NCBI GenBank assembly: GCA_025358515.1
Contig: JANYJG010000161.1
Coordinates: 1-41,151 of the forward strand
From: Chloroflexota bacterium
Lineage (GTDB): Bacteria; Chloroflexota; Limnocylindria; Limnocylindrales; CSP1-4
DNA length: 41,151 bases
Reading direction: 5' to 3'
Shown here: positions 1 to 41,151 of the stretch, one piece after another
Layout of the letters: each line of letters starts with the position of its first letter
Numbering within the stretch: position 1 is the stretch's first letter
The notes under the pieces: generated by a model
What the model was told of the DNA's origin: nothing
Seen by the model: the letters and a program-made list of their open reading frames with translations, nothing else
Database searches by the model: none
Position numbers and translations under genes: made by a program

Positions 1-811
1 ACCGCAGGACCTTGCGGGCGGCCTCGGGGAGGCTATCGTCGGCCACGATGCCGAGGCTGCGTGGACCGGCCGTTTGCGGCTCTTCAACGCGCGTCGGATT
101 GCGATCCAGTAAATCAGCCGGGGCCGACTCCCAGCGTCGGCGCACGCCATCCGGCATCTCGGTGAGGGACTTACGCAGCACTCCGATTGCGCGATCCAGC
201 TTGGACCGCGACACACGATGCAAGCCGTTGTCCTGGTCGAGCACCTCGCCGAGCGCATTCAGGGGCGCCTCGGAGCCGACCTTCAGTTCCACTTCCAATT
301 CCTCGAAGGCATCCAACACCCGCCCACCGGCGACGACCTCGACTTCGTCGACACTAAGTTCAGCCTTCGTACCGTCGGCCTTCAGTCGTCGAGTGCGACG
401 GAGCTGGCGGATGGTGAGTAATTCGATCAACGGCGCGCTGCCACACAACTCGAGCACAACCAGGCGCGCTTTCGAGGCGGGCCAGTCGGTCGGGAGCGAT
501 GTCAGGTCCGCAGGTCCCTCGATCTCCTCGCGACGCTGAATTCTGACGCCCTCCACCGCCAGCGACTTCAACCCGATCTCAGTCCCGCGCGAAGTCTTGC
601 GTAGCCTGGCGGCGAATCCCGCGCGGGCCAAGGCCCAGTCCGCGGAGTCCACGTAACGATCCTCGACGCGCCCTGAATCCACTGCCCCGGTCGGCTTGAA
701 CGGTCCGATCTCCGGCGCCACGAGGTAGCGGTCGCCGCCGCCAGGGGTGTCGATCTGATATTTCAGTTCGACTTCGATCTTCCGACCTGCTGTCACCTTA
801 GGATTCCCCAT
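1..811 (-). CDS. CYTH-CHAD domain protein (C-terminus cut by window edge)
   Basis: The reading frame starts at ATG 811 and is still open at base 1, giving 270 codons. Residues 13-17 are the ExExK signature (E13, E15, K17) of CYTH triphosphate-tunnel enzymes. A charged beta-rich CYTH body follows, including a second E-x-E-x-K-like stretch near residues 172-176. From about residue 250 the sequence (ADDSLPEAARKVLR) looks like the first helix of a CHAD domain, so most of CHAD lies beyond the edge. CYTH proteins hydrolyse triphosphates or inorganic tripolyphosphate, and CHAD domains bind polyphosphate. It sits 25 bases after ppk1 on the same strand, which supports a polyphosphate role. The exact substrate cannot be told. 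The Shine-Dalgarno sequence is weak, so translation may depend on ppk1. Confidence 0.88.
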   Translation of the reverse strand, partial: MGNPKVTAGRKIEVELKYQIDTPGGGDRYLVAPEIGPFKPTGAVDSGRVEDRYVDSADWALARAGFAARLRKTSRGTEIGLKSLAVEGVRIQRREEIEGPADLTSLPTDWPASKARLVVLELCGSAPLIELLTIRQLRRTRRLKADGTKAELSVDEVEVVAGGRVLDAFEELEVELKVGSEAPLNALGEVLDQDNGLHRVSRSKLDRAIGVLRKSLTEMPDGVRRRWESAPADLLDRNPTRVEEPQTAGPRSLGIVADDSLPEAARKVLR

Positions 812-836
812 CTGTCACGAGCTCGCCCGTGGCCCG

Positions 837-3083
837 CTATGCCCTTGGATCGAGTGAACCTATCCCGGCGTGGGGCCGCCTTGGGGTGTTGGTCGCCGGC
901 AAGGCGGCTGCTATCGCCGCCGCCTTGAGAGTCTCGAAAGTATCGACGGTTCCCGGGAAGCCGTTGAGAGTCTCCGTGCGATGGTGGGTGCCGTCCGGCA
1001 ACAGCTGCCAGGAGCGGCGGTCGTCGGCCAGCATGACCTCCATGACGGCGCGGATTCGCTCGGCCGAATCTGGATCCTCCACGGGAACCACTGCCTCCAC
1101 GCGCCGGTCAAGGTTTCGTTCCATCAGGTCCGCGGAGCCGATGTACCACTCCGGTTTGCCGTCGTTGTGAAAATTGAACACCCGCGAATGCTCGAGGTAC
1201 TGACCCACGATCGAACGCACCGTAATCCCTTCGCTGACGCCTGGCACGCCCGGCCACAGCGAGCAGATTCCGCGAATGATCAACTGGACCTGGACCCCGA
1301 CTTGCGACGCGGTGTACAAGGCAGCGACGCAGGCTGGGTCCACCAGGGAGTTGAGCTTCAGCAGGACCCGGGCCTCTTTGCCGGCGATGGCGTTGACCGT
1401 CTCGCGCTGGATCATTGCCAGGATCCAGTTACGCAGGTTCATGGGGGCCACGATCAGGCGGCGGAAATCGCGCTGGCGGGACAGGCCGGTCAGGACGTTG
1501 AACAGGTCGCTGACGTCGGCGCCAAGCTCGGGACGGCAGGAAAGCAGACCCAGGTCCGTGTACAACCGAGCGGTGCCGGAATTGTAGTTGCCCGTGCCTA
1601 TGTGGACGTAGCGGCGCAAGCTCGTCCCTTCCCGCCGGACAACGAGCGACGTCTTGGAATGCGTTTTGAGGCCGACCAGGCCGTAGACGACGTGGGCGCC
1701 AGCCTTCTCGAGTTTGCGGGCCCAGACGATATTGGCCTCTTCGTCGAAACGGGCCTTGATCTCCACCAGAACCACGACCTGCTTGCCCCGCTCGGCTGCG
1801 GAAATCAGGTCGCGGACGATGGGCGAGTCGCCGCTGGTGCGGTACAGGGTCATTTTGATCGAGAGGACTTCCGGATCTTCCGATGCCTGGTTGATGAACC
1901 GTTGAGTGGAGGCGGCGAAACTCTCGTACGGGTGGTGAACGAGAATGTCCCCAGCTCGGATCGCGGCAAAGACGTCAGCCGGCTCGTCCTCGTCGGGCGG
2001 CACCAGCCGCGCCGGAACGATCGGGGTGTAGGGGGCCATCTTCAGGTCCGCTCTATCGAGCCCGGCGAGTTGCCACAACCCCGTGTGGTCCAGCATGCCG
2101 GGGATCTCGTAGCAATCCTCGGGATCTACGCCGACGCCGCGTTCCAGGATGCGGCGCATGGACGCGGGCATGGCCTCGTCCACTTCCAGGCGCACGGCCT
2201 CGCCGAATCGACGGCGCCGCAACTCCTCTTCGATGGCCAGCAGGAGGTCGTCGGCCTCGTCCTCCTCGAGCTCCAGATCGGCGTTGCGAGTAACTCGGAA
2301 CAGGTGAGTTTCGTGAATGATCATGCCGGAGAAGAGCATGTCCAGGTTGGCGGCGATGACCTGTTCGAGGAGGACGAATTTGCCTGCCTCGATCTGAAGA
2401 AAGCGCGTCAGGACCGGCGGCACTTTGACTCGGGCGAATCGTTCTTCGCCTTCATCGGGATCTTCCATGCGGATGGCCAGCGACAGGCTGAGGGTGCTGA
2501 TGTACGGGAACGGATGGCCCGGATCGACGGCCAATGGAGTCAGGACCGGGTAGATCTCTTCGGTGAATCGCTGCCGCAGCGACTCATGGTGCTCGGGCAC
2601 GGCGGCGTAGTCCACGATCTCGATACCGGCGGCGGCGAGTGCCTCACAGACCTGTTCGAATGTCTGACGCTGCTCGGCCAGCAGTCCCCGGAAGCGAGTT
2701 CGGATTTCGGCCAACTGCTCGGCGGCGGGCTTTTCGCCCGGCGTTGCAGGCGTGGCGTGGGCCTGAGCCTGCTCCATCAGACCCGACACTCGGATCTGGA
2801 AAAACTCGTCCAAGTTGCCGGCGAAAATGGCCAGGAACTTGACTCGCTCCAGGAGCGGGTTGCGGTCATCGCCGGCCTCGTAGAGGACGCGATGGTTGAA
2901 ACTCAAGGAGCTGATCTCGCGGTTGATGTACGGGAACTCAGAGCCGGCCTCCGGAAATTCCGGAGGTTCCCGCTGCGCGCTCTGCCGGATGATCGCTGTC
3001 ACTTGGCTGCCCAAACCCTCGATTGGTTGACGGCGGCTTGGCCGCGTATCGGGACATTCTCTTCGACGCAAGCCGTTACGCAA
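837..3083 (-). CDS. ppk1: polyphosphate kinase 1
   Basis: Encodes a protein of about 748 residues, the usual PPK1 length. PPK1 transfers the ATP gamma-phosphate onto growing polyphosphate chains, at or near the membrane. The N-terminal YINREISSLSFN motif and the LDEFFQIRVSG block are typical. The two histidines essential in E. coli PPK (H435 and H454) correspond to H475 in LKTHSKTSL and H494 in YVHIGTGNYN, with the same 19-residue spacing. The start taken is TTG 3083, 23 bases after the preceding small membrane gene. A GTG at 3002 is an alternative that would remove 27 basic residues not conserved in the family. CYTH-CHAD follows immediately. Confidence 0.95.
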   Translation of the reverse strand: MRNGLRRRECPDTRPSRRQPIEGLGSQVTAIIRQSAQREPPEFPEAGSEFPYINREISSLSFNHRVLYEAGDDRNPLLERVKFLAIFAGNLDEFFQIRVSGLMEQAQAHATPATPGEKPAAEQLAEIRTRFRGLLAEQRQTFEQVCEALAAAGIEIVDYAAVPEHHESLRQRFTEEIYPVLTPLAVDPGHPFPYISTLSLSLAIRMEDPDEGEERFARVKVPPVLTRFLQIEAGKFVLLEQVIAANLDMLFSGMIIHETHLFRVTRNADLELEEDEADDLLLAIEEELRRRRFGEAVRLEVDEAMPASMRRILERGVGVDPEDCYEIPGMLDHTGLWQLAGLDRADLKMAPYTPIVPARLVPPDEDEPADVFAAIRAGDILVHHPYESFAASTQRFINQASEDPEVLSIKMTLYRTSGDSPIVRDLISAAERGKQVVVLVEIKARFDEEANIVWARKLEKAGAHVVYGLVGLKTHSKTSLVVRREGTSLRRYVHIGTGNYNSGTARLYTDLGLLSCRPELGADVSDLFNVLTGLSRQRDFRRLIVAPMNLRNWILAMIQRETVNAIAGKEARVLLKLNSLVDPACVAALYTASQVGVQVQLIIRGICSLWPGVPGVSEGITVRSIVGQYLEHSRVFNFHNDGKPEWYIGSADLMERNLDRRVEAVVPVEDPDSAERIRAVMEVMLADDRRSWQLLPDGTHHRTETLNGFPGTVDTFETLKAAAIAAALPATNTPRRPHAGIGSLDPRA

Positions 3084-3106
3084 GAGGCCATGGGTCTGCG
3101 AGTCCT

Positions 3107-3451
3107 TCAGCCCTCCGCCCGGTAGCGCCTTTCGCCGCTGCGAGAATTGACCCAGACCCGCATTAGACGACCGGTCGTGGGGTCCCTGAACAGCTCAGGC
3201 GTGGGCTGGAAGGGCGGCTCCAGCGTGCCGTCCTCTCCGCCACCCGGTCCGGGGTCGTGGTGGGCCCGCTCGGCCGCCTCGGAGCGGTAACGCGTTCGTT
3301 CCAGGACCGCCACGATCATCAACCCGGCGCCTATCGCGATCGGCCACAGACCTGTCGACGCCGCCGCGCCGCCCTGGGTGAGCAGCGCAAGACCGCTCAG
3401 GAAGAGGAGGCCGCCGATGGCGAAAAGCAGCAGTCGAATTGTGAATTGCAT
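3107..3451 (-). CDS. small membrane protein with conserved C-terminal tail
   Basis: 114 residues, function not recognised. Two hydrophobic helices lie near residues 5-24 and 33-50, separated by a short Gly/Ala-rich turn. The cytosolic tail is charged and ends in a DPTTGRLMRVWVNSRSGERRY-like stretch (about residues 90-111), a tail that looks conserved-type rather than random. A Shine-Dalgarno GGAG lies 8 bases before ATG 3451. It sits between a YbjQ-family gene and ppk1, 23 bases from ppk1, so it is probably co-transcribed. A membrane-anchored accessory is possible, but nothing in the sequence shows a partner. Confidence 0.72.
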   Translation of the reverse strand: MQFTIRLLLFAIGGLLFLSGLALLTQGGAAASTGLWPIAIGAGLMIVAVLERTRYRSEAAERAHHDPGPGGGEDGTLEPPFQPTPELFRDPTTGRLMRVWVNSRSGERRYRAEG

Positions 3452-3514
3452 CTGGAAACTCCGGCCGCGCCGTGGCCGAGCCTAGGGGAAGGCCGGCGAT
3501 CCGCACCGCACAGC

Positions 3515-3862
3515 CTACTCGGCGCGCGGCTCACCCGCGGTCGCGTCCGGCACGATCACTACCGCTGTGCCATAGGCGACGATCTCGGACATCGTGGTTC
3601 CGATCTCCGACGAGTCGAAGCGCATCGAGATGACCGCGTTGGCGCCCATCAGCGTGGCGTTCTGGACCATGCGGTCCAGGGCCTGGCGGCGGGTGTCCTC
3701 GAGCAGTTCGGTGTACTCGTGGATCTCGCCGCCGACGATGGACCGCAGGCCGGCCACGAAGTTGCCGGCGAGGCCGCGGCTGCGGACCACGAGTCCAAAG
3801 ACCTGACCCTTGACCTCTGTGACGCGATAACCGGGCAAGTAGGGAGTTGTCGCAACGATCAT
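3515..3862 (-). CDS. YbjQ/UPF0145 family protein
   Basis: 115 residues, matching the full length of the YbjQ (UPF0145, 'putative heavy-metal-binding') family. Typical blocks are the N-terminal TTPYLPGYRV, the GLVVRSRG segment, the long helix around EYTELLEDTRRQALDRM, and the MGANAVISMRFDSSE core near residues 72-86. Family members form pentameric beta-barrel-like assemblies; no biochemical function is firmly established. The start is well fixed by AGAGGAG about 6 bases before ATG 3862. It lies between the DUF971 gene and the small membrane gene on the same strand. Confidence 0.9.
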   Translation of the reverse strand: MIVATTPYLPGYRVTEVKGQVFGLVVRSRGLAGNFVAGLRSIVGGEIHEYTELLEDTRRQALDRMVQNATLMGANAVISMRFDSSEIGTTMSEIVAYGTAVVIVPDATAGEPRAE

Positions 3863-3915
3863 CTGATCTCCTCTTTAGCTAACGTGTGGCGGGTTGGTCC
3901 ACGGACCCCAGTAGA

Positions 3916-4266
3916 CTATGCCGGATTGAGTCGCTCGGCGGCGCATGTCAAGCACGGGCAGGTGGCTCGGAGCGCCGTGAATGTGTAGTAGCCGGTGTCG
4001 TGCCCGTCACCCCAAACCGGGGCGATGGCGTACTGTCCGACGAGGTGCAAATCTACCAACTGCGTCTGAATAGCGGTCAGCGTAGGGCTGGTTTCGAGCC
4101 AGCCGGAGTGGCCCCCTTCGCCCTGGCAGAAGGCGCAAGGACACATCAGGCGGAGCATCTCCGAGTCGTATTCGGTGACGTGGCCGTCGGCCCATTCCAG
4201 GACCAGGCGGCCGGCCTCGCGGTCGGCTTTGATGGCGAGTGGCTGAGTTGCCGCATTGTTCGACAT
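3916..4266 (-). CDS. DUF971 domain protein
   Basis: 116 residues, recognised as DUF971, the N-terminal domain of gamma-butyrobetaine-hydroxylase-like proteins. The family hallmarks are present: an early WADGHVTEY strand-turn, CPCAFC near residue 43, then WGDGHDTGYYTF and CPCLTC near the C-terminus. The paired Cys-rich motifs could bind metal. Stand-alone members have been linked to Fe-S or cofactor handling in other bacteria, but nothing here proves that. It is divergently arranged with the P-type ATPase; the gap of 85 bases must hold both promoters. A TAGAAT hexamer lies only 5 bases before the ATG. Confidence 0.85.
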   Translation of the reverse strand: MSNNAATQPLAIKADREAGRLVLEWADGHVTEYDSEMLRLMCPCAFCQGEGGHSGWLETSPTLTAIQTQLVDLHLVGQYAIAPVWGDGHDTGYYTFTALRATCPCLTCAAERLNPA

Positions 4267-4351
4267 GCCTCATTCTATCGGCGGCGTCGGGGCGGACGCT
4301 CATGAGCATTCTCAACCGAGCAGCGGTCCCGGCTCGATCGAGCAGGTTGCC

Positions 4352-6946
4352 ATGAGTAAGTCCGCGCAAGCGGCTGCGGGTTCGAATCCCGCTGATTCCC
4401 TTTCCGATCCCGGAGCGCTCGCCTCCGAGCTTCCATTCGAATCGATTCTCGAGTCGCTCGAGGCCGACCCAACGCGCGGCCTCACATCAGAACAGACTAC
4501 GGCGCGGCTGGCGAAGTTCGGTCCGAATGAACTGGAGTCCGGGAAAGGCGTCTCGCTACTGCGCCTGTTCTGGAACGGCGCCCGAGAGCCATTCGTTGTT
4601 CTGCTGTTCATCGCCGGCTGCCTCGCTATCGCCCTCAACGAGGTTCGCGACGGCGTCCTCGTCCTGGTGATCCTGGCGCCCATCGTGGGAGCCGGCGTCC
4701 TGACCGAGTACCGCGGCGAGAAGGCCCTGGAGGCGTTGCGCGAGGCGGCGGCGCCGACCGCCAGAGTCAGACGCAACGGTCAGGTTGAGGACGTACCGGC
4801 CCGCGAGATTGTCCCCGGTGACATCGTCTTGTTCAAGACCGGTGACGTGGTGCCGGCCGACGTGCGGCTAATCAAGAGCGAGGCTCTCACCTTCGACCGG
4901 AGCGTTCTCACGGGCGAATCGTTGCCGGAACGGGCCTCGGTGAATCCGGATCCGGCCGGCGCCGAACTCGCCGACCGCCACTCAATCGGCTTTGCCGGCA
5001 CCGCCATAGTCGGCGGCCGCGGCGAGGGCGTCGTCGTCGCAACTGGCCTGACCACGGAATTCGGGCGCATTTCGCATGCACTCGCCGGCCGCGAACGGCG
5101 CCGCTCGCCGTTGCAGCGGGAGCTGGATCGGCTCGTCCGAATCCTGCTGGTGGTGGCCATCGGCCTGATCGCCATCGTCGTTGGGCTTGGTTTCCTGCGC
5201 GGCAACGAGGCGGGCAAGAACGTCCTGGCCGGAGTTTCGGCCGCGATCGCGGCGATCCCCGAGGAACCGCCGGCGCTCGTGGCCGTCGTTCTGGGCTTGG
5301 GCGCCTATCGGCTGCTGCGCATGAAGGTCCTTGTTCGGCGCCTCTCGGCCCAGGAGACGCTCGGGTCCGTGGACCTTATCGTGACCGACAAGACGGGCAC
5401 GCTGACGGAGAACCGGCTGGCCCTGACCGCCATCCGAACTCCACAGGGCCAGATCGAGGACCAGACCCGCGTCGCAGAACTGGCAGAGCTCGCGGTTCGG
5501 GCTGAGGAAGATGCCTGGAGCGTCGCCACTGGCGCTCGTCCAGGGTCGTTCAGCCGCTCGCTATTTGCCTTCCTGTCCGATCAGGCGATCGTCCTCGAAC
5601 TCGACCCGGCGGACCTGTTGGAGTCCGAGCCGGTGAGCGACGACCGACCGTATTCTCGAACCCGGTCCCGCCGCAGGATCGGACCTGCTCCCAAACACAC
5701 AATCGAGGAACTGGCACTCGGTGCCCCTGAAGCGGTCCTCGACCTCTGCCAGGGCTTGCCCGCCGCGGAGCAGGCCAGCTGGAAGAAACTCATCGACACC
5801 GGAGCGGAGGCGGGCGAGCGGTTGCTCCTGCTGGCCCAGCACGGCGGCGACAAGGGCTGGATCCCGCTGGGCGTGCTGGCATTCGCGGATCGGCTGCGGG
5901 CCGGCATCCGTGAGGCGATGGCCATGGCCGTTGCCGCGGGTATTCAGCCCCTTGTGGTGACGGGCGACCATCCCGCCACTGCCGCGGCAATTGCCGAGAG
6001 CGCCGGATTGCGGTCCCAACACGTTGTCACCGGCGCGGAGCTGGCCGGCTGGGACGATGATCGGCTGGCCGCGGAACTGCCTTCCCTCAACATCGTTGCC
6101 CGGGCCGTGCCGGAGCAGAAGCTGCGCATTGTGGACGTCGCGCGCCGGTCCAATCGCACGGTCGCTGTGACCGGCGACGGCGTGAATGACGCTCCGGCTC
6201 TGCACCACGCCGACGTGGCCGTGGCGATGGGCAGCGGTACCGCCGTGGCCAGAGAGGCATCGGACCTGGTTCTGGGCGACGACTCGTTCGTGACGCTTAT
6301 GCACGGCCTGCGCGAAGGGCGTCGGCTGGTCGCGAACGTCCAAAAGGGTCTCGTCTTCCTGATTTCGACTCACGTCGCGATGCTCGGATTCATCCTGATC
6401 GCAACCGTCGCCGGCTATAGCCAGCCGCTGCTGCCGATTCAGATACTGTGGCTGGAAGTCTTCATCGACATGCTCACGGCCGTCTCCTTCGAAGGCGAGG
6501 CGGAGGAGCCGGGGGCGATGGATCGTCCTCCGAGGCCCCGAACCAAGCCGCTCCTCGACTGGAACATGCTGGTCAGGATCGGGTTGGCCGGCGGGTTCAG
6601 CGCCGTGGCCGCGCTGGTTCTCATCGAGCAGCACAGCCCCAACTTCGAGCACGCGCGATGGCTGGCCTACACGGCCCTGGTCGTAGGTCAGGTCGTCCGC
6701 GCCAACGCTAACCGCAGCCTCGCCTATCCGGTCCTTCGACGTCGCCCGAACAAGCTCCTGCTGATCGGCGCCGTTGTGTGCATCGTCATTCAGATCGCCA
6801 TTCCGTTCGTACCGGCGCTAGCCGACGCCTTCCAAGCGACGCCGTTGGACGCCGTCGATTGGCTGCTAGTGGCCGCCATTGCTCTTGCCCCGGCCATTGT
6901 CGCCGAGGTGATACGCGCGGTCAGTCACCGTGTCTGGGTCGCTTGA
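4352..6946 (+). CDS. P-type cation-transporting ATPase
   Basis: 864 residues from ATG 4352. An in-frame ATG at 4256 would overlap the divergent DUF971 gene, so I reject it; a GAGCAGG sequence precedes 4352. Catalytic motifs are intact: TGES at 187-190, DKTGTLTE with phosphorylated Asp346, and GDGVNDAP at 608-615. There is no CPC or heavy-metal-binding domain, so this is a P2-like (Ca-ATPase-like) pump. The M4 motif is PEEPP (303-307) instead of the PEGLP of Ca pumps, the nucleotide-domain KGAPE is LGAPE, and M6 reads LWLEVFIDMLTAV, so the transported ion cannot be assigned. The N-terminal 30 residues are low complexity and are encoded by a tRNA-like sequence. Confidence 0.9.
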   Translation: MSKSAQAAAGSNPADSLSDPGALASELPFESILESLEADPTRGLTSEQTTARLAKFGPNELESGKGVSLLRLFWNGAREPFVVLLFIAGCLAIALNEVRDGVLVLVILAPIVGAGVLTEYRGEKALEALREAAAPTARVRRNGQVEDVPAREIVPGDIVLFKTGDVVPADVRLIKSEALTFDRSVLTGESLPERASVNPDPAGAELADRHSIGFAGTAIVGGRGEGVVVATGLTTEFGRISHALAGRERRRSPLQRELDRLVRILLVVAIGLIAIVVGLGFLRGNEAGKNVLAGVSAAIAAIPEEPPALVAVVLGLGAYRLLRMKVLVRRLSAQETLGSVDLIVTDKTGTLTENRLALTAIRTPQGQIEDQTRVAELAELAVRAEEDAWSVATGARPGSFSRSLFAFLSDQAIVLELDPADLLESEPVSDDRPYSRTRSRRRIGPAPKHTIEELALGAPEAVLDLCQGLPAAEQASWKKLIDTGAEAGERLLLLAQHGGDKGWIPLGVLAFADRLRAGIREAMAMAVAAGIQPLVVTGDHPATAAAIAESAGLRSQHVVTGAELAGWDDDRLAAELPSLNIVARAVPEQKLRIVDVARRSNRTVAVTGDGVNDAPALHHADVAVAMGSGTAVAREASDLVLGDDSFVTLMHGLREGRRLVANVQKGLVFLISTHVAMLGFILIATVAGYSQPLLPIQILWLEVFIDMLTAVSFEGEAEEPGAMDRPPRPRTKPLLDWNMLVRIGLAGGFSAVAALVLIEQHSPNFEHARWLAYTALVVGQVVRANANRSLAYPVLRRRPNKLLLIGAVVCIVIQIAIPFVPALADAFQATPLDAVDWLLVAAIALAPAIVAEVIRAVSHRVWVA
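4362..4392 (+). other. tRNA 3'-half-like sequence inside ATPase 5' coding region
   Basis: Bases 4376-4392 form a canonical T-arm: stem GCGGG/CCCGC around the loop TTCGAAT. Just before it, CCGC-GCAA-GCGG (4362-4373) forms a hairpin like the long variable arm of tRNA-Leu or tRNA-Ser. No matching anticodon arm, D-arm or acceptor 5' strand lies upstream, so this is not a complete tRNA. It is translated as residues within AAAGSNPADS of the ATPase. It could be a relic of a tRNA-type attachment site or chance. Confidence 0.4.
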
Positions 6947-6965
6947 GGGCTTCAAAGTTCGGCCC

Positions 6966-6985
6966 CTGTAAAGCCGACTTGACAG
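6966..6985. promoter_or_regulatory. predicted XRE operator O1
   Basis: CTGTAAAGCCGACTTGACAG is an imperfect 20-bp palindrome with outer arms CTGT and ACAG. A second copy of the same pattern starts 27 bases downstream. It contains the -35 box (TTGACA, 6979-6984) of the regulator gene at 7015. A site like this would let the XRE protein repress its own gene. Confidence 0.6.
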
Positions 6986-7007
6986 CAGAAGCCTGACAAG
7001 CTAACTT
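6979..7007 (+). promoter_or_regulatory. promoter of the XRE-membrane protein-ABC exporter unit
   Basis: A perfect -35 TTGACA (6979-6984) is followed after 17 bases by TAACTT (7002-7007), a TAnnnT-type -10. The expected start of transcription is about 7014-7015, on the ATG itself, so the mRNA is probably leaderless. The -35 lies in operator O1 and the -10 in operator O2. Confidence 0.6.
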
Positions 7008-7012
7008 GACAG
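6993..7012. promoter_or_regulatory. predicted XRE operator O2
   Basis: CTGACAAGCTAACTTGACAG is a second 20-bp imperfect palindrome sharing the half-site CTTGACAG with O1. The two centres are 27 bases apart. It ends 2 bases before ATG 7015 and contains the predicted -10 box, so a bound repressor would block the start site. Confidence 0.6.
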
Positions 7013-7014
7013 GC

Positions 7015-7215
7015 ATGCAAAACCGGGTGCGCACGCTGCGCGAACAGACGGGCATCAGCCAGGGCGAACTTGCGAAATGCCTCAACGTCTCCCGTCAGAC
7101 CGTCAACGCCATCGAAACGGGTCGCTATCTGCCGTCCCTGCCGCTGGCGTTGGCGATAGGACGGTTCTTCGCGAAGACAGTCGAGGAGGTTTTCGATGAC
7201 AACGACGGGCGGTAG
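7015..7215 (+). CDS. XRE-family HTH transcriptional regulator
   Basis: 66 residues, a bare helix-turn-helix domain of the Cro/C1 (XRE) type: RVRTLREQTGISQGELAKCLNVSRQTVNAIETGR covers helices 1-4, with recognition helix SRQTVNAIE. The protein ends in a short FFAKTVEEVF helix. ATG 7015 is preferred over the in-frame TTG 7006 because 7006 lies in the predicted -10 region and the transcript probably begins at the ATG. The next gene starts inside this one (20-base overlap) with a strong GAGGAGG Shine-Dalgarno at 7183-7189. Two palindromic operators cover its promoter, so autorepression is likely. Small XRE proteins paired with membrane proteins are common regulators of adjacent ABC exporters. Confidence 0.9.
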   Translation: MQNRVRTLREQTGISQGELAKCLNVSRQTVNAIETGRYLPSLPLALAIGRFFAKTVEEVFDDNDGR

Positions 7216-7600
7216 TCCGCGGCGACGCAGCGTTGCAGCGCCGCTCACGGCTGTCGTGATCGGGTTCGTCCTGATCGGCCTCGAGCTGAGCCAGGGCGCA
7301 TCGCCGGCTCCGGCGGCCGAAGGCGGCGCGATCCTCTTTGCGTACGCCCTCGCGCTATGGTTCTTCCAGAACCGCAGCGACGCCGTCAGTGTGCTGGCCG
7401 GCAGGCCGGTGGACGAATTGTGGCAGACGATCAACCAGAAAGCCATGGCAGTAGCGGCGACGCTGGCTGCTATGGTGGCCCTCGCAGGCTTCGGGTTGAT
7501 GGTGCTACTCGGGCGCGAGAGTTGGCAATTCGGGTCGATGGCTGGCGTCCTTGGACTTGGCTACATTGGCGCCATCATCTGGTACAAGTGGCGGCTGTGA
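7196..7600 (+). CDS. four-helix integral membrane protein paired with XRE regulator
   Basis: 134 residues with predicted helices near 13-33, 42-57, 83-106 and 113-131. The cytosolic loop around residues 58-80 (NRSDAVSVLAGRPVDELWQTIN) is charged. It resembles the DUF2178-type membrane proteins often encoded right after a small XRE regulator, but I assign that only tentatively. Translation is coupled to the XRE gene by a 20-base overlap and a strong GAGGAGG sequence. The ABC exporter ATPase starts 58 bases later. A role in sensing or in relaying an envelope signal to the regulator is inference. Confidence 0.75.
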   Translation: MTTTGGSPRRRSVAAPLTAVVIGFVLIGLELSQGASPAPAAEGGAILFAYALALWFFQNRSDAVSVLAGRPVDELWQTINQKAMAVAATLAAMVALAGFGLMVLLGRESWQFGSMAGVLGLGYIGAIIWYKWRL

Positions 7601-7658
7601 TGGACCTGCAGCAGCCTTTTCGGACCGTTCACACACCGGCACTCATTCGAGGGTTGTT

Positions 7659-8603
7659 ATGTCTTTGATCATCGACGCGGTCTCTAAGCGCTTCGGCGAG
7701 GTGCTGGCGCTGGACGACGTGTCCGTATCCATCGAGCCGGGTCAGATATTCGGCTTGCTGGGGGCCAATGGTGCCGGCAAGACGACGGCCATGCGCGTCG
7801 TGCTGGACATCCTCCGACCCGATGCGGGCACGATTACGTGGAACGGCACGCCGACCACGAGCCTGCCACGTGAGACCTGGGGCTATCTGCCCGAAGAGCG
7901 CGGCTTGTACGCCAAGATGAAGGTTCTCGACCAGCTCGTCTTCTTCGCCAAATTGCACGGCATCAAGCCCAAGGCCGCCGAGCGCGAGACGCGCGAGTGG
8001 CTCGAGCGGTTCCGCATCCCCGAATATGCGGATCGCCGGGCGGAGCAGCTCTCCAAGGGGAACCAGCAAAAGATCCAATTCATCGCCGCGATCCTGCACG
8101 ACCCCCAAGTTCTGGTCATGGACGAGCCGTTTACCGGCTTGGACCCAATCAACGTCGCGCTGCTCAAGGAAGCCTTCCTTGAAATGCGCGACCGGGGCAA
8201 GACACTCATCTTCTCCACCCACCAGATGGAGACGGTCGAAGAACTGTGCGAGTCGATCGCAATCCTGGACCGCGGCAAGGTCGTCGTGGGCGGGCCACTC
8301 CGTGAGGTCCGCCGCTCCACTGGACGTCAGGTTGTGCGGCTCGCGATTGACGGGGATCCGGAGATTGCGTGGCTGGGGACATTGGAAGGCGTGCACGTGA
8401 CTCGCCGAGGTCAGGACTACACGGAGGCTGAAGTGGTCTCAGGCCACGATCCTTACCGGATCCTTCAATCGGCATTGGGCCGGAATCTCCGAGTCCTCCA
8501 TTTCGAAATCACGGACCCCTCGCTCGAGGAAATCTTCATCGAGAAGGTGGGCCAGATCGATACAAGCGAGCGCACGCTCGCCCCAAAGGCGGTGCCGGCA
8601 TGA
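7659..8603 (+). CDS. ABC exporter ATP-binding protein (NatA-type)
   Basis: 314 residues from ATG 7659, preceded by GAGGG. Walker A GANGAGKTT (35-43), signature LSKGNQQK (131-138), Walker B VLVMDEPF with FTGLDP just after, and an H-loop in the FSTHQME segment are all intact. The last 80 or so residues form the DUF4162-like C-terminal domain typical of NatA-type subunits. It should energise the permease encoded next, with which it overlaps by 4 bases (ATGA). NatAB systems in Bacillus export sodium, but related pairs move many other compounds, so the substrate is unknown. Probably co-transcribed with the XRE and membrane genes. Confidence 0.92.
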   Translation: MSLIIDAVSKRFGEVLALDDVSVSIEPGQIFGLLGANGAGKTTAMRVVLDILRPDAGTITWNGTPTTSLPRETWGYLPEERGLYAKMKVLDQLVFFAKLHGIKPKAAERETREWLERFRIPEYADRRAEQLSKGNQQKIQFIAAILHDPQVLVMDEPFTGLDPINVALLKEAFLEMRDRGKTLIFSTHQMETVEELCESIAILDRGKVVVGGPLREVRRSTGRQVVRLAIDGDPEIAWLGTLEGVHVTRRGQDYTEAEVVSGHDPYRILQSALGRNLRVLHFEITDPSLEEIFIEKVGQIDTSERTLAPKAVPA

Positions 8604-9925
8604 GTAACTGGCGGTCTCTCCTCCCCAATGCCTGGTACATCGCGATGCGGGAATACCGCAGCCGCATCGGCAGCAAGAGCTTCCTCATTGGCACGATCCT
8701 GCTGGCGATAATCGTGTTTGCTGCGACGCAGGGTCCAATACTTATTGACTACGTATCGGGCAGCAGCGGGACCAAGGTCGCGATCATCAGCGAGGCGCCG
8801 AACATGCCGCGCGACGCGGCGATCGTGCTGGATTCGGCTCTCAACGGATCCGCTGCGCAGGCTGGATCCACAGTCCACCGCCAGTTCGAGCTGACGTGGC
8901 TCAGCGGCGAGGTAGCGGCCGCGCAGCAACGCCTCCAGGCCGGCGATTTCTCGGCGTTGGTAGTAGTCACCCGCGACGCCACGACGGGTGATCTAGCCTT
9001 CACGGCCCGTACGGACATGCCAGCGGACGGCCGCGCGACTCAACTCCTTGAGAACGGCGTCGCGTATCTCACGATCGACGACCGTTTGGCCCGGGCCGGC
9101 GTGTCGCTGTCCGCAGTTCAGGCTCCGGCCAAGTGGAGCGTCGTTCCGGTCAATCCGAGCAAAGATGGCGCGCCGGCGAAGGTCAATAACCTGAGCAGCC
9201 AGATCTCGTCCACGTTGGTCTCAACCGCGCTGATCGTGCTGATCTTCATGGCCATCATCACGTATGGCACTTGGGTCGCGATGAGCGTCGCCGAAGAGAA
9301 GGGCAGTCGCGTCATGGAGCTGATGCTTAATGCCGCTACGCCATTCCAGATGCTTACCGGCAAGGTGATCGGGAACGGGGCTGCGGGGTTAACCCAATAC
9401 GGGGTCGTGATCCTGGCAGCCGTGGCTGGCCTGGTCGTTCAGGGCCCGATCCGCCAGATCGCGCTGGGCGCCAACGCGGCCGGCGCCCCGCTGGGCGGCC
9501 TGAGCCCGGCCGTATTCGGCGCGTTCCTCGTCCTGTTCCTGCTGGGCTTCCTCTTCTACGCCTTGCTGTACGCGGCGCTAGGCTCGCTTGTTAGCCGCCA
9601 GGAAGATATCCAGAGCGCCACGTCGCCGTTGATGATGCTGATTATGGCCGGCTATCTGATGTCGATCTTCGCCATCCAGATGATCAACGACACCTGGGTC
9701 GTGGTCCTATCCTTCGTGCCGTTCTTCAGCCCGTACCTGATGCTGGCCCGTGTCGCCGGCGGCCACGTTGAGTTGTGGGAGTTCATGCTGTCGGCGGCGC
9801 TGATGCTGGCGGCGAGCGCGGCCGCTCTCTTTGCCGCTGCCCGGATCTACAGCGCCGGGGTACTCCTGTATGGCCAGCGCGTCGGGCTGCGGCAAGTCTT
9901 CAAGGCGGCGCGCGTCTCGCGCTAG
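8600..9925 (+). CDS. ABC-2 type permease (NatB-type)
   Basis: 441 residues. One helix near residues 28-48 is followed by a long external region to about residue 205, then five or six helices to the end, which is the ABC2-membrane_3/NatB topology. The motif SVAEEKGSRVMELMLNAATP (about residues 228-247) is the characteristic cytosolic coupling segment of this family. The gene overlaps the ATPase gene by 4 bases, so the two form one exporter. No binding protein is encoded. The stop codon is followed at once by a GC-rich inverted repeat. Confidence 0.92.
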   Translation: MSNWRSLLPNAWYIAMREYRSRIGSKSFLIGTILLAIIVFAATQGPILIDYVSGSSGTKVAIISEAPNMPRDAAIVLDSALNGSAAQAGSTVHRQFELTWLSGEVAAAQQRLQAGDFSALVVVTRDATTGDLAFTARTDMPADGRATQLLENGVAYLTIDDRLARAGVSLSAVQAPAKWSVVPVNPSKDGAPAKVNNLSSQISSTLVSTALIVLIFMAIITYGTWVAMSVAEEKGSRVMELMLNAATPFQMLTGKVIGNGAAGLTQYGVVILAAVAGLVVQGPIRQIALGANAAGAPLGGLSPAVFGAFLVLFLLGFLFYALLYAALGSLVSRQEDIQSATSPLMMLIMAGYLMSIFAIQMINDTWVVVLSFVPFFSPYLMLARVAGGHVELWEFMLSAALMLAASAAALFAAARIYSAGVLLYGQRVGLRQVFKAARVSR

Positions 9926-9956
9926 GCGGCGCCCGGCGCGCGTCTCGCCCGGCGCC
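9907..9956 (+). terminator. GC-rich hairpin and duplicated 14-mer at end of permease gene
   Basis: GGCGCC at 9928-9933 can pair with GGCGCC at 9951-9956 right after the stop codon. The 14-mer GGCGCGCGTCTCGC occurs at 9907-9920, inside the last codons, and again at 9935-9948. There is no T-run, so termination would not be of the classic intrinsic type. Confidence 0.4.
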
Positions 9957-10293
9957 GGATATTGCTCAATGGTCGCCAGGTGAGCACAAAGCAAGCGGAC
10001 CGGGCGTGTTCTGACGCCGCGACCGCTCTGGATCCGGTCGGCGGCTTCGCCGCCACGCGAATCGTCTAATCGAGCCCGAAACAACCGGATTTGGCTCGAA
10101 TCTGGCGGGGCGGTCGGCATATTCCGGACCTCGGGCGCCTTGATTCGCCCGTGCCGCTGGGAGCCGTTGCCTCACGCTCGCCCCACGAGCAATGAGCAAG
10201 ATTCGCGTCGCACCCGGCACGCGGCCCGCGCCGCGCCGGCACGCGCCCGGCACGCGGCCCGCGCCGCGTCGCCTATCGGCCGCGCCGCGGAGG
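9957..10293. other. non-coding stretch with hairpin and tandem repeat
   Basis: No convincing gene in this stretch. It holds a compact hairpin at 10040-10054 (stem GGCGGC/GCCGCC, loop TTC) and a perfect 23-base direct repeat described separately. It separates the exporter from the convergent ligase-like gene, so the hairpins could terminate transcription from both sides. Neither is followed by a T-run. Confidence 0.5.
10213..10268. repeat. two perfect 23-base direct repeats, period 33
   Basis: Bases 10213-10235 and 10246-10268 are identical (both start CCCGGCACGCGG and end in CGCGCCGCG). They lie 25 bases beyond the stop codon of the ligase-like gene. The spacer is a shortened version of the same GC-rich motif. 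The origin is unknown; slipped-strand duplication is the simplest explanation. Confidence 0.75.
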
Positions 10294-11025
10294 TCAGTCG
10301 TCCAGCGGCAGGCGCTGGATTAGCGACAGAACGGGCCGCGCCGGCGCCGGGTCGGGGTCGGGGAGCGCGTGCAACGCGATCTCCCCAGGCTGCGTGGGGA
10401 TCCAGCGCCACAGCTCGCTGCGACGGCCCGGCAGGTATGGGCTGCGCAGATGGCGGGCCATAACTGCCCGCAGACCCTGTTGGGCCACGGCGTAGTACAG
10501 GTCCAGACCCTCGCCGACGACGCCGGGCAGGACGACCAGCTCCGGTCCCGGCTTCAGCGCCCGAGCCAGCCGCTCTCGACGTCGGCGGAGCGGTTCGGCG
10601 ATGATCGGCCGACCGGCGGCCCATAACATGTCGAAGACCACGTAGACCGGGGTCAGCCCGACGGTCAGGCCGTCGGTGAGCCGCGCGGCCAGGGCCGCCT
10701 CGTCCATACGCCCGGCCTTGTCCGGAACCACGACCTCACCATCCAGTATCGCCGGCAGCTCGCCAACGAGATCGGCGATGGCCCAGAGTTCGGGCAGTCG
10801 TGGGGCCAGGTCGTGCCCCGACTCATCGAGCAGGCGCAGCTGCGGTCTGCCGTCCGAACGAGCGGCCTCAATGAAAGCCAGGACCCGGCGGCCACCCCAG
10901 TTCGGCTCGAACAAATGCTCGTGCGAATCGAATGGCGCGTTGGCCGGCTTCGGCAGCATCGGTCGGAGGGTGCGTGGCAGCCGTGCAATGTCGCCGGTGA
11001 GACTCAGGTCAAGTTGATCGGGCAC
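10294..11025 (-). CDS. catalytically degenerate DNA-ligase-like (LigD-type) adenylation domain
   Basis: 243 residues from GTG 11025; a TTG at 11076 would add 17 residues. The fold follows the ATP-dependent DNA ligase adenylation domain: PMLPKPANAPFDS opening, motif I region LFEPNWGG, motif III LDGEVVVPD, motif IIIa VVFDMLWAAGR, and motif IV/V region with SPYLPGRRS. The active-site KWDG is NWGG, with Asn42 in place of the lysine that receives AMP. The usual EGxVAKR is RAVMARH, and the motif V lysines of WLKVK are absent (WRWIP). There is no OB-fold domain. It should not ligate DNA; a binding or regulatory role is inference. It is divergent from the MFS gene. Confidence 0.8.
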   Translation of the reverse strand: MPDQLDLSLTGDIARLPRTLRPMLPKPANAPFDSHEHLFEPNWGGRRVLAFIEAARSDGRPQLRLLDESGHDLAPRLPELWAIADLVGELPAILDGEVVVPDKAGRMDEAALAARLTDGLTVGLTPVYVVFDMLWAAGRPIIAEPLRRRRERLARALKPGPELVVLPGVVGEGLDLYYAVAQQGLRAVMARHLRSPYLPGRRSELWRWIPTQPGEIALHALPDPDPAPARPVLSLIQRLPLDD

Positions 11026-11175
11026 GTCCCGATGGTACGCCCCCCAGGAGGGATCGGCGCTCGGCCGCCATGTCAATAGCTGGGGACGTGGGCATCAGCA
11101 TGCGACACATCCCCGCACAATCGGCAGCACTTTACGTAGCCGTGATGAGGTCGAATTGGTCGGTCGGCGGATACC

Positions 11176-12447
11176 ATGTGCGAGATGTCTTGGTTGCGGG
11201 CCCTCTATGTCTCGAACGGGCTCGCCGTTGGGACGCTGTACGGCTTTGTGCCGGTGTTGCTGCAGTCCAAGGGCTTTGACCCGGCGCTGATCGGTCTGAC
11301 CACCGGCCTCGGATCGCTAGCCTATATGGTGGCGCTGCCTGCCTGGGGCCACCTGGGCGACGTCGTCAGTGGGCCGCGGCGGGCTCTCCAGTTGGCGTCC
11401 GTTCCGGCCGCGATCTTCGCCCTGGGGTTGGGTGCGCCGCTGCCGGCGTTTGCGATAATCGCTTGTCAGATGATCCTGAGCGCGGGCGGTGGCCCGGCCA
11501 TGGCTCTCACGGACGCAATGGCGATGCCGTTGATGGCGAATGCGTCGCGGGAATACTCGCGGCTGCGACTGCTCTCCAGCATGGGCGCAGCCGTCGGGGC
11601 CGTTGGTTGCGGGCTCATCTATGCCCAGACCGGATACCTGGCCGCTCCGTTTCTGTATGCGGTGACGATAGCGATGACAATCGTCTGCGCCCAGCTCGTG
11701 CCGATGGGCCGCGACAGCGAACGCCATCGCCGCATCCGCGACGAACTGGCGGGCGACGAACTGGCGGGCGATCTGGGCGGGGGTGTGCGCGCACCGCATC
11801 CGCCTGCAGCTCGGCCGAGGCGGTTCGGCTCCGTCGGGGAAGCCTTCACGGTACGGCCGCGGCTGGCTTGGGTTCTCATCTCGGTCACGCTGGTCTACAT
11901 GGGCGTCATGGCCGCCGGGACGTATATGTCGCTCCGAATCGCGGACCTCGGCAACGGTGCAGTGGGCGTCGGCCTGTTCAACGGAATCGGGTGGTTCGCG
12001 GAGGTTCCCGGCCTGATTCTGGCGGGATGGCTGGTCTGCCGGTTCGGTATCCGGCCGATTTTGCTGGTGTCGGCGGTCGGGTTCGGCGCTTGCCTGGCGA
12101 GCTTCGCGGTGTTGGCGGACGAGCTGCCGATCATGGTGGCGCGCTTCGTCTCCGGCATCTTTTTCGGCGGCATCGTGGTGTCCTTCGTTCTGACGATCGC
12201 GCAGATGCTGCCGGGGCGTCTTCAGGCCACAGGGCAGACCCTGTTCCAAGCCGCCGGCTTCGGAGCCGCGGCGATCCTGGCGAACGTGATCGGCGGCGTC
12301 TTGTACGCGACTGCCGGGCCGCTAGGGGTATTTGGCGGTGGCGCTCTGTGCGCCGTGCTCGGCGGCGTCGTAGGTTTCGTTGCCCTCGCCGAAGATGAGC
12401 CGGTGTCCGCGGGCGTCCTGCCGGAAGCCGTGTCCCTGGCCGGCTGA
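11176..12447 (+). CDS. MFS transporter
   Basis: 423 residues with about 12 hydrophobic helices and a central cytosolic loop (about residues 180-225), the major facilitator superfamily pattern. The segment after TM2, LPAWGHLGDVVSGPRR, is the MFS loop 2-3 motif (GxLaDrxGrR). The N-terminus resembles the MFS_1_like/LacY-like group, but the substrate cannot be inferred. The central loop contains an exact 15-base tandem duplication giving DELAGDELAGD. ATG 11176 is weakly supported by GGCGGA; an ATG three codons later is possible. It stands between a divergent ligase-like gene and argH. Confidence 0.85.
   Translation: MCEMSWLRALYVSNGLAVGTLYGFVPVLLQSKGFDPALIGLTTGLGSLAYMVALPAWGHLGDVVSGPRRALQLASVPAAIFALGLGAPLPAFAIIACQMILSAGGGPAMALTDAMAMPLMANASREYSRLRLLSSMGAAVGAVGCGLIYAQTGYLAAPFLYAVTIAMTIVCAQLVPMGRDSERHRRIRDELAGDELAGDLGGGVRAPHPPAARPRRFGSVGEAFTVRPRLAWVLISVTLVYMGVMAAGTYMSLRIADLGNGAVGVGLFNGIGWFAEVPGLILAGWLVCRFGIRPILLVSAVGFGACLASFAVLADELPIMVARFVSGIFFGGIVVSFVLTIAQMLPGRLQATGQTLFQAAGFGAAAILANVIGGVLYATAGPLGVFGGGALCAVLGGVVGFVALAEDEPVSAGVLPEAVSLAG
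11740..11769 (+). repeat. in-frame 15-base tandem duplication
   Basis: GACGAACTGGCGGGC occurs twice in a row (11740-11754 and 11755-11769), with no mismatch. It encodes DELAG twice in the central loop of the MFS transporter. It keeps the frame, so it looks like a recent slippage product. Confidence 0.9.
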
Positions 12448-12505
12448 TTCTCTCGCCGGACCGTCCTGCCTCGCGCAGTCACGTGGCGCCCGGTACCATT
12501 CGGCC

Positions 12506-13921
12506 ATGAAGATGTGGGGCGGCAGATTCCAGGGTACGTCGGACGAGCGGATGGCGGAGTTCACACGCTCGATCGATTTCGACTATGTGCTGGCGACGGA
12601 CGACATCGACGGCTCGATCGCCCATGTTCGCGGGCTGGGCCGGGCCGGCTTGCTGGCGCCGGACGAAGTCGAAACGCTGGTCGGCGGGCTCGAAAGCCTG
12701 CGAGTGGACGTCGAAGCGGGCGCGCTGACCTGGGACCCGAGCCTCGAGGACATCCATATGAATCTTGAGGTCGCGCTCCGGACGAAAGTGGGTCCGCTGG
12801 CCGGCAAGGTGCACACGGGCCGCTCGCGCAATGACCAGATCGCCACGGATATCCGTTTGTGGCTGCGGCGCACGATTGATCGCCTGGACGGCTCGATCGT
12901 GGAGATGGAGCGGGCGCTGGTCGGTCTGGCGGACCGTGAAGGCGACGCCATCCTGCCCGGCATGACTCACATCCAGCCCGCGCAGCCGGTCCTCTTCGCC
13001 CATCACCTGCTGGCCTACGTCGAGATGCTCGAGCGCGACCGCGGCCGGCTGGCCGACTGCCGGCGACGGGCCAACGTGTGCCCGCTCGGTTCCGGCGCTC
13101 TGGCGGGAGCCGGCTATCCGCTGGATCGAGAAGCCACGGCGGCCGAACTGGGCTTCGATGGCGTGACGGCGAACTCGCTCGACGGCGTCAGCGACCGCGA
13201 CTTCGCAGTTGAGGCGGTTGCGGCCTTCGCGCTGTGCATGGTTCATCTAAGCCGGCTGGCGGAGGAGATCACCTGGTGGTCGAACCCGCGGATCGGCTTC
13301 GTTCGAGTGGCCGATGCTTTCTCGACCGGCTCGTCCATGATGCCCAATAAGAAGAACCCCGATCCGGCCGAATTGGTGCGGGGTAAGTCGGCGCGCGTAA
13401 TCGGCGAGCTGACCGGGCTTCTGACTCTGATCAAGGGCTTGCCGTTGGCCTACCAGAAGGACATGCAGGACGACAAGCCGCCACTCTTCGACGCGGCGTC
13501 CACACTCGATTCCTCGCTCCTGGTCATGGCCGGTCTTGTGGCCACGCTGACGGTGAACCGCGAGGCGATGCGTGAGGCGGCCGGCGAGGGTTTCACCACC
13601 GCCACTGCCGTTGCCGACGCCCTGGTCCGGCGGGGCGTGGCGTTCCGGTCCGCTCACCATGTTGTGGGGGCGCTGGTCGCCCAAGCGGAGCGGGCGGGAG
13701 TGGCGTTGGACGCCCTCAACGACGCCATGATTGCGGCCGCACTCGTTGGCTCGGACGATCCCGCGGCCTCTGCCCTGGCTGGCGACGCGGCCCTCCCCGC
13801 GGAGTTGCGCGCGGCCGCCGCCCTCGAGGGCGCGCTGGCGGGCTGCGATGTGATCGGTGGGACCGCTCCCCGGCGAGTAACCGCCGCCCTCGCCGCCGCG
13901 AAGGCGCGCCTGGGCGCATAG
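12506..13921 (+). CDS. argH: argininosuccinate lyase
   Basis: 471 residues, the normal ArgH length. It splits argininosuccinate into arginine and fumarate, the last arginine step. The start MKMWGGRFQG is the classic N-terminus and fixes ATG 12506. The fumarase/aspartase superfamily signature GSSMMPNKKNP is at residues 275-285 and includes the catalytic serine loop. It is encoded on the plus strand apart from the other arginine genes (argCJBRG, minus strand, 17932-23135). I see no ARG box upstream. A strong hairpin follows the stop codon. Confidence 0.97.
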   Translation: MKMWGGRFQGTSDERMAEFTRSIDFDYVLATDDIDGSIAHVRGLGRAGLLAPDEVETLVGGLESLRVDVEAGALTWDPSLEDIHMNLEVALRTKVGPLAGKVHTGRSRNDQIATDIRLWLRRTIDRLDGSIVEMERALVGLADREGDAILPGMTHIQPAQPVLFAHHLLAYVEMLERDRGRLADCRRRANVCPLGSGALAGAGYPLDREATAAELGFDGVTANSLDGVSDRDFAVEAVAAFALCMVHLSRLAEEITWWSNPRIGFVRVADAFSTGSSMMPNKKNPDPAELVRGKSARVIGELTGLLTLIKGLPLAYQKDMQDDKPPLFDAASTLDSSLLVMAGLVATLTVNREAMREAAGEGFTTATAVADALVRRGVAFRSAHHVVGALVAQAERAGVALDALNDAMIAAALVGSDDPAASALAGDAALPAELRAAAALEGALAGCDVIGGTAPRRVTAALAAAKARLGA

Positions 13922-13961
13922 CCGGCTCATGGTTGCGGCGCGCCACCTTTCCATCGCAGCG

Positions 13962-13989
13962 AGGCGTTGCCGTCCTGAACGGCAACCCT
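13962..13989 (+). terminator. stem-loop after argH
   Basis: GTTGCCGT (13966-13973) pairs perfectly with ACGGCAAC (13979-13986) around the loop CCTGA. AGG/CCT extends the stem after one bulged C. It lies 40 bases past the argH stop and about 125 bases before amtB, so it probably ends the argH transcript. No T-run follows. Confidence 0.6.
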
Positions 13990-14028
13990 GGCGCGACCCG
14001 ATCGCGACCCAAGGTTCACTCGCCCGCC

Positions 14029-14058
14029 ACTGATTCGGCGCGCCACTCTCAATACGCT
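14029..14058 (+). promoter_or_regulatory. predicted amtB promoter
   Basis: ACTGATT at 14029-14035 and TACGCT at 14053-14058 are 17 bases apart. The same arrangement, ACTGATT-N17-TAnnCT, precedes the small gene at 15621. The distance from the -10 to the start codon is also almost identical (55 and 56 bases). Confidence 0.45.
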
Positions 14059-14113
14059 TCCGACGAGGTGCGGCTGTCGCCGCGTAGACGGGAAACGCAG
14101 AGGAGAGCCGCAC

Positions 14114-15352
14114 GTGATTCTGACCGGAGCCAAGATCGATACCGGGGACACAGCCTGGGTGCTGATGTCGATCGCCCTGGTCATGCTCATGACGCCCGGC
14201 CTGGCGCTCTTCTATGGCGGTCTGGTCCGCCGCAAGAACGTCCTGAGCACGATGATGCAGAGCATCTTCATCCTGGCGCTGGTCAGCGTGACGTGGGTCC
14301 TGTTCGGCTTCACGCTAGCGTTCGGCAAAGACGTCAACGGCTGGGGCATCATCGGTAACCTCGACTTCATCGGCCTGCGCGGCATCGGCAAGGACCCGAT
14401 TTCCTACGCCCCGACCATCCCGGCCAGCGCCTTCATGGCCTTCCAGATGATGTTCGCCATCATCACACCGGCTCTGATCACGGGAGCCTTCGCCGAGCGC
14501 AAGCGCTTCAAGGCGTTCGTCCTATTCAGCCTGCTCTGGACCCTGCTCGTCTATTCGCCGATCGCTCACTGGGTCTGGGGCGAAGGCGGCTGGCTGCGCA
14601 ATCTGGGCGCCCTGGACTACGCCGGCGGCACCGTGGTCCACATCAGTTCCGGCGTGGCCGCCCTGGTTGCCGCTCTGGTACTGGGCCCACGGGTTCGGCG
14701 TGAGTCCGAGCGGTTCGAGCCGCACGACGTTCGTTTGGCCGTCATCGGCGCCGGACTGCTGTGGTTTGGCTGGTTCGGCTTCAACGGCGGATCGGCGCTT
14801 GGTGCGAACGGCTTCGCCGCGAACGCCATCGTCGTGACCAACACCGCGGCCGGCATGGGCGCCCTGACTTGGGTCACCGTGAGCTGGCTTCACAAGGGCA
14901 CTCCGAGCCTTGTGGGCGCCATTTCGGGCGCCGTCGCCGGCCTGGTCGCCATCACGCCCGCCTCTGGTTTCGTGGACGCAAGCTCGGCCATCGTCATCGG
15001 AATGGCCGCCGGTTCAATCTGCTACGGCGCGATCCTGCTGCGCGAGCGCCTCAAAATCGACGACGCCCTAGACGTTTGGGCGGTGCACGGCGTGGGCGGC
15101 ACCCTCGGCGCGATCCTGACCGGCGTCTTCGCCGTGGCCGCCGTGGGCGGTGCCAAGGGTCTGATCGACGGTAACGCGGGCCAGATCGGCATTCAACTCA
15201 TGGCGGTCGTCGCGACGTGGGTGTACAGCGGCGTCGTCACTTTCGTGATCCTCAAGGTCGTCGACCACTTCGTGGGCCTTCGCGTCGAGGAGGCCGAAGA
15301 GGAGGCCGGCCTGGACGCCTCGCAGCACGGCGAGGTCGCCTGGCAGGGCTAA
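14114..15352 (+). CDS. amtB: ammonium transporter
   Basis: 412 residues with 11 expected helices, full AmtB/Mep/Rh length. It conducts ammonium across the inner membrane. The pore twin histidines correspond to H176 (GTVVHISSG) and H325 (WAVHGVGGTLG), the two most diagnostic residues. The start is GTG 14114 with AGGAG at 14101-14105. There is no glnK/PII gene next to it, which is unusual because amtB is commonly paired with glnK. A hairpin follows the stop codon. Confidence 0.97.
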   Translation: MILTGAKIDTGDTAWVLMSIALVMLMTPGLALFYGGLVRRKNVLSTMMQSIFILALVSVTWVLFGFTLAFGKDVNGWGIIGNLDFIGLRGIGKDPISYAPTIPASAFMAFQMMFAIITPALITGAFAERKRFKAFVLFSLLWTLLVYSPIAHWVWGEGGWLRNLGALDYAGGTVVHISSGVAALVAALVLGPRVRRESERFEPHDVRLAVIGAGLLWFGWFGFNGGSALGANGFAANAIVVTNTAAGMGALTWVTVSWLHKGTPSLVGAISGAVAGLVAITPASGFVDASSAIVIGMAAGSICYGAILLRERLKIDDALDVWAVHGVGGTLGAILTGVFAVAAVGGAKGLIDGNAGQIGIQLMAVVATWVYSGVVTFVILKVVDHFVGLRVEEAEEEAGLDASQHGEVAWQG

Positions 15353-15353
15353 T

Positions 15354-15378
15354 CCGCCGGTCCACATGGCCCGGGCGG
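15354..15378 (+). terminator. stem-loop after amtB
   Basis: CCGCCGG (15354-15360) pairs with CCGGGCGG (15371-15378) with one bulge and a 10-base loop. It begins 2 bases after the amtB stop. No T-run follows. Confidence 0.5.
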
Positions 15379-15620
15379 CAGGCGAAGTCGCGCCCCACTG
15401 TCGGACCCAGCCGATTGCGACCCTACCGCTTCCTTTGTCTCTAAATCGCGTCCCGATGCGTATCGCCTGGGTGGCTCGTACCCAACCGCAACCCCGCCGA
15501 AACCTGCGCGCTACCCATGTACCACCGGCGCGCTACTGATTTACGCCGCCCCCTTTCATAGACTAAAAGCATCGAAACGGGACCGCGGGTCCTACCAGGT
15601 TCAGCCGAAGGAGCCAAACG
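15379..15620 (+). other. leader and spacer between amtB and the small gene
   Basis: No gene seen up to 15534. From 15535 the predicted promoter of the small membrane gene begins (listed separately), and its 5' untranslated region of about 50 bases contains a short palindrome GGGACCGCGGGTCC near 15580-15593. Confidence 0.5.
15535..15564 (+). promoter_or_regulatory. predicted promoter of the 27-codon gene
   Basis: ACTGATT (15535-15541), 17 bases, then TAGACT (15559-15564), matching the amtB promoter layout. Transcription would start near 15571, giving about a 50-base leader with a good Shine-Dalgarno. Confidence 0.45.
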
Positions 15621-15704
15621 ATGATCGCAGCCGCATTCGTCAGCTTCGGCGTCCTGGTCGTGGCCTGGCTGATTGCTCCCTCGCGCGCTCACGTCGCCGA
15701 GTAA
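15621..15704 (+). CDS. 27-residue single-helix membrane protein
   Basis: ATG 15621 follows AAGGAG (15608-15613) at 7 bases, an excellent Shine-Dalgarno. The frame runs 27 codons and ends at TAA 15702-15704. The product is an uncharged hydrophobic helix (about residues 3-19, with FVSFGVLVVAWLIAP) and a polar tail with Arg, His and Glu. A promoter box like that of amtB lies upstream and a hairpin terminator downstream, so it looks like a real separate unit. Its length is similar to small proteins that bind transporters, but its partner, if any, is unknown. It was found by reading for Shine-Dalgarno plus ATG. Confidence 0.6.
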   Translation: MIAAAFVSFGVLVVAWLIAPSRAHVAE

Positions 15705-15742
15705 CGGGCGGCCTTCCCCAACTCAAGCAGTCGGCCCTGCAG

Positions 15743-15780
15743 CCCGCGTCCCTTCGGCAGGTGGCGCGGGTTTCGTGTTT
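15743..15780 (+). terminator. intrinsic terminator after the 27-codon gene
   Basis: CCCGCG (15743-15748) pairs with CGCGGG (15765-15770), followed at once by the T-rich TTTCGTGTTT. It lies between the small gene (plus) and the convergent response regulator (minus). Confidence 0.65.
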
Positions 15781-15835
15781 CTGGGTCCAGATGGAATGTG
15801 GCGGGCAGACCCGCGCGCTGCACCGGGTGACGGCC

Positions 15836-16549
15836 CTAGTCGGCCTCTCCGAGCCGGTAGCCGACGCCGCGGACGGAGGCAGGCACGGGCGCTCCGGCTT
15901 GTGCGAGCTTGGAGCGCAGGCGAGCCAGATGGGGTTTGAGCCACTGCGGGTCCGGATTGGGCTCGCCGGGCCAGCCCGCAGATAACAGCGAGCTGTGCGA
16001 GACGACGTGTCCCGCGGCCGCCACCAGCGAAGCGAGCAGACTATATTCGGTGCGAGTCAGGACCAACTCCTCGTCGGACACGGTTGCCGTGTGGCGGCCT
16101 CGATCCAGGACGATCGAGCCCCAGCGCAACTCCCCGACACCACGGGGCTCCGCGTCGTTGCCGCGACGCCGCATCACGGCCCGGATGCGGGCCAGCAATT
16201 CCTGCTTTCCGAAGGGCTTGACCACGTAGTCGTCTGCGCCGGTGTCCAGGGCCTCCACCTTGGCCCGCTCGTCGGCCTCGCCGGTGAGGACGATTATCGG
16301 TGTCTGGGACATGCGCCGGATCGCCCGGCAAACCTCCACGCCGTCCAACCCGGGCATTGCCAGGTCGAACAGGACAAGGTCGGGCCGCTCCTCGCTGAAT
16401 CGGCGCAGGGCGGTGTTGCCATCGTAGGCGGTGACGACCCGATGGCCGGCGCGACCAACCAGGGCCGAAACGGCACCCACCATCGCCGGCTCGTCGTCAA
16501 CGACGAGGACCAGCAGGCTCGTCTCTCCGCTGGGGGTGGTCACGCTCAA
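15836..16549 (-). CDS. OmpR/PhoB-family response regulator
   Basis: 237 residues with an N-terminal receiver domain (about 12-125) and a C-terminal winged-helix (OmpR/PhoB) DNA-binding domain. The phosphoacceptor is Asp62 in LFDLAMPG, with acidic VVDDEP near residue 17 and KPF near residue 112. The C-terminal RGVGYRL motif is the wing of the DNA-binding domain. The start is TTG 16549, supported by GGAGG 6 bases upstream; a GTG at 16543 is less well placed. The histidine kinase gene ends 18 bases upstream on the same strand. Its targets are not evident. Confidence 0.93.
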   Translation of the reverse strand: MSVTTPSGETSLLVLVVDDEPAMVGAVSALVGRAGHRVVTAYDGNTALRRFSEERPDLVLFDLAMPGLDGVEVCRAIRRMSQTPIIVLTGEADERAKVEALDTGADDYVVKPFGKQELLARIRAVMRRRGNDAEPRGVGELRWGSIVLDRGRHTATVSDEELVLTRTEYSLLASLVAAAGHVVSHSSLLSAGWPGEPNPDPQWLKPHLARLRSKLAQAGAPVPASVRGVGYRLGEAD

Positions 16550-16567
16550 TCGAGGCCTCCGTCCTGA

Positions 16568-17869
16568 CTAAGACTCGGATCCCGACTCCGACATGACGCC
16601 GGCCTCGGGGCCGCTTACAGTATCGATAGTGTCGCTCATCTTGGGCACAGCCACCATAAATCTGCTGCCGCCGTATCCATTCGACTCCAGCCAGACTCGT
16701 CCGCCCATCGCTCTCATCAGCCGCCGGGCCGCATACAGGCCGATACCGGAGCCGCGCTGCCGGTTCGCCGTGCGGACGTAGGCCTCGAATACTGATTCCC
16801 ACTCGGGCTCGGGGATGCCCGGACCGTCGTCCGTAACGTAAACCTGGATCTCGTCGCCCTCCCGCCACACGCCGACACTGACGGCACCTCCGGTAGGGGA
16901 ATACTTGACCTCGTTCTCCAGGAGGTGCTCCAGGACCTGGCGGAACCGGGCATCGTCTCCCAGGCCCATGAGCGGCTCCCAGTTCCCGGTACGGCGCAAC
17001 GGATGCTCGCGCAGCAGCGGCGACATTTCGCCGATCGTGTCGTTTACCGCGCGGGCGATATCGAACGGCAGGCGCGACAGGCCCGCCGCCAGACCGTCGC
17101 CGCGGACCGAAGCCAGGATCGAATCGACGAGTCGATCCAGGCGGGTAACCTGGCCAACGGCCTGGTCGCGCCAATCTTCCACGACCTTTGGGTCCGGCTT
17201 GGCCGCTCCACCGGCGGCGTCCACGGCGGCATCCGCCAGGAGGTCGACATATGCGCGAACGACCGCCAGCGGCGTCCGCAGCTCGTGCGTGACAACCGCC
17301 AGCAATTCGGCTCGGGCGTCGTCGAGCGCAGTCAGGGTTTCCAGCTGCTCTTCCGCCTCGGCTTGGAGCCGGCCCTTCTCGACCACACCGCCGAGCAGCG
17401 CCCCGATCGTCACGAGGAACTCGACCTCCTCCGGCGAAAACGTGCGGGTCTCGATCGTCTGGACATTTAGGACACCGATGATCGAGTCATTCCAGGGCAG
17501 CGGCACCGAAAGCATTGAGGTGAACTGCGATTCGTCGAAGCCGGGCACCCATTTGAAGCGTGGGTCGACTCGAACGTCGGGCGACGCGACGGGCGTCCCG
17601 AGCTCGGCCGCGCGCCCGGTCAATCCCTCGCCCAGACCCAGCGTGACGCGCCCGATCTGGTCGCGGTCCAAGCCGTTCGTCGCCGACAAACGCAGGCGCG
17701 AGGCATCCCGCTCCATTAGATAGACGGAGCAGACCTCCACGTCCAGGGCGGTCGTGGTGCGGTCCACGACGATGCGCATCAACTCGTCCCAGTTGCGGGC
17801 CGTCGTCAGCAGTTTGGCGAATTCGTGTAGGAACGAGAGTTCGCGCAGCTTGCGCCCGGCGTCCGTCAC
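16568..17869 (-). CDS. soluble GAF-domain sensor histidine kinase
   Basis: 433 residues with no transmembrane helix, so it acts in the cytosol. A GAF domain spans about residues 20-170. HisKA contains the H-box THELRTPL with phosphorylated His195, and the HATPase_c domain shows an N-box at NEVKYSP, DDGPGIP and GSGIGLYAARR. It should autophosphorylate and pass phosphate to Asp62 of the following regulator. The signal bound by GAF is unknown. The start is GTG 17869, preceded by GAGGG. Confidence 0.93.
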   Translation of the reverse strand: MTDAGRKLRELSFLHEFAKLLTTARNWDELMRIVVDRTTTALDVEVCSVYLMERDASRLRLSATNGLDRDQIGRVTLGLGEGLTGRAAELGTPVASPDVRVDPRFKWVPGFDESQFTSMLSVPLPWNDSIIGVLNVQTIETRTFSPEEVEFLVTIGALLGGVVEKGRLQAEAEEQLETLTALDDARAELLAVVTHELRTPLAVVRAYVDLLADAAVDAAGGAAKPDPKVVEDWRDQAVGQVTRLDRLVDSILASVRGDGLAAGLSRLPFDIARAVNDTIGEMSPLLREHPLRRTGNWEPLMGLGDDARFRQVLEHLLENEVKYSPTGGAVSVGVWREGDEIQVYVTDDGPGIPEPEWESVFEAYVRTANRQRGSGIGLYAARRLMRAMGGRVWLESNGYGGSRFMVAVPKMSDTIDTVSGPEAGVMSESGSES

Positions 17870-17931
17870 GCTTTCGCCCTCAACGCCGGCGTCATCGTTC
17901 GAAGTTCGGGCCCGTCAAGTTCTCGACCCCG

Positions 17932-19215
17932 CTACTTCGCGACGGCTGGGGCATCGTAGATCTTGGTCGGAAGGTTCTCGAGGAGCGGCTCCGTCCAGGT
18001 CCAGGCGGCCCCATGGCGCCGTCCCACGGCTCCGTGACGGGCAGCCTCGGTCCGGAGCGGTAGGCCGAAGATCTCGATGAAGCCGACGGCGGCGGCGTGG
18101 TCATAGGCGTCGTCGGCGTCGTACGTCGCCAACGCCTTCTCGTACAGCGAGAGGGGACTGCGACGCCCAACTACAACTGCGTTGCCGTGGTCGAGGCGGA
18201 CCCGGACGTCGCCGCTGACGACGCGCTGGCTGCTCGCGGCATAGCCCCGCAAGTCGCGGTGCAGGGAGCTGAACCACAGGCCGTCGTAGGTTAGCTGAGC
18301 CAGTTCGTCGGCCACGACCCGGTTGAAGCGGAGCGTGTCCTTGGAGAGCGTCAGGCCCTCAAGGGCGCGGTGGGCGCGATGGATGATGGTCGCCGCGGGG
18401 GCCTCGTAGATCTCGCGGCTCTTGATGCCGACCAGCCGGTCCTCGACGTGATCCACGCGGCCGATCCCATGGGCGCTGCCCAGGTCGTGCAGGCGCTCGA
18501 CCAGGATGACCGGATCGAGGCGATCGCCGTCGAGCGAGACCGGCACGCCGCCCTCGAAGCCGATGACGACCTCGACCGGATCGGGCGCCGCCGCGGGGTC
18601 CACGGTCCAGCGGTAGACGTCGGCCCGCGGCGCGGTCCACGGATCCTCCAGGATGCCGGCTTCGATAGAGCGGCCCCATAGGTTCACATCGATCGAGTAA
18701 ATCGACTCCTTCGAAATCGTGATTTCGATGTTGCGGGCCTTGGCGTACTCGATCTCCTGCTCGCGAGACAGGCCCATGCCGACGCGCATCGGGGCGATGA
18801 CCTCCAGAGAGGGGTCCAGGGCGTGCGTGGCCACGTCGAAGCGGACCTGGTCGTTGCCCTTGCCGGTACAGCCGTGCGCGACAGCTTCAGCTCCCTCCTT
18901 ATGGGCGACCTCGACGAGGAGCTGAGCGATCAGTGGACGAGCCATTGCCGTGGCGAGCGGGTACACGCCCTGGTAAAGGGCGCCGGCCTGGACGTGAGGC
19001 CAGCAGAAGTCGCGCACGAACCGCTCTCGGCCATCGACCACGTACGCCCGCGACGCGCCGGCGCTGATGGCACGGCGATCGACATCCTCCTTGAGCACGC
19101 CGCCACCGAGGTCCACCGTGAGGGTGACGACCTCAACGTTGTACTGCTCGCGAAGCCAGGCGACGGCTACCGACGTGTCGAGTCCACCGGAATATGCGAG
19201 CACAACCTTCTTCAT
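17932..19215 (-). CDS. argG: argininosuccinate synthase
   Basis: 427 residues, slightly longer than typical. It joins citrulline and aspartate using ATP. The N-terminal MKKVVLAYSGGLDTSV is the PP-loop ATP pyrophosphatase motif. ATG 19215 has GGAGG 6 bases upstream, and the argR stop codon overlaps it as ATGA, so an upstream in-frame start is not needed. It is the last gene of the argCJBRG unit, with a two-component system downstream. Confidence 0.97.
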   Translation of the reverse strand: MKKVVLAYSGGLDTSVAVAWLREQYNVEVVTLTVDLGGGVLKEDVDRRAISAGASRAYVVDGRERFVRDFCWPHVQAGALYQGVYPLATAMARPLIAQLLVEVAHKEGAEAVAHGCTGKGNDQVRFDVATHALDPSLEVIAPMRVGMGLSREQEIEYAKARNIEITISKESIYSIDVNLWGRSIEAGILEDPWTAPRADVYRWTVDPAAAPDPVEVVIGFEGGVPVSLDGDRLDPVILVERLHDLGSAHGIGRVDHVEDRLVGIKSREIYEAPAATIIHRAHRALEGLTLSKDTLRFNRVVADELAQLTYDGLWFSSLHRDLRGYAASSQRVVSGDVRVRLDHGNAVVVGRRSPLSLYEKALATYDADDAYDHAAAVGFIEIFGLPLRTEAARHGAVGRRHGAAWTWTEPLLENLPTKIYDAPAVAK

Positions 19216-19766
19216 CGAGGGGCCTCCGTGAGCGGGGATGCGAGTACCGCCGGCAGCGCCGCGGCTCCGGCCGGCTGAAATGCCTGGAAACGAAGGAGCC
19301 ACCGCTCGAGCGCGGCTTCGCTCTCGAACAGGACGAGCAAGGTATTGTCGCCGGCCAGCGTGCCAACCTGGTCGGTCAGGCTCGATTGGTCGACGGCCTG
19401 GGCGATGGCCCCGGCCGAACCCGGCGTGGCCAGCAGGACAACGCTGAGGCCGCTGCGGCCGACTCGCACGGGGATGTCTTCGAGGAGCCGCCGCAGCCTG
19501 ACGTCGTAGGCGTTGCCGGAAGCGGCGCGTTCGGCGGTGGCGTACACGTGCCGATCGCCGCGTGGCACCTTGACCAGGGCCAGTTCGGCGATGTCGCGGC
19601 TCACCGTAGCCTGAGTCACTTCGAAGCCGGCATGGCGGAGCAGCTCAACGAGTTCCTCCTGACTGCCGACCGGGGATCGGGCCACGAATTCCAGCAGCGT
19701 CCGTTGGCGGCGCTGTTTGGAGCTGGCCTGGTTGCCGCTAACGACCATGGCCTCGGGTCCCGTCAC
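19212..19766 (-). CDS. argR: arginine repressor
   Basis: 184 residues. An N-terminal winged-helix domain (about residues 22-75) has the SQEELVELLRHAGFEVTQATVSRDI segment, and a C-terminal arginine-binding domain has GTLAGDNTLLVL. ArgR hexamers bind ARG boxes when arginine is abundant. The GTG start 19766 overlaps the argB stop by 4 bases. argR is inside the operon it should control, and an ARG box lies in the argC promoter (23158-23173), so autoregulation is expected. Confidence 0.95.
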   Translation of the reverse strand: MTGPEAMVVSGNQASSKQRRQRTLLEFVARSPVGSQEELVELLRHAGFEVTQATVSRDIAELALVKVPRGDRHVYATAERAASGNAYDVRLRRLLEDIPVRVGRSGLSVVLLATPGSAGAIAQAVDQSSLTDQVGTLAGDNTLLVLFESEAALERWLLRFQAFQPAGAAALPAVLASPLTEAPR

Positions 19767-20545
19767 TGGCTGCCACCTTCGTGAGCGGCCGTGATCCGGG
19801 TGCCGAACGTGGGGTCCGACAGGGCCCGCGTCAGAGCGTGGGAATCGCTCGAGTCGGCGATGACGGCTTCGGTTCCGGGCCAGTTCACGGCTTGCAACGC
19901 GGCGTGGATCTTGGGAACCATGCCGCCCTTTATCACGCCGTCGGCGATCAGTTTCTTCGCCTCCGCCGCGGTCATCGTGGCGAGCTTCTCGCCGGCGCCG
20001 TTGCGGACGCCGTCCACGTCGGTCATCAAGATCAGCTGGCGGGCGCCCAAGCCTGCGGCAATGCCGGCCGCGGCGTCGTCCGCATTGACGTTGCAGACGG
20101 TGCCGTGTTCATCGCGGGCGAGCGGCGCAACCACGGCCACCTGCCCGGCTACCAGGAGAGTGTCCAGGAAGTCCCGGCGTACGCCCACGACGTGAGCCAC
20201 CAGGCCCAGGCCGGGCACGCGCTCGGCGATCATGAAGCCGCCGTCCACGCCCGATAAGCCCACCGCATCGACGCCGCGGTCCCGCAGGTCTGACACGAGC
20301 TCCGAGTTGACGACGCCGCGCAGAACCGCCGCGGCCACGTCCAGAGCCGCCTGGTCGGTCACTCGCAGGCCGCCCTCGAAGCGGCTCGGTACGCCCAGGC
20401 GCTCCAGCCACTCGGTAATTCGCTTGCCGCCGCCGTGGACGAGTACCACCGGGCGGGTCCGGGCGATGGCCGCGACCTCGTCGAGGACGTGCGCTTGGTC
20501 GGCCAGGGTTGTCCCGCCGAGCTTGAGGACGAGCACTTCGCTCAC
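19763..20545 (-). CDS. argB: acetylglutamate kinase
   Basis: 260 residues, typical length. Amino-acid kinase motifs: KLGGTTLAD at the N-terminus, HGGGKRITEWL near residue 37, and LMTDVDGV near residue 175. It phosphorylates N-acetylglutamate. It lacks the N-terminal extension of arginine-sensitive hexameric NAGKs, so feedback control may be weak. The start is GTG 20545, overlapping the argJ stop as GTGA. Confidence 0.95.
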   Translation of the reverse strand: MSEVLVLKLGGTTLADQAHVLDEVAAIARTRPVVLVHGGGKRITEWLERLGVPSRFEGGLRVTDQAALDVAAAVLRGVVNSELVSDLRDRGVDAVGLSGVDGGFMIAERVPGLGLVAHVVGVRRDFLDTLLVAGQVAVVAPLARDEHGTVCNVNADDAAAGIAAGLGARQLILMTDVDGVRNGAGEKLATMTAAEAKKLIADGVIKGGMVPKIHAALQAVNWPGTEAVIADSSDSHALTRALSDPTFGTRITAAHEGGSQ

Positions 20546-21930
20546 GTCGTGTACTCCGCGTTCTCGATCACGTATTGCTCTGTCAAATCACAGCCGAAGG
20601 CCTCGCCGGTTCCGACGCCGAGGCCGAGATCCAGTCGAATCAGCACCTCGGGCGTTTCCATATTCTTTCGGACGGTGGTGCGGTCGAAGGGTAGGGGAGT
20701 GCCGGCGAAGACCATCGTTCCGGCTATCGCGATGCGAAGCCGCTCTGGCTCCATTGCCGGGGGACGACCGGCTCGTGCCGCCGCCGCTATGCGATCCAAG
20801 CCGGCCGCTTCGAGCATGGCCTGGTCGGGCAGGCGGGCATTGCCGGCGGCGCTGGCCACGCGGCCCCAGTTGGGATCGCGGCCGTGAATCGCGGCCTTGA
20901 GCAGGCTGCTACTGATCACGCTCCGGGCGATTGCCCGCGCATCGTATTCATCCATGGCGCCGCTCACCTGGCAGGTAATCAGGGTCGTGGCGCCCTCGCC
21001 GTCGGCGGCTTGCTGGCGGGCCAGGGAACGGGCCACGGCCTCGATCGCCGCACCCAGGGCGCGGGCCTGGTGGCTTGCCGGCGCCACAGAAACACCGGAT
21101 GCGCCGGACGCCAGGACGAACACGGTGTCATTGGTGCTGGTGTCGCCATCGACGCTGATCTGGTTCCAGGTCCTCTGGACGGCCGGGGCCAGCAGGCTGT
21201 GGAGCGTGGCCGGGGGAACGTTGGCGTCGGTCAGGATGACGCTGAGCATTGTGGCCATCCGGGGATGGATCATACCCACGCCCTTGGCGATGCCAGAGAC
21301 TGTGACGGTCACCGGATGACCGTGCGGCCCCGGCAGTTCCAGCGAGGTGGTGGCCAGCTTGATCTTCGTGTCCGTGGTCATGATCGCCCCGGCCACGGCC
21401 TCCAGGGCATCGTTCGTGGCAGCGAGCAGCGGCGCCAGGCGGGTTACGCCATCTCGGATGCCGGCCATCGGCAGTCGCACCCCGATGACGCCGGTGGAGA
21501 GGGCCAGAGTCCGTTCGGGCCTGGTCTGGAGCGCGTTGGCGACTATCCCGGCGAGCTCGTCTTGATCGGCGTCGCCCTCCACGCCCGTCGCGGCATTCGC
21601 CGAACCCGCGGTGGCGACGATGACGTCCGCCCAGCCGAACTTTCCGGTCCCGAGGATCTCGGTAGCGTTGAGGTGGGCTCGCGAGAGTCGGACCGGCGCG
21701 GCCGTGACTGCGTTGGTGGTAAAGACCGCGGCCGCGGCCGCCGGAACACCTTGGGTAGCGATCAGCGCCAGATCGGGACGTCCGGAGGGCTTGATGCCCG
21801 CGGCCAGTCCACCGGCTCGGAAGCCCGCCGGCATGACCGCCCGCTCTTCGACTGGCGGCAGGGACGAGGGCAGGGCCGAAAGCTCGCCCGATCGACCCGC
21901 CGTGGACGAATATCCGGAACCGAAGGTCAT
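20542..21930 (-). CDS. argJ: bifunctional glutamate N-acetyltransferase / acetylornithine acetyltransferase
   Basis: 462 residues. ArgJ recycles the acetyl group from N-acetylornithine to glutamate, so a separate argE is unnecessary. The precursor self-cleaves at ATML: the nucleophile is Thr227 in HPRMATMLSV. The GDTSTNDTV and GRDPNWGR blocks are typical. The start at 21930 has AAGGAG about 10 bases upstream. The family core (MPAGFRAGGLAAGI) only begins at residue 33, so the N-terminal 32 residues are extra. ATG 21834 would be the alternative core start. It lies 14 bases after argC. Confidence 0.94.
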   Translation of the reverse strand: MTFGSGYSSTAGRSGELSALPSSLPPVEERAVMPAGFRAGGLAAGIKPSGRPDLALIATQGVPAAAAAVFTTNAVTAAPVRLSRAHLNATEILGTGKFGWADVIVATAGSANAATGVEGDADQDELAGIVANALQTRPERTLALSTGVIGVRLPMAGIRDGVTRLAPLLAATNDALEAVAGAIMTTDTKIKLATTSLELPGPHGHPVTVTVSGIAKGVGMIHPRMATMLSVILTDANVPPATLHSLLAPAVQRTWNQISVDGDTSTNDTVFVLASGASGVSVAPASHQARALGAAIEAVARSLARQQAADGEGATTLITCQVSGAMDEYDARAIARSVISSSLLKAAIHGRDPNWGRVASAAGNARLPDQAMLEAAGLDRIAAAARAGRPPAMEPERLRIAIAGTMVFAGTPLPFDRTTVRKNMETPEVLIRLDLGLGVGTGEAFGCDLTEQYVIENAEYTT

Positions 21931-21944
21931 TTGGGTGCGGCTCC

Positions 21945-23135
21945 TTAGGGCGCGATCGGGTATTGCTCGAGGCCCGTAGTCTCGGGCAGGCCAAAGAGCA
22001 CGTTGAGGGTCTGGACCGCCTGCCCGGCGGCTCCCTTGACCAGGTTGTCGATCACGCCCAAGGCGAGGATGCGGCCAGTCCGAGGATCTACGCGGCACCA
22101 CACCCGGCACAGGTTGCTGCCGTAGACGTGTTTGGTGGCCGGCGCGTCCGCCACGACCTGGACGAAAGGCTCGTCGCGATAGGCGTCGGCGTAGATCGCG
22201 TCCAATTCGGCTTGCGTGACCGGCCGCGTGGGCCGGACGTGGCAACTCGCCAGGATGCCGCGAGTCATTGGGATCAGGTGCGGCAGGAAGTCCACGGTGG
22301 CAACGCCGGGGTTGGCGTCGCGGCTGCCAAGTACGCCGCGCTCGCCCTGCTCCTGGAGTTCCTGTTCCATCTCCGCGGTATGGCGGTGGCTGAACATGCC
22401 ATATGCCTTGACGCTCTCGTTGACCTCGGCGAACAGCAGGTCCGCCTTTGGCTCGCGCCCCGCTCCGGAGACACCGCTCTTGGCGTCGACCGCGAGATCG
22501 CCGATCAGGCCGGCCCGGGCGAGCGGCGCGAGGGCCAGGATCGTCGCTGTGGGGTAGCAGCCCGCCAGGCCGATGATCGTGGTCGAGCGCCCGGCAGCGG
22601 TGCGAATCTCGGCCCGGTGCAGTTCCGGCAATCCGTAGACGGCCTGGGCAAGCAACTCGGGCGCCGGATGATCGAACTTGTACCAGGCCGGATAGTCGGC
22701 CGGATTGTGCAGGCGAAAGTCGGGGCCCACGTCCAGCAGCGCGGTACCGCGAGCCACGATCTGGGCCGCCATGCTGGCAGCGACGCCGTGCGGCAGAGCG
22801 GTGAAGATCGCGTCTGCCTCGGGGACGGCCTGATCGATGAGGAGGCCGCTGCCCGAGAGGTGGGGATGGGACGTGGCGATCGGCTGGTTGTCGCGGTTTC
22901 GGCCGTGTAGGCCGGCCAGCCGGACGTTGGGGTGGTTCAGCAGCAGCCGCACGAGCTCGCCGCCGGCATAACCAGTCGCGCCGACGATCCCAACGGTGAT
23001 CGTGCCGGTGGTGCCGCGCGTTCTGGAGAGCGTGGGCCCAAACAGGCGCGCCGCTCCCAGAGCAGGCTCTGCGCCGGCGGTCTCAGCCATGGAATGGACC
23101 GCGTTCATGTCATCGGGTGGTTGGTTAGGGGTCAT
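21945..23135 (-). CDS. argC: N-acetyl-gamma-glutamyl-phosphate reductase
   Basis: 396 residues. The catalytic domain begins at GIVGATGYAGGELV around residue 49 (NADP-binding Rossmann motif), and active-site Cys193 is in GLAGCYPTA. It reduces N-acetylglutamyl phosphate. About 46 residues precede the usual start, and they are low complexity. However, the promoter puts transcription at ATG 23135 itself, so the extension may be real. It is first in the argCJBRG operon. argD and argF are not in the window. Confidence 0.95.
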   Translation of the reverse strand: MTPNQPPDDMNAVHSMAETAGAEPALGAARLFGPTLSRTRGTTGTITVGIVGATGYAGGELVRLLLNHPNVRLAGLHGRNRDNQPIATSHPHLSGSGLLIDQAVPEADAIFTALPHGVAASMAAQIVARGTALLDVGPDFRLHNPADYPAWYKFDHPAPELLAQAVYGLPELHRAEIRTAAGRSTTIIGLAGCYPTATILALAPLARAGLIGDLAVDAKSGVSGAGREPKADLLFAEVNESVKAYGMFSHRHTAEMEQELQEQGERGVLGSRDANPGVATVDFLPHLIPMTRGILASCHVRPTRPVTQAELDAIYADAYRDEPFVQVVADAPATKHVYGSNLCRVWCRVDPRTGRILALGVIDNLVKGAAGQAVQTLNVLFGLPETTGLEQYPIAP

Positions 23136-23144
23136 ACTGAGAGG

Positions 23145-23173
23145 AGTATACGGTCCGATGAATAGTCATGCAA
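23145..23173 (-). promoter_or_regulatory. argC promoter, probably leaderless
   Basis: On the minus strand, TTGCAT (23173-23168) and TATACT (23150-23145) are 17 bases apart. The -10 ends 9 bases before ATG 23135, so transcription should begin at or next to the start codon. The ARG box overlaps the -35 and spacer. Confidence 0.65.
23158..23173. promoter_or_regulatory. ARG box (ArgR operator)
   Basis: ATGAATAGTCATGCAA on the plus strand matches the ArgR operator pattern TGAAT-N4-ATTCA at 9 of 10 core positions (TGAAT, AGTC, ATGCA). It overlaps the argC -35 box, where a bound repressor would block polymerase. argR is the fourth gene of this operon. Confidence 0.7.
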
Positions 23174-23232
23174 GCGATTCAGGGTGTCGGCAGGCGCCCC
23201 CCACGAGGCAAGGGACGGTTCCCTCATGCCTC

Positions 23233-24864
23233 CTACTTCACGCTGTATAGGCAGATGTGTCCGCGCCAGTCCGCGCACATTATCTCGCGGCGGGCCGTCC
23301 AGACCGCGGGCGGTACTCCGGTTGGCTTGGCAGCATCCCGCGTCAGCAGGTACAGACGCGTGCCCTGGGCATACAAGTCGCCGTCGTTGGCCAGGCCGAC
23401 GACCGTGGTCGTGGCTTTGGAGCGCATCAGGAACAACGCCGAGGCGGGCCCAGCGACGGTCTGGCCCTGAGGCGCGGCAGCGGCGAACTGGCTCTGGATC
23501 GCGACCAGATCGTAGGTGGCCCCCTGCATCCATGTTGCATAGGAGAAGAGACCCGGGCCCACAGCGACGATCACGGCCAGAGCTAGCAGCACGCCGGAGA
23601 GAGGCGAGTACCTGGGGCCGGTCGTGGCCGGCACCGGGTCGGTGGCCGGGTCGGTGGCCTGCGCCGCGTCCGACACGCCGTCGGTGGATTTGCCGAGGAC
23701 CGCGAAACGGTCCTGCAGCCACGATATCCCGACCCGTAATCCAATGGCGGCGAGGATAGCCAGCGATGGCACCAGCGGGACCACGTACCGGTTGGGCCGG
23801 TAGGAGACGAGCATCAGGATCGCGAAACCAAATGCGGCCCAGGCGAAGGCAGCCAGGGCCAGCCTGGTCTCGGCATCGCTGAGACGCTTTCGCAGGGTCA
23901 CGATGGCAAGCATGCCCATTGACCCGAGCCCGATGAGGGGTAGGAGCAGTAATGTAAGGATGTGGTCGTTGGCGCGGACCACTGTCAGGTAGCTTTTCAC
24001 CGAATCGAAGAGCGCGACGGGTGTGAGGTTCCACTTGAACGGGGGCCAGATCTTAAGGTCCTGGGCGATGGCATCGCGGTTGGGCAGCCAGATCGCGAGC
24101 GACCAGACGACTCCGGCGACAGCGATGATCGCGACGGCACCGATCAGCCAGGCTCGAAGGTTTGGACTTCGGAAGCCCCATACCAGGCCGATCAGAACCA
24201 GGATGCCGACCACGGAGAAGATGGCACTGGGCTTGGTGCCGATGGCGACTGCGAAACACGCTCCGGCCAGCAGTCCGCCACGGAGGTTGAGCCACCTGGC
24301 GTTGGCCAGGGTCAGGACTCCGAGGGTCAGGCCGAGTACGACCAGATCCTCCAGGAAGGCCAGACGGCCGTAGAACAGGATCAAGCTGGAACACGCAAAT
24401 GCCAGGCCCGCGAAGACCGCCAGAGAGCGGCCCACAACCCCGCGCAGCCCCCACACGAGGGCCGTGGCGGTCAGGGACACGCACACGATCATCGCCAGTC
24501 GGGCCTGGACGATACCGACGCCGAGAAGCTTGAAGGTCGCGACCTCCAGCAAGCTGAACGGCAAGTTGACCAGGTGCAGGTTCCACTCGTCGGTGCTCCA
24601 CCGGCCCAGTTGGACGAGGTTGCGGGCGTTCACGACGTTGAACGCCTCATCCGTGAACGGCGCTCCGCTGAACGTCACCTGGCCGTTCGGGTCAGCCGCC
24701 GCGAAGATCGCAAACAGGACGAAGAGGCCGAGTCCCACGATGATCGCCTCAGGCGGAACGCTCCGCAATCGGGCATGTAAGCGCCCGCCTGCACCGGCGC
24801 TGTTGCCCTCGATCCCGCCCGGGACGTTGCGATCGGTGGTTTTCGAAGCCATGGCCTGCGGCAT
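23233..24864 (-). CDS. membrane glycosyltransferase (GT39/PMT-like)
   Basis: 543 residues with about 11 hydrophobic helices and a C-terminal soluble domain. The first external loop contains FTDEAFN (an acidic DE motif) followed by a long loop to the next helix, as in ArnT/PMT-type transferases that use lipid-linked sugars. It probably transfers a sugar to a lipid or protein at the outer face of the membrane. The start is ATG 24864, giving a 22-base gap after the related gene upstream; a second ATG four codons later is possible. The acceptor and sugar are unknown. Confidence 0.78.
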   Translation of the reverse strand: MPQAMASKTTDRNVPGGIEGNSAGAGGRLHARLRSVPPEAIIVGLGLFVLFAIFAAADPNGQVTFSGAPFTDEAFNVVNARNLVQLGRWSTDEWNLHLVNLPFSLLEVATFKLLGVGIVQARLAMIVCVSLTATALVWGLRGVVGRSLAVFAGLAFACSSLILFYGRLAFLEDLVVLGLTLGVLTLANARWLNLRGGLLAGACFAVAIGTKPSAIFSVVGILVLIGLVWGFRSPNLRAWLIGAVAIIAVAGVVWSLAIWLPNRDAIAQDLKIWPPFKWNLTPVALFDSVKSYLTVVRANDHILTLLLLPLIGLGSMGMLAIVTLRKRLSDAETRLALAAFAWAAFGFAILMLVSYRPNRYVVPLVPSLAILAAIGLRVGISWLQDRFAVLGKSTDGVSDAAQATDPATDPVPATTGPRYSPLSGVLLALAVIVAVGPGLFSYATWMQGATYDLVAIQSQFAAAAPQGQTVAGPASALFLMRSKATTTVVGLANDGDLYAQGTRLYLLTRDAAKPTGVPPAVWTARREIMCADWRGHICLYSVK

Positions 24865-24886
24865 TGCCCCTTGTTTCTCCACTTCG

Positions 24887-26092
24887 CTATCCGAGAACGC
24901 GGGCGTGCCAAATGACCCCAAAGGCCACAGACACAACGCTGAATGCAATGAGCAGCCGTTCCGGCTTGCCGAACCACCTCTCCGAGCCCAGGGCCATCAA
25001 GGCGATGAGGAACGGCGTGAAATCGAGCGAATACCGGAAGCCGTATTGGACGTAGCCGCCGCCGTAGTAGAGGAACACGGGGACGGCGACGATCGCGGCC
25101 GCAATCCAGAGGACGCGAGCGGTTGAACCGCGGAAGCCCGCCCAAGCCGCCGTCACCAGGGCCGGCGAGACAAGGAGCATCGAGAGTCCGTACTGGCTGG
25201 GACTCAGCCATGGGAAGCGGCTGCGCGTTTCGAAACCGGCCAGCAATGCCAGCCGCAGATTCTCGGGGACTTGCTGGATTGAGAACAGACCAAGCTGCCG
25301 GCGCGCTACGAGACTCGGCTCGCTCAGAAATGAGTGGGCGTAGCCGGCATCCAGCGGGGAGCCGAAGCGAGCCCAGTTGAACCAGCCATAGAGGGCGAGG
25401 CCGATTGCTACCGGCAGCCCGAAGGCAATGGCGGATAGCACGGCATCGCGCCGGCGCCACAGCAGCGCGAGGCCGAACGGTGCGGCGGCGAGGATCGTCG
25501 TCGGCCGAGCCAGGAAGGAAAGTGCTATGAGCGCGCCCAGCAAGGCCGGACGGCGCCGGCCCGCGAATTCGATGAGAAACAGGCTCAGGGCGAGGAATGA
25601 TTCAGCCTGGGCGAGATAGTAGAAGTCCCCGAAGACTGACACGTACAGGAGCAATGAACCGAAGGCCGCGAATGCGGCAATCCAGTAGGCAGTTTTGCCG
25701 AGGGCTCCATATGCCCTGGCCAGAGGCAGGGCCAGCAGGGCGGCTGGGATCCCGAACAGCAACCCGATCAGGTGAGTGGTGAAGCCGTTGAAAACGTGGA
25801 GGAGCGCAAACGGCAGGTAAGGCAGGAGCTGGAGCGGGCCGACTGCAAGATAGTAGCGGCCGTCTACGTTGACCGAATCCACCGTGCCGGCCAGCCCTGG
25901 CGAGTCGAGATGGCCGGAGATCACTCGCTCGGCCAGGGTCATCATCCGGTCCACGCCTTCGGGCCGCAAGTGCAGCGCAATCAGCGTCGCAACGACATAC
26001 CCGGCGACCAGCGCCGTCGAGAAGATCAGGTCGGCACGGCTGAATCGATCCCGGAACCGAGCCCGAGACGGGGCGACGGTGGAAGTCTGCAT
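24887..26092 (-). CDS. polytopic membrane glycosyltransferase-like protein
   Basis: 401 residues from ATG 26092, with about 10 predicted helices. An N-terminal TM is followed by an external loop with VDSVNVDGRYYLAVGPLQ and then an alternating helix pattern. It resembles GT-C lipid-sugar transferases such as DUF2029/GT87 members, but the family is not certain. It lies 22 bases upstream of the gene ending at 23233, so the pair is probably one unit. A TATACT box ends 8 bases before the start codon, so this transcript is probably leaderless. ATG 26155 is an alternative upstream start, which the promoter argues against. Confidence 0.68.
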   Translation of the reverse strand: MQTSTVAPSRARFRDRFSRADLIFSTALVAGYVVATLIALHLRPEGVDRMMTLAERVISGHLDSPGLAGTVDSVNVDGRYYLAVGPLQLLPYLPFALLHVFNGFTTHLIGLLFGIPAALLALPLARAYGALGKTAYWIAAFAAFGSLLLYVSVFGDFYYLAQAESFLALSLFLIEFAGRRRPALLGALIALSFLARPTTILAAAPFGLALLWRRRDAVLSAIAFGLPVAIGLALYGWFNWARFGSPLDAGYAHSFLSEPSLVARRQLGLFSIQQVPENLRLALLAGFETRSRFPWLSPSQYGLSMLLVSPALVTAAWAGFRGSTARVLWIAAAIVAVPVFLYYGGGYVQYGFRYSLDFTPFLIALMALGSERWFGKPERLLIAFSVVSVAFGVIWHARVLG

Positions 26093-26100
26093 CGGGTGGA

Positions 26101-26106
26101 AGTATA
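26101..26106 (-). promoter_or_regulatory. -10 box of the glycosyltransferase gene, probably leaderless
   Basis: TATACT (26106-26101 on the minus strand) is separated by 8 bases from ATG 26092. No good -35 is seen at 16-18 bases. The same layout occurs at argC. Confidence 0.5.
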
Positions 26107-26196
26107 GGGAGCGAGCGTCGAGCTCCGCCCCGGCCTCGCCCGCCGGGACCGGCATGACCTCGCCCGCCGCTACCTCGCCGGGTCCGCGTCCACCGG

Positions 26197-26703
26197 CTAT
26201 CCCGCCGGGAAGTCCCTCGTTGGCCCCGTGACGATGACTTCGCCCTCTTCCTCGGCCGGGGCGGCTCCGCCATCCGAAGCCGCGCTCCCGGCCGGACGCC
26301 TGATGACGTAGCGGTGTGAAATGCGGGCTACGCCGGAGTCCAGCTGGGCGCTGACGGTGCAGTATTTCGTTGCGGACAACTCGATGGCTCGCCGCACCGC
26401 TTCGGTCTCGACGTTGCCTTCCACGACGTGCAGCACGGTGATCTCGGTGAAGACGTTTGGTGCCGTCTCGCGCTGTGTGCCGCTGACTTCCGTTTCGTAG
26501 CCGGTGAAGAACTGGCGCTTCTTGCGCAATATCTCCACCACGTCCATGGCCGTGCAGCCGGCGATGGCCGCCAGCACCAACTCCGTCGGCCGCGGGCCGG
26601 TGTTGCCCGTGGCATTATCGATGACGATGTCATGGCCGGAGCCGGTGGCGGCCACGAACCTCAATCCCTCCGTGTGCCGCAACCTGACGTGCTTCTCGCC
26701 CAA
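26197..26703 (-). CDS. OsmC/Ohr family protein
   Basis: 168 residues. The two redox cysteines of the family are Cys50 (AGCTAMD) and Cys115 (KYCTVSA). OsmC-type proteins reduce organic hydroperoxides with thiols. The C-terminus carries an acidic, low-complexity tail (about residues 135-168). The start is TTG 26703 with GGAGA about 7 bases upstream, 14 bases after the ABC transporter stop, so the two are probably co-transcribed. Physiological oxidant not shown. Confidence 0.88.
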   Translation of the reverse strand: MGEKHVRLRHTEGLRFVAATGSGHDIVIDNATGNTGPRPTELVLAAIAGCTAMDVVEILRKKRQFFTGYETEVSGTQRETAPNVFTEITVLHVVEGNVETEAVRRAIELSATKYCTVSAQLDSGVARISHRYVIRRPAGSAASDGGAAPAEEEGEVIVTGPTRDFPAG

Positions 26704-26717
26704 AATCTGTCTCCGGT

Positions 26718-28831
26718 TTAACTGATGCCTGGCGTAGTTACCGGTGAGCCTAGCCTGCCTGCACCGGACCCGCCATCGGTCGAGTCGGCCGTATCGGCAG
26801 CCGGTGGAGCGGTGAACTGCTCGTGGTATAGCCGGGCGTAGAGGCCGTTCGCGACCAGCAACTCGGCATGAGTGCCGCGCTCCACGATCTGGCCTCGCTC
26901 GAAAACGAGAATGAGATCCGCCCGCAGGATCGTGGACAGGCGATGGGCGATCGCGATCGTGGTTCGACCGGCGACCAGACCCTCCAGAGCCCGCTGGATC
27001 AGGCGCTCGCTGACCGTGTCGAGGGCGGAGGTGGCCTCGTCCAGGATCAGAACCCGCGGATCTTTCAGCAGGACGCGAGCGATGGCGATGCGCTGCTTCT
27101 CTCCGCCGGAGAGCTTGTAGCCGCGCTCTCCAACCATCGTGTCGTAACCGTCCGGCAATTCCATGATCCGATGGTGCATGGCTGCCGCCGTGGCCGCGGC
27201 CACGAGTTCGGGGTCGCTGGCATTGGGCCTGGCGTAGCGGAGGTTGTCTCGTATCGAACTGTGGAAGAGGTAAGTCTCCTGGGTCACGAAGCCCACCGTC
27301 TGGCCTACTGATCGCAGCTGGATACGCCGAACGTCTACGCCATCGATCTCGACCGAGCCGCGATCGACGTCATACAGCCTTGGGATCAAGTACGTTGTCG
27401 TCGTCTTGCCGGCGCCGGAGGGACCACCAGCGCCACGAGTTGGCCGGGCCGGACTTCGAAGTCGATGCCCTCAAGGGCGAAGACGCGGATGCCCGGCCTG
27501 GCGTCTTCCGGCGCGACGGCGGTGGTAGCCGCGACGGCGGTGGGATTCGAAAGCCCGATTCGAGCCGGCGCGGCGTTCGTCTGCCGCGCCCGCCTGCCGC
27601 GACGAATCGATCGGCCGGTGGGCTCGGGTTCGGCGACCATGGCGAGGTCTTCGGCCGCGGCTCCTTCTACAGCCAACATCGCCGCCTTCGACGGATAGCG
27701 GAACCACACGTCGCGGAAGCGAACCGATCCTTGCACCGCCGCCTGATCCAACGCCACGGCGTCCGGGGCGTCCTTGATCTCGGGCTCCATCTCCAGGTAT
27801 TCGAAGATCCGGTCGAACAACGCCAGGGCGCCCTGCAGCTCTACCTGGACGTTGAGCAGTTGACCCAACGGAAAGAACAGCCGGCTCTGGAGGGTGGTGA
27901 AGGCCACGATGTCGCCGATAGACGGCGGGTGGGGGTCGTGGTTGATGGCCAAATAGCCGGCCAGCCAGTACACGAACGCCGGGATGATCGACATGATCGT
28001 GCCGATCAGGGCGAAGAACCACCGTCCGACCAAAGCCTGGCGGATCTGGAGATTGGCCACCTTGCGGTTGAGTTCGGCGAATCGCTCGATCGATGCCTGC
28101 TCCTGGCCGAAGGTCTTGCTCAGGAGGATGCCGCTCACACTGAGTGTCTCCTCGGTTGCCGCCGTCATATCCGCCAGCGACTTCTGGGTTTCGGTCGACA
28201 CCGCGCGCCGGACCTTGCCGACGCGGTTGGCGATGAAGGCGAAGAACGGCAACATAGCCAGGGACAGGGCTGTCAGCCGCCAGTCGATGAACAGCATGGC
28301 CGCGATGCTGCTCAAGACGACGGCCACGTTGCTGGTGATGCTGGCCGCGGTATCGGTCACGACGGATTGGATTCCGCCCACGTCATTGGAGAGGCGACTC
28401 TGGATTTCGCCCGTACGGGTATCGGTGAAGAAGCGCAGCGGCATCGATTGCAGATGGCTGTAGAGCGCGCCGCGAAGGTCGCGCATGACGCTTTGCCCGA
28501 CCATGTTGTTGAGATAACTCTGGCCCACCCCGATGAGACTCGAGATGATCGGGATGGCGACCATCAGGACCACGAACAGGTTCAGCAGCCCAAAGTCCAG
28601 GCGCTTGATGGCGACGTCGATGAGCAGCTTTAGAAGAAGCGGGTTGATGACGCCCAGGAGGCTGGTCACGAGGATTGCGCCGAGGACAACCAGGACCTGG
28701 GTCTTGTAGGGGACAAAGAAGCGAACGATTTTGCCCGTGGTGGCAGGCCGAATGGCGCGCGGAGCCGGCCCTTGATCAGGGCGTTGCGTTGAGGCTGCAA
28801 AGCGGTGGCGACCGCTACCGGAAAACGACAT
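26718..28831 (-). pseudogene. ABC transporter ATPase-permease fusion, frameshifted in Walker A
   Basis: The first part (28831 to 27386) encodes the six-helix exporter domain and the beginning of the nucleotide-binding domain, ending in [14 protein letters not shown]. The second part resumes in another frame with [10 protein letters not shown] and keeps LSGGEKQR, Walker [12 protein letters not shown] and a complete C-terminus. Between them one base is missing near 27424: inserting a C there restores [10 protein letters not shown], the Walker A. The full length would be 704 residues, the size of MsbA-like exporters. It starts at ATG 28831 behind GGAGG. This may be a real lesion or a sequencing or assembly error. 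Without correction the product cannot bind ATP. Confidence 0.85.
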
Positions 28832-28930
28832 TGAGGCCTCCGGCTTCGGGGCGAGGAACCGGGCCGCGGCGGGGATCCGGGCCCTCGGCGAGGCTAGCAG
28901 GAGCGAGCGCGAGTCGCCCCAAGGTTGGAC

Positions 28931-29677
28931 CTAGGTGCCGGCCTGTGGCTCCGGCACTCGACCGGTTACTAGCAGCGTCGATCGACGCGATGGCAGCTTG
29001 AGCGTCATCAGATCGCCCGCCAGACCGATGAAAAATGTCGGCCAGGTCTTGCCCCAGGCCCGGGCCAGGTGGCTGATCGAGGTCACCTTTACGTCCACGA
29101 AACCGGCCTTCTGCATCGCCGATCCGATGGTCTTGGGATCGTTGCAGACACCGACGATGGGGTGGGCGTCTGCGGCCGTGGCCTTGATGAGACGCTGCGA
29201 TCGGCGCCGCAGCCCCATCGGGAGGCCCAGGTACGCGGCCACGAAGGGGTGCCGCCGGTTCACGGTGGTGATCACCAGCGTGCCGCCGGGGCGCAGCCAG
29301 CGGCCCAGGTTGGCGAACGCCTCGACCGGTTTGGTGAAATGCTCCACGGTGAACGAGCTGAGAGCCACGTCAAAGGTTCCGCTCGGGAAGGCCGCGGACT
29401 GCGAGCAGACATCGACGACGGCGAACTCGTCCAGGTACGGCATGGAGCCCGGCGGGGTCTGGTGGATATCTATGCCTACGAAGCGGCGGATGCGCGATCT
29501 GAAGGCCTGCAGGGCCGACGACCGGCCACAGCCGGCATCCAGGACGGTGAGGCCCTCGAAGCCCTTGGGGGCGGTGGCTTCCGCATGCGCCACGGCCGCA
29601 TCCAGGGCCGCCCGTAACTCGGTTGCGACGGTCGGCAGGATGCCGAAGCGGGCCAGGATTTCCTCTCGTGTCGGCAT
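28931..29677 (-). CDS. class I SAM-dependent methyltransferase
   Basis: 248 residues. Motif I is VLDAGCG (residues 45-51), followed by the acidic GIDIHQ turn near residue 72. Methyltransf_11-type features include ALSSFTVEHF and LRPGGTLVITT. It should methylate a small molecule or protein with SAM; the target is unknown. ATG 29677 overlaps the trxB stop codon by one base (TGATG), so it is coupled to thioredoxin reductase. Confidence 0.85.
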   Translation of the reverse strand: MPTREEILARFGILPTVATELRAALDAAVAHAEATAPKGFEGLTVLDAGCGRSSALQAFRSRIRRFVGIDIHQTPPGSMPYLDEFAVVDVCSQSAAFPSGTFDVALSSFTVEHFTKPVEAFANLGRWLRPGGTLVITTVNRRHPFVAAYLGLPMGLRRRSQRLIKATAADAHPIVGVCNDPKTIGSAMQKAGFVDVKVTSISHLARAWGKTWPTFFIGLAGDLMTLKLPSRRSTLLVTGRVPEPQAGT

Positions 29678-30798
29678 CAGGGGCGACTCCCCGTTGCCGC
29701 GATTGCGGTCGTTGGCATGCTAACGGCGCTGGCCTCGGCGGGGCCGGGGGCCTGGGCCTCAAGCCAGCGTTCGGCGTCGATCGCGGCACGGCAGCCCTCG
29801 CCGGCGGCGGTCACGGCCTGGCGGTAGCGGTGATCGTCGACATCGCCCGCCACGAACACGCCGTCGATCGCGGACGCGGTCGTCGCGCCGAGGGTAGTCA
29901 GATAGCCCTTCTCGTCCGTCGCGAGCCAATCGCGGAAGACCTCGACGTTGGGCCTATGGCCGATCGCCACAAAGACCCCGTCCACCGCCAGCGTTTCCTC
30001 GCCGCTGCCATCTGCCTTGCCAAGGCGCAGCGCCTCGACGTGGTCCGCGCCGACGATCTCCTCGATCGTCCGGTTCAGGTGCATTTCCACCTTTGGATGA
30101 GCCGCAGCTCGGTCCTGCATGATCTTGCTGCCCCGGAATGCCTCGCGGCGGTGGATCAGGTGCACCTTGCTCGCAAAATGGGTCAGGTACAGCGCCTCTT
30201 CGAGGGCACTATCGCCGCCACCCACCACAGCCACGGCCTTGTCTCGGAAGAAAAAGCCGTCGCAGGTGGCGCAGGCGGAGACGCCGCGGCCCCGCAAGCG
30301 CGTCTCGCTTTCGAGCCCAAGCCACAGGGCGGACGCGCCGGTGGCCACGATCACGGTCTGGGCCCGGTACTCGACACCGGCGGCCCACAGCCCGAATGGC
30401 CGGCTGCTCAGGTCCACCCGGTCCACGTCCGCGTCTACGATGCGTGCCCCGAAGCGCTCTGCCTGCTTGCGGAACAGAGCCATGAGCTCGGGTCCCTCGA
30501 TGCCGTCGGGGAAACCCGGATAGTTCTCGACGCCGCTCGTGATCATGAGCTGCCCGCCACCGGCGATGCCGCCGATGACAATCGGCTCGAGGTTGGCCCG
30601 GGCGGCATATATCGCGGCCGTGAGTCCGGCGGGTCCGGAGCCGACGATTACGACCCGCGCCGCCACTGGCGCACCGGTCGCCTCAGGCTTCGTCGCCCGC
30701 GACGCCACCGCGGCAGCGTCGCCCGCTGCCGGAGCCAGAAAAGTCAGATTGAGGCCCGTCAATGGGCTGGCCTTCTTGGTCGTGGCGTGATTGCTCAT
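29677..30798 (-). CDS. trxB: thioredoxin reductase with extended termini
   Basis: 373 residues, longer than the usual 310-320. FAD site GSGPAGLTAAIYAARA (from about residue 53) and redox pair CATC (Cys176, Cys179) are intact, as are GGGDSALEEALYL for NADPH and GVFVAGDVDDHRYRQ. About 47 Ala-, Thr- and Pro-rich residues precede the Rossmann motif, and a similar low-complexity tail follows. It reduces thioredoxin with NADPH. No thioredoxin gene is adjacent. A perfect 17-bp palindrome overlaps its -10 box. Confidence 0.93.
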   Translation of the reverse strand: MSNHATTKKASPLTGLNLTFLAPAAGDAAAVASRATKPEATGAPVAARVVIVGSGPAGLTAAIYAARANLEPIVIGGIAGGGQLMITSGVENYPGFPDGIEGPELMALFRKQAERFGARIVDADVDRVDLSSRPFGLWAAGVEYRAQTVIVATGASALWLGLESETRLRGRGVSACATCDGFFFRDKAVAVVGGGDSALEEALYLTHFASKVHLIHRREAFRGSKIMQDRAAAHPKVEMHLNRTIEEIVGADHVEALRLGKADGSGEETLAVDGVFVAIGHRPNVEVFRDWLATDEKGYLTTLGATTASAIDGVFVAGDVDDHRYRQAVTAAGEGCRAAIDAERWLEAQAPGPAEASAVSMPTTAIAATGSRP

Positions 30799-30821
30799 GG
30801 CCCTATCGTAGCATGACGGAA

Positions 30822-30838
30822 ATACTCCCGGGGAGTAT
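30822..30838. promoter_or_regulatory. perfect 17-bp palindrome in the trxB promoter
   Basis: ATACTCCCGGGGAGTAT: arms ATACTCCC (30822-30829) and GGGAGTAT (30831-30838) around one base. On the minus strand TATACT (30839-30834) is a -10 box that overlaps one arm. The ATG is 35 bases downstream. The shape resembles CsoR/CstR-type copper- or persulfide-responsive sites (ATACC...GGTAT), but the regulator is not known. Confidence 0.6.
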
Positions 30839-30907
30839 AGAGGGGATCACTCGACAGACGCTCCGGCCAAGGTTGCCGGGCCCGCCGCGATCGTCCGCAG
30901 ATGACGG

Positions 30908-31801
30908 CTAGATCGCCTTGGGCTCGATGTCATGCACCTGGCCGACGACTTCGCGGCCGAGGATTTCCAGGTTCCGGATGTCCGACACATTGGCCAGGTT
31001 GAAGATGACGTGCTGAACACCCACATTGGCCAGGGTCTTGAAGCGAGCGACGATCTGGGCCGGAGTCTCTCGCTCCAGGTCGACCGACTGAAGGTTCGTC
31101 CGCTCGATCTCGTCGAACGGGCGGCCGATCTCGGCGCAGCGCTCGCGCAACACCCCGAACTTGTGGGTCAGCTGATCGGGGCCGCCGAAAATGTTGGTGG
31201 CATCGGCGTATTTGGCCACCAGGCGCAGCGTTTTCTGCTCACCGCCGCCGCCAACGATGATGCGGGGATGCGGCCTGCTGATCGCCTGGGGTGAGTTGAG
31301 CAGACGGGCCGCCTGGTAATGCCTGCCCTCGAACGGCTTCTCGGTGCCGCGCTCGCCTTGCCACATGGCTTGACAAATCTGGAGAGTCTCCTCGAGCATC
31401 TCGAAGCGGACGCTCAGGGGCGGCATCGGGAAACCCAGGCCCTGGCTCTCTTCCTCGTTCCAGGCGGCCCCGATGCCCAGGTAGGCGCGCCCGCCGCTCA
31501 GGACGTCCAGCGTAGTCGCGGCCTTTGCCCATAGGCCCGCCTGTCGGTAATGAACGCCACCCACCATCAACCCAAGCGTGGCGTTCTTGGAATGAGCGGC
31601 CATATAGCCCAGGGCGGTCCAGCCCTCAAGCATCGGTTCCTCGACAGGGCCGACGCCGCGGATCTGGTAGAAGTGGTCCATGACCCACAGCGAGTCGAAG
31701 CCCACGCCATCCGCCGTCTCGGCGACTTTGGCCAGTGTCGGGCCGATTGCGGCCGCGCCGCCGGGCCAAGTAAATGAGGAGATCTGAAGTCCAATCTTCA
31801 C
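30908..31801 (-). CDS. LLM-class F420-dependent oxidoreductase
   Basis: 297 residues, a TIM barrel of the luciferase-like monooxygenase family. Typical blocks are the N-terminal MKIGLQISSFTWPGG, WVMDHF near residue 40, and the LGIGAAWNEEE segment. Members of this subgroup use coenzyme F420, whose late biosynthetic genes are encoded in this window (34411-36811), which supports an F420-dependent enzyme. The substrate is unknown. GTG 31801 has GGAGG 6 bases upstream. It is upstream of trxB on the same strand, with a 109-base gap. Confidence 0.85.
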   Translation of the reverse strand: MKIGLQISSFTWPGGAAAIGPTLAKVAETADGVGFDSLWVMDHFYQIRGVGPVEEPMLEGWTALGYMAAHSKNATLGLMVGGVHYRQAGLWAKAATTLDVLSGGRAYLGIGAAWNEEESQGLGFPMPPLSVRFEMLEETLQICQAMWQGERGTEKPFEGRHYQAARLLNSPQAISRPHPRIIVGGGGEQKTLRLVAKYADATNIFGGPDQLTHKFGVLRERCAEIGRPFDEIERTNLQSVDLERETPAQIVARFKTLANVGVQHVIFNLANVSDIRNLEILGREVVGQVHDIEPKAI

Positions 31802-32100
31802 GGTGCGCCTCCAGGGCGGAGAGACGGCCCGGTGCTGCGGGTCGCGGCAAATAGGCGGTCAAAAAAGGTTATCACCGCGGTCGGCACAGCAACGTCTTTG
31901 CGCCGATTGCAGGTGCATTGGGCGAGTCTGCCGTCCCTGCAGCGAGTCCCGGTAGCTAGGGCAGGCGCCTAGCCGATTCGCACTAAGAGTGCGGAGCCAT
32001 CTGGCGGAATTGCGCCGACGGGGCCGCTCTGGTACGGTTCGTGTGAGTTCGGCCATCCCGTCACAAGCGGTCGAGCGAGCCTCCGTACCTGGAGAACCTA
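31802..32100. promoter_or_regulatory. intergenic region with hairpins and the M23 gene promoter
   Basis: Two perfect inverted repeats occur here: GCTAGG-N7-CCTAGC (31955-31973) and CGCACT-N3-AGTGCG (31979-31993). Next, TTGCGC (32010-32015) and TACGGT (32033-32038), 17 bases apart, form a plausible promoter for the peptidase gene. The hairpins lie upstream of that promoter. They may instead belong to the divergent LLM gene. I checked for known riboswitch cores and recognised none. Confidence 0.5.
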
Positions 32101-33447
32101 TTGCCTTCGCCATCGGCCGTCGTCGCCCATGTCTTGCGAACGCTGTTTGGGGGCGACTCTTCGGCCGCTGCCGGCTCTGCATCGAATCTGCGGTCCTTCC
32201 TTACGGGTGCTCTGCGCTCGGTGACCGCGCCGCTCTCCCACTCCACGACCGAACTGCTTGGCGGGGATCCAGCTCGACTGACGCGGGGGCTGGATTTGCG
32301 CCTGCCACTCGGTCTACGCGCCTCAGCCCGGGCCCGCTTCGCCGCCTTCGAGCGCCCCGAACGCCTGGTTCCACTGGCAGTCTGCGGGCTCCTGGTCGGA
32401 GCGGCGCTGCTCAGCTCTATTCCGGCCGTCGGCCCGGCGTCCGCAGCCGGAGCACCGAGCCGCCCTCCCCGCATCGTGATCGCAGCTCTCGATGCCCGTG
32501 GCGCCCAGGCAACCTCTGGTGCCGAATCCGCGAATTTGACCGCGGGCGACGGCTCCGTATCGAACACCCTGTCCGATCCCAACGTCGGCGCCGGTGAGCG
32601 GTCGATCATCACCGCCTACACCGTCGCCAACGGCGACTCGCTGCATTCGATCGCCTCGCGTTTCGGATTGACCACGACGACCGTCTACTGGGCCAACAAG
32701 TCCAAGTTGCCGGACCCGGCCTCAATCAGGGCGGGCCTGAGCCTCCTCATCCCGTCATTCGATGGTGTCATCGTCGTGGCCCAGGCTGGGGATACCCTGG
32801 AGTCGTTCGGCGCCAAGTACGAAGTCGCCGTCAGCGACCTCGTGGACTTCAACAACCTCATGGCCCCCGCCCTAGCCGTCGGCCAACGGCTGGTGATCCC
32901 GGGCGTGACGGGTGGGCCGATGCCCCTGCCGCCGGTCGCCGTTAAGATCGCGACTGGGGCCGGGACAGCGACCAAGACCGCGACGAAGACCGGGACCAAG
33001 ACCGGGACCGGAACGACGTGCCGGAGCTGCGGCCCGACAACGTACCGCGGTGGTTCGTTCGCCTGGCCTGTCGGCGGCCACAACTATGTCAGTCAGTACT
33101 TCTGGCGGGGGCACCATGCCGTCGACATCGCTGCGCCATACGGGACCGCAGTCCTCGCTGCCGCCGGCGGCACGGTGGTCTACGCCGGCTGGCGTTCCTA
33201 CTCCCAGGGGGGCAACGTAATCTGGATTTCGCACGGCAGCGGCATCTACACCACTTACAATCACCTGTCGGCCTGGCAGGTCCGCGCCGGACAGCGCGTC
33301 AGCGCCGGCCAGCGGATCGGATCGATCGGCACCAGCGGCATGGCCACCGGTCCGCATCTCCACTTCGAGGTCTGGACGGCATACCCCTGGTCATCCGGCT
33401 CCGACTCCGCCGCGATCAATCCGTGCCGCTATCTGTCGGCTTGCTAG
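32101..33447 (+). CDS. LysM and M23 peptidase domain protein
   Basis: 448 residues. A helix near residues 85-110 probably anchors or secretes it. Two LysM domains span about residues 178-222 and 223-275. A Thr/Lys/Gly-rich tandem linker (TKTATKTGTKTGTGTT) follows, then an M23 peptidase domain. Zinc ligands are H338 and D342 (HHAVD) and HLH at 419-421. It should cleave cross-linked peptidoglycan outside the cell. The start is TTG 32101 with GGAG at 32091-32094, and no suitable ATG. It converges with the AlkA gene over a hairpin. Confidence 0.92.
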   Translation: MPSPSAVVAHVLRTLFGGDSSAAAGSASNLRSFLTGALRSVTAPLSHSTTELLGGDPARLTRGLDLRLPLGLRASARARFAAFERPERLVPLAVCGLLVGAALLSSIPAVGPASAAGAPSRPPRIVIAALDARGAQATSGAESANLTAGDGSVSNTLSDPNVGAGERSIITAYTVANGDSLHSIASRFGLTTTTVYWANKSKLPDPASIRAGLSLLIPSFDGVIVVAQAGDTLESFGAKYEVAVSDLVDFNNLMAPALAVGQRLVIPGVTGGPMPLPPVAVKIATGAGTATKTATKTGTKTGTGTTCRSCGPTTYRGGSFAWPVGGHNYVSQYFWRGHHAVDIAAPYGTAVLAAAGGTVVYAGWRSYSQGGNVIWISHGSGIYTTYNHLSAWQVRAGQRVSAGQRIGSIGTSGMATGPHLHFEVWTAYPWSSGSDSAAINPCRYLSAC

Positions 33448-33463
33448 GGTTGCTAGGTTCTTG

Positions 33464-33488
33464 ACCGGCCGGCTCGACACCGGACGGT
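33464..33488. terminator. bidirectional hairpin terminator
   Basis: ACCGgCCGG and CCGGaCGGT, with one mismatched pair and a 7-base loop, form a hairpin in the 40-base gap between the convergent M23 gene (ends 33447) and the AlkA-like gene (stop TAA starts at 33488). It can work in both directions. No T-run. Confidence 0.55.
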
Positions 33489-34414
33489 TAAATGCGGTCG
33501 ATCCAACGGGGTGAGAAGCGCGGCCCGCGGCGCGGAATCTTGATGCCGGCCGCCAGCAGCAGACACACCACCCGGGCTCGCTGGCCTCGATACGGCTCGA
33601 GCAATTCAAGCATCCGCTCGTCACTCGCGCGGGGCTCGCCGGCCAGCGCCCACGAAACCAGGTCCGGCAGATGGGCGTCCCCGGTGGTAACCGCGTCCGG
33701 GTCGCCGAAGGCGGCGCGGGTCGCCTCGGCTGCGGTCCAGGGCCCGATGCCCGGGATCTCACCCAGGCGCTCTCGGGCGACTTCCGGCGCCAGTGCCGTG
33801 TATGTCTCGATGCGCGGCCCCAGCCGGCCGATCTGGCGCAGAACTTCCGCGCGGCGCCTCTCGATGCCGAGCGGATGGAATTCGAAGTAGGGGAGAGCGG
33901 CCAGACTCTGAGCGGTGGGCGGCAGCCGCAGGGTCCGTGGGCCCGGCGCCGGCGGCCCGAGTCGCTGGATCAGGGCTCGATAGGAGCGGTTCGCCTCAAT
34001 GGCCGTAACCTTCTGGGCCACGATCGCCCGAACGAGGGCCGGTACCAGTTGGCCCGTGCGGGGCAGCCGCAGGCCGGGGAAGCGGCGTTGTAGCTCGTGT
34101 ACCAATGGGTGTCGCGGGATCAAGAGGTGCGGGTCATCCTCCAAGCCCGCGAGTCCCGGCACGGCCGCAATGGCGGTTTCCGCGCCGGTCCCCCACGCCT
34201 CGGCGACTATCGCGCCGGCCTCGTGGAAGAGTCTGATCGTGGCCGGACCTGTCTGCGTTTGCCGTGCCAGCCAGACGCCGTCCGAGTCCAGTTGAATGGT
34301 CGGGTCGGTGCGAGAACTCTGGAGCCGGCCGAGAGACTGCCAAAGGTCGATCGCCTCGGGCGTCGCGAACCTGGCGCGGATGGGTTCGTCTGGCCCCTCG
34401 GCCGCAACCTTCAC
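33488..34414 (-). CDS. AlkA-like DNA-3-methyladenine glycosylase
   Basis: 308 residues. The helix-hairpin-helix GEIPGIGPWTAAEA (around 218-231) is followed by the catalytic aspartate Asp246 in GDAHLPD, placed like Asp238 of AlkA. No Fe-S cluster Cys cluster is seen. It should remove alkylated bases. Its ATG 34414 overlaps the cofE stop by 4 bases, so it is translated from the F420 operon. The N-terminal domain (about residues 1-100) has no clear match to me. Confidence 0.85.
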   Translation of the reverse strand: MKVAAEGPDEPIRARFATPEAIDLWQSLGRLQSSRTDPTIQLDSDGVWLARQTQTGPATIRLFHEAGAIVAEAWGTGAETAIAAVPGLAGLEDDPHLLIPRHPLVHELQRRFPGLRLPRTGQLVPALVRAIVAQKVTAIEANRSYRALIQRLGPPAPGPRTLRLPPTAQSLAALPYFEFHPLGIERRRAEVLRQIGRLGPRIETYTALAPEVARERLGEIPGIGPWTAAEATRAAFGDPDAVTTGDAHLPDLVSWALAGEPRASDERMLELLEPYRGQRARVVCLLLAAGIKIPRRGPRFSPRWIDRI

Positions 34415-35193
34415 GGGAAGAGGTCGAACTCGCGAGGCATCAGAGAATCGGCGATGCGTCCTTCGCCGCGCGTGGGGTTGGCCCCACGGACGATGGCCGC
34501 GGGCCGGCGGCCGGTCTTACCAAGGGCCAGTTCCGCGGCCGAGGCGATCTCGTCGGCGGTTGCTCGGACTGTGCTGCGCATGATTCTGCCGTCTGCGTCC
34601 GGTGTCCCGCGCATGTCGTCCAACGGCAGCATGCCGCTCACGCCGATGGCGACGTCTGTGATGCCCCAGCGCCAGGGACGGCCGAAACTGTCCGAGACGA
34701 TAACCGGCACGTCTACGCCGAAAGCCAATCTGACGGCGGCGCGAATGCGGGCCGCCGAAGCATCCGGATCGACGGGCAGAAGCGTCACAACGTTGCCGCT
34801 CTCCGGACCCATGTTGGAGGCGTCGACGCCGCCATTGGCGCAGATGAAGCCTTGCCTGGTTTCGGTGATGAGCACCCCTCGCTCCATGCGCACCACACGC
34901 CGCGCCTCACGCACGACGACCTCGAGCTGGCGGGCGTCGCGATCCCAGCGTTCGGCGAAGGCAACGAGCTCGGGACGAGGCTCGATGGCGGTCAAGTCGA
35001 CCAGGGCGCCCTCCGCCTTGGATACGACCTTCTGGGTCACCACCAGGACGTCGTCTTCGCGAAGCGGCTGCGTTTCGGGGTTTGCTTGTAGGGCGGCCAC
35101 CAGCATCGACGCCAGATCGTCGCCGGGTCGGACCTCCGGGATACCGTCGAGGGCAATGACCTGCAGGCTGCCGGCGCTGCCTGTCTCGGTCAT
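34411..35193 (-). CDS. cofE: coenzyme F420-0:L-glutamate ligase
   Basis: 260 residues, a single-domain CofE. It adds glutamates to F420-0 using GTP. Recognisable blocks are VVTQKVVSKAEGALVDL near residue 51, the SNMGPES turn and VSDSFGRPWRWG near residue 167. It lacks the nitroreductase-like second domain of actinobacterial FbiB, as in archaeal and many Chloroflexota enzymes. ATG 35193 overlaps cofC by 4 bases. Confidence 0.95.
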   Translation of the reverse strand: MTETGSAGSLQVIALDGIPEVRPGDDLASMLVAALQANPETQPLREDDVLVVTQKVVSKAEGALVDLTAIEPRPELVAFAERWDRDARQLEVVVREARRVVRMERGVLITETRQGFICANGGVDASNMGPESGNVVTLLPVDPDASAARIRAAVRLAFGVDVPVIVSDSFGRPWRWGITDVAIGVSGMLPLDDMRGTPDADGRIMRSTVRATADEIASAAELALGKTGRRPAAIVRGANPTRGEGRIADSLMPREFDLFP

Positions 35194-35837
35194 CGTCCGG
35201 CCTCATGGCCCAGCCCGAGCATATCGGCCTCGAGCAGATCCTCGGCTGTGTCCACGTCGAATGAGAGCGGCCCGTCCAGCTCCAGGTACGTCGCACCCGC
35301 GATTGTCGCCGCCGCCCGATGGGCCTCGCGACTGCCCTCGCCGAAACGGAATGTGATGGCGTCTGGGGGCATGACGAGCAGGGCATTCGTGCCGCTGCCG
35401 TGCCGGTCGGGGACGAGCACAACCACCGGCCGCTCGGGAACCGCGGCCGCGGCACGCTCGGCCGCCTCAGCCAGACGATCGATCGCTGAAGCGGCGACGC
35501 CGGGCAGATCGGCCGGCAGAACGACGATCGCCGTGGCCTTCGCGCCGGCCGCCGAGCGAGCTTCGTCGAGTCCTTCGTTGAGCCCGCTTGTCCGCTGCAG
35601 CAGCGTCGCCGCACCCATGTCACGAGCGCTGTCCAGCAGCTCACGATCCATCGACACGACGACCACGCGGGCCACTCGTCCGGCAGCCAGGGCTGCCCCT
35701 ACGGTCTGGCGGAGCAGCGCCATTACGAGGTCCGCGCGCTCTTCGGCATCCAGAGGCTCACCCAGCCGCGACTTGGCACCGCTGAGTGAGCGAACCGGCA
35801 CGATGACCACGGTGTGCGAGAGACCCTCGACGCTCAC
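35190..35837 (-). CDS. cofC: 2-phospho-L-lactate/phosphoenolpyruvate guanylyltransferase
   Basis: 215 residues. It makes the guanylyl-activated C3 acid used by CofD. The N-terminal VPVRSLSGAKSRLGEPL is the nucleotidyltransferase loop of CofC, and VLPADLPG near residue 105 is the second conserved block. Whether the C3 substrate is phospholactate, phosphoenolpyruvate or another acid cannot be told. Its GTG 35837 overlaps cofD by 4 bases (GTGA). Confidence 0.94.
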   Translation of the reverse strand: MSVEGLSHTVVIVPVRSLSGAKSRLGEPLDAEERADLVMALLRQTVGAALAAGRVARVVVVSMDRELLDSARDMGAATLLQRTSGLNEGLDEARSAAGAKATAIVVLPADLPGVAASAIDRLAEAAERAAAAVPERPVVVLVPDRHGSGTNALLVMPPDAITFRFGEGSREAHRAAATIAGATYLELDGPLSFDVDTAEDLLEADMLGLGHEAGR

Positions 35838-36811
35838 CCGTCCTGCCCCGGGCCCGCGGCGGTCCGCACTTCCAGGGCCGCCGCCAGCATTCGCATGGCG
35901 ACGTTGGCTCGAGAGGACGAATCCGCCATGACTGTGTTCGTCACCACGGTTCCGATTCCCAGGGCGCTGATGGCACCCTCGAGGGCCGCGTCCTGGGTGT
36001 CCAGGACGAACTTGTCGATGAGACCGAGGGCGGCGTATCGCCGGGCCACGCCGAGCGCGCTGGGCTCATGGCCCAGGCTGGACATCATCCTGTCAGCCGG
36101 ACCGCGCAATGCCTTGCCGCCCACGATTCCAGACAAGGCGAGCACCGCAACGCCCCTCGCTCGAGCGGCTGCGACTTCGGCGACCAGCCCCGGGACGGCC
36201 AGGATGGGCCCAATCGAAACAATGGGGTTGGAGGGCGCCAGCATGATCGCATCGGCGTCGTTGAGTGCGCCTCGGACCTCCTCGGTCACGGTCGACTTGT
36301 CGGCGCCTTCGTAGCGAACCTCGCGTACCTCGGGCAGCTGGCGCAGCCTCACGAAATAGTCCTGGAAATCGAGCCAGCCGCCATCCGTCCTGACTCTGGT
36401 GCGAACCGGCTCGTCGGCCATCGGCAGCACGTTCGAAGGCACCCCAAGAGCAGCGGCGATGGCCAGGCTGATGTCCGTCAGTCGCTCGCCGCGGCGGATC
36501 CGTTCGGTCCGGAACAGGTGCGTGGCAATATCCCGGTCGCCCAGTCGGAACCACGTGTCCTCGCCCAGCAGCGCCAGCTGGTCCATGACCCGCCAGGATT
36601 CGTCATCGACTCCCCAGCCTTGGGCCGGGTTTGCGATGCCCGCCAGCGTGTACAGGACCGTGTCCAGATCCGGACAGATGAGCAGGGAGTGGAGTTCCAG
36701 GTCGTCGCCGGTGTTGACGATGACCGTCAGCTCGCCCGGCTCAAGTTGCTGCTGTAGCCCTTCAGCCAGCTTCGCGCCGCCGACGCCGCCCGCCAGACAG
36801 ACGATGCGCAT
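35834..36811 (-). CDS. cofD: 2-phospho-L-lactate transferase (F420-0 / FO transferase)
   Basis: 325 residues. It joins the activated C3 acid to the deazaflavin FO. MRIVCLAGGVGGAKLAEGL at the N-terminus and NTGDDLELHSLLICPDLDTVLYTL define the family and fix ATG 36811, which has a strong GGAGGGAG before it. cofG and cofH, which make FO, are not in the window. It is first in the cofD-cofC-cofE-alkA-like unit. Confidence 0.95.
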   Translation of the reverse strand: MRIVCLAGGVGGAKLAEGLQQQLEPGELTVIVNTGDDLELHSLLICPDLDTVLYTLAGIANPAQGWGVDDESWRVMDQLALLGEDTWFRLGDRDIATHLFRTERIRRGERLTDISLAIAAALGVPSNVLPMADEPVRTRVRTDGGWLDFQDYFVRLRQLPEVREVRYEGADKSTVTEEVRGALNDADAIMLAPSNPIVSIGPILAVPGLVAEVAAARARGVAVLALSGIVGGKALRGPADRMMSSLGHEPSALGVARRYAALGLIDKFVLDTQDAALEGAISALGIGTVVTNTVMADSSSRANVAMRMLAAALEVRTAAGPGQDG

Positions 36812-36984
36812 CGCTCTCCCTCCGCCGGATTCACCGCTGAGTTGGATTCGGGACAGCGTACCGCGCCTCGCTTCTGCGTGTCCGTTGCAGGCCCGGTGCA
36901 GCCGCGCGCCACTTTCCTTGATGGCGGCTTTGCCACGCGCAGAAATGTTGCCGGAGCAGGCCCATGAGGGATTTCGCGCGGCCA

Positions 36985-37002
36985 GTGGGCCTTTTGGGCC
37001 AC
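36985..37002. promoter_or_regulatory. hairpin in the divergent cofD / large-protein region
   Basis: GTGGGCC-TTTT-GGGCCAC forms an 18-base hairpin with one mismatch. It lies in the 273-base divergent gap (36812-37084). TAAGAT at 37024-37029 may be a -10 for the large protein. I see no good -35 and no gene in the gap. Confidence 0.35.
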
Positions 37003-37084
37003 GGTCGGGCTCAATCAGACGTGTAAGATCTAGGTCGGGTTTGCGCCAAGCGCGCCCACGTGGCTCGACCTGGAGGGAAAGCAA

Positions 37085-40000
37085 ATGCGCCGGTTGTCCT
37101 CAATAGCCCTTGTTTTGGGTTTCGTCGTGTCCATCCTCGGAGCCGCGGCACCCGCGCCCGCCCAGGCGGCTGTGTCGATGCCTGCTCCGACGGTCGTCAG
37201 TCCTACCAACGGATCGAGTGTCTCCGGCTCCAATCCCGTATTCAGCTGGAACGCAGTCGGCGGCGCGGTCAAGTACCGCGTCCTGATTTCGCCATCGGCC
37301 GGCTTCACCTCGATTCCATACCAGGTCGATACTGTCTCGCTCCACTACGCGCCCGCCGATCAGCTGCCGGTCCAGACCTGGTACTGGCGCGTCATGGGCC
37401 TCGCCGCCGACAGCACCGCCGGACCGTACGCCCAGGCATCCTTCACCAAGACGAGCACGGGGGCGCCCGTTCTTGTTGCTCCGGCCAACGGCCAAACGCT
37501 GATATTTCCCACGAACCCCGTTCTGTTTGCCTGGCAGCCCGTTGCCGGCGCCACCTCCTATACGGTTCAGGTGGCCACCTCGTCCACTTTCGTTGGCGCC
37601 ATTGCGTACACGACCCCCAACACCGCCTACGCCTTGACCGACACCCAGGCCTTCACCCGCAGCGACGGGATTGGGCAGTCGTGGTGGTGGCGTGTCCAGG
37701 CCAACTTCTCCTCGCAAGTCACGCCGTGGTCGGCGGGCTGGAGCTACCAGGTCAGCTGGCCGGCCGTGCCGCAGCTGGAGTCGCCCCTAAACGGCGCGGC
37801 AGGCGTGACCGAGGTCGTGTTCTCCTGGGATCCGGTTCCGGGAGCGGCGACATACCAAATCCAAGTCAGCCCCAACGGCGACTGGCAGAACAACACCGTT
37901 GTGGATCAAATTGTCGACAGCACGCGCTATGCCCCTTATCCGACTCTCCTGAATACATCCTACTTCTGGCGCGTTCGGGCCCGTGCGGCCGGAAGTGCCA
38001 CCAACCTTGGCCCTTGGTCGCCGGACGGGCGCTACTTCACCCGGTCCTGGCCGGCGCGACCGGTGACGTACAGCCCCCACTGGGCCGGTGGGATTGTGGC
38101 CACGCCGATCGTTTCCAACCTTGAACTCAGCTGGACGCCAGCCGGCCCCAGCGGCGCGGGTTGGGTCGACCACGCCTCCCACTACGAGCTAAACGTCGGC
38201 GACGATCTCAACTTCAGCCCCGGCACATTTTGGACCTGCTACACCAACCACACGACCTTCACGCCCTACTCCGGCGTGCAAACTGGCGGCGAACCAAACG
38301 GTTGCGGGATGCCGCTGAGTCTGAACGCGGGTACCACCTACTACTGGCGCGTTCGCGGCATAGATGCCACCAAGGGCGTTCTCGGTCTGTGGGACAACAC
38401 TTCGTCGGCCGATACCCAGCGCTTCATCTACCTGCCGGCGATGCCGAATCCGTCCAGCCCGCCGAAGGGCGCCAGCGTTCAGGTCCCGACACTGACCTGG
38501 TCAGCGGTATCGGGCACGAGTCAGTATCTCGTCACGATCAATAGACACGATGGTACACCGGTGAAGGTGGACCAGACGTTCGCCACGTCCTACACGCCGA
38601 CGTCGCCTCTGATCCCGTCCGATGGACCGTTCTCGTGGTACGTTCAGGCGTTGGATGGCGCCGGCCACTGGGGCCTCGTACCGGACCAGGCCGGCTGGTG
38701 GACGTTCTCGATCGTCAGCCCTATTGGGGATTTGTCGCTTGCGCAGCTGACTCCGTCGATTGGAGCCGCCGCGAACCGCATGCCATCAATGAGTTGGAAG
38801 CCCTACACCGGCGCCACGTACTACCAGGTCGAATACGGAAACGATTACGCCTATTTTTCGCTCAGTGGCGGTATACCCCTCCCGTATGCGGCCTACACGT
38901 ACACGAACGCGCCCCTTGCCGCCGGCACATACGGCTGGAGAGTGAAGGCCTTCAACAGCAGCTCCACCACTACTCCTTTGAGCATCAGCTCTTGGCGGTC
39001 GTTTAGCGTCGGAATGAATCCCTCCCACGGCGACTGGATCGTGCCTTGGAGCGCCTACATCACCCCGGAGTGCACCACCCCGACGAACCCTGCCATTGGG
39101 CGCTGCACGCCAACGCTCGGCGACACTCAGAGGATGTCGTGGAACCCGGACCCGCAGGCCGGCGCGTATGAGGTCTACGTCGCCAATGATGCCAACTTCA
39201 CCTCCATCTACCGTATCTACCTGACGGTGCAGACCACGTTGACCCCGCGTGAGTCGTGGTTGGACAGCCAGGCCGGCGAGTCCTACTACTGGTTCGTGAG
39301 GCCGTGTTTGGATCTGGGGAGGCAGCACTGCGGCCCCGGGCCGGACACTAATGCCGGCCTGAACAACGCCAGCGCCTACAAGAAGATTTCGCCTCCGGTT
39401 ACCGGCCTGACAACGACAACGGCCATGAATCCGGCCATTCCGGCCACCAGGATCGCCGACCAGGTCACGTTTAACTGGAGCGACTATATCGGCACAAGTC
39501 AGAAGACCACGTACCCGGCGGCCGGCGCGAATTCAAGCAAAGTTACGCAAGAGGCGATGGAGTACTACTTCACGGCCGCCACCGCGGCCGACTTCAACGC
39601 GTCCTCCATCTTGGATAACAACATTCGCGTCGATCAGACGCAGTTCACCCCCTGGCAGCGGACCTATCCGGAAGGACCACTGTACTGGCGTGTCCAGGCA
39701 CTCGACGGTTCCAGTAATCCGCTCACAATGAGCCAGCCACAGCCTCCTGTGACCAAAGCCTCCCCGCAGATCGCGCTGCTTTCACCCGCCATTGGGGCGA
39801 CCGTCAGCGGTGTGCCCTATCTCCAATGGGCGCCCCAGAACTGGGCCGCGCTCTACACGGTTGAGTTGTACAGCGGCGGCGACCTCAACTTCTCGCCTGC
39901 CCATCTGGTCCTCAGCATGACCACGCCGATCGCCGCCTGGGCGCCGACGTCCAGTCTGCCTGCCGGCGCCTACGCCTGGCGCGTCCAGCGGCGCGATGTG

Positions 40001-41151
40001 ATCAACCTCCCGGGACCCTGGTCGGACGGTCGCGTGTTCACCCTTCGTCCGGCTGCGCCGAGCTTGATCGCACCAAACGATCTCGCCCTCATGGGCGTTT
40101 CGAACCTGCTGTTCCAATGGACCACGATCCAGAGTGGCACCAGATATCAGTTCCAGTCCAGCACCACCTCCGACTTCTCCTCTCTTTTCGAGAGCCAGAA
40201 CACACCGATGACGTCCTGGTCTCCCCAGGGCCTGTACAGCCTTGGCAGGTACTACTGGCATGTCTCGGTCCTGGACGCCCAGGACCATGTCCTTAACACC
40301 TCCGCTAGCCGTACGTTCACGGTCGGTGTGCTGCCCGGCGCTCCAACCAACGCGTACGCCACGGCCGGCAACACGACCGCCCTCGTTTCGTGGATTACGC
40401 CAACATCAGCGGGTAGTTCACCGATCACGAGCTACATCGCGACCAGTTCGCCAGGTGCCAAAATCTGCACTGTGAACGCCCCGGCCCTCAGCTGCACTGT
40501 TGGCGGCCTTACCAACGGTGTTAGCTACAGCTTCGTGGCTCAGGCGAGGAGTAGTTTCGGCACCGGTCCAGCCTCTCTTTCGTCGAACGCCGTAGTGCCC
40601 ACTTCCATCAGCAGACTGGCGGTGACTGCGGCCACAGCCCAGCGCGCCAACGTCGCGTTCCCGCTGACCGTGCGAGCCATCGATGGAGTCGGAACGACGC
40701 AGAGCGGCTATCGCGGCACCGTCCACTTCACCAGCACCGACCCGGCCGCCGTCCTACCCGCCAACTACACCTTCACCCTGGCCGACAAGGGCAGCCACAC
40801 CTTTAGCGTCACCCTCAAGACCCTCGGCACCCGGTCGGTCACGGCCACCGACACCGTCACGGCGTCCATCGCCGGTGCCCAAACCGGCATCGTCGTGGCT
40901 CCCGCCGCGAGCACATACCACGCCCTGGCTCCGGCCCGGGTTCTCGACACCCGACCGACCATCGGGGTTGTCGTCAACATGGGTCTGACGGGTGTCTTCA
41001 AGGCCGGCATCGTGCGGACCTTCCACGTCGGGGGAGCCCGCTACGTCGGGGGCGGTACAACCGTTGCCGTACCGACCAACGCCACCGCGGTCACAGGCAA
41101 CCTGACCATCGTGGGCCAGACCGCCACAGGTCTAGTGGCTCTAGGGCCCAC
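37085..41151 (+). CDS. large secreted fibronectin-like repeat protein, C-terminus beyond window
   Basis: Open from ATG 37085 to the last base, 1355 codons with no stop. GGAGGG lies 7 bases upstream. Residues 1-28 are a signal peptide with a basic start, hydrophobic core and AQA cleavage motif. About ten divergent modules of 90-130 residues follow, each with a sandwich signature such as FSWDPVPGAATYQIQV near the start and YYWRVRA late. Residues 1084-1174 are a classic FN3 domain, about 1175-1275 are Ig-like, and from about 1280 a partial ALxPARVLDTR domain begins. Cys pairs in some modules suggest disulfides. It looks like a surface or matrix protein; ligand unknown. No LPxTG-like anchor is visible before the edge. 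Confidence 0.88.
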   Translation, partial: MRRLSSIALVLGFVVSILGAAAPAPAQAAVSMPAPTVVSPTNGSSVSGSNPVFSWNAVGGAVKYRVLISPSAGFTSIPYQVDTVSLHYAPADQLPVQTWYWRVMGLAADSTAGPYAQASFTKTSTGAPVLVAPANGQTLIFPTNPVLFAWQPVAGATSYTVQVATSSTFVGAIAYTTPNTAYALTDTQAFTRSDGIGQSWWWRVQANFSSQVTPWSAGWSYQVSWPAVPQLESPLNGAAGVTEVVFSWDPVPGAATYQIQVSPNGDWQNNTVVDQIVDSTRYAPYPTLLNTSYFWRVRARAAGSATNLGPWSPDGRYFTRSWPARPVTYSPHWAGGIVATPIVSNLELSWTPAGPSGAGWVDHASHYELNVGDDLNFSPGTFWTCYTNHTTFTPYSGVQTGGEPNGCGMPLSLNAGTTYYWRVRGIDATKGVLGLWDNTSSADTQRFIYLPAMPNPSSPPKGASVQVPTLTWSAVSGTSQYLVTINRHDGTPVKVDQTFATSYTPTSPLIPSDGPFSWYVQALDGAGHWGLVPDQAGWWTFSIVSPIGDLSLAQLTPSIGAAANRMPSMSWKPYTGATYYQVEYGNDYAYFSLSGGIPLPYAAYTYTNAPLAAGTYGWRVKAFNSSSTTTPLSISSWRSFSVGMNPSHGDWIVPWSAYITPECTTPTNPAIGRCTPTLGDTQRMSWNPDPQAGAYEVYVANDANFTSIYRIYLTVQTTLTPRESWLDSQAGESYYWFVRPCLDLGRQHCGPGPDTNAGLNNASAYKKISPPVTGLTTTTAMNPAIPATRIADQVTFNWSDYIGTSQKTTYPAAGANSSKVTQEAMEYYFTAATAADFNASSILDNNIRVDQTQFTPWQRTYPEGPLYWRVQALDGSSNPLTMSQPQPPVTKASPQIALLSPAIGATVSGVPYLQWAPQNWAALYTVELYSGGDLNFSPAHLVLSMTTPIAAWAPTSSLPAGAYAWRVQRRDVINLPGPWSDGRVFTLRPAAPSLIAPNDLALMGVSNLLFQWTTIQSGTRYQFQSSTTSDFSSLFESQNTPMTSWSPQGLYSLGRYYWHVSVLDAQDHVLNTSASRTFTVGVLPGAPTNAYATAGNTTALVSWITPTSAGSSPITSYIATSSPGAKICTVNAPALSCTVGGLTNGVSYSFVAQARSSFGTGPASLSSNAVVPTSISRLAVTAATAQRANVAFPLTVRAIDGVGTTQSGYRGTVHFTSTDPAAVLPANYTFTLADKGSHTFSVTLKTLGTRSVTATDTVTASIAGAQTGIVVAPAASTYHALAPARVLDTRPTIGVVVNMGLTGVFKAGIVRTFHVGGARYVGGGTTVAVPTNATAVTGNLTIVGQTATGLVALGP

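Follow-up and report, generated by a model that had tools for sequence, protein, structure and literature searches.

We found that the ammonium channel gene amtB of a Chloroflexota genome is followed by a 27-codon gene that encodes a selected protein under purifying selection. Within its genus the gene is preceded by a second copy of the operator-promoter found at amtB, and in several Chloroflexota classes gene order links it to amtB. We named the gene smP, for the small single-helix membrane protein behind amtB. Judged from these sequence patterns, SmP is probably a subunit dedicated to the AmtB ammonium channel, with an accessory or regulatory role. The window, meaning the whole 41,151-nucleotide stretch of DNA that was analysed, contains the following features around smP.

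14114 to 15352, forward strand: amtB, ammonium channel (Pfam match, PF00909, E 9.8e-134)
15621 to 15704, forward strand: smP, 27-codon gene for a small single-helix membrane protein (frame conserved with protein-like evolution)
15741 to 15772, forward strand: GC-rich hairpin downstream of smP that resembles a terminator but has no clear T tract (fold of -21.7 kcal/mol)
15836 to 16549, reverse strand: gene for an OmpR-type response regulator that converges on smP and may act on the repeats described below (Pfam match, PF00072 and PF00486)
16568 to 17869, reverse strand: GAF-domain sensor histidine kinase (Pfam match, PF02518, PF00512, and GAF)

The smP gene and its conservation in the genus

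In the window sequence, smP starts with the ATG at 15621, runs for 27 codons, and has a stop codon that ends at 15704; a GGAG Shine-Dalgarno sequence lies at 15610-15613. The frame translates as MIAAAFVSFGVLVVAWLIAPSRAHVAE. Residues 2-19, the predicted membrane helix, are hydrophobic and include no charged residue, and every charged residue comes C-terminal to the helix. A preliminary description of this DNA, made from the sequence alone, had claimed a Shine-Dalgarno sequence and an ATG frame of 27 codons encoding one hydrophobic helix, as we observed. A Pfam search with the window protein gave no match up to E 1, and the smP family matched nothing in Pfam, NCBIfam, or PDB better than E 0.04 (best values, 0.048, 0.094, and 0.3, respectively). 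The window as a whole had no Rfam match at gathering scores and no tRNA. The gene is unannotated; its occurrence in several classes of the phylum suggests that a conserved family has been overlooked in annotation.

We searched for the protein in the window genome and 40 relatives. The frame was present in all 20 other genomes of the genus (E values of 2e-10 to 1e-5) and in none of the 20 relatives outside the genus. In 19 of the 20 other genus loci, amtB lies upstream of smP on the same strand; the contig of the 20th starts 250 bp before the frame. The Shine-Dalgarno sequence is kept throughout the genus loci, and the start codon is ATG or GTG. Thus, the check that the preliminary description had proposed, a search of related genomes for a conserved frame of 25 to 30 codons with the same helix behind amtB, gave a positive result in the genus and, as described below, beyond it.

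The pattern of substitution is that of a protein-coding gene. Across the 21 genus genomes, pN/pS is 0.26, and the fractions of non-consensus bases at codon positions 1, 2, and 3 are 0.11, 0.07, and 0.26, with the third position most variable. One alternative sense frame over smP is broken in 19 of 21 genomes, and no stop interrupts the second alternative sense frame or one of the antisense frames in any of the 21; hence, the mere openness of the smP frame is no proof of coding. These open frames, and the shortness of 27 codons, are what could be said for a chance frame with a promoter that shares a 7-mer by chance. We give that explanation next to no weight, since the conservation, the codon pattern, and the operator copies described below speak against it and rule out a chance frame. 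A leader peptide of a downstream gene was likewise rejected for the window, because the hairpin and the convergent gene stand 3′ of smP.

In the 15 genus loci with a whole nearest amtB, the window included, 192 to 572 bp separate the amtB stop codon from smP; this count leaves out L043, whose amtB appears frameshifted. A tandem pair of amtB genes is present in 11 of 20 genus loci, and smP lies behind the second copy. At L030, L037, and L043, one of the tandem copies is split into two pieces in different frames, by a frameshift or an assembly error. In the window's own draft genome, the gene at 14114 to 15352 is the only Amt gene found.

The shared operator-promoter, the smP leader, and the neighbouring regulator

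In the genus, smP is its own transcription unit, separate from amtB. Its upstream elements, and the corresponding elements of amtB, are as follows.

13971 to 14058, forward strand: amtB copy of the operator-promoter module, with ACTGATT at 14029-14035 and the -10 element TACGCT at 14053-14058 (alignment, PWM scan, and genome-wide model search)
15477 to 15564, forward strand: smP operator-promoter module, an array of about six direct repeats of 11 bp closed by ACTGATT (15535-15541), a 17-base spacer, and the -10 element TAGACT at 15559-15564 (44-site alignment, PWM scan, and genome-wide model search)
15579 to 15593, forward strand: leader hairpin 1 with a GGGAC/GTCC stem (predicted in 21 of 21 leaders)
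15598 to 15615, forward strand: leader hairpin 2, with most of the Shine-Dalgarno GGAG (15610-15613) in its 3′ arm (predicted in all 21 leaders)

At smP, 17 bases separate ACTGATT from TAGACT and a further 56 lead to the start codon; at amtB, 17 bases separate ACTGATT from TACGCT and 55 lead to the GTG at 14114. The window sequence therefore bears out the earlier claim of an amtB-like promoter in element, spacing (17 bases), and leader length (56 versus 55 bases). The alternative offered with that claim, chance sharing of a 7-mer, was refuted: ACTGATT closes an array of about six repeats that, among strong sites, is present only before amtB or smP.

An upstream alignment identified a conserved block in all 21 genus genomes. 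Using an iterated PWM scan of 314 kb of genus loci, we detected the 94-bp module at 44 sites, each before an amtB copy or smP, and at none after one base shuffle per locus. Alignment of the 44 sites gave a repeat unit of G-N-N-A-C-C-N5 at 11 bp, with the core A and C present in >99% of units. We also searched the 21 whole genus genomes with a sequence-only model, with at most 150 candidates scored in each. At least 51 strong sites (E up to 3e-10) were found, all before amtB or smP; by coordinates, the 7 of the 51 that lie beyond the aligned 44 are no more than 200 bp upstream of one of these genes. A gap in E values then extends to 1.5e-4, followed by at least 20 weak sites. We opened 6 of 20 weak sites, of which 1 is inside a long frame and 5 precede the same amino-acid permease gene (a match to AA_permease, PF00324, in each of three tested). 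These weaker copies, at L315, L316, L317, L318, and L319, suggest that the permease is a third member of the regulon, and their position in five genomes fits a nitrogen-uptake regulon. Elsewhere in the class, degenerate arrays scoring above the 99th percentile of control stretches precede amtB in 14 of 26 loci of families f4 and f5 and in 11 of 38 others.

The smP promoter did not match the sigma-70 consensus. This may be expected if an activator replaces the -35 contact. GlnR-type operators comprise 11-bp direct repeats with an AC core before nitrogen-uptake genes, and the 44 aligned sites have this organization. The Streptomyces coelicolor amtB promoter is described as having six GlnR sites spaced at 11 bp with an AC core, gTnAC-n6-GaAAC-n6 (PMC5826061); the operators here consist of about six GNNACC-n5 units, also at 11 bp with an AC core. 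GlnR_1st (PF21695) matched in none of the 21 genus genomes, and it also had no match above the cut-off in any of 14 control genomes.

By position only, the OmpR-type regulator and the GAF kinase, which is likely its partner, are candidates for action at the repeats. A response regulator was present in the fetched neighbourhood of 18 of 20 genus loci, with a kinase seen in fewer than all 18; the distance from the regulator to smP is <1 kb in 6 of the 20 loci and about 3.7 to 7 kb in 12. Response regulator and kinase genes are also near smP in four class loci of other genera (L073, L095, L096, and L098), and no match to either was found in 12 opened loci of other classes, which cover at most about 1.5 kb on each side. 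At L037 and L035, an operon resembling that for cytochrome bd (cydA, cydB, and transporter genes, identified by eye) occupies the interval between smP and the response regulator on the opposite strand; a similar gap, of 6 to 7 kb, is present in 11 of 20 genus loci.

Two other readings of SmP bear on these neighbours. SmP could belong to a nitrogen-limitation regulon and act elsewhere, for instance on the neighbouring kinase or the membrane, and stand with amtB for co-expression only. Its separate promoter in the genus agrees with this, as do the regulator and kinase genes in the neighbourhood of smP in the genus loci and in the 4 class loci of other genera. We nevertheless consider it improbable: amtB adjoins smP in 19 of 20 genus loci, but the regulator comes as near as 1 kb in just 6, and the 12 opened loci of other classes show no such neighbour within the 1.5 kb or so covered on each side. 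SmP could also be a known small subunit of another complex that has been displaced to amtB. CydX and KdpF are similar to SmP in size, and genes resembling those for cytochrome bd lie between smP and the response regulator in two opened gaps. Those genes are on the opposite strand, however, Pfam and NCBIfam searches up to E 1 gave no match to either model, and smP is linked to amtB in other classes as well; we rejected a CydX- or KdpF-like subunit as very unlikely.

The smP leader and the region behind the gene also contain conserved hairpins. In hairpin 1, paired changes (GGGAT/ATCCC, GGGAC/GTCCC, and CGGGT/ACCCG) were noted by eye. The CAGCCGAAGG of hairpin 2 is invariant in all 21 genus leaders. 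The predicted fold of the window leader is modestly more stable than that of shuffled sequences (z, -1.78; 9 of 200 shuffles were as stable). Translational control of smP through the leader hairpins is possible. The 5′ arm of the hairpin at 15741-15772 is present in all 21 genus loci, and the element folds as a hairpin in 16; of the other 5, 4 reflect an earlier match taken by the script and 1 contains Ns. The preliminary description had assigned smP its own terminator hairpin. A conserved GC-rich hairpin is indeed there, but the terminator label was borne out only partly, because a clear T tract is missing and a terminator scan gave no score for this hairpin.

Relatives of smP and the distribution of PII in Chloroflexota

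Profile searches identified smP relatives of 25 to 48 residues in other families and classes of Chloroflexota. With a profile of the 21 genus proteins, we searched 177 genomes of the class and found relatives in two other families, f4 and f5. Other genera of the window's family, f1, gave only weak matches (best E, 0.01), which look like chance. All 33 class loci outside the genus with an E value up to 0.0033 were examined. In 30 of them smP lies directly behind amtB, and at L082 it lies behind an amtB fragment; at L089 it comes before amtB, and the contig of L095 starts 29 bp before smP. The start of smP is 9 to 34 bp past the amtB stop codon in 25 of the 30, 74 bp past it in 1, and 148 to 217 bp past it in 4. 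In most f4 and f5 loci, smP is presumably in one operon with amtB. Among 40 further amtB loci of the class, a small hydrophobic frame lies behind amtB in 2 (G126 and G147), both clear smP relatives. Of the 40, 36 come from f1 genera other than the window's, and none of these has such a frame; 3 of the 36 hold <250 bp behind amtB. In some f4 genomes (L076, L080, L086, and L093), a sequence resembling a thiamine pyrophosphate riboswitch, identified by eye, comes after smP.

We extended the search to 400 Chloroflexota genomes with a profile of 36 SmP proteins (E up to 0.01, with up to 18 candidates scored per genome). At least 47 genomes had matches, at least 27 of them outside the class. Of 12 opened loci of other classes, 9 have smP directly behind amtB and 3 do not. 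By coordinates, smP is also behind amtB in G187, G203, G219, G340, and G361 and before it in G277 and G354; the G277 match may be chance, because the opened locus (L323) shows no clear smP. For 11 of the 27 genomes outside the class, no amtB adjoins the smP match among the matches listed, and some matches of this kind are surely chance. L089, L322, and L325 all have an smP-like frame upstream, rather than downstream, of an Amt gene.

We also inspected 80 amtB loci from many phyla, 5 of which hold <150 bp behind amtB. A small hydrophobic frame lies behind amtB in two, both from Chloroflexota: L235 (Ca. Chloroheliaceae) and L236. L314 also passed the small-frame filter but differs in type from smP. 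The smP profile, run against 43 of the 80 genomes, gave two matches, both in Chloroflexota, and missed the genomes of L235 and L236. In one of the two matches, L325, smP stands before a distant Amt gene (34% identity). Because the profile missed L235 and L236, the frames at these two loci may be only analogous to smP.

In the 36 aligned proteins, M1, A5, L12, W16, and P20 are invariant and F9 and A19 are nearly so. A5, F9, L12, W16, and A19/P20, at a spacing of 4-3-4-3, share one predicted helical face, as for packing on a partner. PF00543 (PII) was absent among the families matched by any of the 36. Homologues outside the genus mostly end in Ala-Ala after a variable tail; genus members have no such end.

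PF00543 matched in none of the 21 genus genomes, most of which are incomplete drafts. Across the class, Amt was found in 103 of 177 genomes and PF00543 in 6 of 177, and 98 of the 103 Amt-positive genomes had no PF00543 match. In five of the six PII-bearing genomes, glnK lies directly behind amtB, in keeping with the earlier statement that smP occupies a place where glnK often lies; Amt had no match in G044, the sixth. Across the 400 genomes of the phylum sample, Amt was found in 297 and PII in 165 (153 above the curated cut-off), and all 165 were used for the statistics. The list of smP carriers was read from coordinates, and most of the phylum genomes are drafts. PII was found in 1 of the 32 genomes with smP beside amtB and in 147 of the 265 remaining Amt-positive genomes (Fisher P of 3e-9, uncorrected for relatedness). 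Outside the class, the counts were 1 of 14 carriers versus 143 of 248 others (P of 3.5e-4, also uncorrected for relatedness). SmP is no strict substitute for PII, because G203 carries all three genes, in the order PII-amtB-smP. Nor does an AmtB without PII require SmP, because many Amt-positive, PII-negative genomes lack it. We therefore rejected strict replacement of PII as a rule.

A proposed role for SmP at the ammonium channel

AmtB and GlnK are the textbook pair for ammonium sensing; GlnK, at about 110 residues, is soluble. SmP has the same genomic place as GlnK, directly behind amtB, but is a single hydrophobic helix without PF00543. GlnK acts as a trimer whose T-loops block AmtB (PMC10714827). 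The same paper describes sP36 of Methanosarcina mazei as a soluble protein of 61 residues with no transmembrane helix that is raised under nitrogen limitation and brings GlnK1 to AmtB1. There, sP36 is tied to channel control, and both it and SmP are small and tied to the ammonium channel. SmP differs in having 27 residues and, by its sequence, a hydrophobic helix, instead of a soluble chain of about 61 residues. It also differs in that bridging to PII finds no counterpart in the 21 genus genomes, mostly incomplete drafts, where PF00543 was absent.

Small single-helix transporter partners have one hydrophobic stretch, fewer than 50 residues, and a gene tied to one transporter, and SmP, with 25 to 48 residues and a gene beside amtB, has all three features. 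KdpF is one such partner. AcrZ and MgtS, also of <50 residues, have reported binding to their transporters (PMC10710835). SmP is a putative membrane partner that shares their size; their transporters are different, and they have no Pfam or NCBIfam family in common with it. Among the literature matches listed, none described a small membrane protein linked to AmtB, or a loss of PII, in Chloroflexota.

The proposal in the preliminary description of a small regulator or subunit of the ammonium channel is supported, and SmP may bind AmtB and alter its activity. SmP and AmtB would be induced together, probably by nitrogen limitation; an OmpR-type regulator, perhaps the one in the neighbouring two-component pair, would relay the signal. 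SmP would insert as one helix with its N terminus outside and its tail in the cytoplasm; the tail is probably cytoplasmic, because all charges follow the helix in the window protein. The face formed by A5, F9, L12, W16, and A19/P20 would pack on the AmtB trimer, and the tail would face the side of the channel that GlnK uses for docking in other bacteria. From that position, SmP may modulate how AmtB gates or how stable it is, in cells mostly without detectable PII.

Alternatively, SmP could be an assembly or stability factor for AmtB, a chaperone-like or protease-shielding helix with no regulation of transport. The linkage to amtB and the co-regulation are the same under this explanation, and small helices such as MgtS and MgtU shield transporters from FtsH (PMC10710835). 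The Ala-Ala ends of most homologues outside the genus might also bear on turnover. A general need in assembly is disfavoured by the absence of smP behind amtB in other genera of the window's family, and we regard this explanation as the less likely one. We favour a dedicated accessory or regulatory subunit.

More speculatively, much of Chloroflexota might control ammonium uptake independently of PII, with a one-helix subunit in the AmtB trimer whose tail replaces GlnK at the cytoplasmic face. Making the channel and setting its activity would then both fall to a single regulon. SmP, a co-regulated one-helix protein at the place of glnK in several classes, is a concrete candidate for control of the channel.
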